Part shown: piece by piece, positions 1-64,000 of the stretch
How positions within the stretch are numbered: the stretch's first letter is position 1
Layout: each line of letters opens with the position of its first letter
Assembly: GCA_020073185.1 (NCBI GenBank)
Contig: JAIQFT010000003.1
Span: 1-64,000 of the forward strand
Length of the DNA: 64,000 bases
Direction: 5' to 3'
DNA from: Terriglobia bacterium
GTDB taxonomy: Bacteria > Acidobacteriota > Terriglobia > Terriglobales > Acidobacteriaceae
Notes under the pieces: generated by a model
Seen by the model: the letters and a program-made list of their open reading frames with translations, nothing else
What the model was told of the DNA's origin: nothing
Database searches by the model: none
Translations under genes and position numbers: made by a program

Positions 1-86
1 CGCAGCCGGACCAGATACTCTCGGCAAGCTGCCTCTGTCGAAAAGCGGGCCTCAAATTCAGCCTGATTTCGTGGATAATCCTCCAT
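1..86 (-). CDS. IS1595-family transposase, N-terminal fragment (runs off window)
   Basis: Reading leftwards from an ATG at 86, the minus strand encodes 28 codons beginning MEDYPRNQAEFEARF and continuing STEAACREYLVRLR before the window ends. This matches the usual opening of IS1595-family DDE transposases: a short YPRxxxEFExxF segment, then ACxxYLxxLR, just before the zinc ribbon. The family moves its element by cut-and-paste transposition. The ribbon and catalytic DDE domain would lie outside the window. The bases just upstream (about 87-145) probably hold the element's terminal region, but I could not define its inverted repeat. It lies next to a truncated RHS gene, so the area looks like a site of repeated insertion. 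The family call rests on motif recognition. Confidence 0.8.
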   Translation of the reverse strand, partial: MEDYPRNQAEFEARFSTEAACREYLVRL

Positions 87-155
87 GGCAGGCCATACTA
101 CATCTTGGGGTCACCTGAGTGAAGTAGATACCCCATTTCTTCGAAACCCGCGAAG

Positions 156-225
156 GGTGGGCCACCCACACCATCTATTCGGTTGAATAGGTGGGCCACC
201 CGCCATTCATTTACCTGGGCCACCC
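156..225. repeat. three copies of a short GTGGGCCACCC-type palindrome
   Basis: Near-identical copies of ggtgggccaccc occur at 156-167 and 190-201, with a variant (cctgggccaccc) at 214-225. Each core is itself palindromic (GGTGGGCCACC is close to GGTGGCCCACC reversed). They fill the gap between the transposase start and the small zinc-ribbon gene. Related GGGTGGGxxAxCC strings recur at the 5' end of the RHS fragment (2042-2122) and inside the rsuA-like gene. No function is visible. Confidence 0.6.
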
Positions 226-246
226 GCTGGGTCGTTTGTTGCCGCC

Positions 247-600
247 TCACCTTAGGCCTAAGCTCCCCGGCGGCAGGGAAGGATTGTATCTGTCCAGTTT
301 CGGCGGCAGCAGCACTAATCCGATTGGAGCAAGCACAGCGCCGATGACAACCGCAGCAACAATGATGCACGCGATTAGTGCTATGCCGCGAACGTGAGCT
401 ACGTAACTCAATATAAATCCCAGCACTGCACCTATAATCTGGACCTTGATATGAAATGCTCGTGGAACACAGAGATTACACCTGCAATTGGGGCAAGCAA
501 AATAGGGATAGCGCGTGTGGCGTACTTCGATTGTCCCACCACACTCTGGACAGCACATATGTCCCACATGCTGCCCGGCTTGGCTCGTCAACGGCATTTC
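247..600 (-). CDS. small zinc-ribbon protein with two membrane segments; possible RHS immunity protein
   Basis: About 117 residues from the ATG at 600 (MPLTSQAGQ); an ATG at 558 (MCCPEC) is an alternative. The N-terminal half has two CxxC knuckles (CPEC, then CPNC) typical of a zinc ribbon, and the C-terminal half holds two hydrophobic stretches (around VQIIGAVLGFILSYV and IALIACIIVAAVVIGAVL). It starts close to the stop codon of the RHS fragment at 618 and in the same direction. That is the usual place of an immunity gene for an RHS toxin tip. The immunity role is inference from position; the family itself is unknown to me. The spacing to the RHS stop suggests translational coupling. Confidence 0.55.
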   Translation of the reverse strand, partial: EMPLTSQAGQHVGHMCCPECGGTIEVRHTRYPYFACPNCRCNLCVPRAFHIKVQIIGAVLGFILSYVAHVRGIALIACIIVAAVVIGAVLAPIGLVLLPPKLDRYNPSLPPGSLGLR

Positions 601-617
601 CCCGCTTCTGACTGGGC

Positions 618-2159
618 TCAACACCCGTAATATACCTGGCATTGCCTGTACGCCCATGTAGCCGTACGCCACAAGGTACCCAACGGCCCGGGTGAGCCCA
701 TCCTTCCAGCTGCACGCAAGAGCCGCTGTGTTGGGTCAAGGCCCAAAGCTTCGGCCGAAGCCCAACCGTACACCGACAAGTTGTACGCCTGACCGTAGGC
801 GGTCCAATAAGCTCCAGCAATTGTCGGCGCTGTACCTGCAACTACGAAGGGAGCAGCCAGTACCATAGTCGCCACTGCAGCAGTATTCACCGCCCCGGCC
901 GTATTGCGCATAATGTTCCCGCAGGTCGGACACTGCGCAGAATTTCGGAAGATATCCCACCTGACGGGCACATCTCCGTTAGGGAGCGTGCCGTTGTTTG
1001 CGGCAACGATGCTTCCTCCTGCGTCCACCCAAGTTCCGCCACCGAAATAAAAGAACGCGCCGTTAATCACTTCTGTGCGCGAGTTGTCCATCCAAATCTG
1101 CCAGTCGCTCCCCTCTGCACGTGCCCGGGTCTGACCGTAAACGCCCTTCAAGTAGTCCCCGTAAGCTTGCCGCATCGGGTGGGTCCAGCCGCTTTGGTTT
1201 CGAAACTGCTGCGTCTGGTAGCGCAGCCAAGCTCCACCGAAATCTCCCGCCACGAGACTTCTTTGACTCGCATCTGTGATCGCTGAAAACGGGTTAGCGC
1301 AGCCGGTCGTGCAATCGTCGAAAAGACCGAGAGGATCGATCAGGTTCGTAGGATTGTTCATCACATACGCATACCGATTCAGGGACTGCGGATTGGACGG
1401 GTCCACCGCCGCCAGCCCCGCCGGGTCTGGGCTCATCCAGCGGCCCGGATTGGAGCTGTAGTCGCGGAACCAGAAATGATCCAACCCGCTCCAATAGTCG
1501 AACGGCTCCCCGGTGAACTGGTTGGCGCTGGTATAAGGCCCGGTGCAGGACTTGCCGTCGCCAAAGGCCAGGCTGGTGCAGACGTTGACCACATTCCCCT
1601 GCGGGTCGGTGCGCACCCGTTCCGTGCCCAGTCCGTCGGCATGCGTGAAATACGTGGTGGAATTGGCGTACGTGACCAGATGCCGGCCTCCGGCGAATAC
1701 TTCCCCGCGCGACAGGCTGCCGCTGTCGCCCAGCACGGCGATCATCTTGCCGGAAATGTCGTATACGTAGTCATTCAGACCGCTGGGCTGATTGGCCCCT
1801 TGCAGGATGCGCGCGCGCCGCCCCTCGGCATCGTAATAATACGTGCTGCCGCCCGCCGCGTAGCCGCCATCGACGGCGATCACCCGCCCCTCCGCATCGT
1901 AGGTGTAGTAGTGGGAACCATCATAGAGCACGTTGCCTGCCGCGTCGTACTGGAATTCGGGGACCTGATGTTTGGCGTTGAAGTTGTACCAGTGGTTGTA
2001 TCCCGACCCGCCGGTCAGATTTTGGTGCCAGCGGTTGGGGGCTGGCCCACCCTTTTCCCGGTAACTACTCTTGAGGTTGCCCCACCCTTGTCGCTCCCGG
2101 GGTTGGAGCGACAGGGTGGGGAGGGATAGCATCCAGAAGCGAGATTTCCCACTCTCCAC
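618..2159 (-). pseudogene. RHS/YD-repeat protein, C-terminal module, 5'-truncated
   Basis: An open frame of 513 codons. Residues from about 75 onward carry YD repeats (YDAAGNVLYDG, YTYDAEGRV, YYYDAEGRRARI). They are followed by the RHS-associated core with the conserved boundary segments YSSNPGRWMSPDPAGL and LNRYAYVMNNPTNLIDPLGL. About 190 residues follow this core, the position of the variable toxin tip; that tip has CxxC motifs and a hydrophobic stretch but I do not recognise its activity. RHS proteins are normally well over 1000 residues, so most of the shell-forming part is missing. The first ~60 residues (to about 2159) are encoded by a palindromic repeat element rather than YD sequence, so the gene was truncated and its 5' end replaced. 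It is probably a silent or orphan module. Confidence 0.75.
2042..2122. repeat. palindromic element of the GGTTGCCCCACCC family
   Basis: ggttgccccacccttgtc (2075-2092) is an inverted repeat of the gcgacagggtgggg segment ending about 2121, around a small loop. A related gctggcccacccttttc lies at 2041-2057. The same arms (ggttgccccaccct and gacagggtagg) occur at 38372-38443 inside the rsuA-like gene. Here the element is open in the frame of the truncated RHS gene and forms its apparent N-terminus. Confidence 0.6.
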
Positions 2160-2316
2160 AAGGCTCCAACCCCACAGTCCGGCCCGCCACGGTTACCGTG
2201 CCAGTGTCATGGTATACCGTGCGTATGTTGTTGGCTCCATTGAAATGGAGGGGGGAGGGGGGAGTATAGGTTTACCAGATAGTTACTAGATTCTCAAGCC
2301 GAGATTCTGCGCTTCT

Positions 2317-4110
2317 TCAGAACGGCATTTTCCTCACCGCGAACGGAATCTGCACTACTGCTTCCAGATCGACCGCCGATCCATTCTTCATCGCCGGATA
2401 AAATTTCCAGCGCGCCAGCGCCACGCGCGCGCTCTCATCCAATCTCTCTTCCACTCCGCGCAGCACTTTCACTTCGCCTACCGTTCCGTCTTTGTGGATC
2501 ACCGCGTAGAGCATGACCGTTCCTTCCACGCGGTCGCGCATCAATTCCGCCGGATACGAAGGATCCACTTTCACCCGCGCTTGTGGCGCGATCACGTCGC
2601 CCTTTGACGACGATTCCTTCAACTCCGCGAAGCGAATGATCCAGCTTCCGCCCGCGCTCGTCAGGTTCGGCATGTTCAGCGTCATCGAGTAATAGCGCTT
2701 CCCGCCGAACACCTTCTCTTCGATCCTGCTTGGCGCATTCAGCGTTGGCGCACTGCGCGACGCGTGCGGAATGTCCGCCATGCGCGGCTTTGCCAGCGAC
2801 GCCATCGTTGTCGGCGGTTTCGGAGCGCTTGCAGTCGACTTCAGAACATCCAACGGATCGCCTTGCGCGACCACGCCTCCTGCGCTAGGACTTGAAGGTC
2901 CAGGCCCAACCGAAATTCCCGGCGGACCCGATCCTCCGCCGTTTCCGCCTCCGCCATTCGATCCGTGTCCAGCTCCGCCGTTCGTTCCGCCGCCCTTGAT
3001 GTCAGGCGTTCCCGGAGCATTGGGATTTCCTACCGGCGTGGCCGCGAACTTCCCGTAACGACTGCCGTTGGGAACGTCGATGGGACCATGCACGGCCGCG
3101 GGATCGAGCCCCAGCGCGATCAGTTGTCCCGCCGCGCGCTTGCCATTGCCGATTCCGCCGACATCAGGCGCTGGCTGTACAGCCGCGCCGCCCGTGCCGT
3201 TCGGCGCGACCTGGCCCGCGCCCTCAGAGCCAGCGGTTGCGGTGCGTTGCTCGGGAACTGAAAGCTTGGGTGCTGCAACTGTTGGATCGAGTCGCGCCAC
3301 ATTCATCGCGCCCAGCGGACGCGCCGCCGCACTGGAGGAAACTGGAGGCGCGATCACCGACGGCTCAGGGATGTTGGGCAGGCGCGTCTTGGACTTTGCC
3401 GTTTCCATCGAAGGTGGAGGCGCGACAACTTCGGGTTGCCAGGCAGCCGCAGCCTTGGAGCGCAGCGCGTCCGCGGACGGCGCAGGCGCGACGACCTCCG
3501 GCGTGAACGCCGGCAGTCTCGCCGCCGACTTTATCGCCGCCTCTGGAACCGGCGCCGGAACAGGCGTCCACGCCACCAGGTTCGGCATCGACACATCCTT
3601 CGGCAGCTTGATCTGGCTGGCCGTGACGATGGTCTGGCGGAAATTGTCGGGCGCAGGCGGAAGCGAGATGATGCGCTGCTTCGCCCACTTCGGTTCGCCC
3701 TTGCGCTCTTCTTGGGCAGGCGCGGGCGCGCTGCCGGTGTCGATGGCTGGCAAATACTCCGAAACGCTGTAGTAGGTGATCTTGCTGTTGTCGAACGGGC
3801 TGCGGCTCCTGACCGGCGCGCGCGGTGCCCACGTCACCGACATCCCGTAGACGACCACAATCGCGAACACGTGATGGAGCGCCGACGACGCCATGCTGCG
3901 CCAAGCGACCGGACGCTCGACGAATACGTCGGGCCAGAACGGCGCGTGCCGTGACGTCAGCGATGGTTCCGGTATTGCGGGGTAGAAGAAAAGATCGCGC
4001 AGGTTTTCGGCAAACACCTGATGTCCTGCCGGCCATTCCACCAGCAGAGTTAACCTAGTAACTGCCTCTTCTGTGCCCTCGGAGCGCGTTCCCGGATGTG
4101 TTCTAATCAT
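2317..4110 (-). CDS. TonB-family energy-transducing protein
   Basis: 597 residues. A single membrane segment lies near residues 76-94 (HHVFAIVVVYGMSVTW), followed by a long Pro/Ala/Gly-rich linker (about 100-470) that would span the periplasm. The C-terminus has a typical TonB domain: VDPSYPAELMRDRVEGTV, HKDGTVGEVKVLRG and ALARWKFYPAMKNG. TonB proteins pass the energy of the proton-motive force from ExbB/ExbD to outer-membrane transporters. No exbBD or receptor gene is adjacent, so the partner is unknown. The linker also has a glycine-rich stretch (GGGTNGGAGHGSNGGG). The ATG at 4110 is used; no strong ribosome site is visible before it. The gene is divergent from the gene at 4218. Confidence 0.85.
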   Translation of the reverse strand: MIRTHPGTRSEGTEEAVTRLTLLVEWPAGHQVFAENLRDLFFYPAIPEPSLTSRHAPFWPDVFVERPVAWRSMASSALHHVFAIVVVYGMSVTWAPRAPVRSRSPFDNSKITYYSVSEYLPAIDTGSAPAPAQEERKGEPKWAKQRIISLPPAPDNFRQTIVTASQIKLPKDVSMPNLVAWTPVPAPVPEAAIKSAARLPAFTPEVVAPAPSADALRSKAAAAWQPEVVAPPPSMETAKSKTRLPNIPEPSVIAPPVSSSAAARPLGAMNVARLDPTVAAPKLSVPEQRTATAGSEGAGQVAPNGTGGAAVQPAPDVGGIGNGKRAAGQLIALGLDPAAVHGPIDVPNGSRYGKFAATPVGNPNAPGTPDIKGGGTNGGAGHGSNGGGGNGGGSGPPGISVGPGPSSPSAGGVVAQGDPLDVLKSTASAPKPPTTMASLAKPRMADIPHASRSAPTLNAPSRIEEKVFGGKRYYSMTLNMPNLTSAGGSWIIRFAELKESSSKGDVIAPQARVKVDPSYPAELMRDRVEGTVMLYAVIHKDGTVGEVKVLRGVEERLDESARVALARWKFYPAMKNGSAVDLEAVVQIPFAVRKMPF

Positions 4111-4217
4111 GGGAGTCGATCAGGATTCTTATGATGCAGACACTCAGGGATAGCCCCAGGAAGTCGGGAGCCGCTCGTCCCGAGTCTCCAGACAACGCGT
4201 TCGTCCCAGGATGCGGA

Positions 4218-4730
4218 ATGCAAGCGCTCGCGACTCGCCGCTTGCGACTCGCGACTGTGTTTCTCCTGCTGGCGAGCGCGGCCGCGTGGGCGCAATCGCA
4301 GCCGCCCAAGAGCGCCTCCGCACCCGCCGCCTCCAACGACGTCTCCGGCATGTACACTTTCCTGCGCGAAGGCGAGTTCGTGGAGGTTGACGTGGAACCG
4401 GACGGACGCGTGAACGGATTCGTCTCGCGCTACGGCGACCTCGACAGCGACCGCGGCGCCTTCCTCGACCACATGTTCACCAAGGGCTCGATGCAAGGCA
4501 ATAAGCTGGCGTTCACCACGCGGTCGGTGCACGGCATCTCGTTCGAGTTCAAAGGCACGGTGCAACGCGGAGAAGGGAAGACGCCCGGCGCGGAAGCCTA
4601 CTGGACAATCAAGGGCACGCTGACGCAGATAACCGAGGACAAAGACCACAAGCAGACGGCGCAACAGCGCGAAGTGGTATTTAAGTCGTTTCCGGCGGAG
4701 GCGATGGTGGCGCCGCAGAAGCGGGACTGA
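4218..4730 (+). CDS. secreted protein of unknown function
   Basis: 170 residues from the ATG at 4218, which has AGGA seven bases upstream; an in-frame ATG at 4131 would add 29 residues that look non-coding. The N-terminus is a clear signal peptide (RRLRLATVFLLLASAAAWA, cleavage before QSQ). The mature part (YTFLREGEFVEVDVEPDGRV, then FVSRYGDLDSDRGAFLDH) looks like a small beta-rich domain with repeated strands. I do not recognise the family. It precedes an ABC-exporter operon on the same strand by about 145 bases, so co-transcription is possible but not shown. Confidence 0.7.
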   Translation: MQALATRRLRLATVFLLLASAAAWAQSQPPKSASAPAASNDVSGMYTFLREGEFVEVDVEPDGRVNGFVSRYGDLDSDRGAFLDHMFTKGSMQGNKLAFTTRSVHGISFEFKGTVQRGEGKTPGAEAYWTIKGTLTQITEDKDHKQTAQQREVVFKSFPAEAMVAPQKRD

Positions 4731-4874
4731 AGCCGCTGCAGGCTACAGGCGTCACCCGCAAGAAAGTCGAATCGCTTTCCAGGTTCCAGCTTGTAGTCCG
4801 CACTGCGAAGGTTCGCGCATAGAATGCCACTTGCCTCCTATTCCCGGCCAGTGTTCTTTGACGCCAACGTAAGC

Positions 4875-6689
4875 ATGCGTCTGCTGCCATGCATGCTGTT
4901 GTTGCTGCTGTGCGCGGCGGCGGCGCTTGCCGCGGACGAGAAGCTGCCGCCGCAGTTCGGGCCGCTGCATATCCTCGAAGTTGGACTCAACGGCGAGTAC
5001 GTCGGCGGTCAGCCGACGTCAGTGCGTCTGCGGATCGCCAATCCGCGGGCGCAGCCGCTGCGCCTGGACTTGCGGGTTAACGCTGCTTCCCGCACTCCGA
5101 ATCAGCGAGCCATGTTGGGTGGCGGTGACAGCTTCACCGCGCAGATCGTTCTCGATGCCAACGAGACACGCGAACTTGAGCTGCCGGTTATTCTGCCCTA
5201 TGCGAACGCCGACATGCGGATGGAGGCAAGCGCCACAGCAGCAGACGGCCGCGTCTTCGCCTATGACCGCATCAAGGGGGACAAGCTCTCCACGCGCTCC
5301 GTGGAAGGCAATGTCGGCCTGCTCTGTGGCGGCGACCAGACCTGCAAAGATGTGCAACAGCAGGCGCAGTTCAGCGGCACCATGGAAGAACGGGTCGATA
5401 AGAACAAGAAGCTGCACTTCATTACCGTGCTAGGCCCGCGCGCGCACTGGTGGCCGTATTCCACTCTGCAGTCAATGGTCGTAGCAGCGCCCATGAGCGG
5501 CTACACGCCCGGCCAGCGCGCCGCGATCGAAGACTTCCTGCGCCGTGGCGGACGGCTGATCTTGCTGGAGAAGGAGATCGCCGACCCGGACTTCCTGGCG
5601 CCGTATCGCCAGGGCGCAGCCAGCGGCCAAGCGGTGCGGGTCAGCCGCGGCAAGCTGTACCGGATCGCCAGCCTGAAGAGCCAAACCTTGGGCAGCGTGT
5701 TTACCGGCGGCATGCTGACCGACCTGCTGGCAGCTTCGCAGGGACAGTATCAGTGGATGCCGAACCGAGCTAGCGAGGAAATGAACTGGTTCCGCCGCCA
5801 TGCTGCGACCCAGTTCACCTTCCCGCGGCTGCGTTGGCTGCTGATCTGGCTGGCCATCTACATCGTCGTGATTGGACTCGTGAACTTCGCCATCCTGCGC
5901 CGCCTGCGGCGGCTGGAATGGGGCTGGCTGACCATCGTTGCCGGCGCGCTGCTCTTTGCTGCCTCGTTCTATGTTTCAAGTTCGCTGCAACGGCCCAAGC
6001 ACTTCACCCTGGACAACCTCGCCATCTACTGGATGGACCAGCGCAGCCCGAATGCCTATGCGACTTACGGCCTGCGCATCTCCGCGCCCGAGCGCCGCAC
6101 CATGACGCTCAGCCTGGCGGAGCCGGAGGCGATCCTTTCCAACCCCGACCGGAAAGCGCTCGACAGCGTTGATATCGGCGCCCAAATCCGCGAGCAGCGC
6201 ATCGCTCCGGGCATGGAGTTCCGCCTGGGACCTCCGCAAGAGATCGATGTTTCCTTACTGCGCTGGTCATTCTCCGACCACAGCTTCGAGGGCCCGCGGC
6301 GATTCCGCGGAAGCGTGCGGGAGGTTGCCCCCGGGCGTTTGCGTAACGAGACCGGAGTGGAACTGCGGGAGGCGATATTCGTGGACTTCAGCGCGAAAAA
6401 GGTGTGGACGCTCGGGACACTTGCGCCGGGCGCGGAAGTGTCGCTGGCCGATGTTCCGGCAAAGCCCTTGTATGAATACGATAAGCAACTGCGTCAAGCG
6501 CAGGAGAGTCCCGCGCAGCAGCGTTCGGGGCCGCCGTCGCTGTCCGAATTGGCCCGCATGTCGTATGTGCAGCGCCTAAGCGGCCGGGTTGTGCTCGGAC
6601 TGAGCGGCACTCCCACCTTGGCCGCGCGGCTGGCGGGAGTTGCGTACGCCAGAAACGACCAGGCGCTGCTGGTGGTGGTGTTCGATTGA
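4875..6689 (+). CDS. membrane-anchored protein of an ABC-2 export operon
   Basis: 604 residues from the ATG at 4875, chosen because it opens a signal peptide (MRLLPCMLLLLLCAAAALA, then ADEKL); an earlier ATG at 4824 lacks that form. The middle has a class-I-amidotransferase-like segment (MSGYTPGQRAAIEDFLRRGG, then RLILLEKE), as in the GldG/DUF4350 style of proteins that accompany ABC-2 transporters. Two membrane helices follow near WLLIWLAIYIVVIGLVNFAI and LTIVAGALLFAASFYVSS, then a soluble C-terminal region. Its stop overlaps the start of the ATPase gene (TTGA). With the next two genes it forms a tight operon, so it probably acts as an accessory subunit of that transporter; the substrate is unknown. 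Confidence 0.75.
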   Translation: MRLLPCMLLLLLCAAAALAADEKLPPQFGPLHILEVGLNGEYVGGQPTSVRLRIANPRAQPLRLDLRVNAASRTPNQRAMLGGGDSFTAQIVLDANETRELELPVILPYANADMRMEASATAADGRVFAYDRIKGDKLSTRSVEGNVGLLCGGDQTCKDVQQQAQFSGTMEERVDKNKKLHFITVLGPRAHWWPYSTLQSMVVAAPMSGYTPGQRAAIEDFLRRGGRLILLEKEIADPDFLAPYRQGAASGQAVRVSRGKLYRIASLKSQTLGSVFTGGMLTDLLAASQGQYQWMPNRASEEMNWFRRHAATQFTFPRLRWLLIWLAIYIVVIGLVNFAILRRLRRLEWGWLTIVAGALLFAASFYVSSSLQRPKHFTLDNLAIYWMDQRSPNAYATYGLRISAPERRTMTLSLAEPEAILSNPDRKALDSVDIGAQIREQRIAPGMEFRLGPPQEIDVSLLRWSFSDHSFEGPRRFRGSVREVAPGRLRNETGVELREAIFVDFSAKKVWTLGTLAPGAEVSLADVPAKPLYEYDKQLRQAQESPAQQRSGPPSLSELARMSYVQRLSGRVVLGLSGTPTLAARLAGVAYARNDQALLVVVFD

Positions 6690-7627
6690 TCGACATCGAG
6701 CACGTTCGCAAGAGTTACAACGGCACGCGCGCACTGGACGACTTCACGCTGCACGTCGGACGCGGCGAACTGTTCGGGCTGGTCGGTCCCAACGGCGCGG
6801 GCAAGACGACGCTGATCAAGACCCTGGCCACGTTGCTGCGGCCGCAGAGCGGAAGGGTCGCCATTGACGGAAAGGACCTAACCCGCAATCCGCAGGCGAT
6901 CAAGCGCGTGGTCGGCTACCTGCCCGACCAGCCGGGACTCTACCAGGAGATGAGCGTGCGCGAGTTCCTGGAGTTCTTTGCCGACGCGTTCGCGCTTAGA
7001 GGTGACAAGCGGAGATCGGCAGTGGCGCGCGCGCTGCAACGCTCCGGGCTGGAGGCGCGCAGCAGCGCCTACGTGGAAGAGCTGTCGTTCGGCATGAAAC
7101 AGCGGTTGTTGCTCGCCAAGACCTTGTTGCACCAGCCGCGAGTGCTCCTGCTCGATGAGCCGGCGACGGGACTGGACCCCATCGCGCGCATCGAGTTGCG
7201 CCAGCAGTTGCGCGCGCTCAATGAGGAAGGCGTGACCATCCTGATCTCGTCGCACATCCTCAGCGACCTGGAGGACATTTGCACCAACGTGGCGCTGATC
7301 GCGCAAGGCCGCAATGCCAGGGATGCCGAGGGGCGGGCAGTGATCCCGTTACGCGAGAAACAGGCGAAGGCGCTGGTCTACGAGATCGAGGTGCTGGGCG
7401 ATCCGGCGGCTGCCATGGTCGCCCTCACTGCGGCGGCTGGAACGCGGCTGCTGCAGCAACAAGGCCCAACACTGCTGGTGGAAATCACCGGCGCAGCCAG
7501 TGAAGCGGCCGCGCTGTTGCGAACCCTGATCGCGGGCGGAGTATCCGTCGTGCGTTTCCTTGCTCGCGACGTGGGATTGGAAGAGGAGTACCGGCGCGCG
7601 TTCTCACCGCCGGGCGGCAAAGCATGA
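6686..7627 (+). CDS. ABC transporter ATP-binding protein (ABC-2 type)
   Basis: 313 residues from a TTG that overlaps the upstream stop (TTGA). Walker A is GPNGAGKTT. The signature is ELSFGMKQRLLLAKTL (SFGMK in place of LSGGQ, common in this subfamily), Walker B is VLLLDEPATGLDP and the H-loop is ISSHILSDLE. It would hydrolyse ATP in the cytoplasm to drive the permease encoded next, with which it overlaps by four bases (ATGA). The C-terminal ~90 residues are the regulatory extension usual in exporter-type ATPases (compare the CcmA/NatA/GldA group). Substrate not predictable. Confidence 0.93.
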   Translation: MIDIEHVRKSYNGTRALDDFTLHVGRGELFGLVGPNGAGKTTLIKTLATLLRPQSGRVAIDGKDLTRNPQAIKRVVGYLPDQPGLYQEMSVREFLEFFADAFALRGDKRRSAVARALQRSGLEARSSAYVEELSFGMKQRLLLAKTLLHQPRVLLLDEPATGLDPIARIELRQQLRALNEEGVTILISSHILSDLEDICTNVALIAQGRNARDAEGRAVIPLREKQAKALVYEIEVLGDPAAAMVALTAAAGTRLLQQQGPTLLVEITGAASEAAALLRTLIAGGVSVVRFLARDVGLEEEYRRAFSPPGGKA

Positions 7628-8427
7628 ACCCGATGATCCGCAAGGAGGTACGCCAGCGCATGCGCGAGCGGCGCGGGTGGCTGCTGCCGTCTCTGTACCT
7701 GGTCGCACTGGGTGCGGTAGTGGTGTTTGCCTATTTCTTAGCCACGGTGGACCGCCCGTATGCCGAAGTGCAGGGCTCGCAGATCGGCGTGGCGTTATTT
7801 CTGACTGTCGCCTTCGCGCAACTGGCGCTCCTGCTGCTGCTGGCGCCGATCTTCAGCGCCGGCGCATTGACCATCGAGAAGGAACAACGCACGCTGGCAG
7901 GTCTGCTCACCTCGCTGCTGACGGTCAATCAGATCTGGTGGGGAAAATTCGCGGCGTCGCTGCTGTTCGTCGTGCTCCTGCTGGTGACCAGCCTGCCGGT
8001 GATGAGCCTGGCCTTCGCCTTTGGCGGGATCGGGCCGTGGGAAGTGTTCATTGTGACTGCCACGACGATCATCATCCTGGCCAGCATGAGCGCCGTGGGG
8101 CTGTACTGGTCTTCGGTCTTCCGGCGCAGCATGCACGCTACCGCGGTGGGCTACGGGACGGTGATTGTGCTCTGCGTGGTGACGGCAATCCTGTTTTTCG
8201 TGCGCCTCAGCATGATGCACCAGGGCGCGGCCATGTGGGCAGCTATACCTCTGGACGTTCGCGCCCCGATCTATGCCAATCCGTTTTTTTTCCTGCTGGT
8301 GTCGTTGTCAGCGCCGCGACATTTGTACCCTGATTGGGCAGTGTGCTGCGGTATCTTTGCCGTGCTCGGATTGATCGCGGTGGCGCTGACACTGCGCAAC
8401 TTGCGACGCAGTGGGGAAGTGTCGTGA
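7624..8427 (+). CDS. ABC-2 type permease
   Basis: 267 residues with about six hydrophobic helices (for example LPSLYLVALGAVVVFAYFLA, LALLLLLAPIFSAGALTIEK and VLGLIAVALTL). The sequence AGALTIEKEQRTLAGLLTS is typical of ABC-2 exporter permeases just after the second helix. The ATG overlaps the ATPase stop by four bases, which fits translational coupling. It would form the membrane channel with the 6686-7627 ATPase and the large accessory protein at 4875-6689. Confidence 0.88.
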   Translation: MNPMIRKEVRQRMRERRGWLLPSLYLVALGAVVVFAYFLATVDRPYAEVQGSQIGVALFLTVAFAQLALLLLLAPIFSAGALTIEKEQRTLAGLLTSLLTVNQIWWGKFAASLLFVVLLLVTSLPVMSLAFAFGGIGPWEVFIVTATTIIILASMSAVGLYWSSVFRRSMHATAVGYGTVIVLCVVTAILFFVRLSMMHQGAAMWAAIPLDVRAPIYANPFFFLLVSLSAPRHLYPDWAVCCGIFAVLGLIAVALTLRNLRRSGEVS

Positions 8428-8703
8428 GCGGGAACCGGACCCGTCCCGCCCAAGTCCCGGGCGAGACAAGGGCGGAGCGACCGTATTGTCTTAAATCTCT
8501 TTGTGACCGAATCGCGGGACGAATCATCTCTTGTATCCGACTATGATGTCTTTCCCACTCTGCATGATCGTGCTTGTGCCTTGCTGTCGTCGCGGCCTCA
8601 GCGGCCCGGGGCGTTGGCGCGGTTTCTGATCTGAGTCGAGTTCCAGCCTCCCAGCCGCTCCCCGCGAGCGGCATTCTAATTTGCGCAAAAAGGAGAACAA
8701 ACG

Positions 8704-9225
8704 ATGAGTACGACCGACGATCTGCTGCAAGCTAACCAGCACTACGCACAGAATTTCGATTCTGGCAGCCTGGCGATGCCACCGTCCAGAAAGGTGGCGG
8801 TGGTGGCGTGCATGGATGCCCGCCTCACGGTGGAACAGATTCTGGGGCTGAAGACCGGCGATGCGCACGTCATCCGCAATGCCGGCGGGATCATCACGGA
8901 AGATGCTCTGCGCTCCTTGCTGATTTCGCACCACCTGCTGGGCACGCAGGAATTTCTCATCATCAACCACACCGACTGCGGCATGCTGACCTTCAAGGAT
9001 GACGATTTGCGGCAGCATCTGGAGAAGGCAACGGGCACGGCGGTGGTCGCGCCGGTGCACTTCCATGCCTTTTCGGACTTGGAGGAAAATGTCCGGCGGC
9101 AGATTGATCGTGTGCATTCGCACCCGTGGATTCCCAAGCACATTCCGGTGCGCGGGTTCGTTTATGACGTGACGACGGGGAAGCTGCGCGAAGTGCAACG
9201 ACCGGCCAGGCAAGTGGCGGCGTAG
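8704..9225 (+). CDS. beta-carbonic anhydrase
   Basis: 173 residues. Reversible hydration of CO2 to bicarbonate in the cytoplasm. The zinc ligands of the beta class are visible: Cys in VVACMDARL (with the Asp-Arg dyad) and His plus Cys in INHTDCGML. The linking segment AHVIRNAGGIITEDALRSLL is characteristic of the short clade. A strong AAGGAG lies nine bases before the ATG. The ~275-base gap upstream holds no other gene and should contain its promoter. The gene stands alone, convergent with the ferritin-like gene. Confidence 0.92.
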   Translation: MSTTDDLLQANQHYAQNFDSGSLAMPPSRKVAVVACMDARLTVEQILGLKTGDAHVIRNAGGIITEDALRSLLISHHLLGTQEFLIINHTDCGMLTFKDDDLRQHLEKATGTAVVAPVHFHAFSDLEENVRRQIDRVHSHPWIPKHIPVRGFVYDVTTGKLREVQRPARQVAA

Positions 9226-9360
9226 TGGACTCGAAACATCGATCCTCAGTTCGCGTCGCGACCAGCGCGCGCCGCGAACTCAGGATGACACCATTGTCAT
9301 TCTTGCGGCTGAAGAAGACGTGTTCGGCAGTTCAGGACCGTCGCTCGCCTAACGACAAGT

Positions 9361-9891
9361 TCAGACCACGTCGCCACCGCTGACGGCGCGCCTGGCGTCG
9401 TTGAGCTTGCGGCGGAGAAACTCGGTGTGGTCAGCTTCGAAGTTGGCGAGTTCAGCGTACATATTGCGCTGATTGCGGTCAGAGGTTCTTTCCACCAGTT
9501 GCGAGTAATAACGCATGGCGGTCTGCTCGGCCTCGAGCGCGACTTGTAAGGCGGCGGTGCGCGGAGCAATCGAGGCATGGCCGCGGGAGAAGGCAAACAA
9601 CTCGCCGCTTTCCAGCTTGGGAACTTCCAGCAACTCGCAAACGTCCTCTTCGGTGACGACGCAGGCTTGCGTACCGTAGCGCTCGAAATAGCGCTCCTGC
9701 AGCATGGTGCCGTGACCGCGCTCTTCGGTGGCCATGTCCCAGAAGACTTGCGCGATCTCCAGCGAGTCGGGATCCTTGAATTCGGCGAACAGTTCGGCGA
9801 ACTGCTGGTAGAGCTCGGCGTTGCGCTCTTCGATGAAGATGGCGACGTGCAGCGCTTCTTGCGGGGTCAGCGAAGTGAATTCCCGTTTCAT
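9361..9891 (-). CDS. ferritin-like / rubrerythrin-type diiron protein
   Basis: 176 residues from the ATG at 9891 (MKREFTSLTPQEAL); an ATG further upstream would add an unlikely extension. The helices carry the metal-binding pattern of the ferritin-like superfamily: EERNAELYQQF, then EERGHGTML (ExxH), then EAEQTAMRYY, then EADHTEFL (ExxH). That makes a diiron four-helix bundle likely, with a role in peroxide reduction or iron handling in the cytoplasm. There is no rubredoxin domain, so it is the erythrin-like form. It faces the carbonic anhydrase gene convergently; two small Cys proteins lie upstream. Confidence 0.8.
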   Translation of the reverse strand: MKREFTSLTPQEALHVAIFIEERNAELYQQFAELFAEFKDPDSLEIAQVFWDMATEERGHGTMLQERYFERYGTQACVVTEEDVCELLEVPKLESGELFAFSRGHASIAPRTAALQVALEAEQTAMRYYSQLVERTSDRNQRNMYAELANFEADHTEFLRRKLNDARRAVSGGDVV

Positions 9892-10014
9892 ACATGCTCC
9901 CAGGAACAGACAACCCGGCTTGGAAAAACAGTTTATAACGGACGCTGACGGGCGCAGCCGGCGGCAAGCGATGAAAGCGAACAAATCCACTCAGACAATT
10001 CCTAAAATGGAACC

Positions 10015-10278
10015 TCAGGCCGCGATGGCCGGCCCCGAGGTGGCGCGCGGCCGTGGCGGCAGACGGCGCACCACGACCCGATCGTTGACCCGGCACACGG
10101 TCATGGTCTGCGAGCAGGCCTCGCACAGCCAGAAGCGTTCGACGTGGTGTTCGACGGCGTGGTCCCAGACGGCGTAGGCGCCACGCAATTCCGGGCCGGA
10201 CAGCAGGGTGAAGATGCGGCCTACGTGGAGGTAGCGAAACGACGCGAAGCAGGCCGGGTTGGCGCACTTGGAAAGCAT
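10015..10278 (-). CDS. small zinc-ribbon-like protein of unknown function
   Basis: 87 residues with two cysteine pairs: SKCANPACFASF near the N-terminus and WLCEACSQTMTV near residue 52, a zinc-ribbon arrangement. Basic C-terminus (RVVVRRLPPRPRA). I have no function for it. It is 18 bases downstream of the 10297-10671 gene, same strand, so the two are probably one transcription unit with the ferritin-like gene. Confidence 0.65.
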   Translation of the reverse strand: MLSKCANPACFASFRYLHVGRIFTLLSGPELRGAYAVWDHAVEHHVERFWLCEACSQTMTVCRVNDRVVVRRLPPRPRATSGPAIAA

Positions 10279-10296
10279 CGCGCCTCCTTCTGCTGA

Positions 10297-10671
10297 TCAG
10301 GCACTGCGCGTCAGGCGCTCTTGCTCAATACGCGCGATGACGGCCCGCAACCAGGCGATCGCGGCCCCTTCCAGCTTGGCCTGATTGTAGCCCGATTCCA
10401 AGGTGGCGACGGTTTCTCCCGACGGAGTCAGCGGAATATGGTGGCAGGGAACATTCTCGTTTCGGGACGACTCCGGAACGAAATCGATGAGCATGCATTC
10501 CGCGCACGGGTGCGGGCGCCGGGGTTCGCCGAAGTTGAGGCAGGTGATGGAATCCTGGAAGATCGAGGTCGGCGTTTGCGAAGTGTGGACGGAGCGGCCG
10601 TAACCGCCCTGCTCGAGGAAGTTGAGTTCGAACTTCAGGACTTCAAGGACGTCGCGCTCGTCAGTCGCCAT
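10297..10671 (-). CDS. conserved small cysteine-containing protein, unknown function
   Basis: 124 residues from the ATG at 10671 (MATDERDVLEVLKFEL). Contains a Cys/His set (SITCLNFGE, HPCAECMLIDF, VPCHHIPLT) that could bind metal or a redox centre. The rest has alternating charged and hydrophobic residues of an alpha/beta protein. A similar layout occurs as a hypothetical gene in acidobacterial genomes as far as I recall, but I cannot name a family. Likely co-transcribed with the next two genes. Confidence 0.6.
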   Translation of the reverse strand: MATDERDVLEVLKFELNFLEQGGYGRSVHTSQTPTSIFQDSITCLNFGEPRRPHPCAECMLIDFVPESSRNENVPCHHIPLTPSGETVATLESGYNQAKLEGAAIAWLRAVIARIEQERLTRSA

Positions 10672-10809
10672 GGCAGCACCTCCGCGGACCTGAAGCGATT
10701 GTAACCCGCTAAGCACAGGGAGCTGTGACTTTCCTCACGTCTAGTTGTGACGGATGGCCACTTCCACCCGGACCGGTGCGAGATGAATCACCTGCGAACC
10801 TGACACGGC

Positions 10810-11493
10810 TCAGGCTCGCGCCGACCGCGCCGTCCTCTCCTTGGTTACCAGGCGGTGCTCGAGGGCGAACAGGGCCAGCTCCAGGCGGGTGGAGACGCCG
10901 AGCTTGGCGAAAATGCTGGTCAGGTGGTGCTTGACCGTGTCCTCCCGCACGTTGAACTTCTGCGCCATCTCGCGATTGCTCGAGCCCTCGACGATGGCGG
11001 CCACCATCTGCATTTCGCGCCGGGTCAGGCCGTAGCGGTTGCCGGGCTGCTCGGGAGCGAATTTGCCGAGCACCAGTTGCTGCAGGTCGGGCACGCTGTC
11101 GCGACCGACCCAATAGCTGCCGGCCATGACGGCGGTGATGCTCTTGAGCAAGAGCTGGGTCGCCGATTCCTTCAGCACCACGCCGCGGGCGCCGAGTTGC
11201 AGCGCCTCAACGATCTGCGGGCGCTCCACCGAGGCGGTGAGCAGAATGGTACGCACGGGGCTCTTGGCGAGGCTGAGCTCGCGCAAGGCCTCCAGGCCGG
11301 GCATGCCGGGCATGGCGAGATCGAGCAGCAGGATGTCAGGCTTCAGTTCCTGCGCCAGGGCGACAGCTTCGGCGCCGTCGGCGGCTTCTCCGACCACGCG
11401 CAAATCGGGCTCGGACTCCAGCAGCCGGCGCAGGCCGTCGCGGAAGATAGGGTGATCGTCGGCGATGAGAATGCGGATAGGAACGTTAGACAT
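10810..11493 (-). CDS. NarL/FixJ-type response regulator
   Basis: 227 residues. The receiver domain (1-120) has the acidic pocket in ILIADDHPIF, the phospho-acceptor Asp in DILLLDLAMPG, and the conserved Thr and Lys in TILLTAS and GVVLKES. A LuxR-type helix-turn-helix follows (YGLTRREMQMVAAIVEGSSN, then REMAQKFNVREDTVKHHLTS). Start at 11493 (MSNVPIRIL); it overlaps the kinase stop (11486) by eight bases, so the pair is translationally coupled. It would bind DNA after phosphorylation by the kinase; targets unknown. Confidence 0.93.
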   Translation of the reverse strand: MSNVPIRILIADDHPIFRDGLRRLLESEPDLRVVGEAADGAEAVALAQELKPDILLLDLAMPGMPGLEALRELSLAKSPVRTILLTASVERPQIVEALQLGARGVVLKESATQLLLKSITAVMAGSYWVGRDSVPDLQQLVLGKFAPEQPGNRYGLTRREMQMVAAIVEGSSNREMAQKFNVREDTVKHHLTSIFAKLGVSTRLELALFALEHRLVTKERTARSARA

Positions 11494-13273
11494 AGCCGGC
11501 TTGTGACTTCTGGGGCAGAGTAACCTGCAGACGAGCACCCTGGCCAGGCTGCGATTCTATCTCCAAATTGCCGCCTAGCATACGCACACGTTCCTTGATG
11601 ACGCCCGGGCCTTTTCGGCAAGCGTCTAATTCGGCCAGAGACTTCTTGCCGACGAAGGCGAAGCCGCGGCCATCGTCTTCCACCGCCAGCGTCCATTGGC
11701 CTTCCTGCGCGCCGAAGCGGACGAGCACGCGCTGGGCTCCGCTGTGCTTGCGCACGTTGGTCAGCGCCTCCTGGGCAATGCGAACCAGCTCGCGGCAAGT
11801 GCGTGGCGAGAGCTCGACTTCTTCCAGCGCAGTGGCGAATTCCGCGGCAATGCCGGTATCGCGGCGGAAGCGCTCGACGGTGTCGGCGAGGTGGTCGAGG
11901 AGCTGGCCGGAGCTGACCTCAAGCGGACGCATCTGCTGCATCATAGTGCGCAGGGCGAACACCTGTTCCCGCAGCAATTCTTGAATGCGTTCCAGGCGGG
12001 GCGCGACCTGAGCGGGGTTGTCTACGCGCGAGACCTCGCGGCGTAGGACGTCCACCTCCATTTCCACCGCGATCAAGGCCTGGATGGCGCCGTCGTGCAG
12101 CTCGCGGGCCACCCGTGCGCGTTCGATCGCGCCAGCGCGGGAACGGAGCCGCCGCAACAGGTACACGTTGTAAATGGCCGGCGTGATCTGGCGGATCAGC
12201 TTCTGGGCAAAGAACACTTCCTTGAGCCTGTCTCGACCGGTATTGGCGTCGTACAGCAGCAGGTATCCGGTCCATTCCTCTCCCATGCTGAGCGGGGTGG
12301 AGAGCACGGATGCCGCATCGTTGACCTGCGGAAATTCGGCCGGCGACCACAAGGAATCAGTGTGCGCGCGCTGGCCCTCGGCATCAACCTCCCAAGTGCT
12401 CCACGTCGATCCGCGCCGCTGCGCATAAAAGCTGTGCGTCGGCAAGGATGCGGTGTAGCCTGCGCGCTCCTCGGCGCCGACCTCCGACCAGCCAATGCTG
12501 TTGTGGCCGTTGGGCTTCGCTTCGGAATGCCACAGGAAGACGCGTTCGGAAGCGTTCTGACGAAGGACGGCCAGGGCCCGCGGCGCCGTGAAAAGGCGCA
12601 TGGTTGCGCCAAGAATTGCCTGCATCGAACTGCGCAGGCCGGCCTCCACCCGCGCCAATCCGGCGATGCGAGCAATGAACCTGCTCTCGGCGCGCAACTG
12701 CTTTCCTTCCTCGGCAAGGTAACCCAACAGGGCACCGAGAAGGATGAAGTAGGTGGAGCGGATAACGAAGCGATTCACCTCGTAGTCGCCTTCCAACCAG
12801 GTTCCAAGCGGATGGCCGAAGGTCAACAGCGCCGCCTCGGAGGTCATGACGGCCACGGTGGCCACGGCGGTGGCAAAGGTCTCGAGAAAGCCCCAGCGGA
12901 ACGCCGCGGCCGTCAGCACGAACACGAAGTAGAGGAAAAACGCGCTATTGGGGCCTTCGGAGAACAGCGTCACCACAGCGGGGAACGTCAGGTCGAGGAG
13001 ATGGATCCAGGGAAACGAGGGCACGGCGGCCTCGGCGCGGTTCAACATGCCCCACACGACGACGCTGTACACAACGTAGGAAATCAATACCCCGTAGGCG
13101 ACATTGGCATAGCGGCTGGGCTCGGTGGGATCCAAGTAGATGGCCAGCAAGCCGGCGCAGGCCAGTAGTACGCGGGCCGAGGCGAGCACCCGCTCCACCC
13201 GGCGGCGCTCGTCGAGATCGACGGGCGCACCCAAGCGAATTAGGAAACGCGGGGTGTTGCCCAGCGCGAGCAT
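11486..13273 (-). CDS. NarL-partner sensor histidine kinase (HisKA_3) with membrane and GAF-like regions
   Basis: 595 residues from the ATG at 13273, which has AGGA four bases before it; an upstream start at 13369 is possible. Order: five or six membrane helices (about 40-200), a GAF-like sensor (about 215-375), the HisKA_3 dimerisation helix with the phospho-acceptor His in VARELHDGAIQAL, and a HATPase domain (EALTNVRKHSGAQ, VEDDGRGFAF, LGGNLEIESQPGQGARL). It autophosphorylates and passes phosphate to the LuxR-type regulator next to it. The signal sensed is not evident; the unusual multi-helix N-terminus suggests a membrane-associated cue. Confidence 0.92.
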   Translation of the reverse strand: MLALGNTPRFLIRLGAPVDLDERRRVERVLASARVLLACAGLLAIYLDPTEPSRYANVAYGVLISYVVYSVVVWGMLNRAEAAVPSFPWIHLLDLTFPAVVTLFSEGPNSAFFLYFVFVLTAAAFRWGFLETFATAVATVAVMTSEAALLTFGHPLGTWLEGDYEVNRFVIRSTYFILLGALLGYLAEEGKQLRAESRFIARIAGLARVEAGLRSSMQAILGATMRLFTAPRALAVLRQNASERVFLWHSEAKPNGHNSIGWSEVGAEERAGYTASLPTHSFYAQRRGSTWSTWEVDAEGQRAHTDSLWSPAEFPQVNDAASVLSTPLSMGEEWTGYLLLYDANTGRDRLKEVFFAQKLIRQITPAIYNVYLLRRLRSRAGAIERARVARELHDGAIQALIAVEMEVDVLRREVSRVDNPAQVAPRLERIQELLREQVFALRTMMQQMRPLEVSSGQLLDHLADTVERFRRDTGIAAEFATALEEVELSPRTCRELVRIAQEALTNVRKHSGAQRVLVRFGAQEGQWTLAVEDDGRGFAFVGKKSLAELDACRKGPGVIKERVRMLGGNLEIESQPGQGARLQVTLPQKSQAGYV

Positions 13274-13460
13274 GGATCCTGATTCTGTCACTTTAACCGC
13301 GTCACCACCGCGCAGCAAGCCGGCCGGCACCCTTTTCGACACGGGCAAGGCTGGTGTGACGCAACTCACAGCACCGCCAGGCAGTCAGGCGTAGGCTATT
13401 TCTAGGTAGCTCCGAGCGATGGTTGGTGGCCGCTGGCGCGGTCACGGGAAGGAGCGAACC

Positions 13461-13889
13461 ATGTTGGTCCGGAAAGCAGTGGCGCTGGCGTGCTTGGCCG
13501 CCATGATGGTCCTGGCGCCGTTCGTCTTGGCGCAGAAGACCGCTGAGGCGGGCCCCAAGTACGACGTGGCGAAAGAGGTCACGATCAAGGGGACGGTAGA
13601 AGAGATCACGGAAGTCCCCAATCCCAAGGGACAGATCGGCATTTACCTGACTGTCAAAACTGCGGGCGCGGAGATGGAAGTCCGCCTCTGCCCGAACAGC
13701 TTTCTCAAGGAATTCGAGGTTGTCTTCCACAAGGGCGATCAGGTGATCATCACCGGTTCCAAGGTGCGGGTGAACGAGAAGGATGCGATCCTGGCGCGCG
13801 AAATCGAGCTTGGCAACAACAAGATCGTGCTGCGCGACAAGCAGGGCGTGCCCGTCTGGACGTGGCTGACCAAGGGCGGCAGCCACTAG
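13461..13889 (+). CDS. secreted small OB-fold-like protein
   Basis: 142 residues from the ATG at 13461 (GGAAGGAG upstream at a good distance). Signal peptide MLVRKAVALACLAAMMVLAP followed by FVLAQ. The mature part (EVTIKGTVEEITEVPNP, then GIYLTVKTAGAEMEVRLCPN, FHKGDQVIITGSKVRVN) has the strand rhythm of OB-fold periplasmic proteins. One Cys. Function unknown. It lies divergent from the histidine kinase, with about 190 bases between their start codons, so the two may share a control region. Confidence 0.75.
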   Translation: MLVRKAVALACLAAMMVLAPFVLAQKTAEAGPKYDVAKEVTIKGTVEEITEVPNPKGQIGIYLTVKTAGAEMEVRLCPNSFLKEFEVVFHKGDQVIITGSKVRVNEKDAILAREIELGNNKIVLRDKQGVPVWTWLTKGGSH

Positions 13890-14076
13890 CGAGCGCCAAC
13901 CACCAAGCGCCTCAGCAACCTACTCTTCGGCTGCGTGGGAGGGTGAACACGCTCCCTCTTGCAAGTCTTTGCTGCGGCCATTTCAATCCCGGTGTACCTT
14001 CCGGATAACGGTCGCTGACAACTGGCAACTGGCTCTTTGTGCTCTAATTGGGGGATGTTGGAAAATCGAGGCCTCC

Positions 14077-16017
14077 ATGAGCTCCCCTAAACTGGATACT
14101 CAGACCTCCGCGGTCAGCTACGACTTCTCTCTGCTGAGCGACTACGACCTTCACCTGTTTAACGAGGGGGCGCACAACCGTCTCTACGAACACCTGGGCG
14201 CGCACCTGGCGGAGTGGGAAGGGAAACGCGGCGTGTACTTTGCGGTGTGGGCGCCGGACGCGGAAGAGGTCAACGTCTTCGGCGAGTTCAACGCTTGGAA
14301 TAAGTACACGCACAAACTGCGGTCGCGCGGGCCCTCCGGCATCTGGGAGGGATTCATACCCGGCCTCGGCGACGGTGCCCACTACAAGTACTACATCGTC
14401 TCGCGCTACCTGGGATATCGCGTGGACAAGGCTGATCCCTACGCATTCTTCAACCAGGTGCCGCCGCTCACTGCCTCCATCGTGCGCGACCTCGGCTACG
14501 AATGGGGCGACCAGCAATGGATGCGGACGCGCCACGCACGCCACTCCATGCAGGCGCCGATGTCAGTCTACGAAATGCACATCGGTTCGTGGATGCGGGT
14601 GAGGGAGGAGGACAACCGCTCGCTGAGCTACCGCGAGCTTGCGCCCAAGCTGGCCGAGTACGTCAAGCGCGCCGGCTTTAGCCACGTCGAATTCATGCCG
14701 GTGATGGAACATCCATTCTTTGGCTCGTGGGGATACCAGGTAACCGGGTTTTTCGCGCCCAGCAGCCGCTACGGAACGCCCCAGGATTTCATGTTCTTGG
14801 TCGATCACCTGCACCAGAACGGTATCGGAGTGATTCTGGACTGGGTGCCTTCGCACTTTCCTTCCGACGAGCACGGACTCGCCTACTTCGACGGCACGCA
14901 CCTGTACGAGCACGCCGACATGCGGCAAGGCTTTCATCCCGACTGGAAGAGCTACATCTTCAACTACGGGCGCAACGAGGTGCGCAGCTTCCTGTTGTCC
15001 AGCGCGATCTTCTGGCTCGATCGGTATCACGCCGATGGGCTGCGGGTGGACGCGGTGGCTTCCATGCTGTACCTGGATTACTCGCGCCAGGAAGGCGAGT
15101 GGATTCCCAACCGCTACGGCGGCCGCGAGAACCTGGACGCCATCAGCTTCCTGCAGCGCCTGAACCAGGATGTCTACCAGGAATTTCCCTCGGTGCAGAT
15201 GATCGCCGAGGAATCCACCGCCTGGCCAATGGTGTCGAAACCAACCTACCTGGGCGGACTCGGATTCGGCCTCAAGTGGGACATGGGCTGGATGCACGAC
15301 ACCCTGGTCTACATGAGCAAGGACCCCATCCACCGGCGCTTTCACCATCACGTGCTGACCTTCCGCGGCCTCTACGCCTTCACCGAAAATTTCCTGCTGC
15401 CCCTGTCGCATGACGAGGTGGTGCACGGCAAGGGCTCGCTGCTGGGCAAGATGCCCGGCGACCTGTGGCAGAAGTATGCCAACCTGCGCCTGCTGTTCGG
15501 TTACATGTGGGCGCAGAGCGGCAAAAAATTGCTGTTTATGGGCGGCGAATTCGGACAGTGGCCGGAGTGGAACCACGACGCCAGCGTGGAATGGGACGTA
15601 CTCCAATATCCCGATCATGCCGGCGTGTTGAAGTGGGTCGAGGACCTGAACCGCACCTTGCGCGCCGAGCCGGCGCTGCACCTGCTCGACACCGATCCGC
15701 GCGGCTTCGAATGGGTGGATGCCAACGACGGCGACAACAGCGCGCTTACTTTCCTGCGCAAGACCGAAAATCCCGACGACACCATCCTGGTGGCGCTGAA
15801 CTTTACTCCCGTGCCACGCGAGAACTATCGCGTCGGGGTGCCGCAGTGCGGATATTGGCGCGAGTTGCTCAACAGCGACGGCGAGATCTATGGCGGGTCC
15901 GATATGGGCAACGGCGGCGGCTGCAACTCCGAGCCTATCCCCTGGCACAACCAGTCCTGCTCGGTCGATCTCATCCTGCCGCCGCTGGCAGCGCTCTACC
16001 TGAAGCGGCAGCGTTGA
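14077..16017 (+). CDS. glgB: 1,4-alpha-glucan branching enzyme
   Basis: 646 residues, start ATG at 14077 (MSSPKLDTQ); the open frame runs further upstream but without coding character. It cuts an alpha-1,4 glucan and re-joins it as an alpha-1,6 branch in glycogen synthesis (GH13, cytoplasm). N-terminal CBM48: YFAVWAPDAEEVNVFGEFNA. Catalytic region: nucleophile Asp in DGLRVDAVASMLYLDYSR, acid Glu in MIAEESTAWP, third acid Asp in LLPLSHDEVVHGKGSL. C-terminal beta domain ends LAALYLKRQR. The other glycogen genes (glgA, glgC, glgP) are not in the window, so it is a lone copy here. Confidence 0.96.
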   Translation: MSSPKLDTQTSAVSYDFSLLSDYDLHLFNEGAHNRLYEHLGAHLAEWEGKRGVYFAVWAPDAEEVNVFGEFNAWNKYTHKLRSRGPSGIWEGFIPGLGDGAHYKYYIVSRYLGYRVDKADPYAFFNQVPPLTASIVRDLGYEWGDQQWMRTRHARHSMQAPMSVYEMHIGSWMRVREEDNRSLSYRELAPKLAEYVKRAGFSHVEFMPVMEHPFFGSWGYQVTGFFAPSSRYGTPQDFMFLVDHLHQNGIGVILDWVPSHFPSDEHGLAYFDGTHLYEHADMRQGFHPDWKSYIFNYGRNEVRSFLLSSAIFWLDRYHADGLRVDAVASMLYLDYSRQEGEWIPNRYGGRENLDAISFLQRLNQDVYQEFPSVQMIAEESTAWPMVSKPTYLGGLGFGLKWDMGWMHDTLVYMSKDPIHRRFHHHVLTFRGLYAFTENFLLPLSHDEVVHGKGSLLGKMPGDLWQKYANLRLLFGYMWAQSGKKLLFMGGEFGQWPEWNHDASVEWDVLQYPDHAGVLKWVEDLNRTLRAEPALHLLDTDPRGFEWVDANDGDNSALTFLRKTENPDDTILVALNFTPVPRENYRVGVPQCGYWRELLNSDGEIYGGSDMGNGGGCNSEPIPWHNQSCSVDLILPPLAALYLKRQR

Positions 16018-16019
16018 TG

Positions 16020-16705
16020 CATATCGGAACACCCCGCGCTGGAGCGCGCTCGCCCTCGAGCGCGGCAAAATGTGGTGGAAGCGCCGCTCGAAAAATGCCC
16101 TCCACGGCTGGTTTTTTCGGAGAGGGCACGGCTTCAGCCGTCCCGTTTGAGTCCAGAAATTCATCCGGCTTTAGCCGCTGAGGTGGAAGCGCCAGGCTTC
16201 AGCCCGGCGAATAGTGCCACCAAACAGTAGGGGCTTCAGTGTCTGCGTGAGCACTCACTTTCTAGAAGCGCAGTGGACCAAATACACCCATAATCCAGCC
16301 GCGGAGCCGCGGAATTCGTTAACCCTGCGGGCAGCGCTGGGGAAAGTGGAACGGAATTATCGAGCGCCAGCGGCGCGGCACACTTCTCACGCACACACTT
16401 TCGTTCTGCGTGAGAACTAGTTCTTGCCTGATTGCCGGTGTACGTAACCGCCACATCGCAGCCCCAGCGGGGCGATTGACGATAGCCCGCCACTTCAGTG
16501 GCGGGGCGTATTGGGAAAGCTATCCCAGTGCCGTAGGCCCGATTGAAGTTCTCCCCCACTTCAGGCCGTCCGTAAATGCCGCATCGCCAGGTTGCTGAAA
16601 AACGGCGTCCACGGCCTGTTTCGGAGGGGCGCGCCTTTCGCCGCGCCGTTGAGGCGCGGGATTTTATCCGAAATCGGAACGCAACCCGCCGCGTCGTGCC
16701 GCGCT
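16020..16705. repeat. gene-free, palindrome-rich region
   Basis: 686 bases without a convincing gene. It holds many short inverted repeats of the type ggcttcagcc/ggctttagcc: acggcttcagccgtcc near 16123, ccggctttagccgctgagg near 16170, and caggcttcagcccggc near 16193. Similar elements lie at 26177-26290 and 32889-33024. The right part (about 16570-16705) leads into the type ISP remnant and may be its decayed 5' portion. Confidence 0.6.
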
Positions 16706-16715
16706 CCTCGAATAA

Positions 16716-17747
16716 TTCCGCTCCCACTACCACGCCCCCTCCATCTCCAAGTGGGACATCTTCCACTACATTTACGCCGTCCTCCACCACCCCGAGTACC
16801 GCTCCCGCTACGCCGCCAACCTCAAACGCGAACTCCCCCGCATCCCCTTCTTGGCTGGTGTGGCACACGCGCCCTCGCGTGTGCCGGCTTCAGCCCCTGT
16901 CCCTGCAAAAGCGGCCTCAGCCGCTGCGGTGGAAGCGCCCGGCTTCAGCCCGGCGAATCAGCCCGCCTCGGATTCTCCGGCTTTCGCCGCCGACGTAAAC
17001 CGGGTGGAGCAGGGCTTCAGCCCTGCTGACGAGACCATCCTTGCAACATCGGCTTTAGCCGCTGGGGTCGAGTCCCGCCAAGGACACCAGAACCTAGCCC
17101 GGCACGTCAGTGCCGGGAACATCGGCATTGAACCTGCCGAGTCCCTTCAGGGACGGCAGTCCATAGCCCGGCACATCAGTGCCGGGAACAGCGCGGTTGA
17201 TGGTCCCGAGTCCCGTAGGGACGACACGCTGGTAGCCCAGGGCGCCAGCCCTGGGAACCCCGCCAACATCGTTGCCGAGTCCCGTAGGGACGGCGCGACT
17301 CCCGACCTCGACACCTTCCGCCGCCTCGTCGCCGCCGGCAAAAGCCTCGCCGACCTCCACGTCCACTACGAACAACAACCCGAATACCCGCTGGAAAAAC
17401 TCTGGAAACCCACCGCCAAGCTCGACTACCGCGTCACCAAAATGCGCCTCTCGAACAAAGACAAATCCACCCTCTTCTACAACGACGCCCTCACCCTGAA
17501 AGGCATTCCTCTCGAAACCTCCGACTACCGCCTCGGCAACCGCTCCGCCCTCGAATGGGTCATTGACCAGTACCAGGTCTCCACCGACAAGCGCTCCGGC
17601 ATCACCAACGACCCCAACCGTGCCGACGACCGCGAATACATCCTCCGCCTCATCGGCCAGGTCATCACCGTCTCGCTCGAAACCGTCCAGATCGTCAAGT
17701 CCCTCTCCGAATTTGTTATTTCCGAAACTGCCGCGACCGGTTCTTGA
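16716..17747 (+). pseudogene. type ISP restriction-modification enzyme, C-terminal remnant with internal repeat insertion
   Basis: Two pieces of the C-terminal half of a type ISP (LlaBIII-like) restriction-modification protein are recognisable. The first is SISKWDIFHYIYAVLHHPEY and RSRYAANLKRELPRIPF (to about 16850). The second is SLADLHVHYEQQPEYPLEKL, LGNRSALEWVIDQYQVSTDK and RSGITNDPNRADDREYILRL (from about 17300). In the intact family these two pieces are nearly continuous. Here about 447 bases of palindromic repeats lie between them, yet the frame stays open. A TAA at 16713-16715 interrupts the frame upstream (ALLE-stop-FRSHYHAP), and the helicase/nuclease and methylase domains are absent. 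So it is non-functional as an R-M enzyme. A repeat-driven decay of a defence gene is the best reading. Confidence 0.8.
17095..17301 (+). repeat. 69-bp tandem units with compensatory palindromes
   Basis: Three consecutive units start at 17095, 17164 and 17233, each exactly 69 bases (23 codons). Each unit has one palindrome of the type cccggcac..gtgccggg followed by a second, gtccc..gggac. The first stem is cccggcac/gtgccggg in units 1 and 2, but cccagggc/gccctggg in unit 3. Both arms change together so pairing is kept. A partial unit precedes (gagtcccgccaaggac at about 17070). The array sits within the type ISP remnant. Confidence 0.75.
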
Positions 17748-17820
17748 GTCCGCGCCATCCATCCGGCCTGCCCGACTACCGACTACGGATTACCGACTAC
17801 CGCCCGCCGCCAACCGAAAG

Positions 17821-17906
17821 CCTCTTCCCAAAACGGGAGTCACAAACTCACAATTTCGCCTTTTTTCGGTTGCTTATCACAGACATCTCTCCCCCAACCC
17901 ACTAAC
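17821..17906. repeat. dispersed intergenic repeat, copy A
   Basis: The stretch containing cttcccaaaacgggagtcac, caatttcgccttttttcggt and tatcacagacatctc recurs at 61071-61151 with a modest number of differences. Before each copy there is a run of gactaccg-type tandem repeats. Copy A lies between the type ISP remnant and the 3' end of the thiolase gene. Function unknown. Confidence 0.7.
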
Positions 17907-17968
17907 GCGCGGTCAATTATCACGAATGTGCTGATTTTGAAGCAGATTTCGGGCGCTCTCGCCGGGAC

Positions 17969-19156
17969 TTAACCTGCCACGCTCTCCAGGGCCAGCGCCA
18001 TGCCCATGCCGCCGCTGACGCACAGCGTCGCGATGCCGCGCTTGGCGTTTCGTTTCAGCATCTCGTGCAGCAGCGTGACGGTAATGCGCGCGCCGGTGCA
18101 GCCGATCGGGTGGCCGAGCGCGATGGCGCCCCCGTTGACGTTGAGTCGGTCGCGGTCGAAATGGAGTTCCCGGTCGCACGCCAGCACCTGGGCGGCGAAC
18201 GCTTCGTTCAATTCGATGACACTGGCATCGGCAGGCGCGACCCCGACCTTGTCGCGCAATTTGTGCAGCGCTGGCACCGGGCCGATGCCCATGTAGCGCG
18301 GGTCCACGCCCGCCGTGGTGGCGCCCATGATTCGCGCCAGCGGTTTCAGGTTGTGCTGCTTCACGAATCGCTCGGAAGCAAGCACCACGGCGGCGGCGCC
18401 ATCGGTGATTCCGGAAGCGTTGGCGGCGGTGATGGTTCCGCTTTTGCCGAAGGCGGGCGGCAGCTTGGCCATCTTCTCCAGGGTGGCGCCGAGGAACAGG
18501 TGCTCGTCGCGGGTGACCACCTGAGTCCCCTTTTTGCTCTCGATAGTCACCGGCACAATCTCGTCGTTGAAGCGCCCGGCGTTGAGCGCGCGCTCGGCGC
18601 GCTGCTGCGAGCATAGCGCGTACTGATCCTGCTCCTCGCGCGTAATCTGGTACTTCTGCGCCAGAAGCTCGGCGGTCTCGCCCATCACCATCTTCGCCAT
18701 CGGGCAGAAGAAGCCGTCGCGATACATGCCGTCCACCAATTCGGTGTTGCCCATGCGCAGGCCCCAACGGGCTCCGTCGAGGTAATAGGGCAGGCGCGAC
18801 ATGGACTCGGTGCCCCCGGCGAGCACGCACTCCAAGTTGCCGTTTCCGATCTCTTGCCACCCCAGTGCGATCGTCTTCATCCCCGAAGCACATGCCTGGT
18901 TGACGGTGTAGGCGGGGACGGTTTCCGGCACGCCGCTGCGGATGCCCACCTGGCGCGCGGGGTTGGGGCCGCATCCTGCTTGGCGCGCGTTGCCGAAGAT
19001 CGTCTCGTCCACTTGCTCAGGGCTCACGCCGGCGCGTTCCAGGGCGGCCTTGGCGGCAATCACTCCCATATCGGCGGCGGTCAACGACGCCAGCGAGCCG
19101 CCGAACTTGCCGATCGGCGTGCGTACGGCAGAAAGAATGAAGACCTGATTCACCAC
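17969..19156 (-). CDS. acetyl-CoA acetyltransferase (thiolase)
   Basis: 395 residues, start GTG at 19156 (MVNQVFILSAVRTPIG). Condenses or cleaves acetoacetyl-CoA in the cytoplasm. The thiolase residues are present: nucleophile Cys89 in VNQACASGM, His in GGAIALGHPIGCTGARI, and the second Cys in TLCVSGGMGMALALE. Substrate loop motifs GGTESMSRLPY and NEAFAAQVLA fit the biosynthetic/degradative acetyl-CoA C-acetyltransferase group. No neighbouring beta-oxidation or ketone-body genes, so its pathway cannot be set. Divergent from rlmB; the gap of about 110 bases contains an inverted repeat (ggtagctggtag / ctaccagctacg). Confidence 0.93.
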   Translation of the reverse strand: MVNQVFILSAVRTPIGKFGGSLASLTAADMGVIAAKAALERAGVSPEQVDETIFGNARQAGCGPNPARQVGIRSGVPETVPAYTVNQACASGMKTIALGWQEIGNGNLECVLAGGTESMSRLPYYLDGARWGLRMGNTELVDGMYRDGFFCPMAKMVMGETAELLAQKYQITREEQDQYALCSQQRAERALNAGRFNDEIVPVTIESKKGTQVVTRDEHLFLGATLEKMAKLPPAFGKSGTITAANASGITDGAAAVVLASERFVKQHNLKPLARIMGATTAGVDPRYMGIGPVPALHKLRDKVGVAPADASVIELNEAFAAQVLACDRELHFDRDRLNVNGGAIALGHPIGCTGARITVTLLHEMLKRNAKRGIATLCVSGGMGMALALESVAG

Positions 19157-19266
19157 TCCAGTCTAGCAGCAGTTCGTCATCGGTAGCTGGTAGTTGGTAG
19201 CTGGGGATCGCCGACCGTGAGCTGCCAGCTACCAGCTACGAGCTGCCGCCCTGCTAGACTCTTCCC

Positions 19267-20040
19267 ATGGCCGTGATCTACGGCATCAACGCGGTGGGCG
19301 AGGCGCTGAAGGCACGCGGGCGAGCGTTCGAGTACGTGGCGGTGGCGCGCGAGCGGCATGATCGGCGCGTGCAGCGCATTGCCGAGGAATGTCGAGCCCA
19401 CGGCGTGGCGGTGCGCTCCATGCCACGGGAGGAGTTGGACCGGATGGCGGGCGGGCCGTCACATCAAGGTGTGGTGGCGGTCACCTCGGAGAAGCAATAC
19501 GTGGATGTGGACGACCTTCTGGCCGCGCGCCGCGGCCAGCACGCGTTTCTCGTCGTGCTGGACGGCGTGGAGGACCCGCATAACCTGGGCGCGATCATCC
19601 GCACCGCCGATGCCGCCGGAGTGGACGGCATTGCGATTCCCGAGCGGCGCGCGGTGGGCGTGACCGGCACGGTGGCCATGGTGTCGGCGGGAGCAAGCGA
19701 ACATTTGTCCATCGCCAAAGTCACCAACATCAGCCGCACGTTGGAAGAACTGAAGCGCAAGAACGTGTGGACGGTCGGCCTCGACCAGCGCGGCGGCCAA
19801 ACCTACGACCAGGTGGACTACCACATGGATTGCGCGCTGGTGCTCGGCGCCGAAGGCAAGGGCCTGCACGAACAGGTCCGCAAACACTGCGATTTTGTGG
19901 TGTCCATCCCGATGCTGGGGAAAGTGCCATCGCTCAATGTTTCGGTAGCGGCGGCGGTGGTGATGTACGAAGTGGCCCGCCAGCGGCGAACCCGGAGGTC
20001 AGCCACGGAAGCCACGGAGGAAAAAGGAAAAACGAAATGA
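19267..20040 (+). CDS. rlmB: 23S rRNA 2'-O-methyltransferase, RlmB type
   Basis: 257 residues. SpoU/TrmH-family enzyme, N-terminal substrate-binding domain (MAVIYGINAVGEAL) and C-terminal knotted domain with motif 1 VLDGVEDPHNLGAIIRTADA, motif 2 CALVLGAEGKGL and motif 3 IPMLGKVPSLNVSVAAAVVM. It would methylate G2251 (E. coli number) of 23S rRNA; I cannot exclude another member of the family from sequence alone. Its stop overlaps the next gene by four bases (ATGA). Confidence 0.9.
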   Translation: MAVIYGINAVGEALKARGRAFEYVAVARERHDRRVQRIAEECRAHGVAVRSMPREELDRMAGGPSHQGVVAVTSEKQYVDVDDLLAARRGQHAFLVVLDGVEDPHNLGAIIRTADAAGVDGIAIPERRAVGVTGTVAMVSAGASEHLSIAKVTNISRTLEELKRKNVWTVGLDQRGGQTYDQVDYHMDCALVLGAEGKGLHEQVRKHCDFVVSIPMLGKVPSLNVSVAAAVVMYEVARQRRTRRSATEATEEKGKTK

Positions 20041-21791
20041 GAGCTTTTCATTTTGTCTTTCTTTTTTTTCTTCTTGTTCTCTGTGTCCTCTGTGGCTCGG
20101 CTTTTGCCGTTGACCGCACCGCGTTCACCTTCGTTCACTACGACCTGGAAGTCCGCATTGATCCCGACGGCCACGCCATTGCCGCGCGCGGCAAAGTCCG
20201 CCTGCGCAACGACTCCAGCGCGCCACAGCGCAATCTCACGCTGCAGATTTCGTCGTCGCTCGCCTGGCGCATGATCGAACTCAACGGCAAACCGTTGGAG
20301 TATGTGTCGAGCTTGTACACCACCGACATTGACCATACCGGAGCGGTCACGGAAGCCGTGGTGACGTTGCCGGCGGCGGTTGCGCCGAAGGCAACCGTCG
20401 AGTTGGAAGTCGGCTACTCAGGCCAGATCACGCAGGACACGACGCGGCTGACGCGACTCGGCGTGCCCGCGGAGACCGCGGTGCACAGCGATTGGGACCA
20501 GGTGGCGGAGCCGATAACGGCGGTACGCGGGATCGGATACGTGGCCTGGTATCCGGTGTCCCTAGCGGCGGCGAGCGTGTCGGAGAACACCCTGTTCCCG
20601 GCGCTCGACGACTGGAAAAGATCGCAGCACGATACAAGTATGCGCGTGAATCTCTGCTGGGTCAGCGAGAGCAATCTGACGGTGGTCGCGAACGGCAGCG
20701 CGGAAGGAGTGACGCGACACGCGCTGGGCGTGGGCGAGGAGGCGGCCACCCAGACCGGATGTTCCCTCTATACATTCGCCGCCGTTGCCGTGCCTTCGTT
20801 TTCGATTGCGGAGTACACGCAGATGATACGGCCGGCGATCAATGTGTTTCACCTGCCACCGCAGGGTTCGGCGGCGCAGGAGTACGCGCTCGCCGCCGAA
20901 AAAGTGCTGCCGTTCGAGACGGAATGGTTCGGCGCGCCCAAGGTGAAGATCGCCGTCGCGCAACTGCCGAATGTCGGCGATGCGCCCTTCGAAAGCGGGC
21001 GGCTGCTGTTCACGCCGCTGGTTTTGGCGGACCGCGGCGCCATCCAACAGCGCATGATGCATCAGTTGGTGCATGCATCGCTCAGTTCGCCGAGGCCATG
21101 GATCGAGGAAGGACTGGCGCACTTCGCGCAGGCGCTGGAGCGCGAGCACGAGAGCGGGCGCGCTGCCGCCATCTCATACATGCAGACATTTCTGCTCCCT
21201 TTGTTGGCGGCGGAAGCCGCTATGGCACAGGTTTCTGGCGCACCGGCTCCGGCGTCAGAGACTGGGGCCAAACCGAACGCGCCCGGCCTGATTGCCTCCA
21301 CTGACGAGGTCATGTACCGCATCAAGGCGATGTACGTCTGGTGGATGCTGCGCGACATGGTGGGCGACGCGGCGCTACAGCGGGCGCTCAAGAAATATCG
21401 GGCGGCCGAGGATAAGGACACGGCCTACATGCCGGACCTTATTCACCAGGAGGCGAAGCGGAACCTGGAGTGGTTCTTCGACGGCTGGCTGTATCGAGAC
21501 CGCGGGTTGCCGGATTTCCGTGTGGACGCTGTGTTCCCGCGTGCGACGCTCAACACCACTTACGTGGTCACCGTGACGGTCGCCAATGATGGAGATGCCG
21601 CGGCCGAAGTGCTTGTTATCGTGCACGCCGAAGGCGGTCAGCACCAGAAGAAATTGCTGGTGAAAGGGAAGAGCAAGGCGGTGGAGCGCATCGAGGTGCC
21701 GACCACGCCCACGGAAGCGGTGGTCAATGACGGCAGCGTGCCGGAGTCGAATCGGAACAACAACTCGATGGCGATCACGCCGCCGAAATAG
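20037..21791 (+). CDS. secreted M1-aminopeptidase-like protein, catalytic Glu replaced
   Basis: 584 residues from the ATG at 20037 (ATGA overlap with rlmB). Signal peptide: MRAFHFVFLFFLLVLCVLCG. The N-terminal beta domain (FTFVHYDLEVRIDPDGHAIA) and the middle domain fit the M1 fold. The zinc motif normally HExxH reads MMHQLVHASL here, so the general-base Glu is Gln, while the downstream ligand Glu remains in WIEEGLAHFAQALE. The last ~80 residues form a CARDB/Ig-like strand region. A binding or scaffolding role is more likely than peptidase activity if the Gln is real. Periplasmic or cell-surface. Confidence 0.7.
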   Translation: MRAFHFVFLFFLLVLCVLCGSAFAVDRTAFTFVHYDLEVRIDPDGHAIAARGKVRLRNDSSAPQRNLTLQISSSLAWRMIELNGKPLEYVSSLYTTDIDHTGAVTEAVVTLPAAVAPKATVELEVGYSGQITQDTTRLTRLGVPAETAVHSDWDQVAEPITAVRGIGYVAWYPVSLAAASVSENTLFPALDDWKRSQHDTSMRVNLCWVSESNLTVVANGSAEGVTRHALGVGEEAATQTGCSLYTFAAVAVPSFSIAEYTQMIRPAINVFHLPPQGSAAQEYALAAEKVLPFETEWFGAPKVKIAVAQLPNVGDAPFESGRLLFTPLVLADRGAIQQRMMHQLVHASLSSPRPWIEEGLAHFAQALEREHESGRAAAISYMQTFLLPLLAAEAAMAQVSGAPAPASETGAKPNAPGLIASTDEVMYRIKAMYVWWMLRDMVGDAALQRALKKYRAAEDKDTAYMPDLIHQEAKRNLEWFFDGWLYRDRGLPDFRVDAVFPRATLNTTYVVTVTVANDGDAAAEVLVIVHAEGGQHQKKLLVKGKSKAVERIEVPTTPTEAVVNDGSVPESNRNNNSMAITPPK

Positions 21792-21866
21792 CCATAGGCA
21801 ATTAGCCATTAGCGATTAGCCGAGCCGCTATCGGATACATCCATACTAGGAGTCTGACATTCAGCA

Positions 21867-21932
21867 GCTAATTGCTAATTGCTAATTGCTAATTGCTAAT
21901 TGCGAATTGCTAACTGCTAATTGCCAATTGCT
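21867..21932 (+). repeat. heptamer tandem repeat (gctaatt)
   Basis: About nine imperfect copies of the heptamer gctaatt (as in gctaattgctaattgc) lie just upstream of the beta-CASP gene; later copies drift to gcgaatt, gctaact and gccaatt. The gap also has a related set (ggcaattagccattagcga) at 21796-21820. Tandem heptamers of a different sequence occur in several other gaps of this window. Confidence 0.8.
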
Positions 21933-21966
21933 TCGGCTAAAATCACGAATCCTTGGGAGGCTCTCC

Positions 21967-23388
21967 TTGGCCTACATCCAGTTTCTCGGTGCGGCGGGCG
22001 TGGTGACCGGCTCCAAGCACCTGATCAACACCTCCAACTACGGGAGCGGCGGTGACGGCATTCAAGTGCTGATTGATTGCGGGCTGTTCCAGGGTCAGAA
22101 GGAATGGCGCGAGCGCAACTGGCAGGACCCGCCCATCCCGGTGCGCGACGTTGATGCCGTGATTCTCACCCATGCCCACCTCGACCATTCCGGCTGGATT
22201 CCGCGGCTGGTGAAGCTGGGCTTCAAGGGCCCGATTTACGCCACGCCGGCAACCATCGACTTGTGCGCCATCCTCCTCCCGGATTCCGGACACCTCCAGG
22301 AAGAGGACGCGGCCTTCCACAACAAGCGCAAATCCTCGAAGCACTCGCCCGCCTTGCCGCTGTACACCGCGGAAGAGGCGGAGGAGTGCAGCAAGTATTT
22401 CCGCCCGGTGGAGTTCGGTCAGACGCAACAATTGCGGCCGGCTTTCGGGTTCCGCTTCGTGCGTGCGGCGCACATTGTTGGCTCGTCGATGGTTGAGGTC
22501 ACGCTCGGCTCGCAGCGGCTGCTGTTTACCGGCGACATCGGACGCGTGCGCGATTCGCAAATCGCCCCTGGACGCGTGCTGCACTCCGGCCCGATCGAAG
22601 GTGAAATGGCCGACCTGGTAGTGATGGAATCCACCTACGGCAACCGACTGCATCCCCCGACCGATCCCCGCCCCGAGCTGGCGCGCCTGGTGTGCGACAC
22701 GGTGAAGCGCGGCGGTTGCGTGATTGTGCCCGCATTCGCCGTCGAGCGCACCCAGAAGCTGCTGTTCATGCTCAAGGAGCTGATCGAGTCGGGCCAGGTT
22801 CCGCGCGTGCCGGTGCACGCCGATAGCCCGATGGCCATCCAGGCGGTCAATGTTTTCCTTAAGCACAGTGAGGAGTTCAGCGACGAAACCAGGCAGCTCA
22901 TCGCGCGCTACGGCTCGCCGCTCACCTGGGACGGGTTTTACTTCGACACCACGCCCGCGGACTCGAAGAAGATCAACGACAGCCGTTACCCGATGATCAT
23001 CGTGTCGTCGAGCGGCATGTGCACCGGCGGGCGCATCTTGCATCATCTTTTGCAGCGCCTTCCCGACCCGCGCAACCTCGTGCTGTTTATCGGCTTCCAG
23101 TCGCCGGGCACACGCGGTTTCACCATCAAGAACGGCGCCAGGGAAGCGAAGATGTACGGTGAAATTGTTCCCGTGCGCGCGCAGGTGGAGGCGCTGGAAC
23201 AGTTCAGCGACCATGCCGATACGCCCGAGTTGCTCGAGTGGCTGCACACGTTCAAGAACGTGCCGTCGCAGACTTACCTGGTGCACGGCGAGCCGGCTGC
23301 GGCAGCCGCGCTGCGCGCGTCCATGACGCAGGAATTGGGCTGGCACGTGGACATCGCCCAGTACATGCAAAAGGTGCCGGTTGCTTGA
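21967..23388 (+). CDS. metallo-beta-lactamase/beta-CASP ribonuclease-like protein
   Basis: 473 residues from a TTG at 21967, preceded by GGGAGG at a good distance; upstream codons are tandem-repeat sequence. MBL motif: LTHAHLDHSGWIPRL; later metal ligands in LFTGDIGRV and SDHADTPELLEWL. Beta-CASP motifs: VMESTYGNRLH, PAFAVERTQKLLFML and VSSSGMCTGGRILHHLL. This architecture belongs to the CPSF73-like RNA nucleases found across bacteria and archaea, so a role in RNA processing or turnover in the cytoplasm is expected. RNase J is the more distant relative. Confidence 0.88.
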   Translation: MAYIQFLGAAGVVTGSKHLINTSNYGSGGDGIQVLIDCGLFQGQKEWRERNWQDPPIPVRDVDAVILTHAHLDHSGWIPRLVKLGFKGPIYATPATIDLCAILLPDSGHLQEEDAAFHNKRKSSKHSPALPLYTAEEAEECSKYFRPVEFGQTQQLRPAFGFRFVRAAHIVGSSMVEVTLGSQRLLFTGDIGRVRDSQIAPGRVLHSGPIEGEMADLVVMESTYGNRLHPPTDPRPELARLVCDTVKRGGCVIVPAFAVERTQKLLFMLKELIESGQVPRVPVHADSPMAIQAVNVFLKHSEEFSDETRQLIARYGSPLTWDGFYFDTTPADSKKINDSRYPMIIVSSSGMCTGGRILHHLLQRLPDPRNLVLFIGFQSPGTRGFTIKNGAREAKMYGEIVPVRAQVEALEQFSDHADTPELLEWLHTFKNVPSQTYLVHGEPAAAAALRASMTQELGWHVDIAQYMQKVPVA

Positions 23389-23415
23389 TCTATGGCGGCG
23401 CCCGAAGCCACCCAA

Positions 23416-24408
23416 TCAGTCAGCCGTCGCCTCCGAAAGGCGCTCCCGCGCATTGTCAACCTCCGCCGCGACGGGCTCGCTACCGCGGACGATCATCTGC
23501 ACAAAGATCACGGCCATGGGAACAATGATGGCAAACATCGTATTCCATTGTCGTGATTCATCCAGCCTGCCATACAGCACGGTGCCCACGAATAATGCGG
23601 CGAATTGTACCAGCAGCGCAATCTTCAGGAAGCGCGGAGCATAGCGGTAGGACAGGGCGGCTGCTGCCACTGGCAGCACCAGTTTCAAGCCGGCAAACAC
23701 CAGGTTCTTGAACCCGTAGGTCGCGATGGGACGAAGGTTCTGCGCCAGGCCCACTGCCACCACTTTGTCGCCCGGCAGGAAGAATTCGACGGCCAGACGA
23801 TATAGGACAAAGATTGCGATCTGAATTGCGCCGATGACGATCGCCTTTTTTCGCTCGCCCTCCAGCCAGAGGCAAACCACCGCCACGCCGGTTACCATCG
23901 ATAGGACTTCGTGGTTCCAGAGGCCGAGGCTGTACACCAGAATGTAAGGCACAAAGCGCCGCCGGAAGAGCAGCATCAGGCAGGCGGCATAGAAACCAAC
24001 CACGCTGATGTCGTGGAAGTTGTGGTAAATCATTACTGGAACAAACATCAAGCCGAGAAGCAGGTGCGAAAGCCACTCCCATTCCTCGCTGGCGAAATTG
24101 CGCACCCAGGCGCGCATGACCAGGAACGTGAAGATGGTCGCTACCACCTGCGACATTTCGAAATAGCGCCGCGCCGACAGTCCCGGGATCGCCAGTTTGA
24201 ATAGCCATGCGACACCGATGAACAGCAGGCGATGACCAAACGCCCCAGTCGAGCCCGGGTGATTCATTGCCTTGTCAATCGAAAAAAACAGTCCCTCATG
24301 GTTGTAATAAACAGCCGACATGGTCAAGAACATCCCGGTGAAGAGGGCGACCAGGTTCCACAAGCGGAGGTTGGTTCTTGAAGAGAGACGAGACTGTGCC
24401 AACGACAT
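23416..24408 (-). CDS. multi-spanning membrane protein, unknown function
   Basis: 330 residues from the ATG at 24408 (MSLAQSRLSSRTN); ATG at 24426 is a weaker alternative. About eight to nine hydrophobic helices (for example NLVALFTGMFLTMSAVYY and LLLGLMFVPVMIYHNF). The motifs YHNFHDISVVGFY and YSLGLWNHEVLSMVTGVAVV recall polytopic glycosyltransferase-like or polymerase-like membrane proteins, but I cannot assign one. Convergent with the beta-CASP gene. Confidence 0.65.
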   Translation of the reverse strand: MSLAQSRLSSRTNLRLWNLVALFTGMFLTMSAVYYNHEGLFFSIDKAMNHPGSTGAFGHRLLFIGVAWLFKLAIPGLSARRYFEMSQVVATIFTFLVMRAWVRNFASEEWEWLSHLLLGLMFVPVMIYHNFHDISVVGFYAACLMLLFRRRFVPYILVYSLGLWNHEVLSMVTGVAVVCLWLEGERKKAIVIGAIQIAIFVLYRLAVEFFLPGDKVVAVGLAQNLRPIATYGFKNLVFAGLKLVLPVAAAALSYRYAPRFLKIALLVQFAALFVGTVLYGRLDESRQWNTMFAIIVPMAVIFVQMIVRGSEPVAAEVDNARERLSEATAD

Positions 24409-24453
24409 GTTGGCGAAATATATCACAACGCCAAAGCGGCAAGAATTGCGCCG

Positions 24454-25509
24454 CTATCTGCTGGGCCGCGTCGTGAATTCAATCAGCGCCTTCAACTTGG
24501 CGCGGGCGGCGCCGGAATCCAGCGATTCAGCGGCTAACGGAATGCCGTGGTGGATGCTTTCCGCGCGCCCGGCAGCAACCAGCGCGGCGGCGGCGTTGAG
24601 CAGCACGACATCGCGCCGCGCCGACTTCTTCCCGGCGAGAATCTCGCGAATGATGGCGGCGTTCTCCTGCACGTCGCCTCCGCAAATGGCTTCCAGCGGC
24701 GCGCGCTTCAACCCAAACTCTTCCGGGGTGACTTCGTATGCGCGCACCAGGCCATCGCGCATTTCGGCGACCCGCGTCGGGCCGGTGATGGTGATCTCGT
24801 CCAGGCCGTCGTCGCCGTGCACCACCAGCGCGCGTCGCAAGCCCAGCATCGCCAGCGCCGCGGCGAGCTTTTCCACCAGTTCAGCCGAATAGACGCCGAC
24901 CACCTGCGCCGACGCGTTCGCCGGATTGGTCAGCGGGCCGAGCAGGTTGAAGACCGTGGGCAGACGCAACTCGCGCCGCGCCGGATGCACGTATTTCATT
25001 GCCGAGTGCATCGCCGGCGCGAACAGGAACGCGATGCCGACTTGCTCCAGGCACGCCGCGATCCGCGCCGGCGGCAGCGTGATGGTTACGCCCAGGGCTT
25101 CCACCACGTCCGCCGAGCCGCACTTGGAAGTTGCGCTGCGGTTGCCGTGCTTGGCCACGCGCACGCCCGCACCGGCAACGCACAGCGCGGTCGCGGTCGA
25201 GATATTGAAGGTGCCGCTGGCGTCGCCGCCGGTGCCGCAGGTGTCCACCAGCGCGTCGCGCTCGGTGCCGCTGGCATCGAGCAGCGAATCTTTCTCCAGT
25301 TGCAGCGGCGTGGCGGCGGCTCGGATGGCCTCGGCGAAGCCTACGATCTCATCCACCGTCTCGCCTTTCATGTGCAGCGCCACCAGCAGGGCCGCGATCT
25401 GCGCGTCGCTAGCGCCGCCGGTCAGGACCTCGCCCATGACCGCGCGCGCCTCTTGGCGCGAGAGCGACTCGCGGTGGTTGGCAATGCGGTGGATGGCGTC
25501 GAGGATCAC
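24454..25509 (-). CDS. trpD: anthranilate phosphoribosyltransferase
   Basis: 351 residues taking the GTG at 25509 ([15 protein letters not shown]); a GTG at 25527 is an alternative, and the longer open frame upstream is non-coding. Transfers phosphoribose from PRPP to anthranilate, second step of tryptophan synthesis, cytoplasm. PRPP-binding Gly-rich loop: [20 protein letters not shown]; anthranilate site: [41 protein letters not shown]-terminal [10 protein letters not shown]. No other trp gene is adjacent apart from the distant trpS, so it is not in a trp operon here. Confidence 0.93.
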
Positions 25510-25633
25510 CGAGAGGGAAATTATCACAACCCCGTGGCAATCGGGTGGCGATCGCAAAAGCCGGCCTGTCGTTTGACGCCGCCGCGGTGGCTGTTCGTTG
25601 ACGATATAATCCACTTTTTTATGTGGAGGGCGT

Positions 25634-26155
25634 GTGCGCCGTTTGATGCTCGGGATCATATTGCTTTCATGGTGGGCCGCCGCGCAGGATCGCCCGCCAG
25701 ACAGATGGGTGGACTGGCAGCCGCTCCTTGGCACGTGGGAAGGCACTGGCGGCGGGGGGTCGGGGCAGGGCAGCGGCAGTTTCACCTTCACGTCTGAACT
25801 GCAGGGCGCAGTGCTGGTGCGGCACAACTACGCGCAGTATCCCCCCACCAAGGACAGGCCGGCCTACCGCCACGACGACCTGATGGTCATTTACCCCGAT
25901 GCGTTGAGCAAGAAAACGCGCGCTGATTACTGGGACAGCGAAGCGCATGTTATTCACTATTTAGTCGAGTTCGCCGAAGCCGGGCGCCGGCTGGTGATGA
26001 CCAGCGACCCGTCTCAGCCCGGCCCGCGCTATCGGCTCACTTATTCAAAGATTGGCGACAATGATTTGAAACTGACCTTCGAAATCGCGCCGCCGAATGC
26101 GCCGGAGAAATTTGCCACCTACATCGAGGCGACAGCAAAAAGGACGGAGAAATAG
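25634..26155 (+). CDS. secreted lipocalin-like protein, unknown function
   Basis: 173 residues from a GTG at 25634 with GGAGG about five bases upstream. Short signal peptide [17 protein letters not shown]. The mature part ([20 protein letters not shown], then [20 protein letters not shown]) has the W-x-LxG-W-x-G opening of small calycin/DUF1579-like beta-barrels. Start is divergent from trpD. Ligand unknown. Confidence 0.65.
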
Positions 26156-26176
26156 GCGATCGCCAGGCGGCTATTG

Positions 26177-26290
26177 ATTTCAAAAATAGGCTCTGGGCAC
26201 GGCTTCAGCCGCGCCGCCGAGAGCGGCAAGCAATGCGGGCTTTAGCCCCTGAGGTCAAGTTTGTAAAACGCTCAGACCGATTTGTGAAAG
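26177..26290. repeat. decayed copy of a palindromic/MITE-like element
   Basis: tttcaaaaat at about 26177 and ttgtgaaagctctag near 26283 resemble the terminal repeats of the element at 32889-33024; between them are acggcttcagccgcgcc and gggctttagcccctgagg, the same internal palindrome types. The copy is less regular than the one at 32889. Confidence 0.5.
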
Positions 26291-26292
26291 CT

Positions 26293-28026
26293 CTAGTTCT
26301 TCTTTTCCTGCGCGGCGGGCTTCGCAGCAGGCTTGGCATCGGTTTTGAGGGTTGCCGGTTTCGAATCGGTTTTCGGCTTTGGTGGCTGAGGTGGGCCTTC
26401 ATAGCGGCGCAAGCATGCTTGCAGGAGGCCGAGCCGCAGCACGGTACGGCTGGCAGGATTGTCAATCTGCTTGATGGATGCGGCGACATATTCCGGGTCC
26501 ATGTCAAGCGCGGCGGGATTGAGGCCCACGAGGCGCAGTTCGTCACCCATGGCGGGGACGTGAATGCCGGGAGTTCCGGAGGGACGGGGCTTGACGCGAC
26601 CGATGCCCGCCGTGGCTTCGGCCAGGACATTCGTGGTTTCGCTGGGCATGTGTTCGGCGTAGAGGTTGACCAGGGTCAGAAAGGGACGCCAGTTGTCCTG
26701 CGGGTCCCATTTTTCCAGGGCGGCGCGCGCCTGTCCGAGATACGCCAGGCCGAGTGATTCATCCTTGGCGCGAAACACCAGAGAGGCGGCACTGAGCAGC
26801 GTCTGCGGACGGTCTTCGTCGGGCGTGTGATCGAGGATACGCTGCATGGCCGGAGTGTCATGCGCCTTGTAAGCAGCTTCGAGCGCCCGAAAAGCCAGGA
26901 TAGATCGCGCGTTGCCGGCTGTTTTCTTGCGTTCTTCGGGCGTGAGGCTGTCCAGGATATCAACGGCGCGAACGGGATCAGTTCCCTCGAGTTTGAGCGC
27001 AGCCCGCACTTTCATCATTGCGCGCGTGCTGGCATTGGATTCATCAGTGGCGGCACGAAGTAATTCATCGGCAGTTCCGGCGAATTTGCCGGTGAGTTCG
27101 GCATCCACAGTCCTGCCTATCATCGGGGATGCCTTCGTCTTGCACAATTCAATCGCGGCGCGCACCTGGCCGGCAACGGCGGGCGGAAATCTGGAGATGA
27201 GCCTGGCGGCGGTCAGCGAGGCGCGGCAAATGTTTTTTTGATCTTCTTCGCCTTGCGCTGGGCGCAGCATCGCTTCGGCGATGACGGTCAGCACGGCCGA
27301 ACGAAGGTCGTCCGGCACCGGAATATCCATTGAAGGCTCGGTGTCCACAAAAAACGCAGATTGGGCAAGACCGTCCAGCATCGCCGGATCGTAGTCTGTG
27401 CGGGCGGCCGCGACGGCCTCTCGCAGAAATTGATTGGCACGCTCCGGGCTGGCGTCGTGCAGGTTGATGTAAGCGATGTCAATTTGATTGCCGGCGCGCA
27501 GCTTGATGAGGGACCGAGCGATTTCAAGCGCCCGGTCAGGATCTTCTTCAGCGATTTCCCTGGTAGCGGTCGCGACATCGCCCAGCAGCTTCATGCGATC
27601 GAGTGAAGACAGACGGTCCTTCTGCTTTTCAGCTTCATCGGATACCAGCTTGAGCACGCGGTCGGAAAGACCGCGGTCGAGCGGAGCGGCTATGGTGAGC
27701 AGCACGCGGGCGGCGCCCAGCCTAGCCTTGCGATCGTCATCCGATTCCTGGTTGGGCGAGAACTCGATTCCGCTGACCGCTTGTGCCAGCCAGAAGCGCG
27801 CGCGCGGCGGGTCCGACTTCCACCACAGGGCCGCCAAACGGCCCGGCAGGATGAGCTGTTCGCGGTAGGGCAGGCGGAATTCGTCGTCGCGAATGGCAGC
27901 CGTATACCCGAGGGCGCGCTGCATCCATGGGGCGCGCGGGTCGCTGGGCGGAGGAGCTTGCGCCGAAGAAGATGGAGCGAGGAGCGCGAGCAGCAAAGCC
28001 AACCTGACCAACTGTCGGGCGAGCAT
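26293..28026 (-). CDS. secreted protein of unknown function, helical repeats
   Basis: 577 residues from the ATG at 28026 (GGGAG six bases upstream). Signal peptide MLARQLVRLALLLALLAPSS, then SAQA. The mature part is mostly alpha-helical with repeated amphipathic helices (LIKLRAGNQIDIAYINL and similar), like HEAT/TPR-type scaffolds, but no consensus could be fixed. The C-terminus is Lys/Pro-rich (PPKPKTDSKPATLKTDAKPA). Function unknown. Confidence 0.65.
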   Translation of the reverse strand: MLARQLVRLALLLALLAPSSSAQAPPPSDPRAPWMQRALGYTAAIRDDEFRLPYREQLILPGRLAALWWKSDPPRARFWLAQAVSGIEFSPNQESDDDRKARLGAARVLLTIAAPLDRGLSDRVLKLVSDEAEKQKDRLSSLDRMKLLGDVATATREIAEEDPDRALEIARSLIKLRAGNQIDIAYINLHDASPERANQFLREAVAAARTDYDPAMLDGLAQSAFFVDTEPSMDIPVPDDLRSAVLTVIAEAMLRPAQGEEDQKNICRASLTAARLISRFPPAVAGQVRAAIELCKTKASPMIGRTVDAELTGKFAGTADELLRAATDESNASTRAMMKVRAALKLEGTDPVRAVDILDSLTPEERKKTAGNARSILAFRALEAAYKAHDTPAMQRILDHTPDEDRPQTLLSAASLVFRAKDESLGLAYLGQARAALEKWDPQDNWRPFLTLVNLYAEHMPSETTNVLAEATAGIGRVKPRPSGTPGIHVPAMGDELRLVGLNPAALDMDPEYVAASIKQIDNPASRTVLRLGLLQACLRRYEGPPQPPKPKTDSKPATLKTDAKPAAKPAAQEKKN

Positions 28027-28225
28027 GGCGATCTCCCTGCATGCGAATGGGTGAACCATAGCCCGCCCCAGCGGGCCTGGGCAACAAATTTCTCGCGGTA
28101 GCGCGTCACAAGCGAATGTGATCTTGTGAACGGTGCCGTTATTCGATTTACGCGGCGCGCAGGGTTTTATACAATCACGGGCTTTGCTGTCAGTTTCGGG
28201 TCCACACTGTAAGCGGATTCATACC

Positions 28226-29401
28226 ATGAAAATTCACGAATACCAGGCAAAAGCAATTCTGGCGCGGTATGGCGTCGCGGTGCCGCGTGGCGAGATGGCG
28301 GCGTCGCGCGAAGAAGCGGAAGAAATCGCCAAGCGCTTGATGAGCGCGGGCGCGCAGGGCGTGGTTGTCAAGGCGCAGATCCATGCTGGCGGGCGCGGCA
28401 AGGGTGGCGGCGTCAAGATCGCCAAGTCGGCGGAAGAAGCCGGCAGGCTGGCGACCAAGATGCTCGGCATGACGCTGGTCACCCACCAGACCAGTCCCGA
28501 AGGCCGCGTGGTGCGCCGGCTGCTGATCGAAGAAACGCTGCCCATCGAGCGCGAACTCTATCTCAGCATGTTGCTGGACCGCGCCGAGGCCAAGCTGCTG
28601 GTCATGGCGTCACAGGCCGGCGGCATGGAGATCGAGCAGGTCGCCGCCGAGCACCCCGAACAGATTCTGAAAGAGCACATTGAGCCGGCGGTGGGACTGA
28701 CGCAATTTCAGGCGCGCAAAATCGCCTTTGGTCTCGGCCTCAAGCCGGAGATGGTCAACCAGGCGGTGGCATTCCTGAACGGCCTGTACAAGGCGTATCT
28801 CGATACCGACGCATCGCTGATCGAGATCAACCCGCTGATTACAACCAAGGACAACCGTCTGGTCGCGCTCGACGCCAAGCTCAACTTCGACGACAACGCC
28901 CTCTTTCGCCACAAGGACATTCGCGATCTGCGCGACATCACCGAGGAGGACCCGCTGGAGGTCGAGGCCAGCAAGTACGCGCTGAACTACATCAAGCTCG
29001 ACGGTAACGTCGGCTGCATGGTGAACGGCGCCGGGCTGGCGATGTCCACCATGGACATAATCAAGTACGCTGGTGGCATGCCCGCGAACTTCCTCGACGT
29101 GGGAGGCGGCGCCAACGAAGAGCAGGTGACACACGCTTTCCAGATACTGCTCAGCGACAAGAACGTGCGCGCCGTGCTGATCAACATTTTCGGCGGCATC
29201 CTGCGCGTCGACACCCTCGCCAACGGCGTGGTGCAGGCGGCGCGCTTGACCAACATCCAACTGCCCATCGTGCTGCGGCTGGAAGGCACTAATGTCGAGC
29301 AGGGTAGGCAGATCCTGAAGGAAAGCGGACTGAACTTCATCCTTGCCGAAACCATGAAGGACGCGGCCGAGAAAGTAGTCGCGGCCGCAGGGCAGAGCTA
29401 A
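28226..29401 (+). CDS. sucC: succinyl-CoA synthetase beta subunit
   Basis: 391 residues from the ATG at 28226 ([16 protein letters not shown]). ATP-grasp domain at the N-terminus ([20 protein letters not shown]). The C-terminal CoA-ligase domain has [17 protein letters not shown]. With SucD it makes succinyl-CoA or, in reverse, ATP/GTP plus succinate in the TCA cycle. sucD starts 23 bases downstream, so they are one operon. Length is normal for the family. Confidence 0.97.
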
Positions 29402-29424
29402 CAACTAACACTCAAGAGCTAAGC

Positions 29425-30309
29425 ATGAGCGTACTTATAAACGAAAAAACGAAAGTCCTTGTTCAGGGTCTGACCGGCAAGGAAGGAACGTTCCACGCCA
29501 AGGCTTGCGCCGAGTACGGCACCAAGATCGTCGGCGGGGTGACGCCCGGCAAGGGCGGCGCCACGCACGAAGGCTGGCCGATTTTCAACACCGTACAGGA
29601 AGCCGTGGACAAAACCGGCGCGGACGCCTCCGTCATCTTCGTACCGCCGGCCTTTGCGGCCGACGCCATCATGGAAGCCGCCGATGCCGAGATCGATGTG
29701 ATCGTCTGCATCACCGAGGGCGTACCCACGCTCGACATGGTCCGCGTGTGGGAATTCCTGCAGACGCGGCGCTCGCGCCTGATCGGGCCCAACTGCCCGG
29801 GTATCATATCGCCCGGCAAGTGCAAGATCGGGATCATGCCGGGGCACATCCATCGCGAGGGGCCGGTCGGCATCGTGTCACGCTCCGGAACGCTGACCTA
29901 CGAGGCAGTCTACCAACTCACGCAGCGCGGCGTCGGGCAGTCGACCGCCATCGGCATCGGCGGCGACCCCATTATCGGCACCAATTTCGTGGACGCGCTC
30001 GAACTGTTCAACCACGACCCGCAGACCGAGGCGATCGTCATCATCGGCGAAATCGGCGGCAATGCCGAAGAGACGGCGGCGGAGTACATCCAGAACCACG
30101 TGAAAAAGCCGGTGGTCTCCTTCATCGCCGGGCAGACCGCGCCGCCGGGACGTCGCATGGGCCACGCCGGCGCCATCATCTCGGGCGGACACGGCACGGC
30201 GGCGGAAAAAATTCGCGCCTTGGAAGCCGCCGGCATCAAGGTTGCCAAGTCGCCGGCCGACATCGGCGACACCGTGATGTCGGTGATTGGTGCCACGGCG
30301 CGGGCGTAG
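29425..30309 (+). CDS. sucD: succinyl-CoA synthetase alpha subunit
   Basis: 294 residues. CoA-binding domain near the N-terminus ([20 protein letters not shown]). The phosphohistidine loop is in [20 protein letters not shown]; the conserved [20 protein letters not shown] is present. Partner of the sucC product in the TCA cycle. The downstream gap (30310-30416) has imperfect short tandem repeats (gcgagttccgaggtgcg, ctaactactaactgc) before ndk. Confidence 0.97.
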
Positions 30310-30416
30310 TGGCAAGTTGCGAGTTCCGAGGTGCGCGTCGCGAATCCCGAGTTGCGGACGACCCGCATGGTTGCGGTTCGCCTCGGCTACCAGCTAACTA
30401 CTAACTGCTGAGAGAA

Positions 30417-30842
30417 ATGAAGACACTGCAACGTACTCTTGCCATCGTGAAGCCGGATGCGGTCGCCAAGAACGCCACCGGCGACATTCTCGCCACCATC
30501 GAGGCCAGCGGCTTCCGCATCCTTGGGATGAAGATGCTGCACATCTCCAAGGATGAAGCGAAGGGTTTCTACGCCGTGCATGCGGGCAAGCCGTTCTTTG
30601 ACTCGCTGACCGACTTCATGTCGAGCGGAATGGTCGTGGTGCTGGCCTTGGAGAAAGACGACGCGATCAAAGCCTGGCGCGACTTGATGGGGCCGACCAA
30701 TCCGGCGAACGCGGCCGAAGGCACCATCCGCAAGAAGTGGGGATCGAGCATCGAGCGCAATGCCACCCACGGCTCCGATGCCGAGGACACCGCGCGCTTC
30801 GAGCTGTCGTATTTCTTTGCCGGATACCAGTTGGCTCATTAG
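30417..30842 (+). CDS. ndk: nucleoside diphosphate kinase
   Basis: 141 residues. Transfers the gamma phosphate from ATP to other NDPs through a phosphohistidine. Active His in [20 protein letters not shown]; substrate motif [19 protein letters not shown]. Normal length. It follows sucCD by about 107 bases, so it might be read through from that operon. In this family succinyl-CoA synthetase and Ndk are functionally linked through GTP/ATP exchange. Confidence 0.96.
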
Positions 30843-30939
30843 GAGCGGTAGCTCTCAGGCAGTTAGCCAAACTGGCCTTCCGCGGTTGGTCACCCGACCA
30901 GCGAGTTACGGTCGCAGGCTTCGCGTGCTCCGATTTCAA

Positions 30940-31986
30940 TCACTCTGTTGCTGCCACCTGCTGGAAAGGGTTGCGCAGAAGCTCAGGGTCGGCATTCGGG
31001 GCGATCTGCCGAAGTTTGGTGTAGAGCTGCTTCGCCTCCGCACTGTTGCCGGCCGCTTCCGCCGACCGCGCCGCTCCCAGCAGGCTGTTGAAGCGGTTCG
31101 GCGAGGTCTGCAGCGAAGCCTTGTATTCCGCGAGCGCCTCGCTAGGACGATGCAACTCCGCCAGCAGGTCGGCCAACTGCTCGCGCGCCGGCAGCACCGG
31201 ACCCGGCGTTACCGGGTGCTTGTCGGTTCGGTCCTCCAGATCCGCTGAGGAGCGCAGCAAGCGCAGCCCTTCGTCCTTCTGCCCGGCAGCGAACGCCGTC
31301 CAGCCGGCGGCTTCCAGCCGCATGATTTCGAGCGTATCCGCGCCGTCCTGCTTTTTCGACTGAAGCAGCGCGTCACGTAACGATTCCAGCTTCGCGATGT
31401 TGGCCCGCGCGCCCTCCAGGTCGCCACTGCGCGCTGCGCCTACGGCTCGCGCCCAGTAGGTGATCCCGTTGGCCACTTCGGTCCAGTAAGATCCTCCTGT
31501 GAAGTTCGGCTCCGGCAGCGCACGCGCCTCCGCCCAGTGCCGGGTTTCGATGGTGCACCGCGCCGGGATCGCCGCCGCAGCGTAGGTTGCGCTGAAGATC
31601 TTCCAATCGGCTTGCGTGTTTTTTAGTTCGTTCCAGATCTTCCTGGCTTCCGCCTGCTCGCCTCTTTGCAGGTAGGCGTACACCAGGTAATCCATGGCGT
31701 GCAGTTGCTCGGCAACGGCAGCCGCCGAGCCTGTCCTGGCCGCGTTGGCGCGTCCCGCCGCCGCGGACGCAACATTGGACGAAATCGCGTCCGGCCACAC
31801 TCCCACCCGAACAAAAATGTGCGACGGCATGTGCAGCGCGTGGGGCGCCTCCGGCGCTACCTTGGCGTACCTGCGGGCCGCATCCAAACCCTGCTCCGCC
31901 AGGCCGGGATAGTCGTAGGTGTGGATAATGTAATGTGGCAACCCAGGATCATCCGCGGCCGAATATGCTGATAGCTGAGACTCCAT
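30940..31986 (-). CDS. TPR-type protein, probably N-terminally truncated
   Basis: 348 residues. The segment GLPHYIIHTYDYPGLAEQGL, followed by ALHMPSHIFVRVG, belongs to a family of tetratricopeptide proteins that usually run to well over 500 residues with an N-terminal TPR block before this point. Here the frame opens at an ATG only a few residues before that segment. The sequence directly upstream is the VOC gene, so the 5' part seems lost. The C-terminal TPR block (DLLAELHRPSEALAEYKASL, then FNSLLGAARSAEAAGNSAEA) is intact. May be a pseudogene. Convergent with ndk. Confidence 0.6.
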   Translation of the reverse strand: MESQLSAYSAADDPGLPHYIIHTYDYPGLAEQGLDAARRYAKVAPEAPHALHMPSHIFVRVGVWPDAISSNVASAAAGRANAARTGSAAAVAEQLHAMDYLVYAYLQRGEQAEARKIWNELKNTQADWKIFSATYAAAAIPARCTIETRHWAEARALPEPNFTGGSYWTEVANGITYWARAVGAARSGDLEGARANIAKLESLRDALLQSKKQDGADTLEIMRLEAAGWTAFAAGQKDEGLRLLRSSADLEDRTDKHPVTPGPVLPAREQLADLLAELHRPSEALAEYKASLQTSPNRFNSLLGAARSAEAAGNSAEAKQLYTKLRQIAPNADPELLRNPFQQVAATE

Positions 31987-32001
31987 AGGCGAAGCTGAAA
32001 C

Positions 32002-32472
32002 CTACTTCCCCATTTGCGCGAACATCGATTTTGCGCGCTGCTCGATTTCGGCCGGCGTGAGGTCCTCAATGTGCGTGGCCAGCGCCCAGACGTGGCCAAA
32101 GGGATCCGCGACCTGTCCGTAGCGGTCGCCCCAGAACTGGTTCGACAGCGGAAACACGACCTTCGCTCCCGCCTCGGTCGCCTTTTTCCAGGTGGCGTCC
32201 ACATCCGTGACGTAAAGGGTAAGCACCACCGGGCTGCCGCCCAGCGATTGCGGCGAGCGGCAACTGCCCTGAGGGAATTCATCCGCCATCATCAGGTGCG
32301 AATCGCCAATCTTCAAGTGCGCGTGCATGACTTTCCCGTCCGGCATGGTGCTGACCGGTCCAATCTGCTCCGCGCCGAAAACTCTCTTGTAGAACTCCAC
32401 TGCCTTCGCCGCCCCGTTTACGATGATGTGCGGCGTAATGCTGTGCATTCCACACGGAATAGGGTCTGCCAT
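32002..32472 (-). CDS. VOC-family (glyoxalase/bleomycin-resistance-like) protein
   Basis: 156 residues. PhnB-type VOC fold: ITPHIIVNGAAKAVEFYKRV, FGAEQIGPVSTMPDGKV, MHAHLKIGDSHLMMADE, and the second half LYVTDVDATWKKATEAGAKV and DRYGQVADPFGHVWALATH. His and Glu metal ligands of this fold are present (MHAHL, GHVWAL). The substrate is not predictable. The C-terminal tail DLTPAEIEQRAKSMFAQM is common in this subgroup. Starts 19 bases downstream of the monooxygenase-like gene, likely same transcript. Confidence 0.85.
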   Translation of the reverse strand: MADPIPCGMHSITPHIIVNGAAKAVEFYKRVFGAEQIGPVSTMPDGKVMHAHLKIGDSHLMMADEFPQGSCRSPQSLGGSPVVLTLYVTDVDATWKKATEAGAKVVFPLSNQFWGDRYGQVADPFGHVWALATHIEDLTPAEIEQRAKSMFAQMGK

Positions 32473-32491
32473 TTGCCATCCTCCATACTTG

Positions 32492-32779
32492 TCAATCTAC
32501 CGGCTGGTAAAGTTCGCGGGTAACGTTCTCCAGGAGCTTTTCCAGGCCATTGGTGATGTAGTCGCGGTAGTAGGCTGACGCGCGGTGCAGGTCGAGGGCC
32601 TCCGCACTATCGTAGTGCTCATAAAAGAAATAACGCCGCGGATCTCTCGATGACTGGTGGCCGACGTACATGCGGCAGCCCGGCTCGCGCCGCGAGTGTT
32701 CCTGCATCTTATGGATAAAGTGGCGAGCCTGGTCTTCCGTACCCGGCTTGACGGTGAACTGAACGAGCAGGACGAGCAT
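32492..32779 (-). CDS. antibiotic-biosynthesis-monooxygenase (ABM) domain protein
   Basis: 95 residues from the ATG at 32779, GGAG seven bases upstream. Dimeric alpha-beta barrel: MLVLLVQFTVKPGTEDQARH, EHSRREPGCRMYVGHQS and FFYEHYDSAEALDLHRAS. Proteins of this fold act as small quinol monooxygenases or heme-degrading enzymes; no substrate can be named. Probably co-transcribed with the VOC gene. Confidence 0.82.
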   Translation of the reverse strand: MLVLLVQFTVKPGTEDQARHFIHKMQEHSRREPGCRMYVGHQSSRDPRRYFFYEHYDSAEALDLHRASAYYRDYITNGLEKLLENVTRELYQPVD

Positions 32780-32888
32780 GAGCGGCTCCGGGTGAGTGAT
32801 TCTAAATTCTCGCGCTTGCTTGGGCAATCGGCTGGCGTTTCTTGGCGGATCGTCCCCACCGCCGCAGCCGGGATGAGCCCATTCTGGA

Positions 32889-33024
32889 TAGAGCGTGTTT
32901 CAAAAATGGGTTCTTTGAAGGGGCCCGGCTTCAGCCGGGCCGCTCCGAGCCCCAAAAACACGGGGCCTTAGCCCCTGAGGGAATTGGGTGTTACCCTCAA
33001 AATGGATTCTTGAAACAAGCTCTA
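32889..33024. repeat. MITE-like palindromic element with terminal inverted repeats
   Basis: 136 bases. The left end tagagcgtgtttcaaaaat and the reverse complement of the right end (tagagcttgtttcaagaat) agree at 17 of 19 positions. Inside are two perfect palindromes: gcccggcttcagccgggc and ggggccttagcccc. No open frame. The arrangement resembles a non-autonomous transposable element. Lies between the ABM gene and purA; a decayed relative is at 26177-26290. Confidence 0.75.
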
Positions 33025-33052
33025 GCAAACCGCCAAAGCCAAGAGCTAAAAG

Positions 33053-34372
33053 CTAAGAGCCAAAAGCCTCCAGTTCCGCCGCGAATCCCGCTGTGATCAT
33101 GGTCTGCTCGCGTCCCGGGCCGGTGGAGATCATCCCGGCTGGCGCCCCGCTTTCTTTTTCGATGAACGCCAGGTACTCGCGCGCCTTGGTCGGTAGCTTG
33201 TCGACCGACGTGGTACCCTCGGTGGATTTGCGCCAGCCGGGCAGGGTTTCGTACACGCACTCGATCCTTTCGTATCCGCAGGCCTGCGCCGGAATTTCCG
33301 ATGTCTTCTTGCCATTGATCCTGTACCCGACACAGACTGGGATCTCGGTCATTTCGTCCAACACGTCGAGTTTGGTCACCACCAGCCACGAGATCCCGTT
33401 AATCATGACCGAATAGCGCAACAGCGGCAGATCAAGCCAGCCGCAGCGCCGTGGGCGTCCCGTGACGGCGCCGTATTCGGTGCCTTTCTCGCGGATCGCA
33501 TTGCCGATTGCGTCGTGCAACTCGGTGGGAAAGGGGCCTTCCCCGACGCGTGTGCAGTACGCCTTGGTGACACCGATCACCATACCGATGGACGTCGGCC
33601 CCACACCGGTTCCGATTACCGAGCCGCCGGAGGTCGCGCTCGACGAGGTCACGAACGGATACGTGCCGTGGTCAATGTCGAGCATGGTGCCCTGCGCCCC
33701 TTCGAACATCACAGCCTCGCCGTGCGCGATCGCCTGGTTGAGCAGCGAGGCGGTGTCGCACACGAACGGCGCGATCCGTCGCGAGGCCCTGGCGTACTCG
33801 CGGAACATTTCTTCGGGATCGAGCGGCTCGGAGTTGAACAGCGCGTGCGCAATCATGTTCTTCTCGCGGCAGGCGTTTTCGATGTGCGTCTTCAGCAGCG
33901 AGAGGTCGAGCAGGTCGGCGACCCTCAGCCCGCGCCGCCCCATCTTGTCCTCGTACGCCGGGCCGATGCCGCGCGAGGTGGTGCCGATCTTTACCCTTCC
34001 GGGCGCGTTCTCTGCTGCCAGCTCGATCATTCGATGGTAGGGAAGAATGACTTGCGCGCGGTCGCTGATGAACAGGTTACCGTCCACGCGCACCCCGGCT
34101 GCTCGCAGCGCGTCCACTTCCTTCAGCAGCGCGAACGGATCCAGTACCACGCCATTGCCGATAACGGCGCGGCAGCCTTCGCGCAGGATGCCGCAGGGCA
34201 CCAGTTGCAGGATGAAGCGCTGGCCGTTGATGGTGACCGTGTGCCCGGCGTTGTGCCCGCCGGCATAGCGCGCCACCACGCTGAAGCGCGACGAGAGCAC
34301 GTCCACAATCTTGCCCTTGCCTTCGTCGCCCCACTGGGCGCCCACTACCACCGCTGTGTTTGGTTGCCTCAA
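33053..34372 (-). CDS. purA: adenylosuccinate synthetase
   Basis: 439 residues from a TTG at 34372 (GAGG six bases upstream); a GTG at 34405 is an alternative. GTP-dependent first step from IMP to AMP, cytoplasm. Motifs: VVGAQWGDEGKGKIVDVLSS, RYAGGHNAGHTVTINGQRF, GPTSIGMVIGVTKAYCTRVG and VTGRPRRCGWLDLPLLRYS. Near-normal length (about 430 is usual). Divergent from mutM, with a heptamer-repeat gap between. Confidence 0.95.
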   Translation of the reverse strand: MRQPNTAVVVGAQWGDEGKGKIVDVLSSRFSVVARYAGGHNAGHTVTINGQRFILQLVPCGILREGCRAVIGNGVVLDPFALLKEVDALRAAGVRVDGNLFISDRAQVILPYHRMIELAAENAPGRVKIGTTSRGIGPAYEDKMGRRGLRVADLLDLSLLKTHIENACREKNMIAHALFNSEPLDPEEMFREYARASRRIAPFVCDTASLLNQAIAHGEAVMFEGAQGTMLDIDHGTYPFVTSSSATSGGSVIGTGVGPTSIGMVIGVTKAYCTRVGEGPFPTELHDAIGNAIREKGTEYGAVTGRPRRCGWLDLPLLRYSVMINGISWLVVTKLDVLDEMTEIPVCVGYRINGKKTSEIPAQACGYERIECVYETLPGWRKSTEGTTSVDKLPTKAREYLAFIEKESGAPAGMISTGPGREQTMITAGFAAELEAFGS

Positions 34373-34484
34373 CTTTTGCCTCGCGTGCGAGCGGAATGCG
34401 CACACTGACGGCGGCGCGGACTTGCTTTAGGCCTGAAATTACCGGGATTTCGCCAGCCGAAGGAGTGTACAGAGAATCTTAAAC

Positions 34485-34570
34485 GTAGCAATTAGCAATT
34501 AGCAATTAGCTTTTAGCCGCGGCGTCTTGGTTGCAGCGCTCCACCTGCTAATCGCTAATTGCTATTCTTT
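34485..34570 (+). repeat. heptamer-type tandem repeats between purA and mutM
   Basis: gtagcaattagcaattagca followed by attagcttttagcc, and then gctaatcgctaattgctat just before mutM. The unit is similar to the one at 21867, here in the opposite orientation for the left group. It occupies the divergent purA-mutM gap where promoters should lie. Confidence 0.75.
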
Positions 34571-34574
34571 CTAC

Positions 34575-35468
34575 ATGCCCGAACTTCCCGAAGTCGAAAC
34601 CGTCGTCCGCGGTTTGCGCAAAACGGTGGTTGGAGACCTCATTGAGGACATATGGCTGAGCGGTCGCAGGCAGCCGCTGAAGTCCTCGCCCGAAGAGATC
34701 GCCTCGGTGCTGATGGGCGCGCGCATTGTCGGCGTGCGCCGCATGGGCAAGCACATCGTCATTGATTTGGTGATCGGGAGACCTGATGATCGGGTGATTG
34801 AAAGGCGGGGGCGCGGAAGAGAGTTGAAAGTTTCCTCCAGATCCCCAGATCGCCAGGTCACCAGATCGCCCGATTCTCACTTCATCGTTCATCTCGGCAT
34901 GACCGGACGTCTGCTCGTGGTCACGCCCGACGCGTCCCTGGCCAAGCACACGCACTTGGTCGCGCGGCTGAAGTCGGGCAGGGAACTGCGCTTCGTGGAT
35001 TCCCGCATGTTCGGCAAAGTGGCGGTTGTCCGCGAGCCGTTCGAAACCGCCGGGATGGAACCGCTCGACATCGGCTTCGAACGATTCGCCGGTCTTTTTC
35101 GCAAGCGCAAGACGCCGATCAAGAGCGCGCTGCTCAACCAGAACCTGCTGCGCGGCATCGGCAACATCTATGCCGACGAGTCGCTCGCCCGCGCCGCCAT
35201 TCGTCCCCGCCGCCGCGCTGCCACGCTCACCCGCGCCGACCTGCACCGCCTCTACGAATCCGTGCAGCAGGTGCTGACCGAAGCCATTGCCGCCGGCGGC
35301 TCGTCGGTCTCCGACTACGTGAATTCCGAGGGTGAGCCCGGCTTTTTCCAGTTCCAGCATCGGGTGTACGGCCGCGAAGGCGAGCCATGCCTGACGTGCG
35401 GCATCACCATCAAGCGCGTGGTTATAGCCGGTCGCAGCAGCCATTACTGCCCGAAGTGCCAGGAGTAG
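34575..35468 (+). CDS. mutM: formamidopyrimidine-DNA glycosylase with an unusual internal insertion
   Basis: 297 residues; the family is about 270-275. Removes oxidised purines (8-oxoguanine) by a bifunctional glycosylase/AP-lyase action. Catalytic Pro and Glu in MPELPEVETVVRGLRK; Lys loop HLGMTGRL; H2TH region LLNQNLLRGIGNIYADE; C-terminal zinc finger CLTCGITIKRVVIAGR, then CPKC. Between the beta-strands VIDLV and HFIVHLGMTG about 35 extra residues appear (GRPDDRVIERRGRGRELKVS onwards), coded by imperfect gatcgg/cagatcg repeats. The insertion keeps frame and lies at a surface loop before HLGMTG, so the enzyme may still work. Confidence 0.92.
   Translation: MPELPEVETVVRGLRKTVVGDLIEDIWLSGRRQPLKSSPEEIASVLMGARIVGVRRMGKHIVIDLVIGRPDDRVIERRGRGRELKVSSRSPDRQVTRSPDSHFIVHLGMTGRLLVVTPDASLAKHTHLVARLKSGRELRFVDSRMFGKVAVVREPFETAGMEPLDIGFERFAGLFRKRKTPIKSALLNQNLLRGIGNIYADESLARAAIRPRRRAATLTRADLHRLYESVQQVLTEAIAAGGSSVSDYVNSEGEPGFFQFQHRVYGREGEPCLTCGITIKRVVIAGRSSHYCPKCQE
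34770..34880 (+). repeat. in-frame repeat insertion within mutM
   Basis: About 110 bases of imperfect repeats: gatcgggagacctgatgatc, gggtgattgaaagg, and then ccagatccccagatcgccag followed by gtcaccagatcgcccgattc. The left part and the right part are rough inverted repeats. The insert is a multiple of three in effect and has no stop codon in the mutM frame. Its composition resembles the short tandem repeats of the gaps. Confidence 0.7.
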
Positions 35469-35534
35469 CTCTTAGCTATTATTTGCGGATACGATTGCCA
35501 TTCTGTCTGTTGATCCATCATTTCCATTTTGGTG

Positions 35535-35685
35535 TGTCATCCCGAGCGAGCGTAGCCGACTCTGAGCCCAGCCGAGAAGGATGGAGCGCGAGTCGAGGGA
35601 CCTTGTGTTTTCCGGAACGAACCCAAGGTCCCTCGACTCCGCTTGGCCTCGACTCCGCTCGGCCCTCGCTTCGCTCGGGATGACA
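35535..35685. repeat. palindromic element in the mutM-glk gap
   Basis: 151 bases bounded by tgtcatcccgagcgag at the left and the inverted form cttcgctcgggatgaca at the right. Inside, gagtcgagggaccttg and caaggtccctcgactc form another long perfect stem. Related cores (tgtcatcccgagc, cgagtcgaggga) occur in the three-copy element at 41793, 51530 and 61635. The remaining 35469-35534 and 35686-35815 hold only short tandem repeats (agctaagagctgatagc). Confidence 0.75.
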
Positions 35686-35815
35686 TCGCGCGTCGTCGTG
35701 GGACATTAGCATGCAGGCATCAATAGCCTCGTTCACAAGAACCGTTTTCAGCCGTGCCGCCGGGACAAGCTAAGAGCTGATAGCTAAGAGCTAATAGCCG
35801 GGAGCTTGTTCTAAA

Positions 35816-36880
35816 ATGTCAGCCATGCCATCCTTCGCCATTGGAGTGGACCTGGGCGGGACCAACCTGCGCATCGCCGCCGTGGACGAGCAAGGCGCGT
35901 TGCTCGAAAAAGTGACCCTCGGCACGCAGGTGGCGCGCGGGCGCGATCACGTCATCGCCGAAATGTGTGACGCCATACGCGAGCTGTCGGCGAAGTTCAG
36001 CCGCGCCGGGCACATGATCGGTGCCGGTATCGGTGTCCCCGGCATCATTGACCAGCGCACCAGCATGCTGCGCGAGTCGCCGAACCTCCCCGGCTGGCAC
36101 AACTACCCGGTGCGCGACGAGATTGAACGCCGTCTGGGCGCGCCCGTGATCCTGGAGAATGACGCCAACGCCGCCGCCATGGGTGAAGCCTGGCTGGGCG
36201 CGGCGCGCGGCATGGACTCCATGTGCATGATCACCCTCGGCACCGGCGTCGGCGGTGGCATCGTGCTCAACGGGAAGATCTGGCACGGCATGACCGGCAT
36301 GGCGGGCGAGGTCGGGCACATGACCATTGATCCCGGCGGTCCGCACTGCAATTGCGGCAACACTGGCTGCGTCGAGCAATTCGCCTCGGCCACGGCAGTG
36401 ATGCGCATGGCGCGCGAAGCCATCGCCAACCGTGGTGCGCCGCAACTGGCGCGCGCCGCCAACGCGTCCGATGTCGAGTTCAGCGCCAAGGTGGTTTACA
36501 ACCTCGCCATCCAGGGCGACCGGCCCGCACGCGACATTTTCAACCGCGCCGGGTGGGCCTTGGGAGTCCTGATCGCCGACCTCGTTAACATGCTGAACCT
36601 GAACATGTACGTGATCGGCGGTGGGGTCGCGGCCGCGTGGAGCGTCTTCAGCCCGGCGATGTTCGATGAGGTGCGCAAGCGTTCCATGGTTTACGTTGCG
36701 ACCGCCCCGGTGGAAGCAGTGGCGCCGCCCGCGGGCGCCTCGGCGGACGCGGCCGCCGAAACCACGGGTCAGTCGACGGTCATCACGCGCGCGCTGCTGG
36801 GCAGCGACGCCGGACTCTACGGCGCCGCGCGCCTCCCGATGATGACTGGCGAGAAATCGGCAAATCGGCAGATCGCTTAG
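35816..36880 (+). CDS. glk: ROK-family glucokinase
   Basis: 354 residues, ATG at 35816 (MSAMPSFAIGVDLGGTNLR). Phosphorylates glucose or a related sugar with ATP in the cytoplasm. N-terminal phosphate motif GVDLGGTNLRIAAVD; ROK signature GMAGEVGHMTIDPGG with zinc site HCNCGNTGCVEQFAS; catalytic Asp in LENDANAAAMGEAWLGAARG. The extended C-terminal Ala/Thr-rich stretch (about 305-325) is unusual. Convergent overlap of four bases with hisC. Confidence 0.85.
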   Translation: MSAMPSFAIGVDLGGTNLRIAAVDEQGALLEKVTLGTQVARGRDHVIAEMCDAIRELSAKFSRAGHMIGAGIGVPGIIDQRTSMLRESPNLPGWHNYPVRDEIERRLGAPVILENDANAAAMGEAWLGAARGMDSMCMITLGTGVGGGIVLNGKIWHGMTGMAGEVGHMTIDPGGPHCNCGNTGCVEQFASATAVMRMAREAIANRGAPQLARAANASDVEFSAKVVYNLAIQGDRPARDIFNRAGWALGVLIADLVNMLNLNMYVIGGGVAAAWSVFSPAMFDEVRKRSMVYVATAPVEAVAPPAGASADAAAETTGQSTVITRALLGSDAGLYGAARLPMMTGEKSANRQIA

Positions 36881-38013
36881 TGGCTGCCGACTACCACTTT
36901 CTCCAGCACCTTGCGCATCACCGCCACGCACCTCCGGTTTTGTTCCGGCGTGCCCACGGTGATGCGGATGGCCTGCGGCGCGCCCCATCCGCCGCCTAAT
37001 GGACGGATGATCACGCCCTCGTCCTGCATGCGCTTGCCCACGGCGGCCGCGTCTTCGCCGACCTCGGCGTAAACGAAATTCGCCCATGTCGGCACCACGC
37101 GAAATCCCATCTCGCCGATTTTCTTCGACAGGTACTCCACGCCGGCGGCATTGTTCTCCAGCGTCCTGCGAATATGCTGCTCGTCCTGCATGGCAGCCAT
37201 CGCGCCGGCCTCGGCTATGGCGGTCACGGAAAATACGGTCTTCAGGCGCGCGCAATACGCAATCTGCTCCGCCGGGGCGATGCCGTACCCGATCCGTGCT
37301 CCCGCCAGTCCGTGCGCCTTGGAAAACGTCCGCAGCACAACGACGTTCCGTCCCTCGCGCACGTATTGCAGCGAGTGCGTGTACTCGGCGCCGCGTTGCC
37401 GCGCAAAATATTCCGCGAAGTCGCAGTAAGCTTCGTCCAGCACCACGCACACGTGCTCCGGGACCTTGCTCATGAACCGGTCCAGCTCTGCCGGGGTGAG
37501 CAGCGTGCCGGTGGGATTGTTGGGATTGGCAATGAACACGATGCGCGTATCGGGGTTAATCGCTGCCATGATCGCGTCCAGATCGAACCTGTCCGTGCGC
37601 ATCGCCACCCGGATCAACCGTCCTCCAGGTCCTTCGGTCGCGATCGGGTAAATGATGAACGAGCGCTCGCTGGTGATGGCGTTCAGCCCCGATGCCAGCA
37701 GCGTCCGGCCGAGGGTGATGAGAAACGAAGTCGTCCCCGCGGTAACTAAGATGTTTTCCCTGCCGATACCGTGCAGCGTGGCCAGGCGCTGCCGCAGCCC
37801 GCTGACCTCGTTGTCGGGATAAAGATTGGCTTCCTCAACGGCGCGCCGCATGGCCTCCACCGCCTGTGGCGACGGCCCGAAGGGATTCTCGTTGGACGCC
37901 ATCTTGATGCAACGCACGCCGCTCTCCTTTTCCGCCTGGTGAATGGATTTTCCGGGAACGTAGCCGCCCAGAGCACGAACGTGTTGCGGAACCAGCCTCT
38001 CGAATTTGCTCAT
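36877..38013 (-). CDS. hisC: histidinol-phosphate aminotransferase
   Basis: 378 residues, ATG at 38013 with GGAG five bases upstream. PLP enzyme of histidine synthesis. Motifs: MASNENPFGPSPQAVEAMR, AGTTSFLITLGRTLLASGLN, VFIANPNNPTGTLL, and the PLP Lys in LRTFSKAHGLAGARIGYGI. The C-terminal R-binding motif RITVGTPEQNRR is present. Isolated from other his genes in this window. Substrate could also be an aromatic or phenylalanine-type partner in some HisC paralogues. Confidence 0.88.
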   Translation of the reverse strand: MSKFERLVPQHVRALGGYVPGKSIHQAEKESGVRCIKMASNENPFGPSPQAVEAMRRAVEEANLYPDNEVSGLRQRLATLHGIGRENILVTAGTTSFLITLGRTLLASGLNAITSERSFIIYPIATEGPGGRLIRVAMRTDRFDLDAIMAAINPDTRIVFIANPNNPTGTLLTPAELDRFMSKVPEHVCVVLDEAYCDFAEYFARQRGAEYTHSLQYVREGRNVVVLRTFSKAHGLAGARIGYGIAPAEQIAYCARLKTVFSVTAIAEAGAMAAMQDEQHIRRTLENNAAGVEYLSKKIGEMGFRVVPTWANFVYAEVGEDAAAVGKRMQDEGVIIRPLGGGWGAPQAIRITVGTPEQNRRCVAVMRKVLEKVVVGSH

Positions 38014-38119
38014 GTGTCTCCGATCTCAACCGCTGTCCGTAGTTTCGGGTTTCTAGTTCCTAATTCCAGAATCCGACTTGCGGCCCGGCCACCAGAAACT
38101 AGAAACCAGAAACTCGAAA

Positions 38120-38947
38120 CTAACGTCTGACCGTCGCCTTCAAACGTCCCACCTCCGTCGGCGTGAGCGGCCGGAATTTTCCGGTCTCCACATCCAGTTC
38201 CAGTGGCCCGTAGCGCACCCGCTTGATCTTCTCCACGTGGTGGCCGACCTGCTCGAACATGCGCCGGATTTGCCGGTTACGCCCTTCGATCAGCGTCACT
38301 TCGTACCACGGGTTCGCCGCTTCCCTCAGCAGGCGAATCCTGGCCGGCGCCGTCTTCACCGCCTTCTCCCGTGGTTGCCCCACCCTCGTCTTGCCCGAGG
38401 GAGACTGCCCCGAGCGCAGTCGCGGGGGCGAGACAGGGTAGGTCTTTTTCTCTCCACGACGAAGCCCTGCCGGCAGCACGATTCCGCGCCGCAGCTTCTC
38501 AATCGCTTCCTCCGGTGGTGTGCCGCTCACTTTGACCCAGTATGTCTTGGGTACGTGCGTCGAGGCGTGCATCAGCCGCGCGACCAGCGCGCCGTCGTTG
38601 GTCATCAGCAGCAGGCCCTCGCTCAGGTAATCCAGCCGCCCGACCGGATACACGCGCGCTCCGACGCCCCGCACTAGATTCATTACCGTGGGACGCCTCT
38701 CCGGGTCGGTGACGGTGGTCACGTAACCCTTGGGCTTGTTCAGAACTAGATAAACGTGGCGCTCGCGGCCGTGCAGCAGCTTGCCGTCCACCCGGATGTG
38801 GTCGCGCTCCGGATCGGCCTTGCTGCCCAGTTCGGATACGATCGCGCCGTTCACCGACACGCGCCCGGAAGTGATTAGCTCTTCCGCGTGGCGGCGCGAC
38901 GCGATTCCGGCGGCGGCGATGATCTTCTGCAGTCGTTCAATAGCCAT
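38120..38947 (-). CDS. RsuA/RluB-family pseudouridine synthase with internal insertion
   Basis: 275 residues from the ATG at 38947 (MAIERLQKIIAAAGIASRRH); longer upstream frame looks non-coding. N-terminal S4 domain (GIASRRHAEELITSGRVSVN), catalytic Asp in YPVGRLDYLSEGLLLMTND, and the C-terminal motifs VTLIEGRNRQIRRMFEQVGH and RYGPLELD. It pseudouridylates rRNA; RluB-like is the likelier role given S4, but not certain. About 35 residues (KKTYPVSPPRLRSGQSPSGK on) are inserted between GLRRG and KTAPARIRLL, coded by a palindromic element shared with the RHS region. Family length is usually about 240-245. Confidence 0.85.
   Translation of the reverse strand: MAIERLQKIIAAAGIASRRHAEELITSGRVSVNGAIVSELGSKADPERDHIRVDGKLLHGRERHVYLVLNKPKGYVTTVTDPERRPTVMNLVRGVGARVYPVGRLDYLSEGLLLMTNDGALVARLMHASTHVPKTYWVKVSGTPPEEAIEKLRRGIVLPAGLRRGEKKTYPVSPPRLRSGQSPSGKTRVGQPREKAVKTAPARIRLLREAANPWYEVTLIEGRNRQIRRMFEQVGHHVEKIKRVRYGPLELDVETGKFRPLTPTEVGRLKATVRR
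38372..38443. repeat. palindromic element within the rsuA-like gene
   Basis: ggttgccccaccctcgtc at the left and gcgagacagggtaggt at the right form the same arms as the element near 2075-2122. Inside, gactgcccc and gggcagtc-like arms pair around gagcg. It is read in frame and adds residues to the protein without a stop. Confidence 0.65.
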
Positions 38948-39167
38948 GCAGTTCATTAGATGAGTTTTCCCGGCACGCGTCCAGCAAAAGCTGCCCCAAG
39001 GCGCCGGGGGTCGATGGTCGATGGCAAAAACCGGTCGACGTTCGACGGCAGAGCAGATGGTTTTCGGCGGTTTTCGGTGATGGGCAACAAAAGCAGTCTG
39101 GGGACGAAGGCGTGAACGCGAGGTCTTGTGTGGCCATCGCAGCGGTCGGAATCTGTCGGCTAGGCGC

Positions 39168-40409
39168 TTACCGGGAACGGCCAATGATCATCGTCAGATC
39201 ATCGTGGCGCTCGCCGCACCGAAACTCTTCCACAATTTGTTCCACCCTTTCCAATAGGGACGCAGCCTCCAGATTTTGGTTCTGGCGCAGAGCGCTGAGG
39301 AGCCGGGCCTCGCCAAACTCCTCTCCATTTTTGCCGCTCGCCTCGGTAACCCCGTCAGTGTACATGCTCACAATATCTCCTGGTTCGATTGGCGTTTCGA
39401 CGATTTCCCCTTCCCACTGGGGGAATAGACCCAGCACCGTCGCAGTCGCGTCGAGCCGCTCAACGCCGCCTCCATGGCGCAACAACAGAGGCGGACTATG
39501 TCCGCAATTGACGTATCGCAGCTTTCGTGTGTGGTCGTTGTAGCAGCCGAAGAAAACGGTGACGTATCGCTCGATCTCTGTGTGCTTGTGCAAGTGGCAG
39601 TTCACCGATGCCAGCAGTTGGAGAGGGTCACTGGCGCCGAGAGCACACTGCGCTTGCAGACTCCCTTGCAGATTGGCCATGAGCAGCGCGGCCGCTATCC
39701 CCTTCCCGGATACGTCCGCCAGCACAAACCCGACATTCCCCGGCGCGATCGGCAAGAAATCGTAGTAATCCCCTCCCACCGTTCTTGCCTGAACACAACG
39801 TCCGCAGTAGTCGAGCGTCCGCAATGCAGGCATCTCCTGCGGAAAAAGCCTGCTCTGCACCGTACGTGCACGGTCGATCTCCCGCAGCAACCGTTCATCT
39901 TCAGTTAATTCGGATACGTCCAGTTTCCAGAGGTTGACCTCGGGAGCCAGGCACTCCACGCCGGCCTGGTCCTCGGTTGTTCCCGAACCTACCCAGACTA
40001 CCTGGAAGGGCGCGGTCCGGTCGGCAACATGAATTTCAATGACCTGCCCTAAATTCAGTTTTGCTTTGAGGCTGCCAAGGTGTGCTCCCGAGACTGACAC
40101 ATCGATAGTACGGCCAAGCTGCAAAGTGTGGTCATTACCCGGCTGGCATAGGCGTACAAGGTATTCAACTTTGTGGCGCTTATCTCGACGCTCCGGCCTC
40201 TTGTGGAGCTCAAAAGTCGAATCGCTGAACCTGCGTATTTGCTTCACGCTGTCCAGAAAAGCGCCACACTCATCCTCAGTAGCGAATGGGCCAAACTGCG
40301 TTGCGCGGTGCGCAAGAGGGGAGCCCGAGCGGGGACTCTCGATGATGTACCACTCGAACCTGTCGGACGCCTGCCGCCCCGTGTTGCATCCGGTCACATC
40401 CAAACCCAT
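39168..40409 (-). CDS. PilZ-domain SpoIIE/RsbU-type serine phosphatase
   Basis: 413 residues, ATG at 40409. N-terminal sequence (about 1-70) is unassigned; a PilZ domain follows (RRDKRHKVEYLVRLCQ, TIDVSVSGAHLGSLKAKL), which normally binds cyclic-di-GMP. The C-terminal half (about 190-410) is a PP2C/SpoIIE phosphatase: YCGRCVQARTVGGDYYDFLP, GFVLADVSGKGIAAALLMAN, YVNCGHSPPLLLR and MYTDGVTEASGKNGEEFGE. So it probably dephosphorylates an anti-sigma-factor antagonist in response to c-di-GMP. No sigma-regulator gene is adjacent. Confidence 0.88.
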   Translation of the reverse strand: MGLDVTGCNTGRQASDRFEWYIIESPRSGSPLAHRATQFGPFATEDECGAFLDSVKQIRRFSDSTFELHKRPERRDKRHKVEYLVRLCQPGNDHTLQLGRTIDVSVSGAHLGSLKAKLNLGQVIEIHVADRTAPFQVVWVGSGTTEDQAGVECLAPEVNLWKLDVSELTEDERLLREIDRARTVQSRLFPQEMPALRTLDYCGRCVQARTVGGDYYDFLPIAPGNVGFVLADVSGKGIAAALLMANLQGSLQAQCALGASDPLQLLASVNCHLHKHTEIERYVTVFFGCYNDHTRKLRYVNCGHSPPLLLRHGGGVERLDATATVLGLFPQWEGEIVETPIEPGDIVSMYTDGVTEASGKNGEEFGEARLLSALRQNQNLEAASLLERVEQIVEEFRCGERHDDLTMIIGRSR

Positions 40410-40937
40410 AACAGCTCCGCAAAGAATTCATAGCCGGCCTTCCTTCAATCACCGCTTGACCCTTGGCCCTAGGACTAAGGATGGCAGTGGGCAGACCGCA
40501 CCCCGGGATTGTCATCGGCAATCGGGGCTTTCATACTGCCTGCGGCTCCGACACGGGAATAGCGGCGCTCCCTGGAGCCCGTCCAGTTGGCATTATTCGC
40601 GTACGCAGTGAACGAAGCCTGTACCGCAATACCAGAGGTACCACGCATTCGAGGAAAGGTGGTCGATTACCCGCGTCCACTGAAAAGCCGCGCAACCATA
40701 TTGGGCCTCGTTCCAAAACAGGCATCCAAGCTTGCCGGCTGGGGGGAACGCTTCAGAATGGCCAGGTCTCCGAAAATTGGGCCGACATCCCGCTCGGCCA
40801 AATCGGGAGCGGACGGTGGCAAGTCGGGACCCCACGACGCCCAGCCTGCCCGGCCTCACGATCCGCTACCGCATCGAACTGGGCGACGCGTCCCATTAGG
40901 CTCCCTTTCGTCGCCCGCGGAAGCGGTTCGAATCAGA
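40410..40937. other. 528-base gap with no confident gene
   Basis: Between the phosphatase start and scpB. A plus-strand open frame at 40587-40997 (TTG start, GGAG about ten bases upstream, ATILGLVPKQASKLAGWGE inside) is possible but has ordinary codon use at best and overlaps the 3' end of scpB on the other strand. I do not count it as a gene. The left part should hold the phosphatase promoter. No strong palindrome noted. Confidence 0.4.
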
Positions 40938-41732
40938 TCAGGGTTCGACTTCAGGTGCGGTCGGCGCCGCGGAGGGTTGCGGCGGTGTCTCCGATGATTC
41001 GGTGGGTGCTTCCACCTGAACGTTGTCGGCGGGCTCGTGCGAATCAGGTACCGGCGCTTGTTCGCCCGCTGCCATGGGCTTCTCTTCGCCGGCCGGGACA
41101 ACCGCCCCGTCCGTAGGCGCCGCCGGTTGGAACAAATCAGTCTGTCCTTCGCCCGCCAACGTCTCGAATTCCTCCAGGCTGGGCAGCTCGCCCACATCCT
41201 TCAACCCGAAGCGCAGCAGGAATTCCTTGCTCGTCTTGTAGAGGATTGGCCGGCCGATCACCTGCTTGCGTCCCGCGGTGGTAATCAGCTTGCGGTCGAG
41301 CAGTGTAGCCAGCACGCCGCTGGTATCCACGCCGCGAATTTCCGAAATTTCCGGCGCCGTCACCGGCTGTTTGTAGGCGATTACCGCCAGCGTCTCCAGC
41401 GCCGGCAGCGACAGCCGCATCGGTGGCTTCAGGTTCTTAGCGAAGTGGCGCACGATGTCGTGATGCTCGGCCTTGGTGCCCATGCGATAGCCGCCGGCCA
41501 CCTCGCGCACTTCCACTCCGCGATCGCCATTCGCGCAGTCGGCGATGAGTTCCTCGATCGCGGCACGCACCCGCTTCTTGACCTCGGCGTCGAGCGCTGA
41601 ACCCTCCAGACCGGCAGCGCTGAGCGCGTTTTCCGCGATCACCGAGTCCTTGAGCACGAGCGCGATCTGCTCCACCGTCACTGGCTCCTCGGCGGCGTAG
41701 ATGATGGCTTCGATCTGTCCTTTAATAGCCAT
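40938..41732 (-). CDS. scpB: segregation and condensation protein B
   Basis: 264 residues from the ATG at 41732 (MAIKGQIEAIIYAAEEPVTV). Two winged-helix domains: LSLPALETLAVIAYKQPVTA, EISEIRGVDTSGVLATLLDR and GRPILYKTSKEFLLRFGLK. Acts with ScpA and SMC in chromosome condensation. The C-terminal ~60 residues are Pro/Ala/Glu-rich and probably disordered. scpA lies upstream (41909) on the same strand with a MITE-like repeat in the gap. Confidence 0.93.
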   Translation of the reverse strand: MAIKGQIEAIIYAAEEPVTVEQIALVLKDSVIAENALSAAGLEGSALDAEVKKRVRAAIEELIADCANGDRGVEVREVAGGYRMGTKAEHHDIVRHFAKNLKPPMRLSLPALETLAVIAYKQPVTAPEISEIRGVDTSGVLATLLDRKLITTAGRKQVIGRPILYKTSKEFLLRFGLKDVGELPSLEEFETLAGEGQTDLFQPAAPTDGAVVPAGEEKPMAAGEQAPVPDSHEPADNVQVEAPTESSETPPQPSAAPTAPEVEP

Positions 41733-41792
41733 TGCGAATCTAACTACCACTGGCTTGACTGCGCTCGGTACTGGAGCCGTTTCGTCTTTTTG

Positions 41793-41892
41793 TGTAGCCG
41801 ATGTCATCCCGAGCGGGGGAGGGCTCCCGCGCGTTTTTTCCAGCGCGAGAAACCCGAGTCGAGGGATCTCGGTGTTTCCTGTCTCGGCTACA
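41793..41892 (+). repeat. MITE-like repeat, copy 1 of 3 (between scpA and scpB)
   Basis: Bounded by tgtagccga and its inverted form tcggctaca. Between them lie gatgtcatcccgagcgg, ctcccgcgcgttttttccag and cgagtcgagggatctcggtg. The same sequence with few changes lies at 51530-51627 (same strand) and 61635-61729 (opposite strand), each followed by caccaattctgaaac. No frame. Lies in the 176-base scpA-scpB gap. Confidence 0.8.
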
Positions 41893-41908
41893 CCAATTCT
41901 GAAACTAA

Positions 41909-42739
41909 CTATTTCCAGTCGTCGCGCATCGCCGCCGCTCCGCCCTCCCCGAACACCGCGTCGAACATTGTATTTTTCTTCACGATGATGTCGGAGAAAA
42001 CCTTGTCCTGGCGCAGCAGGATGGCCTGCAGACGCACCATCTCCAGCAGCGCGAGAAACGCGCAGATCAGCGCCGGTCGCGATTGCAGCGCGCTCAGCAC
42101 CCGCTTCAGGCGCATGGGGCGGTCTTCGATCATCAGCCGCTGGCGGAAAAAGTCCATCATCTGGGCTACCGTGACGCGCTCCTCGTCCACGTCAATCACC
42201 GGCCTCGCTTTCGCGCGCTCCACGATTTGCTGGAACACCCTGACTAGGTCCACCACGTCGGCGGCCAACTCAGGCTCCGCTCCGGGATCGTCCTTGAATT
42301 CCTTCAGCGCCGGGTTGGACCATACCGCGTCTTCGATCTGCGATTTCTGCAGCAACATCTGCGCCGCCGTCTTGAAGCGCTCGTGCTCCAGCAGCCGGTT
42401 GACCAGCTCCATCCGCGGGTCTCCCTCCTGGTCTTCGGGCGCCGACGGATCCCGCGGCAGCAGCATGCGCGACTTGATCTGGATCAGCACTGACGCCATG
42501 TAAATGAACTCGGCGGCCACGTTCACGTCGAGCTGCTTGATCCGCTCTACGTACGCCAGGTACTGCGCCGTGATCTGCGCGATCGGAATGTCGTAGATGT
42601 CGATGTCCTGCTTGCGGATCAGGTCGAGCAGCAGGTCGAGCGGCCCGTCATACACCTCCGCCACCGAGACTGCGAATGGGAAGTCGCTGTCACGCGTGTT
42701 CGGTTTTCTCGTCGGCTCTGATGGTTGCTCGTTATGCAT
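41909..42739 (-). CDS. scpA: segregation and condensation protein A
   Basis: 276 residues from the ATG at 42739 (MHNEQPSEPTRKPN). Kleisin: N-terminal SMC-binding helices FAVSVAEVYDGPLDLLLDLI, YIPIAQ-like DIDIYDIPIAQITAQYL, and a C-terminal winged helix (LICAFLALLEMVRLQAILLR). Bridges SMC heads with ScpB. Start overlaps the next gene by eight bases. Good length for ScpA. Confidence 0.93.
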   Translation of the reverse strand: MHNEQPSEPTRKPNTRDSDFPFAVSVAEVYDGPLDLLLDLIRKQDIDIYDIPIAQITAQYLAYVERIKQLDVNVAAEFIYMASVLIQIKSRMLLPRDPSAPEDQEGDPRMELVNRLLEHERFKTAAQMLLQKSQIEDAVWSNPALKEFKDDPGAEPELAADVVDLVRVFQQIVERAKARPVIDVDEERVTVAQMMDFFRQRLMIEDRPMRLKRVLSALQSRPALICAFLALLEMVRLQAILLRQDKVFSDIIVKKNTMFDAVFGEGGAAAMRDDWK

Positions 42740-43136
42740 AACGGACAAGTAACATCCACGCAAGTCCCAGACCGCCTAGATCACCGAACAATCTATACAC
42801 TTCCCTGTCGGTTGTTTCTTCGGGTGGAGCGTTCAGAACCGCCTGAAACATTTCAGGGCGCGTTCCGACCCGGTGCAAATTGTTCCAAGACATGCCGGCA
42901 GCAAGTGCAACAAAGATCCAATGCGGCCTCATTCCTAACCACCAAAAGGCAAACCAGGCAAAGCAACCAGCTACCATGCCGTCTACGACGGCCGCCAAAA
43001 GAACATCAGCATGCTGCGCGAGGCGTCCGACGCGGATCGACACGAACAAATATCGAGCTATGAGTTCAGCTATGGCTCCGGTCCATAGCGACGCAAGAAG
43101 AACCAAAGGATATGCCAGCAAGCCCTTAAGTGTCAT
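42732..43136 (-). CDS. small membrane protein, unknown function
   Basis: 134 residues from the ATG at 43136 (MTLKGLLAYPLVLLASLWTG). Two to three hydrophobic helices (LLAYPLVLLASLWTGAIAEL, VAGCFAWFAFWWLGMRPHWI). No recognised motif. It overlaps scpA by eight bases at its 3' end and lies downstream of trpS, same strand. Could be a real small gene of the operon; evidence is the overlap and coding-like sequence only. Confidence 0.5.
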   Translation of the reverse strand: MTLKGLLAYPLVLLASLWTGAIAELIARYLFVSIRVGRLAQHADVLLAAVVDGMVAGCFAWFAFWWLGMRPHWIFVALAAGMSWNNLHRVGTRPEMFQAVLNAPPEETTDREVYRLFGDLGGLGLAWMLLVRYA

Positions 43137-43186
43137 AAAACATGAGCCCACCGCTCAAGAGATTGTGCCCTCTGTGGTTACGGTCC

Positions 43187-44230
43187 CTATTTCGCGCCAA
43201 CCCTGTTGGGCGCCGGTTCACATTCCCTCGTCAGTCCCATCGACTGGCGCACCTCGCTCATGGTGGCATCGCAGATCTTGCTGGCGCGTGCGCCCCCGGC
43301 TTCGATTACGTCCCACGCTAACTTCGGATTTTCCTCGTACTTCCGCCGCCGCTCCTGCATTGGCGCCAGCACGCTGACCAGCGCGTCCGCCGCCCAACTC
43401 TTGCACTCGATGCATCCGATCCCGGCCGTGCGGCACCCGGCATCCACCTTCGCCAGCGTTTCTGGGCCGCTGAAAATCTTGTGCAGATCGCCGACCGGGC
43501 AAACATCGGGATTGCCGGGATCGCTGCGCCGCACCCGCGCTGGATCGGTCACCATCGTCTTCAGCTTCGCCCGCACCGCCGCTTCGGGATCGGTGAGCAT
43601 GATGGTGTTGCCATACGACTTCGACATCTTGCGTCCATCGGTGCCCGGCAGCTTGGGCGTCGGCGTCAGCAGCGGCTGCGGCTCGGGAAAGACTGCCCGT
43701 TTCCCGGCGTAGAACATGTTGAAGCGGCGCGCGATCTCGCGTGTCAGCTCGACGTGCGGCACCTGGTCTTCGCCGACCGGAACGTAATCCGCCTTGTAGA
43801 TCAAAATGTCGGCCGACTGCAGCACCGGGTAGCCGAGAAATCCGTACGTCCCCAGGTCCTTCTCCTTGATGTTCTCGCGTTGCTCTTTATAGGTCGGCAC
43901 GCGTTCCAGCCATCCCAGCGGCGTGATCATGGAAAGCAGCAGGTGCAGTTCCGCGTGCTGCGGTACGTGCGACTGGATGAACAGGGTGCAGCGCTCCGGC
44001 TCCAACCCGGCGGCCAGCCAGTCCAGCAGCACCTCCAGGGTGTTCTGTTTGATGCTGGAAGTGTCGGCGTAATCGGTGGTCAGCGCGTGCCAGTCGGCGA
44101 CGAAGAAGAAGCACTCGTAGCTGTCCTGCAGCTTTACCCAGTTATCCAGCGCGCCCACGTAATTGCCTAGGTGGAGCTTGCCGGTGGAGCGCATGCCGCT
44201 CAGCACGCGCGGTTTTGTTTGCTGAGCCAT
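43187..44230 (-). CDS. trpS: tryptophanyl-tRNA synthetase
   Basis: 347 residues. Class I synthetase: HIGH-type signature in TGKLHLGNYVGALDNWVKL (LHLG for HIGH), KMSKS in DGRKMSKSYGNTI. Charges tRNA-Trp in the cytoplasm. A typical WRS core: SHVPQHAELHLLLSMITPLG and VLQSADILIYKADYVPVGED. The start codon is at 44230, overlapping the M50 gene stop by a base, so translation may be coupled. Downstream the gap has a few bases to the membrane gene. Confidence 0.96.
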   Translation of the reverse strand: MAQQTKPRVLSGMRSTGKLHLGNYVGALDNWVKLQDSYECFFFVADWHALTTDYADTSSIKQNTLEVLLDWLAAGLEPERCTLFIQSHVPQHAELHLLLSMITPLGWLERVPTYKEQRENIKEKDLGTYGFLGYPVLQSADILIYKADYVPVGEDQVPHVELTREIARRFNMFYAGKRAVFPEPQPLLTPTPKLPGTDGRKMSKSYGNTIMLTDPEAAVRAKLKTMVTDPARVRRSDPGNPDVCPVGDLHKIFSGPETLAKVDAGCRTAGIGCIECKSWAADALVSVLAPMQERRRKYEENPKLAWDVIEAGGARASKICDATMSEVRQSMGLTRECEPAPNRVGAK

Positions 44231-44868
44231 CAGATTCCCGACAAAAGATACTTGAAAAACTGTATGAACGGGTACTCGAAGACACCAATCACTCTTCCGC
44301 CTGCCAGGAACAATAGCAGGATTCCCACATACCCGATCATGTCGTACACCCGCCTGCCCGACTCGGGCAGCAGGTGGCGAACGACGTGGCTGCCGTCCAG
44401 CGGCGGAATCGGGATCAGGTTAAACGCCGCCAGCAGAATGTTCACATTGATGAAGGCTCCGCAGAGCAGCACAAGGGGCTCCAGGACAGAATCCGGTCCG
44501 CGGCTGCCTAACCGCGCCACCACGAATAATCCGAACACCGCAATGATTCCCAGCATGATGTTGCTGGCCGGTCCAGCCAGCGAGGTCAGAATGTCGTCTC
44601 GGATCTCATGGCGAAAGTTGCGCGGGTCCACCGGCGTCGGCTTCGCCCAGCCGATAAAGCCGATGTTCGAAAGCATCCCGAGCAGCGGTACCAGCACCGT
44701 GCCGATCGGGTCCACGTGCTTGATCGGGTTCAGCGAGATCCGTCCCAGCATGCGCGCCGTCGGATCGCCGCACTGATTTGCCGTCCAGGCGTGCGCCGAC
44801 TCGTGTACGCAAATGGCGAACACAAAGGCAATGATCTGATACAGGATTTCTACTTGCGAGCGATTCAT
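44230..44868 (-). CDS. site-2-protease-like M50 metallopeptidase
   Basis: 212 residues with about four to five membrane helices. Zinc motif HESAH (His22, Glu23, His26) in FAICVHESAHAWTANQCGD, and the distal Asp in NLIPIPPLDGSHVVRHLLPE. The short form of the family (about 200 residues, no PDZ) cleaves membrane-embedded substrates; its target here is unknown. Its 3' end abuts trpS on the same strand. Confidence 0.88.
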   Translation of the reverse strand: MNRSQVEILYQIIAFVFAICVHESAHAWTANQCGDPTARMLGRISLNPIKHVDPIGTVLVPLLGMLSNIGFIGWAKPTPVDPRNFRHEIRDDILTSLAGPASNIMLGIIAVFGLFVVARLGSRGPDSVLEPLVLLCGAFINVNILLAAFNLIPIPPLDGSHVVRHLLPESGRRVYDMIGYVGILLLFLAGGRVIGVFEYPFIQFFKYLLSGI

Positions 44869-44939
44869 GCGGATACTGCATGGATGGTATCACGCCGGAA
44901 CGAGCATTTACCGGGCCGATTGGCCCAATCCATTGCGAG

Positions 44940-45036
44940 TGTTCAGTGGCTAGTGGCCAGTGGCCAGCAGCGCCGGCAACTCTTGCACACTGACCACTGT
45001 TCTTACGTTCTACCTTCTGACCACTGGCCACTGGTA
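44940..45036. repeat. short tandem repeats in the M50-acyltransferase gap
   Basis: gtggctagtggccagtggcc at about 44948 and ctgaccactggccactgg near 45015 are in inverted orientation to each other, separated by about 50 bases. The repeat unit is eight bases, imperfect. Lies between the M50 gene and the hexapeptide acyltransferase gene. Confidence 0.65.
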
Positions 45037-45861
45037 TTACGTTCCCGACTTCCGCTCGGCCGCCGGTTGCAGCTCCGGCGGCGCAATCGTCTTCACCTTC
45101 GCCGTCTTGGCTGGAATTCCGACCACGATGTGATAGGGCTCCACATTCTTCGGCACCACCGCCATGGAGCCCACCAACCCATGCTCGCCGATGTTGACTC
45201 CGCTGAGTACGGTGGCGTGATACGTGATGCGCGCCTTGGGCCCGATCTCGGTTAGCACGTTGCTCACCAACATGCTGTCGTTCAGGTCGTGCGAGTGCGA
45301 ATAGATGTTGGCGTAATCCGATACCGACGAACCTTCGTGAATGATGATCTCGCCGCGGTCGTCCAACAGCACGTACTTATGAATGACGCAGTTGTCCTCG
45401 ATGGTCAAGTTGTAGCCGAAGGAGATCTCCACTCCGTGAAAAATCTTCACGTTCTTGCCGAGGTGCTTGAGCACGTGCGACGCAATCATGTACCTCATGC
45501 GGAAGCCCAGCCAGTGGTTCAAGCCGAGCGGCGACCGGTCAAACATCATCCACAACCAGATCAGCGGCTTGCGCTCGGCGTACTTGGCGGCGTCCATGTC
45601 GCCGTAGTATTCCGGTTCGAGCGTCGCATTACGCGGATCGAAGCCGTACAACTGCGCCAACTGCGCCGGCGAGTGCCTCGCCGGGTCTGGTGCCTCGTAC
45701 TTCCGCCCGAGATAGATCTCGTGCAAGGTGTCGCGCACGATTACGTTGCGGCGCTCGACATCGCGGTCCTGGAAGTCTCGGTCCAGCCGCTCGATCCAGC
45801 CCAGAAATGTCTTCTCGGCTTCGGGCGTGGGCGTCAGGTTGCGGTACTCGAAACGCTGCAT
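45037..45861 (-). CDS. hexapeptide-repeat (left-handed beta-helix) acyltransferase
   Basis: 274 residues from the ATG at 45861 (MQRFEYRNLTPTPEAEK). The N-terminal ~140 residues are helical and unassigned. The C-terminal part has left-handed beta-helix turns (HGVEISFGYNLTIEDNCVIH, IIIHEGSSVSDYANIYSHSH, ITYHATVLSGVNIGEHGLVG, GSMAVVPKNVEPYHIVVGIP) ending as in maltose/galactoside acetyltransferases. Probably acylates a sugar or surface polymer; donor and acceptor are unknown. Could be in the same transcript as the asmA operon above. Confidence 0.8.
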   Translation of the reverse strand: MQRFEYRNLTPTPEAEKTFLGWIERLDRDFQDRDVERRNVIVRDTLHEIYLGRKYEAPDPARHSPAQLAQLYGFDPRNATLEPEYYGDMDAAKYAERKPLIWLWMMFDRSPLGLNHWLGFRMRYMIASHVLKHLGKNVKIFHGVEISFGYNLTIEDNCVIHKYVLLDDRGEIIIHEGSSVSDYANIYSHSHDLNDSMLVSNVLTEIGPKARITYHATVLSGVNIGEHGLVGSMAVVPKNVEPYHIVVGIPAKTAKVKTIAPPELQPAAERKSGT

Positions 45862-45935
45862 AGCGATTGGATGTCCTTCGCGCAACAGAGCCGCAGGCTA
45901 TTCCAGAGAGTGTAAACGCGAGTGGCCTCGGGCCG

Positions 45936-46532
45936 CTACTTCTGTGTGAGCATGAGCTGGTGGTCGCCCACGGTGGCGATGTCAATCCGCGCCGGCAGGG
46001 CGAAGACGCTGTCCAGTCCGACCTCGGGATGCTTGGGGCGGATGTAGCGGTCGAGGAAGAACTGCAACGCCACGCGCGGCACGGTGACGCCGTCAATGTC
46101 GATGGAATCAATGTGGACGCGCCCCTTACGGCCGCTGCCCGAGGCGTGCGCCATCGCGTGTACATCGTGAATACCGCTGAACAACGACAGCAGCGGGTTC
46201 GGCGTTTTCGACTGCGCCGTGATGGCGTCGAAATCCACCCGCGCGGCGGCATTCACGACGCCGTTCTGCGCCGCGAATCGCGCCGAGCGCACGCCTACCG
46301 GAAGCTGTACCTGGCCCGAATTGAGGTAGGCATTGATCTCGCGCTCCGTGAGCACGGTCGGCGTCTGGTCGGGCGGATGGCGGCGCGCATTCTCTTCGAC
46401 GTGACGAAACTTGGCCTCGGCGCTGGCGGCGGCAGCGTTGTACATCGCCTGCGTAGCGGAGGCGGCGGATGGTTGTTGCGCACCCGCAGAGCTCGGCAGC
46501 AGAACAAGAACGAAGAAAACGGCAATCTTCAT
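45936..46532 (-). CDS. secreted protein next to AsmA, unknown function
   Basis: 198 residues, ATG at 46532 overlapping the asmA stop (ATGA). Signal peptide: MKIAVFFVLVLLPSSAGA. The mature part is an alternating strand pattern (LTEREINAYLNSGQVQLPVG, GVRSARFAAQNGVVNAAARV, VHIDSIDIDGVTVPRVALQF) as in small lipid-binding or BAM-like periplasmic domains. No family assigned. The tight coupling to asmA suggests a shared role in outer-membrane or lipid handling. Confidence 0.7.
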   Translation of the reverse strand: MKIAVFFVLVLLPSSAGAQQPSAASATQAMYNAAAASAEAKFRHVEENARRHPPDQTPTVLTEREINAYLNSGQVQLPVGVRSARFAAQNGVVNAAARVDFDAITAQSKTPNPLLSLFSGIHDVHAMAHASGSGRKGRVHIDSIDIDGVTVPRVALQFFLDRYIRPKHPEVGLDSVFALPARIDIATVGDHQLMLTQK

Positions 46533-49045
46533 GGCTTGATCGCGGCTCTTTGCGTCGGAGGCACCTCAGCGGACGTGACGCGCGGTTTTTCCAGCGTGCC
46601 GCTGACGTCGTAAGCCTTCGTCTTGCCGCGCATCAGCCTTAGTCCGAGCTGCCGATCGAGAGCGGCGGTTCCGCTCACCACATAGATGCCCCCGGGGGTC
46701 TCCATTTTGCTCGGCTTGAAGGTGAATTGATTGTCGGCAAGCGCCAGCTCACCCTGGAACTGCCGGAATTTCAGCGGCGCTGGCGCATCGTTCAACGCCA
46801 GGTGTGCCAGGCTGCCATCGTGCCAGTCAAATTTAACCGTCGCCAGCGCGGAAGCGCGCAGCGCCGCCGCGTCCCACCCGGTAGCGGTGACGTGATACGT
46901 CGCATTGGCTCGGCCCGTTGCCCAGGCATCACGCATGAGCGCCGCGAGCGCCGCCATGGACGCCTGCTGTAACCTGCCATGGATGGTATAGGCCGGCTGT
47001 GCAGCGCTGAAGTCCGCGCGCAGTTCGCCCGTCGTAGATCCGCCCAGCACCTCGGCATGCAGGTTGCGCAACGTCAGCACGCCCGACTCCAGCCGGACAT
47101 CGGCGCTCGCCTGCTTTGCCGTGAGCGTCTTCACCTCAACGCGTCCCGCCGATACTTTGCCCACCGCGTTCACGATGGCCAGCAGCGCCGGCTGCGATGG
47201 GTTCCCGCCGATGAAGGCGTACCAGGGCCGCTTCTGCGCGCGCGGATTCAGCAGTCGGTTCAGCTCGTCGGTGGAGAAATGGTCGGCGCGCAACTGGAAC
47301 GCGATGGCGCAAGGGCCGGACGGGCACGCGCGCGGCACTTGCAGCGACCCGGTGAAACTCAGGTGCGTGCCGGTGAAGCTGGCGGCCAGGTCGTACACCG
47401 CCGCCGCGTCCGGCGCCAGATGCAGCGCAGCGCTGGTCACCTGCAGTGGCGCGGCGATGCCGGGAATTGCCGCCGTCACCGTCCGCAGAAGCAGATTTCC
47501 TGTGACCACCGGAGCCGCGAATCGGCTCCACTTGCCGGCCACTTGGATGTCCGTATTCGCCAGCCCGGTGATGGTCGCCTCGGGCGCGCGCACTCCGAGC
47601 GCATGCGCCACTTCCAGCAGCCGCTTGACGCGCGCCTCTCCCTGCAGAGCAATGTTGTAGCCCTCGTGCGAGAACCATGCCTGCGCTTTGGCGCGCTCGG
47701 CGCCACCCAGGTCGACGGGAAACGCGCTGACGCGCAGCACTGTGTCGGAAGGCACGCTCATGCCGGCGCGTTTTCCCGACGGCGCCGCGGGAACACCCCA
47801 CACCAGTTCAAGCTTGCCCAGAACCAGCGGAGCGCTCATCGATTTCGAACTCAGCTTCAGCCCGGACGTAGCGCCGGTCCCCTTCCACCATCCGGCCCCG
47901 TCGCAATTCTTGAAATCAAATGCGGCGTTGACCGTCCCGTTCGCCTGCAAGTCTTCCGGCAGGTCTTTCTTCATGCGCAGCGCCAGCGCTATCAGGCCGG
48001 ATGCCGGCAGATCCCTCGCCGTGACTGCCAGCGCGTAGCTTCGCAGCGGCAGAATCCCGGCGATGCCGCCGTAGACCTCTACCGCACCCGGACCCGCCGG
48101 CGCACGGCAGGAGATGTCGGTGAGCTGCTGCGTTCGGGTGCTGAATGCTGCGCTGCAATGCGCTGCCAGGCGCAGGGGGCCTCGTGTTCCGATGTCGTAG
48201 CGCCGGAAATCGTCCACCGACGCGTCGCCCGCGATCTTAAGCGCGGCGGGCGTGCCGCGCAATGTGGCGGAAACATTTACCGTGCCGCGCCAGCCGCGAT
48301 CGCGTCCGTAGATGACGGTCGTGAGCTGCCCCAGTTGGGCGCGCTTGAGCACGACGCGCAGGTCCAGCGGCGTGTCGGTGAGGGTCGAGCCACGCTGGAT
48401 CGTGCCCGAAACCCCGACGCTACCGGTGTCGCTCAAGTTCGCGTCGGTGCGCACCGGGCGCGCCTCCAGTTCAAGCTGCCAGACGTCTTCCGAGGGCAGC
48501 GACAGCGCGAAATCGGCATTGCTCAAGGCGTAGACCGTCTTTTCCTGGCCCAGCTTCAGGTTGATGCGACCGCCCGTCGCCTCGATGTAGGGGAAGCGGG
48601 GGCGCACTTCGGCGATCCTTTTGCTCGTCGGCGCCGTGGGAATCTGGCGAGCCCGCTCCAGCAGCGGTTCCAGGTTCCAGTGACCGTTGCCCGCGCGCAC
48701 CAGGTTCAGGCTCGGATATGACAAGCTGAGTCGCGCAATTTCCAGCCGCCCGCGCCACAGCGACGTCAGCCGCAGCGTGGCCTTGACCTGGTCCGCATGC
48801 AGCAGGGGCTCGGCACTGTAGTCCGGATCGTCCTGCACCACCAGCCGTTCCAGCACCAGCCCTGGATAAGGAAACAGCCGCAGGTGGGCTGCACCGACGC
48901 TGACTGGCCGTCCCAGCGCGCGGCTGAGCGCGTCGGCAACTCGCAAGCGATATCGGCTGACGTTGATCAGCGGCACCAGGAAGATCGCGACCACAAGCAG
49001 GATTGCTGCCGCCGCGATCGTCCGCCCCTTGATGTAGCGCGACAT
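46529..49045 (-). CDS. AsmA-family protein
   Basis: 838 residues. An N-terminal membrane helix (IAAAAILLVVAIFLVPLIN) leads into the AsmA N-terminal domain (YRLRVADALSRALGRPVSVG, FPYPGLVLERLVVQDDPDYS). A long beta-groove repeat region follows, with the C-terminal AsmA-like domain (YTIHGRLQQASMAALAALM). Such proteins span the periplasm and are linked to lipid transport to, or assembly of, the outer membrane. Its ATG overlaps the lepB stop by one base, and its stop overlaps the next gene by four, so rnc-lepB-lepB-asmA looks like one operon. Confidence 0.9.
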   Translation of the reverse strand: MSRYIKGRTIAAAAILLVVAIFLVPLINVSRYRLRVADALSRALGRPVSVGAAHLRLFPYPGLVLERLVVQDDPDYSAEPLLHADQVKATLRLTSLWRGRLEIARLSLSYPSLNLVRAGNGHWNLEPLLERARQIPTAPTSKRIAEVRPRFPYIEATGGRINLKLGQEKTVYALSNADFALSLPSEDVWQLELEARPVRTDANLSDTGSVGVSGTIQRGSTLTDTPLDLRVVLKRAQLGQLTTVIYGRDRGWRGTVNVSATLRGTPAALKIAGDASVDDFRRYDIGTRGPLRLAAHCSAAFSTRTQQLTDISCRAPAGPGAVEVYGGIAGILPLRSYALAVTARDLPASGLIALALRMKKDLPEDLQANGTVNAAFDFKNCDGAGWWKGTGATSGLKLSSKSMSAPLVLGKLELVWGVPAAPSGKRAGMSVPSDTVLRVSAFPVDLGGAERAKAQAWFSHEGYNIALQGEARVKRLLEVAHALGVRAPEATITGLANTDIQVAGKWSRFAAPVVTGNLLLRTVTAAIPGIAAPLQVTSAALHLAPDAAAVYDLAASFTGTHLSFTGSLQVPRACPSGPCAIAFQLRADHFSTDELNRLLNPRAQKRPWYAFIGGNPSQPALLAIVNAVGKVSAGRVEVKTLTAKQASADVRLESGVLTLRNLHAEVLGGSTTGELRADFSAAQPAYTIHGRLQQASMAALAALMRDAWATGRANATYHVTATGWDAAALRASALATVKFDWHDGSLAHLALNDAPAPLKFRQFQGELALADNQFTFKPSKMETPGGIYVVSGTAALDRQLGLRLMRGKTKAYDVSGTLEKPRVTSAEVPPTQRAAIKP

Positions 49046-49827
49046 CAGCGCACCAGTCTCAGCATGCGGTGCCAGCGAGTCAGGTCGAAAAAGTGGATCA
49101 GCACGCGCGCCATGAACGCCAACCGGTCGCCGATGCCCGTCTTCAGGTATTGTCCGGCTGGCGTTTCAAACGACCAGTAAATGAACATCGGGCGGCCAAT
49201 GATGTTCTCCCGCGGAATGAATCCCCAATAGCGGCTGTCGTAGCTGACGTCGCGGTTGTCGCCCATGGCAAAGTAACGGTTCGGCGGCACCACTAGTTCG
49301 CCGTTCTCGATGGAGTTGCTCATCGCTAGGTGCCAGTCGGGCGTGACCGAGTTGGCCTCGCCCGGCGGAATGGCGGGAAAATTATCGCGATACAGGTTAT
49401 AGCTTCCGTTATGGATGACGTAGGGCTCGTTCAGCTTTTGGCCGTTGCGATAGACGGCGCCGTCCTGCAGGTGAATGCGGTCGCCGGGCTGGCCGATAAT
49501 GCGTTTCACCACGTACAGGCCCGGTTCGGCGGGCGAGAGGAAGACCACGATGTCCTGGTCCTTGACCTGGTGGTACGGGATCAGCGGCATCCAGCGCGTT
49601 TTCGGGCCCATGGTGTCGCGGTCCACGAATACGTGGTCGCCGATCAGCAGCGTGTTCTCCATCGAACTGGAGGGAATCTCGAACGCCTGCAGGCAGAAGG
49701 TAATGATAAACAGTCCTACCGCCAGCACCAGCGCCATGGACTGTATGAATTCCGCCTTGGTCTCGCCCTTCTTTTCCTGAACAGGCGGCTTTTCGATTTC
49801 GACGGCTGCTCTTGCGTGCTTCGCCAC
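49045..49827 (-). CDS. lepB: signal peptidase I, second copy
   Basis: 260 residues from a GTG at 49827 (GGAGG four bases upstream). One N-terminal membrane helix (FIQSMALVLAVGLFIITF). Catalytic Ser in IPSSSMENTLLIGDHVFVDR; Lys in YVVKRIIGQPGDRI; later box MGDNRDVSYDSRYWGFIPRE. Cleaves signal peptides of exported proteins at the outer face of the inner membrane. The first copy precedes it by 15 bases and is clearly a paralogue. Confidence 0.94.
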   Translation of the reverse strand: MAKHARAAVEIEKPPVQEKKGETKAEFIQSMALVLAVGLFIITFCLQAFEIPSSSMENTLLIGDHVFVDRDTMGPKTRWMPLIPYHQVKDQDIVVFLSPAEPGLYVVKRIIGQPGDRIHLQDGAVYRNGQKLNEPYVIHNGSYNLYRDNFPAIPPGEANSVTPDWHLAMSNSIENGELVVPPNRYFAMGDNRDVSYDSRYWGFIPRENIIGRPMFIYWSFETPAGQYLKTGIGDRLAFMARVLIHFFDLTRWHRMLRLVR

Positions 49828-49842
49828 GTGCCTCCGGTCGGC

Positions 49843-50670
49843 TCAGCGCACCACGCGGAAGGCGCGGTCCCAGCGCGTCTCCTGCACGAAATGCGTAATC
49901 ATGTAAGCCAAGCGAGTGAGTTTACCATCCTCGTCGTGCGGCCCGGAGTACGGCTCCGGGTTCCGGAACGACCAGTAGATCAGCAGCGGCCGCCCGATGA
50001 TGTTACCGCGCGGCACGAATCCCCAGTAGCGGCTGTCCAGACTCTCGTCGCGGTTGTCGCCCAGCACGAAATACTGGTCGGGCGGGACCACCAGTTCGCC
50101 TCCGCGCACCAGCGTGCGCAACCGCAGCCACCATCGCGCTTCCACGTTGGCCGACAGATAGTTCAGATCGGGGAAGTCATCGCGATAATAGTCGCGCACC
50201 GGTGAGCGGTACAAAACGTACTTCTCCTTCACTGGCTTGCCGTTCACCCAGACCTGCTTGTTGATCAGCCGCACGCGATCGCCCGGGGTCGCGATCACCC
50301 GCTTCACGAAATGCTGCGCTGGGTGCACCGGATAGCGGAACACGATGATATCGCCGCGCTGGATTGGCGAATAGGGAAGCAAGCTCCCCCAGTGCCCTCC
50401 GCTGGCGTAATGCACCTTGTCCACCAGCAGGTAATCGCCGATGAGCAAGGTGTTCTCCATGGACTCGGATGGAATCTGGAACGCCTGCACAATAAAGGTA
50501 ATGACGAACACGGCGATCACCACCGTGCCGGCCAGCGACTGCACCGACCCCAACCATCCCGTGCCTGCTTGAGGAAGGCGTTGCTGTGGGACCGAGCTGT
50601 TGGCTTGCTCGGGACCGGGCGCCATCGACGCCGCCGGCTCCGCTGCGTGATCGAGGGTCCCCGGCGGCAC
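49843..50670 (-). CDS. lepB: signal peptidase I, first copy
   Basis: 275 residues from a GTG at 50670 that overlaps the rnc stop (TAGTG). The N-terminus is Ala/Pro-rich, then a membrane helix (SLAGTVVIAVFVITFIVQAF). Catalytic Ser in IPSESMENTLLIGDYLLVDK, Lys in FVKRVIATPGDRVRLINKQ, and LGDNRDESLDSRYWGFVPRG. A 36-nt-gap gene order rnc-lepB-lepB is unusual; the two enzymes differ in N-terminus and may have separate substrates. Same operon as asmA. Confidence 0.94.
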   Translation of the reverse strand: MPPGTLDHAAEPAASMAPGPEQANSSVPQQRLPQAGTGWLGSVQSLAGTVVIAVFVITFIVQAFQIPSESMENTLLIGDYLLVDKVHYASGGHWGSLLPYSPIQRGDIIVFRYPVHPAQHFVKRVIATPGDRVRLINKQVWVNGKPVKEKYVLYRSPVRDYYRDDFPDLNYLSANVEARWWLRLRTLVRGGELVVPPDQYFVLGDNRDESLDSRYWGFVPRGNIIGRPLLIYWSFRNPEPYSGPHDEDGKLTRLAYMITHFVQETRWDRAFRVVR

Positions 50671-51470
50671 TACGGCTCCGCTGGCTGGCTCCGGCGCGCC
50701 GACTTCGGACTGGGATTGTCCAGACTGCGTAAGTACTCCAGTGCTTTGCTGGCCGCGCCCTGCTCGGCCTGTTTCTTGGTAAGACCCTCGCCGCGGGCGG
50801 CAATTTCCGGTTGCTGGTGTTCGCCATGGGTGCGCACACGAGCTTCCACGGTGAACGTCTTCTGATGCTCCGGCCCGCGCTCCTTGACCAGCACGTAAGA
50901 CGGTTGCGACCAGCCCATCGAGTGCGCCGTCTCCTGTAATGCCGACTTGAAGTCGTTTACCGGCAGCAGGTCGCCGCTGCCCTTGGCCATCTGCTCCAGT
51001 TCCGGCTCCAGAATCTCGTCCAGAATCAAGGCCCGGGCCTTCTCCAGTCCCGCGTCCAGGTACATGGCCGCGACCACCGCCTCCAGCGCGTCCACCAGCA
51101 GCGCTGTCTTGCTGCGTCCGCCGCTTTTATCTTCCCCCCGCCCCAGCCGCAGATAGCGTCCGATCTGCAACTGCTTGGCGGCGCGGATCAAGTGCTTCTC
51201 GCTAACCAGGTATGCCCTCAACTTCGACAGCTCGCCCTCGCTGAACTGCGGAAAACGCTGGAAAAGCTCCTGGCTGGTGACGAACCCGAGCACGGCGTCG
51301 CCCAGGAACTCGAGCTGTTCGTTATCAGGTACGAAATTCGGCTCGCCGCCGTTCCGGGACTCCGCCTCGCGGGCATGCGAACTGTGGGTCAGCGCTTGCT
51401 GGAGAAGTTCAGGACGAGAGAAATGATGGTCCAGTGCTTCTTCCAATGCACCGATGTCTCGCGCTTTCAT
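50670..51470 (-). CDS. rnc: ribonuclease III
   Basis: 266 residues, ATG at 51470. N-terminal RNase III domain: EQLEFLGDAVLGFVTSQELF (Glu and Asp of the signature), and LLVDALEAVVAAMYLDAGLE with the catalytic Asp/Glu. C-terminal dsRNA-binding domain (YVLVKERGPEHQKTFTVEAR, GLTKKQAEQGAASKALEYLR). In the same window a tracrRNA-crRNA duplex would be a natural substrate, because type II systems usually depend on host RNase III, although II-C systems can do without. First gene of the lepB-lepB-asmA string. Confidence 0.95.
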   Translation of the reverse strand: MKARDIGALEEALDHHFSRPELLQQALTHSSHAREAESRNGGEPNFVPDNEQLEFLGDAVLGFVTSQELFQRFPQFSEGELSKLRAYLVSEKHLIRAAKQLQIGRYLRLGRGEDKSGGRSKTALLVDALEAVVAAMYLDAGLEKARALILDEILEPELEQMAKGSGDLLPVNDFKSALQETAHSMGWSQPSYVLVKERGPEHQKTFTVEARVRTHGEHQQPEIAARGEGLTKKQAEQGAASKALEYLRSLDNPSPKSARRSQPAEP

Positions 51471-51529
51471 ATCGACCGTTGCGTCCCAAGCATCAGATAA
51501 ACTGGCCCCTCATCCCACCACACCGCTGC

Positions 51530-51627
51530 GTAGCCGATGTCATCCCGAGCCAGGGACGGCTCCCGCGCGTTTTTTCCAGCGCGGACAACCCGAGTCGCGG
51601 GTTCTCTGTGTTTCCTCTCTCGGCTAC
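51530..51627 (+). repeat. MITE-like repeat, copy 2 of 3
   Basis: 98 bases between gtagccga and tcggctac, with gatgtcatcccgagcc, ctcccgcgcgttttttccag and cgagtcgcgggttctctgtg. Same orientation as the copy at 41793. Lies between rnc and the TPR gene. Confidence 0.78.
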
Positions 51628-51658
51628 ACCAATTCTGAAACTCCTCTGGTCTTCGCCT

Positions 51659-52615
51659 TTACTGCTGCGGCGGCTTCGCAGCCGGCGGTAGGCTGGGCGT
51701 TGGCGACGTTGGTGCCGGTGTCGCGGCCGGCGGTGGCGCGCTCAGCAGTTTTTGCAGCCGATCGCGCTCCATCTTCGCCAGGTTGTTGGCCTGCGGCGCA
51801 TCCGCCGAGTACTGCACCGCCTTGTTCGCAGCGTCCAGCGCCTGCTGGTATTTCTTCTGCTGGTCCAACGCTACCGACAGCCGGAGATACGTTACCGGGT
51901 CCGGCTGCGCATTCAGTTCCGCCGACTTGCGCAGGTTGGTTTCCGCCGCGGGATAGTCCTTCTTGACCATGGCCACGGTGCCGAGCGCGTCATACGCCAT
52001 CGCTCGCATCGAACTCTTGAAAGCCTGCACTCGCTCCGGCGGCGCATTGGCCGGGATCAGCAGGTCGGTATCGATGGTCTCCAGCGCCTTGTTGGCGTCC
52101 TTGACTGCCTCGTTCAAGCGCTCCTCGCGATCAAGATCAGTCTCCCGCGTGCTCTGCGCGGTAACCGTGGCGAAGGTCACCAGCCCCTCGGGATTTTTGG
52201 GATCGATGGCCAGCAACTTCTTCGCCATTTCCACCGTCTTGTCGCCGTTGTTGGCGTTCTGGTAGTCGTACATTGCCTTGCGGTAGATCAGCGCCCGCAG
52301 CTCGCTGTCCGGATACTTGGCGGCGAAGGCCTCGGCGGCAGCCTCCCCGGCGGCCGGCCCCGTTGCGGCGATGGCGTCCTGGTAGGCCTTGTATTCCTCC
52401 TGCGACTTCGCCTGCGGCATGGCTTTGCCGCCCTGGCTCATTTGCGGGGGCGGCGTCGGGGCGGCTGGCTGGCTCTGGGGCGGGTTTCCCATTTGCCCGG
52501 ATTGCCCCGGGTTGACCGTCGGCGACTTAGGGTTGGCCGGCTCTACCTTCCCCTGCGCGAGCGCGGTCGTGATCGCCGCGCCGATAAAGACCGTCAGCAT
52601 GAACAAGCGCTTCAT
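51659..52615 (-). CDS. secreted TPR-repeat protein
   Basis: 318 residues from the ATG at 52615 (GAGGAG upstream). Signal peptide MKRLFMLTVFIGAAITTALA. Pro/Gln/Gly-rich early region, then tetratricopeptide helices (AMAYDALGTVAMVKKDYPAA, ETNLRKSAELNAQPDPVTYL, LSVALDQQKKYQQALDAANK). Pro/Ala tail. Probably a periplasmic scaffold; no enzymatic motif seen. Lies 61 bases downstream of the 498-residue TPR-like gene on the same strand and likely shares its transcript. Confidence 0.75.
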   Translation of the reverse strand: MKRLFMLTVFIGAAITTALAQGKVEPANPKSPTVNPGQSGQMGNPPQSQPAAPTPPPQMSQGGKAMPQAKSQEEYKAYQDAIAATGPAAGEAAAEAFAAKYPDSELRALIYRKAMYDYQNANNGDKTVEMAKKLLAIDPKNPEGLVTFATVTAQSTRETDLDREERLNEAVKDANKALETIDTDLLIPANAPPERVQAFKSSMRAMAYDALGTVAMVKKDYPAAETNLRKSAELNAQPDPVTYLRLSVALDQQKKYQQALDAANKAVQYSADAPQANNLAKMERDRLQKLLSAPPPAATPAPTSPTPSLPPAAKPPQQ

Positions 52616-52676
52616 TATCCTTTTCTCCTCAGCCGGCGCGGACCGTCGCCTTGCACGGCTCCGCCGCCGGAGAACT

Positions 52677-54173
52677 TTATTGACGTCGCGGCTCATACGG
52701 CTGCTGGAGGCCGCGCTCAGCCGCCGCGCGCGTCTCCGGGGTTATGTCTCCCGCTGACAGCGCCGCCTTGTAGTGCTCCACGGCAGCGGCGCGGTTTGCC
52801 TGGATGTCGGAAATCCTGCCCAGGTAAATGTGTGCCCAGGCGCGCAGCTTCGGATCGCGCGCGACTTGCACCGTGCGCTCGAAGTAATCCCGCGCCCCGT
52901 TGATGTCCCGGTTCAGGGTGGCCGCCCTGGCCAGGATAAACAGCGCCCGCCCGGCGTCTTCTTTGTTCTGATCCAGCGCCTGCTCCGCCAGGTGATGCGC
53001 ACTGTCGTAGTCGCCCGCATCCAGCCGCTGTTCCGCCAGGTCCAGCAATCCGGCTTGCGGCGCGACCGTCGACAGCACCTCCGGTGCCGCGCCGCTGGCC
53101 GCGAACCGGACCCCTTCCGCTCGCTTGCTCTCGCGGCCCACATCCAGGTAGTACAGCCAGTCGGGCAAAGCGTCGCGCAGGCCCACCGGCTCGTTCTCGA
53201 ATTTCACTAGTTGCTCGTAGAAATAGCGCGTCAGAATGAAGCCTTCCTCGACCGCCTCCTCCGCCTCGCGCTGCCGCATCGGCTCGGCATTCTTGCCGCT
53301 GGCCGACAACCGCGCTTCGATGGCCCGAATCATCGATTCGATCACCAGCAGCGAAATGTCGCGCTTGTAGCTCTCCTCCAGCGGCGCTCTCTGCACCGTC
53401 TTCAGCAAGGGCAACATTCGCTCCATCGCCCCAGCGCGTTTGAGCAGCATCGGGTCGAGGATGAAGTGCAGATACGTGTGGCGGATCTGGTCGATGCCCA
53501 ACGCCTTGCCGGCGGGCGCAACCACCATGAAGTAATCCACGCCGTAATTGCGTGCGTTCACCAGCCCGGGCGCCGCCATCGGTTCCATGTACACGGTGAA
53601 GGTCCGGCCCAGGTACCCGCTCAGCGGCAGCCGCAGGTACAGGTCGGTGGTCAGCATCATCTTCGACACCGGATCGTGGAAGCGCGCCGCCAGCTCCTCG
53701 TACTGGTAACGGTGCTCCTCCCAGATGTGATGCAGCTTCGCCGTCTCCGCGAATCGCGCCAGCAACGGCACGAAACCCAGCACGTAATACGCGTCCGGCG
53801 GCATATCGGCCTCTTTGACCTTGAGGTTGAACTTCGGCGCCTCGCCCAAGTTCAATGCCAGCGAGACGTACTGCGCCAGCTCGCGGGCCGATTCCGCCTT
53901 CTGATGATCGCGGTAGAACGCGCACATCTTCGCGCTCGCTGCCTGCGCTTCCTTCGACCCGCTCACCGCCTTCGCCACTTCGGCGTTCACTTGCGCGCGG
54001 ATGCCCTCGTTGCTTGCCCCGGCATCGTAACCGCAGTTGTTGATGGCGGCCAGCACGCTGAAGATGGTCTCACTGGTTTCCAGCGTGATTTTCGAGGTCG
54101 TTTGTGCCGCTGCCGGCAGCGCCAGCAGGCACAGCGCCAACCGCACCATTTGACGGGAGAATCGCGTTAACAC
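52677..54173 (-). CDS. secreted helical-repeat protein, unknown function
   Basis: 498 residues from a GTG at 54173 (AGGAG five bases before). Signal-like start LTRFSRQMVRLALCLLALPA, then AAQTT. The central part has amphipathic helices (APKFNLKVKEADMPPDAYYV and similar). The last ~120 residues contain TPR-like helices (DLAEQRLDAGDYDSAHHLAE, IYLGRISDIQANRAAAVEHY). Looks like a periplasmic scaffold paired with the gene downstream. I do not recognise a specific function. Confidence 0.7.
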   Translation of the reverse strand: MLTRFSRQMVRLALCLLALPAAAQTTSKITLETSETIFSVLAAINNCGYDAGASNEGIRAQVNAEVAKAVSGSKEAQAASAKMCAFYRDHQKAESARELAQYVSLALNLGEAPKFNLKVKEADMPPDAYYVLGFVPLLARFAETAKLHHIWEEHRYQYEELAARFHDPVSKMMLTTDLYLRLPLSGYLGRTFTVYMEPMAAPGLVNARNYGVDYFMVVAPAGKALGIDQIRHTYLHFILDPMLLKRAGAMERMLPLLKTVQRAPLEESYKRDISLLVIESMIRAIEARLSASGKNAEPMRQREAEEAVEEGFILTRYFYEQLVKFENEPVGLRDALPDWLYYLDVGRESKRAEGVRFAASGAAPEVLSTVAPQAGLLDLAEQRLDAGDYDSAHHLAEQALDQNKEDAGRALFILARAATLNRDINGARDYFERTVQVARDPKLRAWAHIYLGRISDIQANRAAAVEHYKAALSAGDITPETRAAAERGLQQPYEPRRQ

Positions 54174-54362
54174 AAAGCTCCTGAAGCACTCCGGAGACCC
54201 AGGACGCAGACGAAACGTCCGGGGCGGCCAAGGGCGGGGTCTAAGTTCTAAGTTTACGAGCTAGTCAGCGGGCTGGTCAAACGGCAAACGCGGATCGAAA
54301 AATCGCCGGCACGCCGGAAAACAAAATCCCGCACCGCGCATCAATACTAAGCGGAGGTGTGT

Positions 54363-54932
54363 ATGGCGCGCGTTCCGGGCTTGGAGAAAAATCAGGCGCC
54401 CTGGCATTTGCGCTGGTTTTACGGCACCATGCGCAAGATGTTCGGCAAGGACCTTACGCCGGCAAAAATCCAGATGCGGGTACCCGGCATTGTCTGGGGC
54501 GGGATCGCCATGGAAACCGCCCTGGGACGAAAGCGGCGCGTGTCGTTGCGCCTTACGCAGTTGGCCAAGGTGCGCACCGCGGCGCGCGTCGGCTGTCCGT
54601 TTTGAGTGGACATCAATTCTGCCGTGGGCAGAAAAGCCGGCTTGTCCGACGACAAGTTGCTCGCCCTTCGCGGTGACGATCTGTCCGGACTCAGTGATGT
54701 CGAGCGCCTGGTCATTGAACTGGCGGACGCGATGGCAACCGCTCCGTCGAATGTGTCTGACGAACTGTACGAGCGCTTGCGCAGCCAGTTCTCGGTGGAG
54801 CAGTTGCTCGAGTTGGGAGCGCAGATCGCGTTTGAAAACTTCCGGGCGCGCCTGAACCGCGTCTTCGATGTGGGCAGCGACGAACTGTTTGAGCCCAACG
54901 TCACTTCCATCAGGGGCAGCACGGCGGCGTGA
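54363..54932 (+). CDS. AhpD/carboxymuconolactone-decarboxylase-like protein, probable selenoprotein (UGA at codon 81)
   Basis: 189 residues from the ATG at 54363 (GGAGG five bases before), reading through a TGA at 54603-54605. The two halves are in the same frame. The N-terminal half ends KVRTAARVGCPF and the C-terminal half starts VDINSAVGRKAGLSDDKL. Together they give CPF-UGA-VDIN, exactly where CMD/AhpD proteins have a redox CxxC. So the TGA is predicted to be selenocysteine (CxxU; Cys78, Sec81). A hairpin fitting a bacterial SECIS follows. The fold would be an all-helical peroxidase-type protein working on peroxides or disulfides. Known family members include Sec-containing relatives. A true stop or a sequencing error (TGA for TGC/TGT) is the alternative. 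Confidence 0.75.
54617..54633 (+). promoter_or_regulatory. putative bacterial SECIS element
   Basis: ttctgcc, loop gtg, ggcagaa: a perfect 7-bp stem with a 3-nt loop whose first base is G. The loop begins 18 bases after the UGA (54603-54605). Known bSECIS elements lie just downstream of the UGA within the coding frame, with a short apical loop that has a G at its first or second position; this fits. It is not proof of function. Confidence 0.65.
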
Positions 54933-54984
54933 CTCATCGCACGGTGAGCTGGGGAATCCTCCTCTTAGTTGAGCAACCTTGGCC

Positions 54985-55018
54985 GTGATGTTTGTCGGCA
55001 GCCGCCGGCAAACATCAC
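54985..55018. other. 34-nt hairpin directly before the CRISPR array
   Basis: gtgatgtttgtcggc pairs with gccggcaaacatcac, 15 bp with one G-U, around a 4-nt loop agcc. It ends one base before the first repeat (55020). No T-run follows on either strand. Lies at the crRNA 5' end of the array, where a leader or integration site is expected. Another long hairpin closes the array at 56183-56210. Confidence 0.8.
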
Positions 55019-55019
55019 C

Positions 55020-56178
55020 GCTAGGGTTGGCCGAGATTCACCGCTCAAGTACACTCGTCGCGGCCAAGCACCGCCTGCAGGCCATGCTAGGGTTGGCCGA
55101 GATTCACCGCTCAAGTACACTGCCATCCACGTCGGCAAGGACAAGGACATCGCTAGGGTTGGCCGAGATTCACCGCTCAAGTACACTCTTTCACGGCCGC
55201 AATGTGGGCCGCAGCCGGCTAGGGTTGGCCGAGATTCACCGCTCAAGTACACTTCCGCGGCAGCGCGCACCGCGCTGAGTTTCGCTAGGGTTGGCCGAGA
55301 TTCACCGCTCAAGTACACTCGTCGCGGCCAAGCACCGCCTGCAGATCATGCTAGGGTTGGCCGAGATTCACCGCTCAAGTACACTCCAGCAGCAATTTGT
55401 CGGTGATGGTTTGCGGCTAGGGTTGGCCGAGATTCACCGCTCAAGTACACTAAATCGCGCAGCGAGTCCTTGAGAGTTTTGGCTAGGGTTGGCCGAGATT
55501 CACCGCTCAAGTACACTGGCATGGGCGGAGTACTCGCGCCGTTGGGCGCTAGGGTTGGCCGAGATTCACCGCTCAAGTACACTTCGCGAATCTCGTTCCC
55601 GGCGTTGGAATCCGCTAGGGTTGGCCGAGATTCACCGCTCAAGTACACTCGGCCTCGAGGAAGGCGGTGCGGAGTGAAGGCTAGGGTTGGCCGAGATTCA
55701 CCGCTCAAGTACACTGCGCGGAACAAGGTCTCGATATCGTCCGTGGCTAGGGTTGGCCGAGATTCACCGCTCAAGTACACTCCAGGTCCAGGATGGCAAA
55801 CTCGAACTTCTTGCTAGGGTTGGCCGAGATTCACCGCTCAAGTACACTAGGTGAAAGCCGCGATGCTTGCGGAGAACAGCTAGGGTTGGCCGAGATTCAC
55901 CGCTCAAGTACACTATCACCTCCAGCGCGTCGGCAAAGGTTTGAGCTAGGGTTGGCCGAGATTCACCGCTCAAGTACACTGGCACGGGAGCGGCTACCCT
56001 GTCGATCGCTGCTAGGGTTGGCCGAGATTCACCGCTCAAGTACACTGTGACCGTAAAAACGTATTCCTCCGTTCCGGCTAGGGTTGGCCGAGATTCACCG
56101 CTCAAGTACACTCCGCAGCCAACCACCCCCAGCCGACGCTGAGCTAGGGTTGGCCGAGATTCACCGCTCAAGTACACT
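55020..56178 (+). CRISPR. type II-C CRISPR array, 18 repeats, 17 spacers
   Basis: Repeats of 36 nt, starting gctagggttggccgag and ending cgctcaagtacact, are identical in all 18 copies, including both terminal ones. Unit length is 66 except where spacer 12 (55782-55812) is 31 nt instead of 30. Repeat starts: 55020, 55086, 55152, 55218, 55284, 55350, 55416, 55482, 55548, 55614, 55680, 55746, 55813, 55879, 55945, 56011, 56077, 56143. Direction plus is set by the tracrRNA anti-repeat at 60931. Spacers 1 (55056-55085) and 5 (55320-55349) share 28 of 30 bases. Spacers are GC-rich; targets unknown. Confidence 0.98.
55027..55055 (+). promoter_or_regulatory. repeat-embedded promoter (one in each repeat)
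   Basis: In each repeat, ttggcc (repeat nt 8-13; -35-like, four of six consensus bases), 17 nt and tacact (repeat nt 31-36; -10-like, four of six) form a sigma70-type promoter. The expected start, about seven bases on, falls inside the spacer and would leave about 24 spacer bases in the crRNA. Known II-C systems (Neisseria) have a repeat-encoded -10 of this kind. The coordinates given are for repeat 1; the same holds in all 18. Confidence 0.6.
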
Positions 56179-56182
56179 TCGT

Positions 56183-56210
56183 CCCGCGTAAGCTCCTGAG
56201 CTTACGCGGG
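56183..56210. terminator. 12-bp hairpin between array and cas2
   Basis: cccgcgtaagct, loop cctg, agcttacgcggg: a perfect 12-bp stem. It lies four bases past the last repeat and 18 bases before the cas2 stop codon, so it could separate the two convergent transcripts. Neither strand has a T-run after the stem, so a classical intrinsic terminator is not certain. Confidence 0.55.
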
Positions 56211-56228
56211 ATTCGCTTCGTTCCTGGC

Positions 56229-56567
56229 TCAGAAAAGCAGCATCTGGCTCTGCGGTTCCTCCGGTTTGCGCGGCTTTCTTCCATAAAAAACTTCCATTTT
56301 CCCGAACTGATGATCGGTAACCGCGATCAGCCGCACCTGGCCCAGCGGCGGGACTGCGCTCCGCACGGTCTTACGGTGAGCCTCGGCGGCTTCTTCGCTC
56401 GGCAAATAACGCGCATACACCGAGAGCTGCAGCATCATGAAGCCATCCTTGAGCAGCGCCTTGCGGAAACGCGTGTAATTGCGCCGGTCTTCCTTGTCTT
56501 CCACCGGCAGGTCAAACATTGCCATCAGCCACATGGGACGAAACGCGGACAGCGGTTGCGGCAGCAT
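56229..56567 (-). CDS. cas2: CRISPR-associated endonuclease Cas2
   Basis: 112 residues taking the codon at 56567 as start (MLPQPLSAFRPMWLMAMFDL); an ATG at 56534 is an alternative. Short ferredoxin-like fold; Asp of the strand in MFDLPVEDK, then MMLQLSVYARYLPSEEAA and DHQFGKMEVFYGRKPRKPEE. With Cas1 it inserts new spacers; Cas2 is usually structural in the complex. The 56-base overlap with cas1 indicates coupling. Last gene of the operon, 50 bases from the array. Confidence 0.95.
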   Translation of the reverse strand: MLPQPLSAFRPMWLMAMFDLPVEDKEDRRNYTRFRKALLKDGFMMLQLSVYARYLPSEEAAEAHRKTVRSAVPPLGQVRLIAVTDHQFGKMEVFYGRKPRKPEEPQSQMLLF

Positions 56568-57462
56568 AGCTCACATCCGGAATTTCCATTGCGTTGCTTT
56601 CGCCCAGCAGGGCGCGCGCCAAACTGGTCGCCGCCTTGCCTGCGAGGTCGAACAAGCTTCTTTCTTCTCCCCCGGATTCATACCGTCGCTGGATTTCGCC
56701 GATCAGGCGCGCTTTGGCATGCTTGTCCAGCAGTTGAATCGGATCGTGGTCCTGGATCCAAAAATACACGGCGCGGTCCACCAGCGGGCGAAAGGGCTCC
56801 ATCAGGTCGTCGGCCAGGCAAAATGCGTCGTAACGGTTGTGATGCTTGAGTCCGAACGACGGGTGCAGCCCTGCGGCGCACACCGCCCTCGCCACCATGG
56901 CACGCAGCACCGCGTAGCCGTAATTCAGATGGCTATTCTGGTCCGGCCCCTCGCTGCCGCGCCGGAATTTCGCATCGGCGAACAGAAGCGGCCAATAACG
57001 CCGCGACGCCTGCGACTCCAGTTGGCCGGCATCGCCGGAGCGGACCCGTTCCGCCATCGCCAACAGCCCGCCATCGTGGCCGTGCAGCTCCTCCAACAAG
57101 CGGCCCTGGTTGCGAATCTTGGCGCGCACAATCTGCTGCCACAGCCGCTTGCGCAACGGCAGCGACGCCAGTGCCTGTTTGGCGAACCGCTCCGCCTGCG
57201 TGCCGTGCGCCTGCACCGGGAGCATCATGGCGACCGGCAGATATTTCTGATCGCAGATCACCACCGATCCACCCAATTCCGCCACCCCGGCAATCACCGC
57301 CTGCGTCATCAGCACCCGCGGATGCGAGATGACCAGCACGGCGATCTCCGAGAGCGGTGTCGTAATCGCCGCCGCCCCGCCTTCCGGCTCGATCACAAGC
57401 TGCGCATTGCGCACGTGCAGCGTCGCCGCCGTTTCCGAGATGTCAATGATGCGGTCAGTCAT
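56512..57462 (-). CDS. cas1: CRISPR-associated integrase Cas1 (type II)
   Basis: 316 residues from the ATG at 57462 (MTDRIIDISETAATLHVRNA), which overlaps the cas9 stop by eight bases. N-terminal beta domain, then the alpha catalytic part with LNYGYAVLRAMVARAVCAAG, the metal His in GLHPSFGLKHHNRYDAFCLA and the Asp in LADDLMEPFRPLVDRAVYF. Integrates spacers with Cas2. No csn2 or cas4 gene is next to it, as in subtype II-C. Confidence 0.96.
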   Translation of the reverse strand: MTDRIIDISETAATLHVRNAQLVIEPEGGAAAITTPLSEIAVLVISHPRVLMTQAVIAGVAELGGSVVICDQKYLPVAMMLPVQAHGTQAERFAKQALASLPLRKRLWQQIVRAKIRNQGRLLEELHGHDGGLLAMAERVRSGDAGQLESQASRRYWPLLFADAKFRRGSEGPDQNSHLNYGYAVLRAMVARAVCAAGLHPSFGLKHHNRYDAFCLADDLMEPFRPLVDRAVYFWIQDHDPIQLLDKHAKARLIGEIQRRYESGGEERSLFDLAGKAATSLARALLGESNAMEIPDVSYAAATAVRVSSHVADGNV

Positions 57463-60400
57463 AAGCGTAGTGCGGCTGTCCCAACATGAGGGGATCGACC
57501 GCGATTTTTCGGCAGTTCGCAACCCGTAGCTGGTCCACAGAACGAATGCGAATCAATTCGCTACCCTGTCCCTTTCGAAAATCCTTGAAAGAAACCCTTT
57601 TCAGATCTTCTAGTCTCCTTGCCTCCGAATGCCGTACGAGGTCGATCTCGACATCCCCACTGGCTTCTTCACTAATGGTCCTCACAATGAACAGATCTTT
57701 TCGTCTTCCACCCGAATCGTCCATTTCCACCGTGTCTCCTGGCATAAGTGAAAACAGAAACTCGGATTCAAGCCGTCTCGGTGCATCATCATGCGGCCAC
57801 GAATGTCGCACTAAGTTGTCTTTGCTCTTCGTTTCTTTCAGGTCCTGCCACCTATCTAGTGCGTCTTTGCGGCTGACCACGCCCGGACTGTCCCACTTCT
57901 CGCGCCGATTCTCGTCTCGCACGATAAAGATCGGAATGTGGTGGTTTTCGGCCAGGGACACATTTCGTTCCCGAACTCCGTTTGCCACCGTTACAACTCT
58001 GACTGGCACGTGAATTCGCACCTTGCGAATCGGGATTTCCTCACCTTTCTTCGTTCGAAGTGCGGGTGGAGAATCCTTGAATTTCTTCGGGTCGCCGATC
58101 TCGGATAACTTTGCCTTTACAGCAGCCGCTATAGCGCCGTCTACGATCAACTTCTCTGCATTGATCTGAGCTGCGGTCAACTCCCAAACGAATTTGCGCT
58201 TATGGACCTCTTGCCGTTTCAATCCTCTTGCCACAGCATATGTATTAGCGTCGTCAATCTTGCCGTTCAGTTTCCGTTTGGGCCTGTGAGACACCTTAAG
58301 AGCCGACACCTCGGCCTCGATGCTCGACACGAAATCCTGCCAGGGTGCCTCTACGTATCGTGACGTGACTCTCTCCGCGCCCCGCGCCCCATGGAAAGCG
58401 GCTGCCGCACCACTCATACGCTGCACCACCCCTTGGCTCGTCAGCGCAATTACTACAGCGTCGATCGCATGATGGCGATGGTCGCTTCGTTTTGCCGGCT
58501 GATTTGGCCTCGGTTTCGGAAACAAGTGCCGAACGACAGCCTCCAATTGCCAAGCCCGCCGCAAGGCAGCGGTACTGATGCCGGTCGACACATACACCCG
58601 TCGTACTCGCCTCTTTGTTCCCGCCAACGAATCCAACATCTCTTCGTCACGACCGCCATAAAGAGCACCTACGTAATCCGCCGCCAACGTGCTAGCGTAA
58701 CGTGTATCGTTCAACGCTCGTGCGGAGAACTTTTCCAGTTCTTCCTCCGTCGTGATCTGGAACCGGCGTAGCTTTTCGCGGTTTCCCATTTTGCGCACCC
58801 GTTCCAGAATTCCGTCCCACTCATTGGAGGGACCACAGGCTTCGAAAGGCGTCCATCCAGCTTTGTACTTTCGGTTGAACTCCGCATCGCACAACGTCTT
58901 GTTCTGGAATGAATCGTCGGCAAAGCGCCGCTTCGGCAGTATGTGCTCCACATCGAAGCGTGGCGGCGATCCAAACAAGTCGGAGAACGCGATGCTTTTA
59001 CCCGTGTAGGGGCATATTCCCTTGCACTCCTCCCATAGTTTAAGTTTCTCTATTTCAGCGCCGCATTCTCTCCAGAGCCGCACTTTCTCAATGTCTGCGG
59101 GCTTAACCTGCTCCTCGTCGATGCCGAGCTTGATAGAAATTAGCTTCCGTAGCCTCTTGCGCTCTGTTGCATCTCGCTCCATGCGCTCATTTTCCAGCCG
59201 GCGTTGCTCCATGTTCCGTTTCAAATCGCGCGCCAACTCGATTCGAATCTCACGTGGTTTCTTCCCGAATTTGCGGATGATTGCGTTTACCGTCTTGCGC
59301 AACTCGGTCAGCGCGCGCCTCACGGCAGGGTTGGGAACATGCGGCAAAACATCACATAGCGGTGGAAGAAAGTCGTGTTTCTCATTACCAGAAAAACTAT
59401 TTCCGTAGCGATCCTCTTCCGCCGTCTTGAACGGCACCCCTCTCTCCATCAGCGGCAGAAGCTTCCTCAGCGCCTCCAACGATAGTTTGGAATATCCATC
59501 CTCTGCTTCTTTGCTGGCAAGCATCCGCGCCTGGTCCGCTGATAGCCCTAGTCGCTGTTGGGCCCACTCGACCAGCTTGGGCCCATCCTGCTCGTCCATC
59601 CACCGTTGTACGATTTCGTTTTTTTGATTATCCGTGAATTCCTTCCACCCACTGCCAAACACTTGGCGCATGTGCGAGGCTGTGCGGTTTCCCTTGACCT
59701 TTCGCTCTGGGTTCAACTTTCCGGCAGCGCGCTCCAAATTCAGGTGGGCTCCTCCGGAGATGCCGAGAAAATCACGAATTTGGCGGCATGACATCTCGGC
59801 TCTTCGTCCCAACTCATCCGCCAGTTTCGACCGATCTTCAGACGAAAGTTCCCACTCATCCAAACCGTCGATGACCGTGATGTCATTCACCTTCTGGAGC
59901 ACCCGAAATTGCTGCGCTTCGAGGCAGCTCGTCGGCGCACGCCTCTTGGTTCGCTCCAACCGGCATCGGCCGATCAGGTGTTTGTTTGTTGCCACGGGCC
60001 GCTGGTAAAAAAGGAGACGGTAAACGCGGCCCTTGAATCTCGCGTCACCCAGAAGTTCTTGCCAGTCTGCGTACTCGGCCTGATTGTCCCAAATTGCCTC
60101 GAATTCATGTTTGAACATCTGGCGTGCCGTGTACTCGCCCCGAACGCGCCGTTCCAGCGGGTTGCAGTTAGCGAAATACTCGCCGAGGGTCCGGGCGTTT
60201 TTGTCCTTCATTCGCCGATCCAGGTCCGCGATCCCAGCCAGCACCCTGCCGGTTTCCTCTTCAGCATTAGCCGGTTCCTGGAGAGTGCGTTTTGAGCGTT
60301 TGCGTGGCGACGCTGCCCCTTCAACAGCTCCCTCAGTCCGCCCACGTCCTGCCTTCCGATTGCTCTCGTAACCGCGTCGCTGCCCAAGACTGTAAAGTGC

Positions 60401-60883
60401 CCTGCCAAGTTCCTCGGGTTCAAGGCGATGATCCAGCGCACGAGCCCGAAGGAGATAAGGCATCACATGTTCGACTTGCTGCACCTCCGGATACCAGGCA
60501 CGAACGCGCCTCAGCAGTTCGTGATCCAGACCCTTCTTTTCCTTGCTGCGGGCGGGTCCATGCAGTATTTCTTGACGGACTTCTGGCGAAGTGCGCCGGC
60601 CAGTGCTCGCACCCGGGAGTAACCCTTTGAATTGCAGCAGGGCGAACAATTCTGACTGCCTTGCTGCGCGGCGCCGCGTTTGCCGCCGCTGCAAACGTGC
60701 GCGGCGCCGCTCTGCGGCGTTCGACGAATCGGTTCTCCCGACAGCAAACTTGACGGGATCTGCTCCCGCCTCAAACACGCGAACGCCGATGCCACACACT
60801 CTTTTCCTGTCCGCACCGACAGCTGCCCACCCCAATGAGCGCGTTCCAAGGTCAAGGCCCAAGATGTAGTCTTCGTTAGCCAT
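57455..60883 (-). CDS. cas9: CRISPR effector nuclease Cas9, subtype II-C
   Basis: 1142 residues from the ATG at 60883 (MANEDYILGLDLGTRSLGW), which has GGAG six bases upstream; an ATG at 60895 would add four. RuvC-I Asp11 in GLDLGTRSLGW; Arg-rich bridge helix AERRRARLQRRQTRRRAARQ; RuvC-II Glu549 in REIRIELARDLKR; HNH with His647 in FDVEHILPKRRFADDSFQN and its later Asn residues; RuvC-III His805/Asp808 in HHAIDAVVIALTSQG. It cuts target DNA guided by crRNA-tracrRNA. The PAM-reading C-terminus has no motif that I can read. Long for II-C (many are about 1000-1100). The gene's AT-rich stretches differ from the window average, which suggests transfer. Confidence 0.97.
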   Translation of the reverse strand: MANEDYILGLDLGTRSLGWAAVGADRKRVCGIGVRVFEAGADPVKFAVGRTDSSNAAERRRARLQRRQTRRRAARQSELFALLQFKGLLPGASTGRRTSPEVRQEILHGPARSKEKKGLDHELLRRVRAWYPEVQQVEHVMPYLLRARALDHRLEPEELGRALYSLGQRRGYESNRKAGRGRTEGAVEGAASPRKRSKRTLQEPANAEEETGRVLAGIADLDRRMKDKNARTLGEYFANCNPLERRVRGEYTARQMFKHEFEAIWDNQAEYADWQELLGDARFKGRVYRLLFYQRPVATNKHLIGRCRLERTKRRAPTSCLEAQQFRVLQKVNDITVIDGLDEWELSSEDRSKLADELGRRAEMSCRQIRDFLGISGGAHLNLERAAGKLNPERKVKGNRTASHMRQVFGSGWKEFTDNQKNEIVQRWMDEQDGPKLVEWAQQRLGLSADQARMLASKEAEDGYSKLSLEALRKLLPLMERGVPFKTAEEDRYGNSFSGNEKHDFLPPLCDVLPHVPNPAVRRALTELRKTVNAIIRKFGKKPREIRIELARDLKRNMEQRRLENERMERDATERKRLRKLISIKLGIDEEQVKPADIEKVRLWRECGAEIEKLKLWEECKGICPYTGKSIAFSDLFGSPPRFDVEHILPKRRFADDSFQNKTLCDAEFNRKYKAGWTPFEACGPSNEWDGILERVRKMGNREKLRRFQITTEEELEKFSARALNDTRYASTLAADYVGALYGGRDEEMLDSLAGTKRRVRRVYVSTGISTAALRRAWQLEAVVRHLFPKPRPNQPAKRSDHRHHAIDAVVIALTSQGVVQRMSGAAAAFHGARGAERVTSRYVEAPWQDFVSSIEAEVSALKVSHRPKRKLNGKIDDANTYAVARGLKRQEVHKRKFVWELTAAQINAEKLIVDGAIAAAVKAKLSEIGDPKKFKDSPPALRTKKGEEIPIRKVRIHVPVRVVTVANGVRERNVSLAENHHIPIFIVRDENRREKWDSPGVVSRKDALDRWQDLKETKSKDNLVRHSWPHDDAPRRLESEFLFSLMPGDTVEMDDSGGRRKDLFIVRTISEEASGDVEIDLVRHSEARRLEDLKRVSFKDFRKGQGSELIRIRSVDQLRVANCRKIAVDPLMLGQPHYAYD

Positions 60884-60894
60884 GAATAACTCCA

Positions 60895-60923
60895 TTGACG
60901 GGAATGAGGTCGAGCAGTATCCT
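60895..60923 (+). promoter_or_regulatory. putative tracrRNA promoter
   Basis: ttgacg (60895-60900; five of six -35 bases), 17-nt spacer (60901-60917), tatcct (60918-60923; four of six -10 bases). A start seven bases later falls at 60930-60931, the first base of the anti-repeat. The promoter overlaps the 5' untranslated region of cas9, on the other strand. Confidence 0.7.
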
Positions 60924-60930
60924 TCTCCGC

Positions 60931-61033
60931 AGTGTACTTGAGCGGCGATTGCTCGACTAATCTTAGTAAGCTTTCGTCGTGAGGCGACGCTTTTAAGCGA
61001 CCTCTGAACGCCCCTGCGGGGGCGTTCGTATTT
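60931..61033 (+). ncRNA. tracrRNA of the type II-C system
   Basis: The first 15 bases (agtgtacttgagcgg) are perfectly complementary to repeat nt 22-36. The stretch ctaatcttagt at 60957-60967 pairs with repeat nt 1-11, including four G-U pairs; the middle part forms an imperfect bulge. After the anti-repeat come a hairpin (cgtcg-tgagg-cgacg, 60975-60989) and a GC-rich hairpin (gaacgcccc-tgcg-ggggcgttc, 61006-61027) that is followed by gtattt and may terminate it. The gene is divergent from cas9, 48 bases from its start. Confidence 0.9.
61006..61033 (+). terminator. tracrRNA terminator-like hairpin
   Basis: gaacgcccc / ggggcgttc stem of nine pairs with loop tgcg at 61006-61027, followed by gtattt. 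The T-run is short, so Rho-independent termination is plausible but not strong. Confidence 0.55.
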
Positions 61034-61070
61034 CCGAACAACCGACTACGAACTGCGGACTACCGCCAAC

Positions 61071-61151
61071 TCTTCCCAAAACGGGAATCACTCACTCACA
61101 ATTTCTGTTTTTCCGGTTGCTTGTCACAGACATCTCCTCCCCAACCCGCTA
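61071..61151. repeat. dispersed intergenic repeat, copy B
   Basis: Shares tcttcccaaaacggga, tcactcacaatttc, cggttgcttgtcacagacat and ctccccaacccgct with the copy at 17821-17906. It begins about 40 bases after the tracrRNA hairpin, and is preceded by actacgaactgcggactacc tandem-type sequence. Confidence 0.7.
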
Positions 61152-61634
61152 TCCTGATCTTGCGCACAATGCGCCGAGGTGGTTGTGTTGATCACAGCCG
61201 CTGTTTAGTTCTTTGACAACTTGAGGCGCTTAGCAGGCGTGAGGCACGAAGTGCCGAGAGCCTGTTGCCGAAATCCTCAGGCCGTAGGCCCAAGGAACTC
61301 TTGTTACCCACTTGGTTATCATTGCAGATGAAATTTCGGGCCGCAGAAGTTACCCTTTCGGTTAACGAAGCCGCCTCCGGTAACCTACGGTTACCGTCGG
61401 CATACCGTGGAGATTTGTCAGGTATCGAGGCTACCGCGCCGCCGCAACTGCTTCTTGCCGTGAGCCTTGCGCCGTGAACCTTGCTCCTGGATAGGGGGGA
61501 GGGGGTCTGCAATACCCATTCGAGAGGGTTAATACCTCAAGAGTTACTGCGACGCCGAGACACACGCTCAAGGGCGAACGCGCTCCAGCAACTCATGATG
61601 AGCGAACGCGTCAGTAGGGCAGTTTCAGAATTGG
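61152..61634. other. gene-free region rich in small palindromes
   Basis: About 480 bases with no convincing coding sequence between the tracrRNA locus and the epimerase. It has serial palindromes: caggcgtgaggcacgaagtg followed by ccgagagcctg (61234-61264), ggccgtaggcc near 61280, gttaccctttcggttaac (61348-61366), and ccggtaacctacggttaccg (61377-61396). One could fold it as a multi-stem RNA. No tRNA-like shape was found. Function unknown. Confidence 0.55.
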
Positions 61635-61729
61635 TGTAGCCGCGAGAGCAAACACCGAGACCCCTCGACTCGGGCTTCCCGCGCCGGAAAAAACGCGCGG
61701 GAGCACTCCCTCGCTCGGCATCGGCCACA
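61635..61729 (-). repeat. MITE-like repeat, copy 3 of 3 (inverted)
   Basis: Inverted relative to the copies at 41793 and 51530: tgtagccgcgaga at the left, gagcactccctcgctcggca at the right, with tcgactcgggcttcccgcg and ggaaaaaacgcgcgggag inside. Preceded by agtttcagaattggtg, the same flank as the others. Directly downstream of the epimerase gene's stop codon. Confidence 0.75.
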
Positions 61730-61740
61730 GAGAAACGGCT

Positions 61741-62748
61741 CTAATGCGCCGTCGCCGCAGCCTTTGCCGATAAGCGCCCAGCTTTGGCAAGCTCGCCTTC
61801 GATCCAGCGGTAGGTGACCGCCAGGCCCTGCTCCAGCGTAATCTTGGGCTCCCAGCCCAGCACCTTGCGGAGCCGCGTGTTGTCGCTGTTGCGGCCGCGC
61901 ACGCCCTGGGGCTTGCTGAGGTCATGGCGGATGTGAAGCTTTTTGCCGGCGATGCGCGCCACCAGGTTGACCAGGTCGTCCACCGAGATCAAGTCGTCGC
62001 GCCCGAGGTTGAGCGGATCGCGGAAATCGGAGGCCATCAGGCGCAGCAGCCCTTCCACGCAATCGTCGATGTACATGAAGGAACGTGTCTGCTGGCCGTC
62101 GCCCCAGATCTCGATCTCGCTGCCGTCACGGGCCAGCGCCACCTTGCGCGAAATGGCCGCCGGCGCCTTCTCCTTGCCGCCGTCGTAGGTGCCGAGCGGC
62201 CCGTACACGTTGTGGAAGCGCACGATGCGGGTCTCGAACTTGAAGTCATGCCAGTAGTACTGGCAGAGCTGCTCGGCGTAAAGCTTCTCCCAACCGTAGC
62301 CGGGTTCGGGATCGGCGGGGTAGGCGTCCTCTTCCTTCAGCGGCGCGATCTCCGCGTCCTTCTGCTTGTATCCGGCATAGACGCAGGCGGAGGAGGAGTA
62401 GAGAAACCGGCGAACGCCATTGCTGCGCGCCGCTTCCAGCATGTGAGTGTTGATGAGCGTGTTGTTGCGCGCGATGTCGGCCAGCGAGGCGGTGATGTAG
62501 CCAATGCCGCCCATGTCGGCCGCCAGGTTATAGATCTGGTCAATGTTGCCGCGGGTGGCGAGCAGGCAATTGCCCCAAGCGCGCAGGTCGAGCAGTTCGA
62601 ACTGATCGGCCGCCGAGGGCTCGTACTCGGGTTGCTTGATGTCCACACCGCGGACCCAGCAGCCTTCGGTCTTGAGTCGCTTCACCAGGTGATGGCCGAT
62701 AAACCCGCCGGCACCGGTCACCAGTACGCGTCGATTGATACTTTCCAA
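61741..62748 (-). CDS. GDP-mannose 3,5-epimerase-like NAD-dependent epimerase
   Basis: 335 residues, ATG at 62748. Short-chain reductase/epimerase fold: GAGGFIGHHLVKRL for NAD, catalytic YxxxK in EPGYGWEKLYAEQLC, and segments NLAADMGGIGYITASLADI, VRFHNVYGPLGTYDGGKEKA, WGDGQQTRSFMYIDDCVEG and VRGRNSDNTRLRKVLGWEP. These match the plant-type GDP-mannose 3,5-epimerase group; the bacterial role would be in making GDP-gulose/galactose-type sugars for surface glycans. The sister transferase gene nearby fits polysaccharide synthesis. Confidence 0.85.
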   Translation of the reverse strand: MESINRRVLVTGAGGFIGHHLVKRLKTEGCWVRGVDIKQPEYEPSAADQFELLDLRAWGNCLLATRGNIDQIYNLAADMGGIGYITASLADIARNNTLINTHMLEAARSNGVRRFLYSSSACVYAGYKQKDAEIAPLKEEDAYPADPEPGYGWEKLYAEQLCQYYWHDFKFETRIVRFHNVYGPLGTYDGGKEKAPAAISRKVALARDGSEIEIWGDGQQTRSFMYIDDCVEGLLRLMASDFRDPLNLGRDDLISVDDLVNLVARIAGKKLHIRHDLSKPQGVRGRNSDNTRLRKVLGWEPKITLEQGLAVTYRWIEGELAKAGRLSAKAAATAH

Positions 62749-62835
62749 GCTCCCCTCCGTTCAGAACAGCAGATCAAGCCCGCGGGCGCCAGGTCAATAG
62801 GGGCTTAGTACCGCCACATGCCCCGCCGCGGCGCA

Positions 62836-64000
62836 TCACGCCTGCGATTGGTACGGCCGCAGCGGCTGCTGGCCAGCGGCAGCGTCCAGGGCTTCCTCGG
62901 CGGTGATCTCGGCCGCGTGGGCACGATCCAGCGCTTGGGCCAGTTCGCCTGGGAAGTAGTGCGTCAGCAGGTTAATGTCGAGCATCAGCGGCCTTTCGGA
63001 GTACTCACGATAAACGCGGAAATGGCCGTGCCCCCTGTCATCGCTGGCCAGCGCGAGGTCCATCCGCCACACGGCGGACTTGCCGAGGATCTCGATCGCA
63101 TGGGGCTTGCACCACGCCATGCGGATTTCCGGCGCATGGCCCGTGGCGGACGCCGGTACGTACTCCAGTTCGTAGCCGTCGAATTCGTTTTCCGCGAAGG
63201 CGCTTTCCAATTCGAGCCGCACGGCTTCGACACTTCTGGATTCGGCGAAGCTGGCGACGGCGCGACGCACCGCGAGGTTGTTGACGATGACCTGCTTCTG
63301 ATCGAAGGTACGCTGGGCGACGCGGCGAAGCTCGAAAACTTCTTGATAGCCGAGATGTTGGGCCCCCACCCAGACGATTCCGCCGAGCACGACCAGCACC
63401 AGGGCGACCGGCCCGCCGCCGGGCAGCAGCAGAAACAAGCTGAGCAGTCCGAACATTGCGGAAACGGCGTAGAGGATGAGCGTGGTCTGGCGCGGCGTAA
63501 AGCGTTTGAGCAGCTTGTGGTGGATATGTTCGCGGTCGGCAGCGAAGAGCGGCTTGCCGTTCATGAAGCGGCGCACCACGGAAACCATCGTTTCCAGGAT
63601 GGGCAGGCCGAAGGAAACCACGGGGATGGCGACGGCGACCATGGTCGGCGATTTCTGACCATACAGGGCCAGCGAGCCGAGCATGAAGCCGACGAACAGG
63701 CTGCCGCAGTCGCCGAGGAAGATAGTCGCGGGATTGAAATTGAAGCGGAGAAATCCGATCAGAGCGCCCGAGAGGGTAGCAGTCAGGAGCAATCCGAATT
63801 GGTTGCCGTTGAGCGCCGAAACGATGAGAACGACGAAGGTAGAGAAGAGCGCGGAGCCGGTTGCCAGGCCGTCAACGCCGTCAATCAGATTGAAGGCATT
63901 GGTGATCCAGAGAATCCAAACAATGGTGATCGCCAGCGAAGCCAGCCACCCGAACTGCGAGGAGCCGAACAGGAGGGGCAGGCTCATGATGCGTAGTCCG
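62836..64000 (-). CDS. MraY/WecA-family sugar-phosphate transferase, 5' end outside the window
   Basis: At least 388 codons; the frame stays open to the window edge beyond the internal ATG at 63987 (GLRIMSLPLL reads across it), so the true start lies further on. Multi-spanning: about six to seven helices here, with catalytic Asp in ITNAFNLIDGVDGLATG, FLGDCGSLFVGFMLG and the conserved REHIHHKLL loop. Transfers a sugar-1-phosphate to undecaprenyl phosphate (TagO/WecA type) at the membrane, first step of a surface polymer. The C-terminal ~150 residues are a soluble extension. Confidence 0.88.
   Translation of the reverse strand, partial: GLRIMSLPLLFGSSQFGWLASLAITIVWILWITNAFNLIDGVDGLATGSALFSTFVVLIVSALNGNQFGLLLTATLSGALIGFLRFNFNPATIFLGDCGSLFVGFMLGSLALYGQKSPTMVAVAIPVVSFGLPILETMVSVVRRFMNGKPLFAADREHIHHKLLKRFTPRQTTLILYAVSAMFGLLSLFLLLPGGGPVALVLVVLGGIVWVGAQHLGYQEVFELRRVAQRTFDQKQVIVNNLAVRRAVASFAESRSVEAVRLELESAFAENEFDGYELEYVPASATGHAPEIRMAWCKPHAIEILGKSAVWRMDLALASDDRGHGHFRVYREYSERPLMLDINLLTHYFPGELAQALDRAHAAEITAEEALDAAAGQQPLRPYQSQA

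Follow-up and report, generated by a model that had tools for sequence, protein, structure and literature searches.

A probable AhpD-fold selenoprotein with a CPFU motif in an acidobacterial genome

The 64-kb stretch of acidobacterial contig DNA analysed here (64,000 nt, hereafter the window) contains a gene for an AhpD-fold protein in which an in-frame UGA is very probably decoded as selenocysteine (Sec). This reading, put forward in the first-pass annotation, is supported by conservation of the UGA codon, by the sel genes of the host, by conservation of a hairpin just downstream and by purifying selection on both halves of the gene. The description of the gene as ‘unrecognised’ held only in part, since neither the gene nor its clade passes any NCBIfam cut-off, whilst AhpD-like CxxU proteins (COG2128) have been known since 2005. 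That year saw the description of such selenoproteins from the Sargasso Sea (PMC1088965), later reviews treat them as well, and the accompanying statement that Sec-containing AhpD-like proteins exist in environmental bacteria was correct (PMC1088965, PMC1794560). The kind of protein is therefore known, whilst the clade appears to lie beyond the curated protein models searched, and no report of it in Acidobacteria was found among open-licence papers.

Reading frame, conserved UGA and downstream hairpin

Read directly from the sequence, positions 54363-54929 form 189 codons with a sole internal stop, the TGA at residue 81 (Table 1), just as the first-pass annotation had described. C78-P79-F80 precedes the UGA and VDINSAVGRK follows it, the full context being ...RVGCPF-U81-VDINSAVGRK. 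The expectation that a plain gene caller would split the gene was also correct, as the ORF list holds two pieces, one of 82 aa up to the UGA and one of 108 aa from the next GTG. The window protein matches the Pfam CMD family (PF02627) with 27.4 bits (cut-off 23), and a sigma-70 promoter scan at the gene returned a single weak site, which is on the other strand.

Table 1. Features of the putative selenoprotein gene (positions in the window)
Feature	Position	Strand	Remarks
Shine-Dalgarno GGAGG	54353..54357	+	5 nt upstream of ATG; read directly
Putative selenoprotein gene	54363..54932	+	189 aa, Sec = residue 81; CMD/AhpD fold, PF02627 spans residues 52-103
C78 codon, predicted resolving cysteine in CxxU	54594..54596	+	residue invariant in alignment
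UGA probably read as selenocysteine, U81 of C78-P-F-U81	54603..54605	+	in-frame TGA; homologues with same codon
Candidate bSECIS hairpin	54617..54633	+	7-bp stem UUCUGCC/GGCAGAA, loop GUG
Terminating TGA of the gene	54930..54932	+	relatives' stops: TAA, TAG or TGA

Homologues were found in 36 of the 298 genomes of the order, in addition to a contig-end fragment (G249) and a 53-codon remnant (G228), and in all 31 order homologues read at the motif the UGA occupies the same codon, with both halves of the gene conserved; where a match shows a second stop, this is the gene's own terminal one. A pattern scan of GTDB contig DNA returned at least 117 matches in at least 116 stretches; all 117 matches listed are family members by profile HMM, and all have UGA at this codon (117/117, the TGA being present by construction) together with conserved halves. 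The phyla among the matches listed are Acidobacteriota, Verrucomicrobiota, Planctomycetota, Gemmatimonadota, Myxococcota, Binatota, Rokubacteria, Fidelibacterota and Actinomycetota, and the matches listed include the isolate Pseudonocardia acaciae DSM 45401 (L132). At codon 81 the homologues have Sec and the more distant Cys relatives carry Cys, U81 aligning with the second Cys of their CxxC, which bears out the proposal that the UGA stands in for the second Cys of the AhpD motif. Compared with its nearest relative, the window gene has a dN/dS of 0.28 in the part before the UGA and of 0.21 in the part after it, values which indicate that both gene halves are under purifying selection, and the decayed halves that would have spoken for a random stop were not seen.

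The hairpin lies where the first-pass annotation had placed it, with 11 nt between the UGA and its stem and 18 nt between the UGA and its loop. The published model of the bacterial SECIS (bSECIS) specifies a loop of 3-9 nt, an upper stem of 4-16 bp, a spacing of 16-37 nt, an MFE of <= -7.5 kcal/mol and a G at loop position 1 or 2, most often with G or U after it (PMC13188914). The window hairpin agrees with this model throughout, having a loop of 3 nt (GUG), a stem of 7 bp, a spacing of 18 nt and an MFE of -9.1 kcal/mol over 38 nt. This folding energy is nevertheless at chance level (z -0.69; 50 of 200 shuffles are at least as stable), and because it is ordinary for its composition a hairpin in this single sequence is not evidence by itself. 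An Rfam search of the hairpin gave chance miRNA matches only.

Judged across the aligned genes, conservation of the hairpin between species is far beyond chance and includes compensatory changes. Ser86 is encoded by TCT in 122 of 132 sequences (92%) against 79 of 1233 elsewhere in the genes (6%; p ~1e-105), and Arg90 by AGR (AGA/AGG) in 120 of 123 (98%) against 201 of 2054 elsewhere (10%; p ~1e-105), so that the hairpin-forming codons run against these genes' own preference; the 117 pattern matches contain TGA, TCN and GCN-G by construction, and in the unbiased set of 31 protein-search homologues the counts are 30/31 for TCT and 28/31 for AGR. The loop codon begins with G in 31/31 of the protein-search homologues, and by construction in the pattern matches. 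Among 127 distinct sequences, 94% of stem cells are paired, compared with 39-54% after sliding the stem by 1-3 nt. The outermost pair (14,30) covaries (TA, CG, GC, TG) and is paired in 111 of the 127, where the shuffle mean was 72 and 0 of 20000 shuffles came as high; the stem pair (17,27) covaries too. Exceptions include L037 and L040, in which the stem is displaced and the loop contains GGU. The idea of a pseudogene or sequencing error, in which a former CxxC gene has acquired a nonsense mutation or a base has been miscalled, draws on the lone in-frame stop and on the truncated remnant in the congener G228, and is rejected as next to impossible: the homologues read come from independent assemblies and from several phyla, and all share this UGA codon; selection is purifying on both sides of it, and an extreme codon bias forms the hairpin.

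Selenocysteine machinery and distribution of the clade

The host genome (G000; 4.66 Mb, 121 contigs, 100% complete) was searched for selA, selB, selC and selD, whose absence would have counted against a selenoprotein, and all four were found. SelA scored 555 bits, SelB 366 bits and SelD 365 bits, and the tRNA-Sec, with anticodon UCA, discriminator G (G73) and encoded CCA, matched the Rfam tRNA-Sec family with 66.8 bits. The host selD (G000:C65:6893-7837, L059) likewise carries an in-frame UGA, within GU-ASKL, with its own hairpin downstream, and SelD is itself a likely selenoprotein. The same genome holds a second UGA-containing paralogue with the CPFU motif (C93:13603-14136). In the decoding step that we propose, SelB with Sec-tRNA-Sec(UCA) would bind the bSECIS hairpin 18 nt downstream, and the UGA at codon 81 would be read as Sec.

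Two other ways of reading the codon were weighed. Some anaerobic bacteria possess selC* tRNA-Cys species with UCA anticodons, which have U73 (PMC7609411), and the UGA might by such a tRNA-Cys(UCA) be decoded as Cys, or as another amino acid by ordinary suppression. Here this is exceedingly improbable, and UGA-to-Cys decoding is rejected, since the UCA tRNA of this genome is a tRNA-Sec by Rfam with G rather than U73 at the discriminator position; SelA is present along with a SelD that has its own in-frame UGA, and a hairpin under selection is needed by SelB-dependent decoding and not by plain suppression. It is also highly unlikely that the UGA acts in addition as a selenium-dependent stop, yielding an 80-aa product, or separate 82- and 108-aa pieces, with a regulatory role. 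Partial termination at a Sec UGA is usual in selenoproteins, and a GTG directly follows the UGA in the window gene. The codon after U81, however, specifies Ile in most relatives and V, L or M in the others, and is thus not kept as a start codon, and the AhpD fold needs both halves.

The gene's distribution was compared with that of the Sec machinery. SelB occurs in 33 of the 36 order genomes with the gene and in 101 of the 262 others (Fisher p = 5e-10, uncorrected for phylogeny); two of the three carriers without SelB (G276, G117) possess selA together with a selD that contains a UGA, and the third is 54% complete. The congener G020 has SelB and no copy of the gene, whilst the congener G228 (L056, G228:C69), which possesses both SelB and SelA, has lost all of it but codons 1-53. 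The G228 remnant is a lineage-specific loss, and since one congener has no copy and the other a truncated one despite SelB, the gene is dispensable. A tblastn search of plasmid records returned only distant relatives of <60% identity, the best of them E. coli YnjA.

In a quick tree the Sec label changes at least three times in the wider family, and every CPFU row is Sec, those from the pattern scan by construction. No CPFC member occurred among the matches read in protein and profile searches, and Cys-containing relatives, E. coli YnjA and PDB proteins among them, fall outside the CPFU clade. On these comparisons the soil clade is apparently all-Sec; with Sec in at least eight phyla and no Cys version found, it provides a useful case for the question of what selenium can do and sulfur cannot. 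A sister group with the motif C-x-F-U-QDINAAV(G/S)S has Sec in 6/6 copies (G392, G475, G525, G452, G326, G435; L182-L185, L187, L188). Distant COG2128/AhpD-like genes, some with an in-frame TGA, adjoin selB in about a dozen order genomes (among them G034, G041, G098, G141, G150, G151, G156, G251 and G284), and G234 has a CPFU-clade member immediately downstream of its selB, both genes being on one strand. Gene callers that treat UGA as a stop split or shorten such genes, and because no NCBIfam model reaches the clade at its cut-off either, an abundant soil selenoprotein may be annotated too rarely across many MAGs.

Genomic neighbourhood

Neighbour clustering across the clade loci, made without antisense frames of the selenoprotein gene itself, revealed no partner common to the clade as a whole; the neighbours were lineage-specific ones and SigJ/ECF41-type sigma factors, and no operon partner in the 64-kb window points to a substrate. 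A SigJ-like sigma gene adjoins the gene in four relatives (L035, L113, L127, L168), and one of these four sigma factors, when scanned, gave a weak SnoaL-like C-terminal match. The upstream sequences of the same four relatives match TGTCACA-n16-CGTC, the ECF41 promoter signature (PMC3426412), to which the 148 loci gave 5 matches and the control strand gave 1. Some relatives look like targets of ECF41-type sigma factors; this does not extend to the window copy, near which neither an ECF41 sigma factor nor a TGTCACA-n16-CGTC promoter was found. The link in those members offers a testable regulatory handle. Upstream of the second UGA-containing paralogue of the host lies an apparent truncated remnant of a SigJ/ECF41-like sigma factor (L055:12262-12820, G000:C93), of which there is the C-terminal half only and which is 44% identical to the sigma neighbour of L035.

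Downstream of the window gene, a near-perfect 15-bp inverted repeat (54985-55018, loop AGCC, no T run) is situated between the gene and the first repeat of a CRISPR array. The array begins ~90 nt past the stop, with a 66-nt period and repeats from 55020 to about 56178, and is followed on the - strand by cas2-, cas1- and cas9-like ORFs, the Cas9-like ORF encoding 1146 aa (57455-60895). By eye, 55020-60895 looks like a type II-C CRISPR locus.

Fold, putative function and relation to known proteins

An AlphaFold model of the window protein, made with 23 homologues, is all-helical with a mean pLDDT of 90.6, and the CPFU motif begins the helix at residues 79-91. The nearest PDB structures are AhpD-core proteins, with TM up to 0.84, and sequence profiles reach the same group. 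In the folded protein a redox pair made up of C78 and Sec81 would stand where this helix begins. By analogy with the family, the reactive residue is most probably Sec81, which would reduce peroxide or another oxidised substrate, C78 would act as the resolving residue by closing a selenenylsulfide with Sec81, and a thiol donor would then reopen it. A role as a thiol/selenol peroxidase or disulfide oxidoreductase is, from family membership, the rather probable one.

The surroundings of the motif have features of their own. Asp at U+2 is invariant in the clade, and the residue at U+4 is G in 71, N in 49 and H in 13 of 133 members. The window protein has Asn85 there, and lacks the classical AhpD His, which stands at the fourth position past the second Cys (2gmy CAFCVDMH). 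With Asp at +2 and mostly no His at +4, the proton relay probably differs from the 2gmy type, and the replacement of His by Asn in the window protein suggests that its chemistry may differ from that of classical AhpD. These same residues, and the presence of the CMD-fold debrominase Bmp8 among the structural and sequence neighbours, lend some weight to a main activity other than peroxide reduction, for example that of a disulfide reductase or a Bmp8-like reductive dehalogenase, which concerns function only and is compatible with Sec insertion. We regard this as possible but doubtful. AhpD-fold CxxU and CxxC motifs generally serve thiol-dependent oxidant defence. The position of some relatives beside SigJ/ECF41-type sigma factors and promoters also speaks against it, that linkage having been read as oxidative-stress defence (PMC3426412). 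We tentatively entertain, whilst thinking it unlikely in full, a broader proposal: that the clade is a large, phylum-spanning, obligately Sec soil clade with an invariant Asp at U+2 in place of His at U+4, that it catalyses a selenium-dependent reaction distinct from that of classical AhpD, that it accounts in part for the retention of the Sec machinery by soil acidobacteria and other soil phyla, and that some of its members are wired to ECF41-type sigma factors.

Of the proteins with known structures, the AhpD-type peroxidase-related 2prr, 2gmy and 2ijc have a fold like that of the window protein (TM 0.65-0.84); 2gmy and 2ijc carry CxxC at the position that aligns with the window CxxU, and motif +4, which is mostly Gly or Asn in the window clade, is His in 2gmy. 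E. coli YnjA belongs to the same fold family, with 34% identity over 178 residues and Cys at the position of Sec81, but differs in having CEFC rather than CPFU, no UGA and Thr at motif +4. The ECF41-COE pairs resemble the four sigma-linked relatives in setting a CMD-domain gene beside an ECF41-type sigma factor and its promoter (PMC3426412). The ECF41-linked CMD proteins seen in that study all have CxxC, whereas the sigma-linked relatives found here are predicted CxxU selenoproteins. Against the TIGR01926 peroxidase-related enzyme model the window protein scored 21.6 bits, below the cut-off of 81.8 bits. Of the NCBIfam models the best-matching one is NF053654 (‘GroundWater_YciW’ YciW-related (seleno)protein), with an alignment that spans the full length, and to it the window protein scored 109.6 bits and eight other clade members 91-150 bits (maximum 150.5), all below the cut-off of 310. 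The clade motif, CPFU-[IVLM]-D-x-[GNH]-S-A, may set these proteins apart from the AhpD-like COG2128/YciW-group selenoproteins (PMC1088965, PMC9312934, PMC13188914), with which the window protein nonetheless has in common the AhpD/CMD fold, a predicted Sec in place of the second Cys and a putative bacterial SECIS just downstream.
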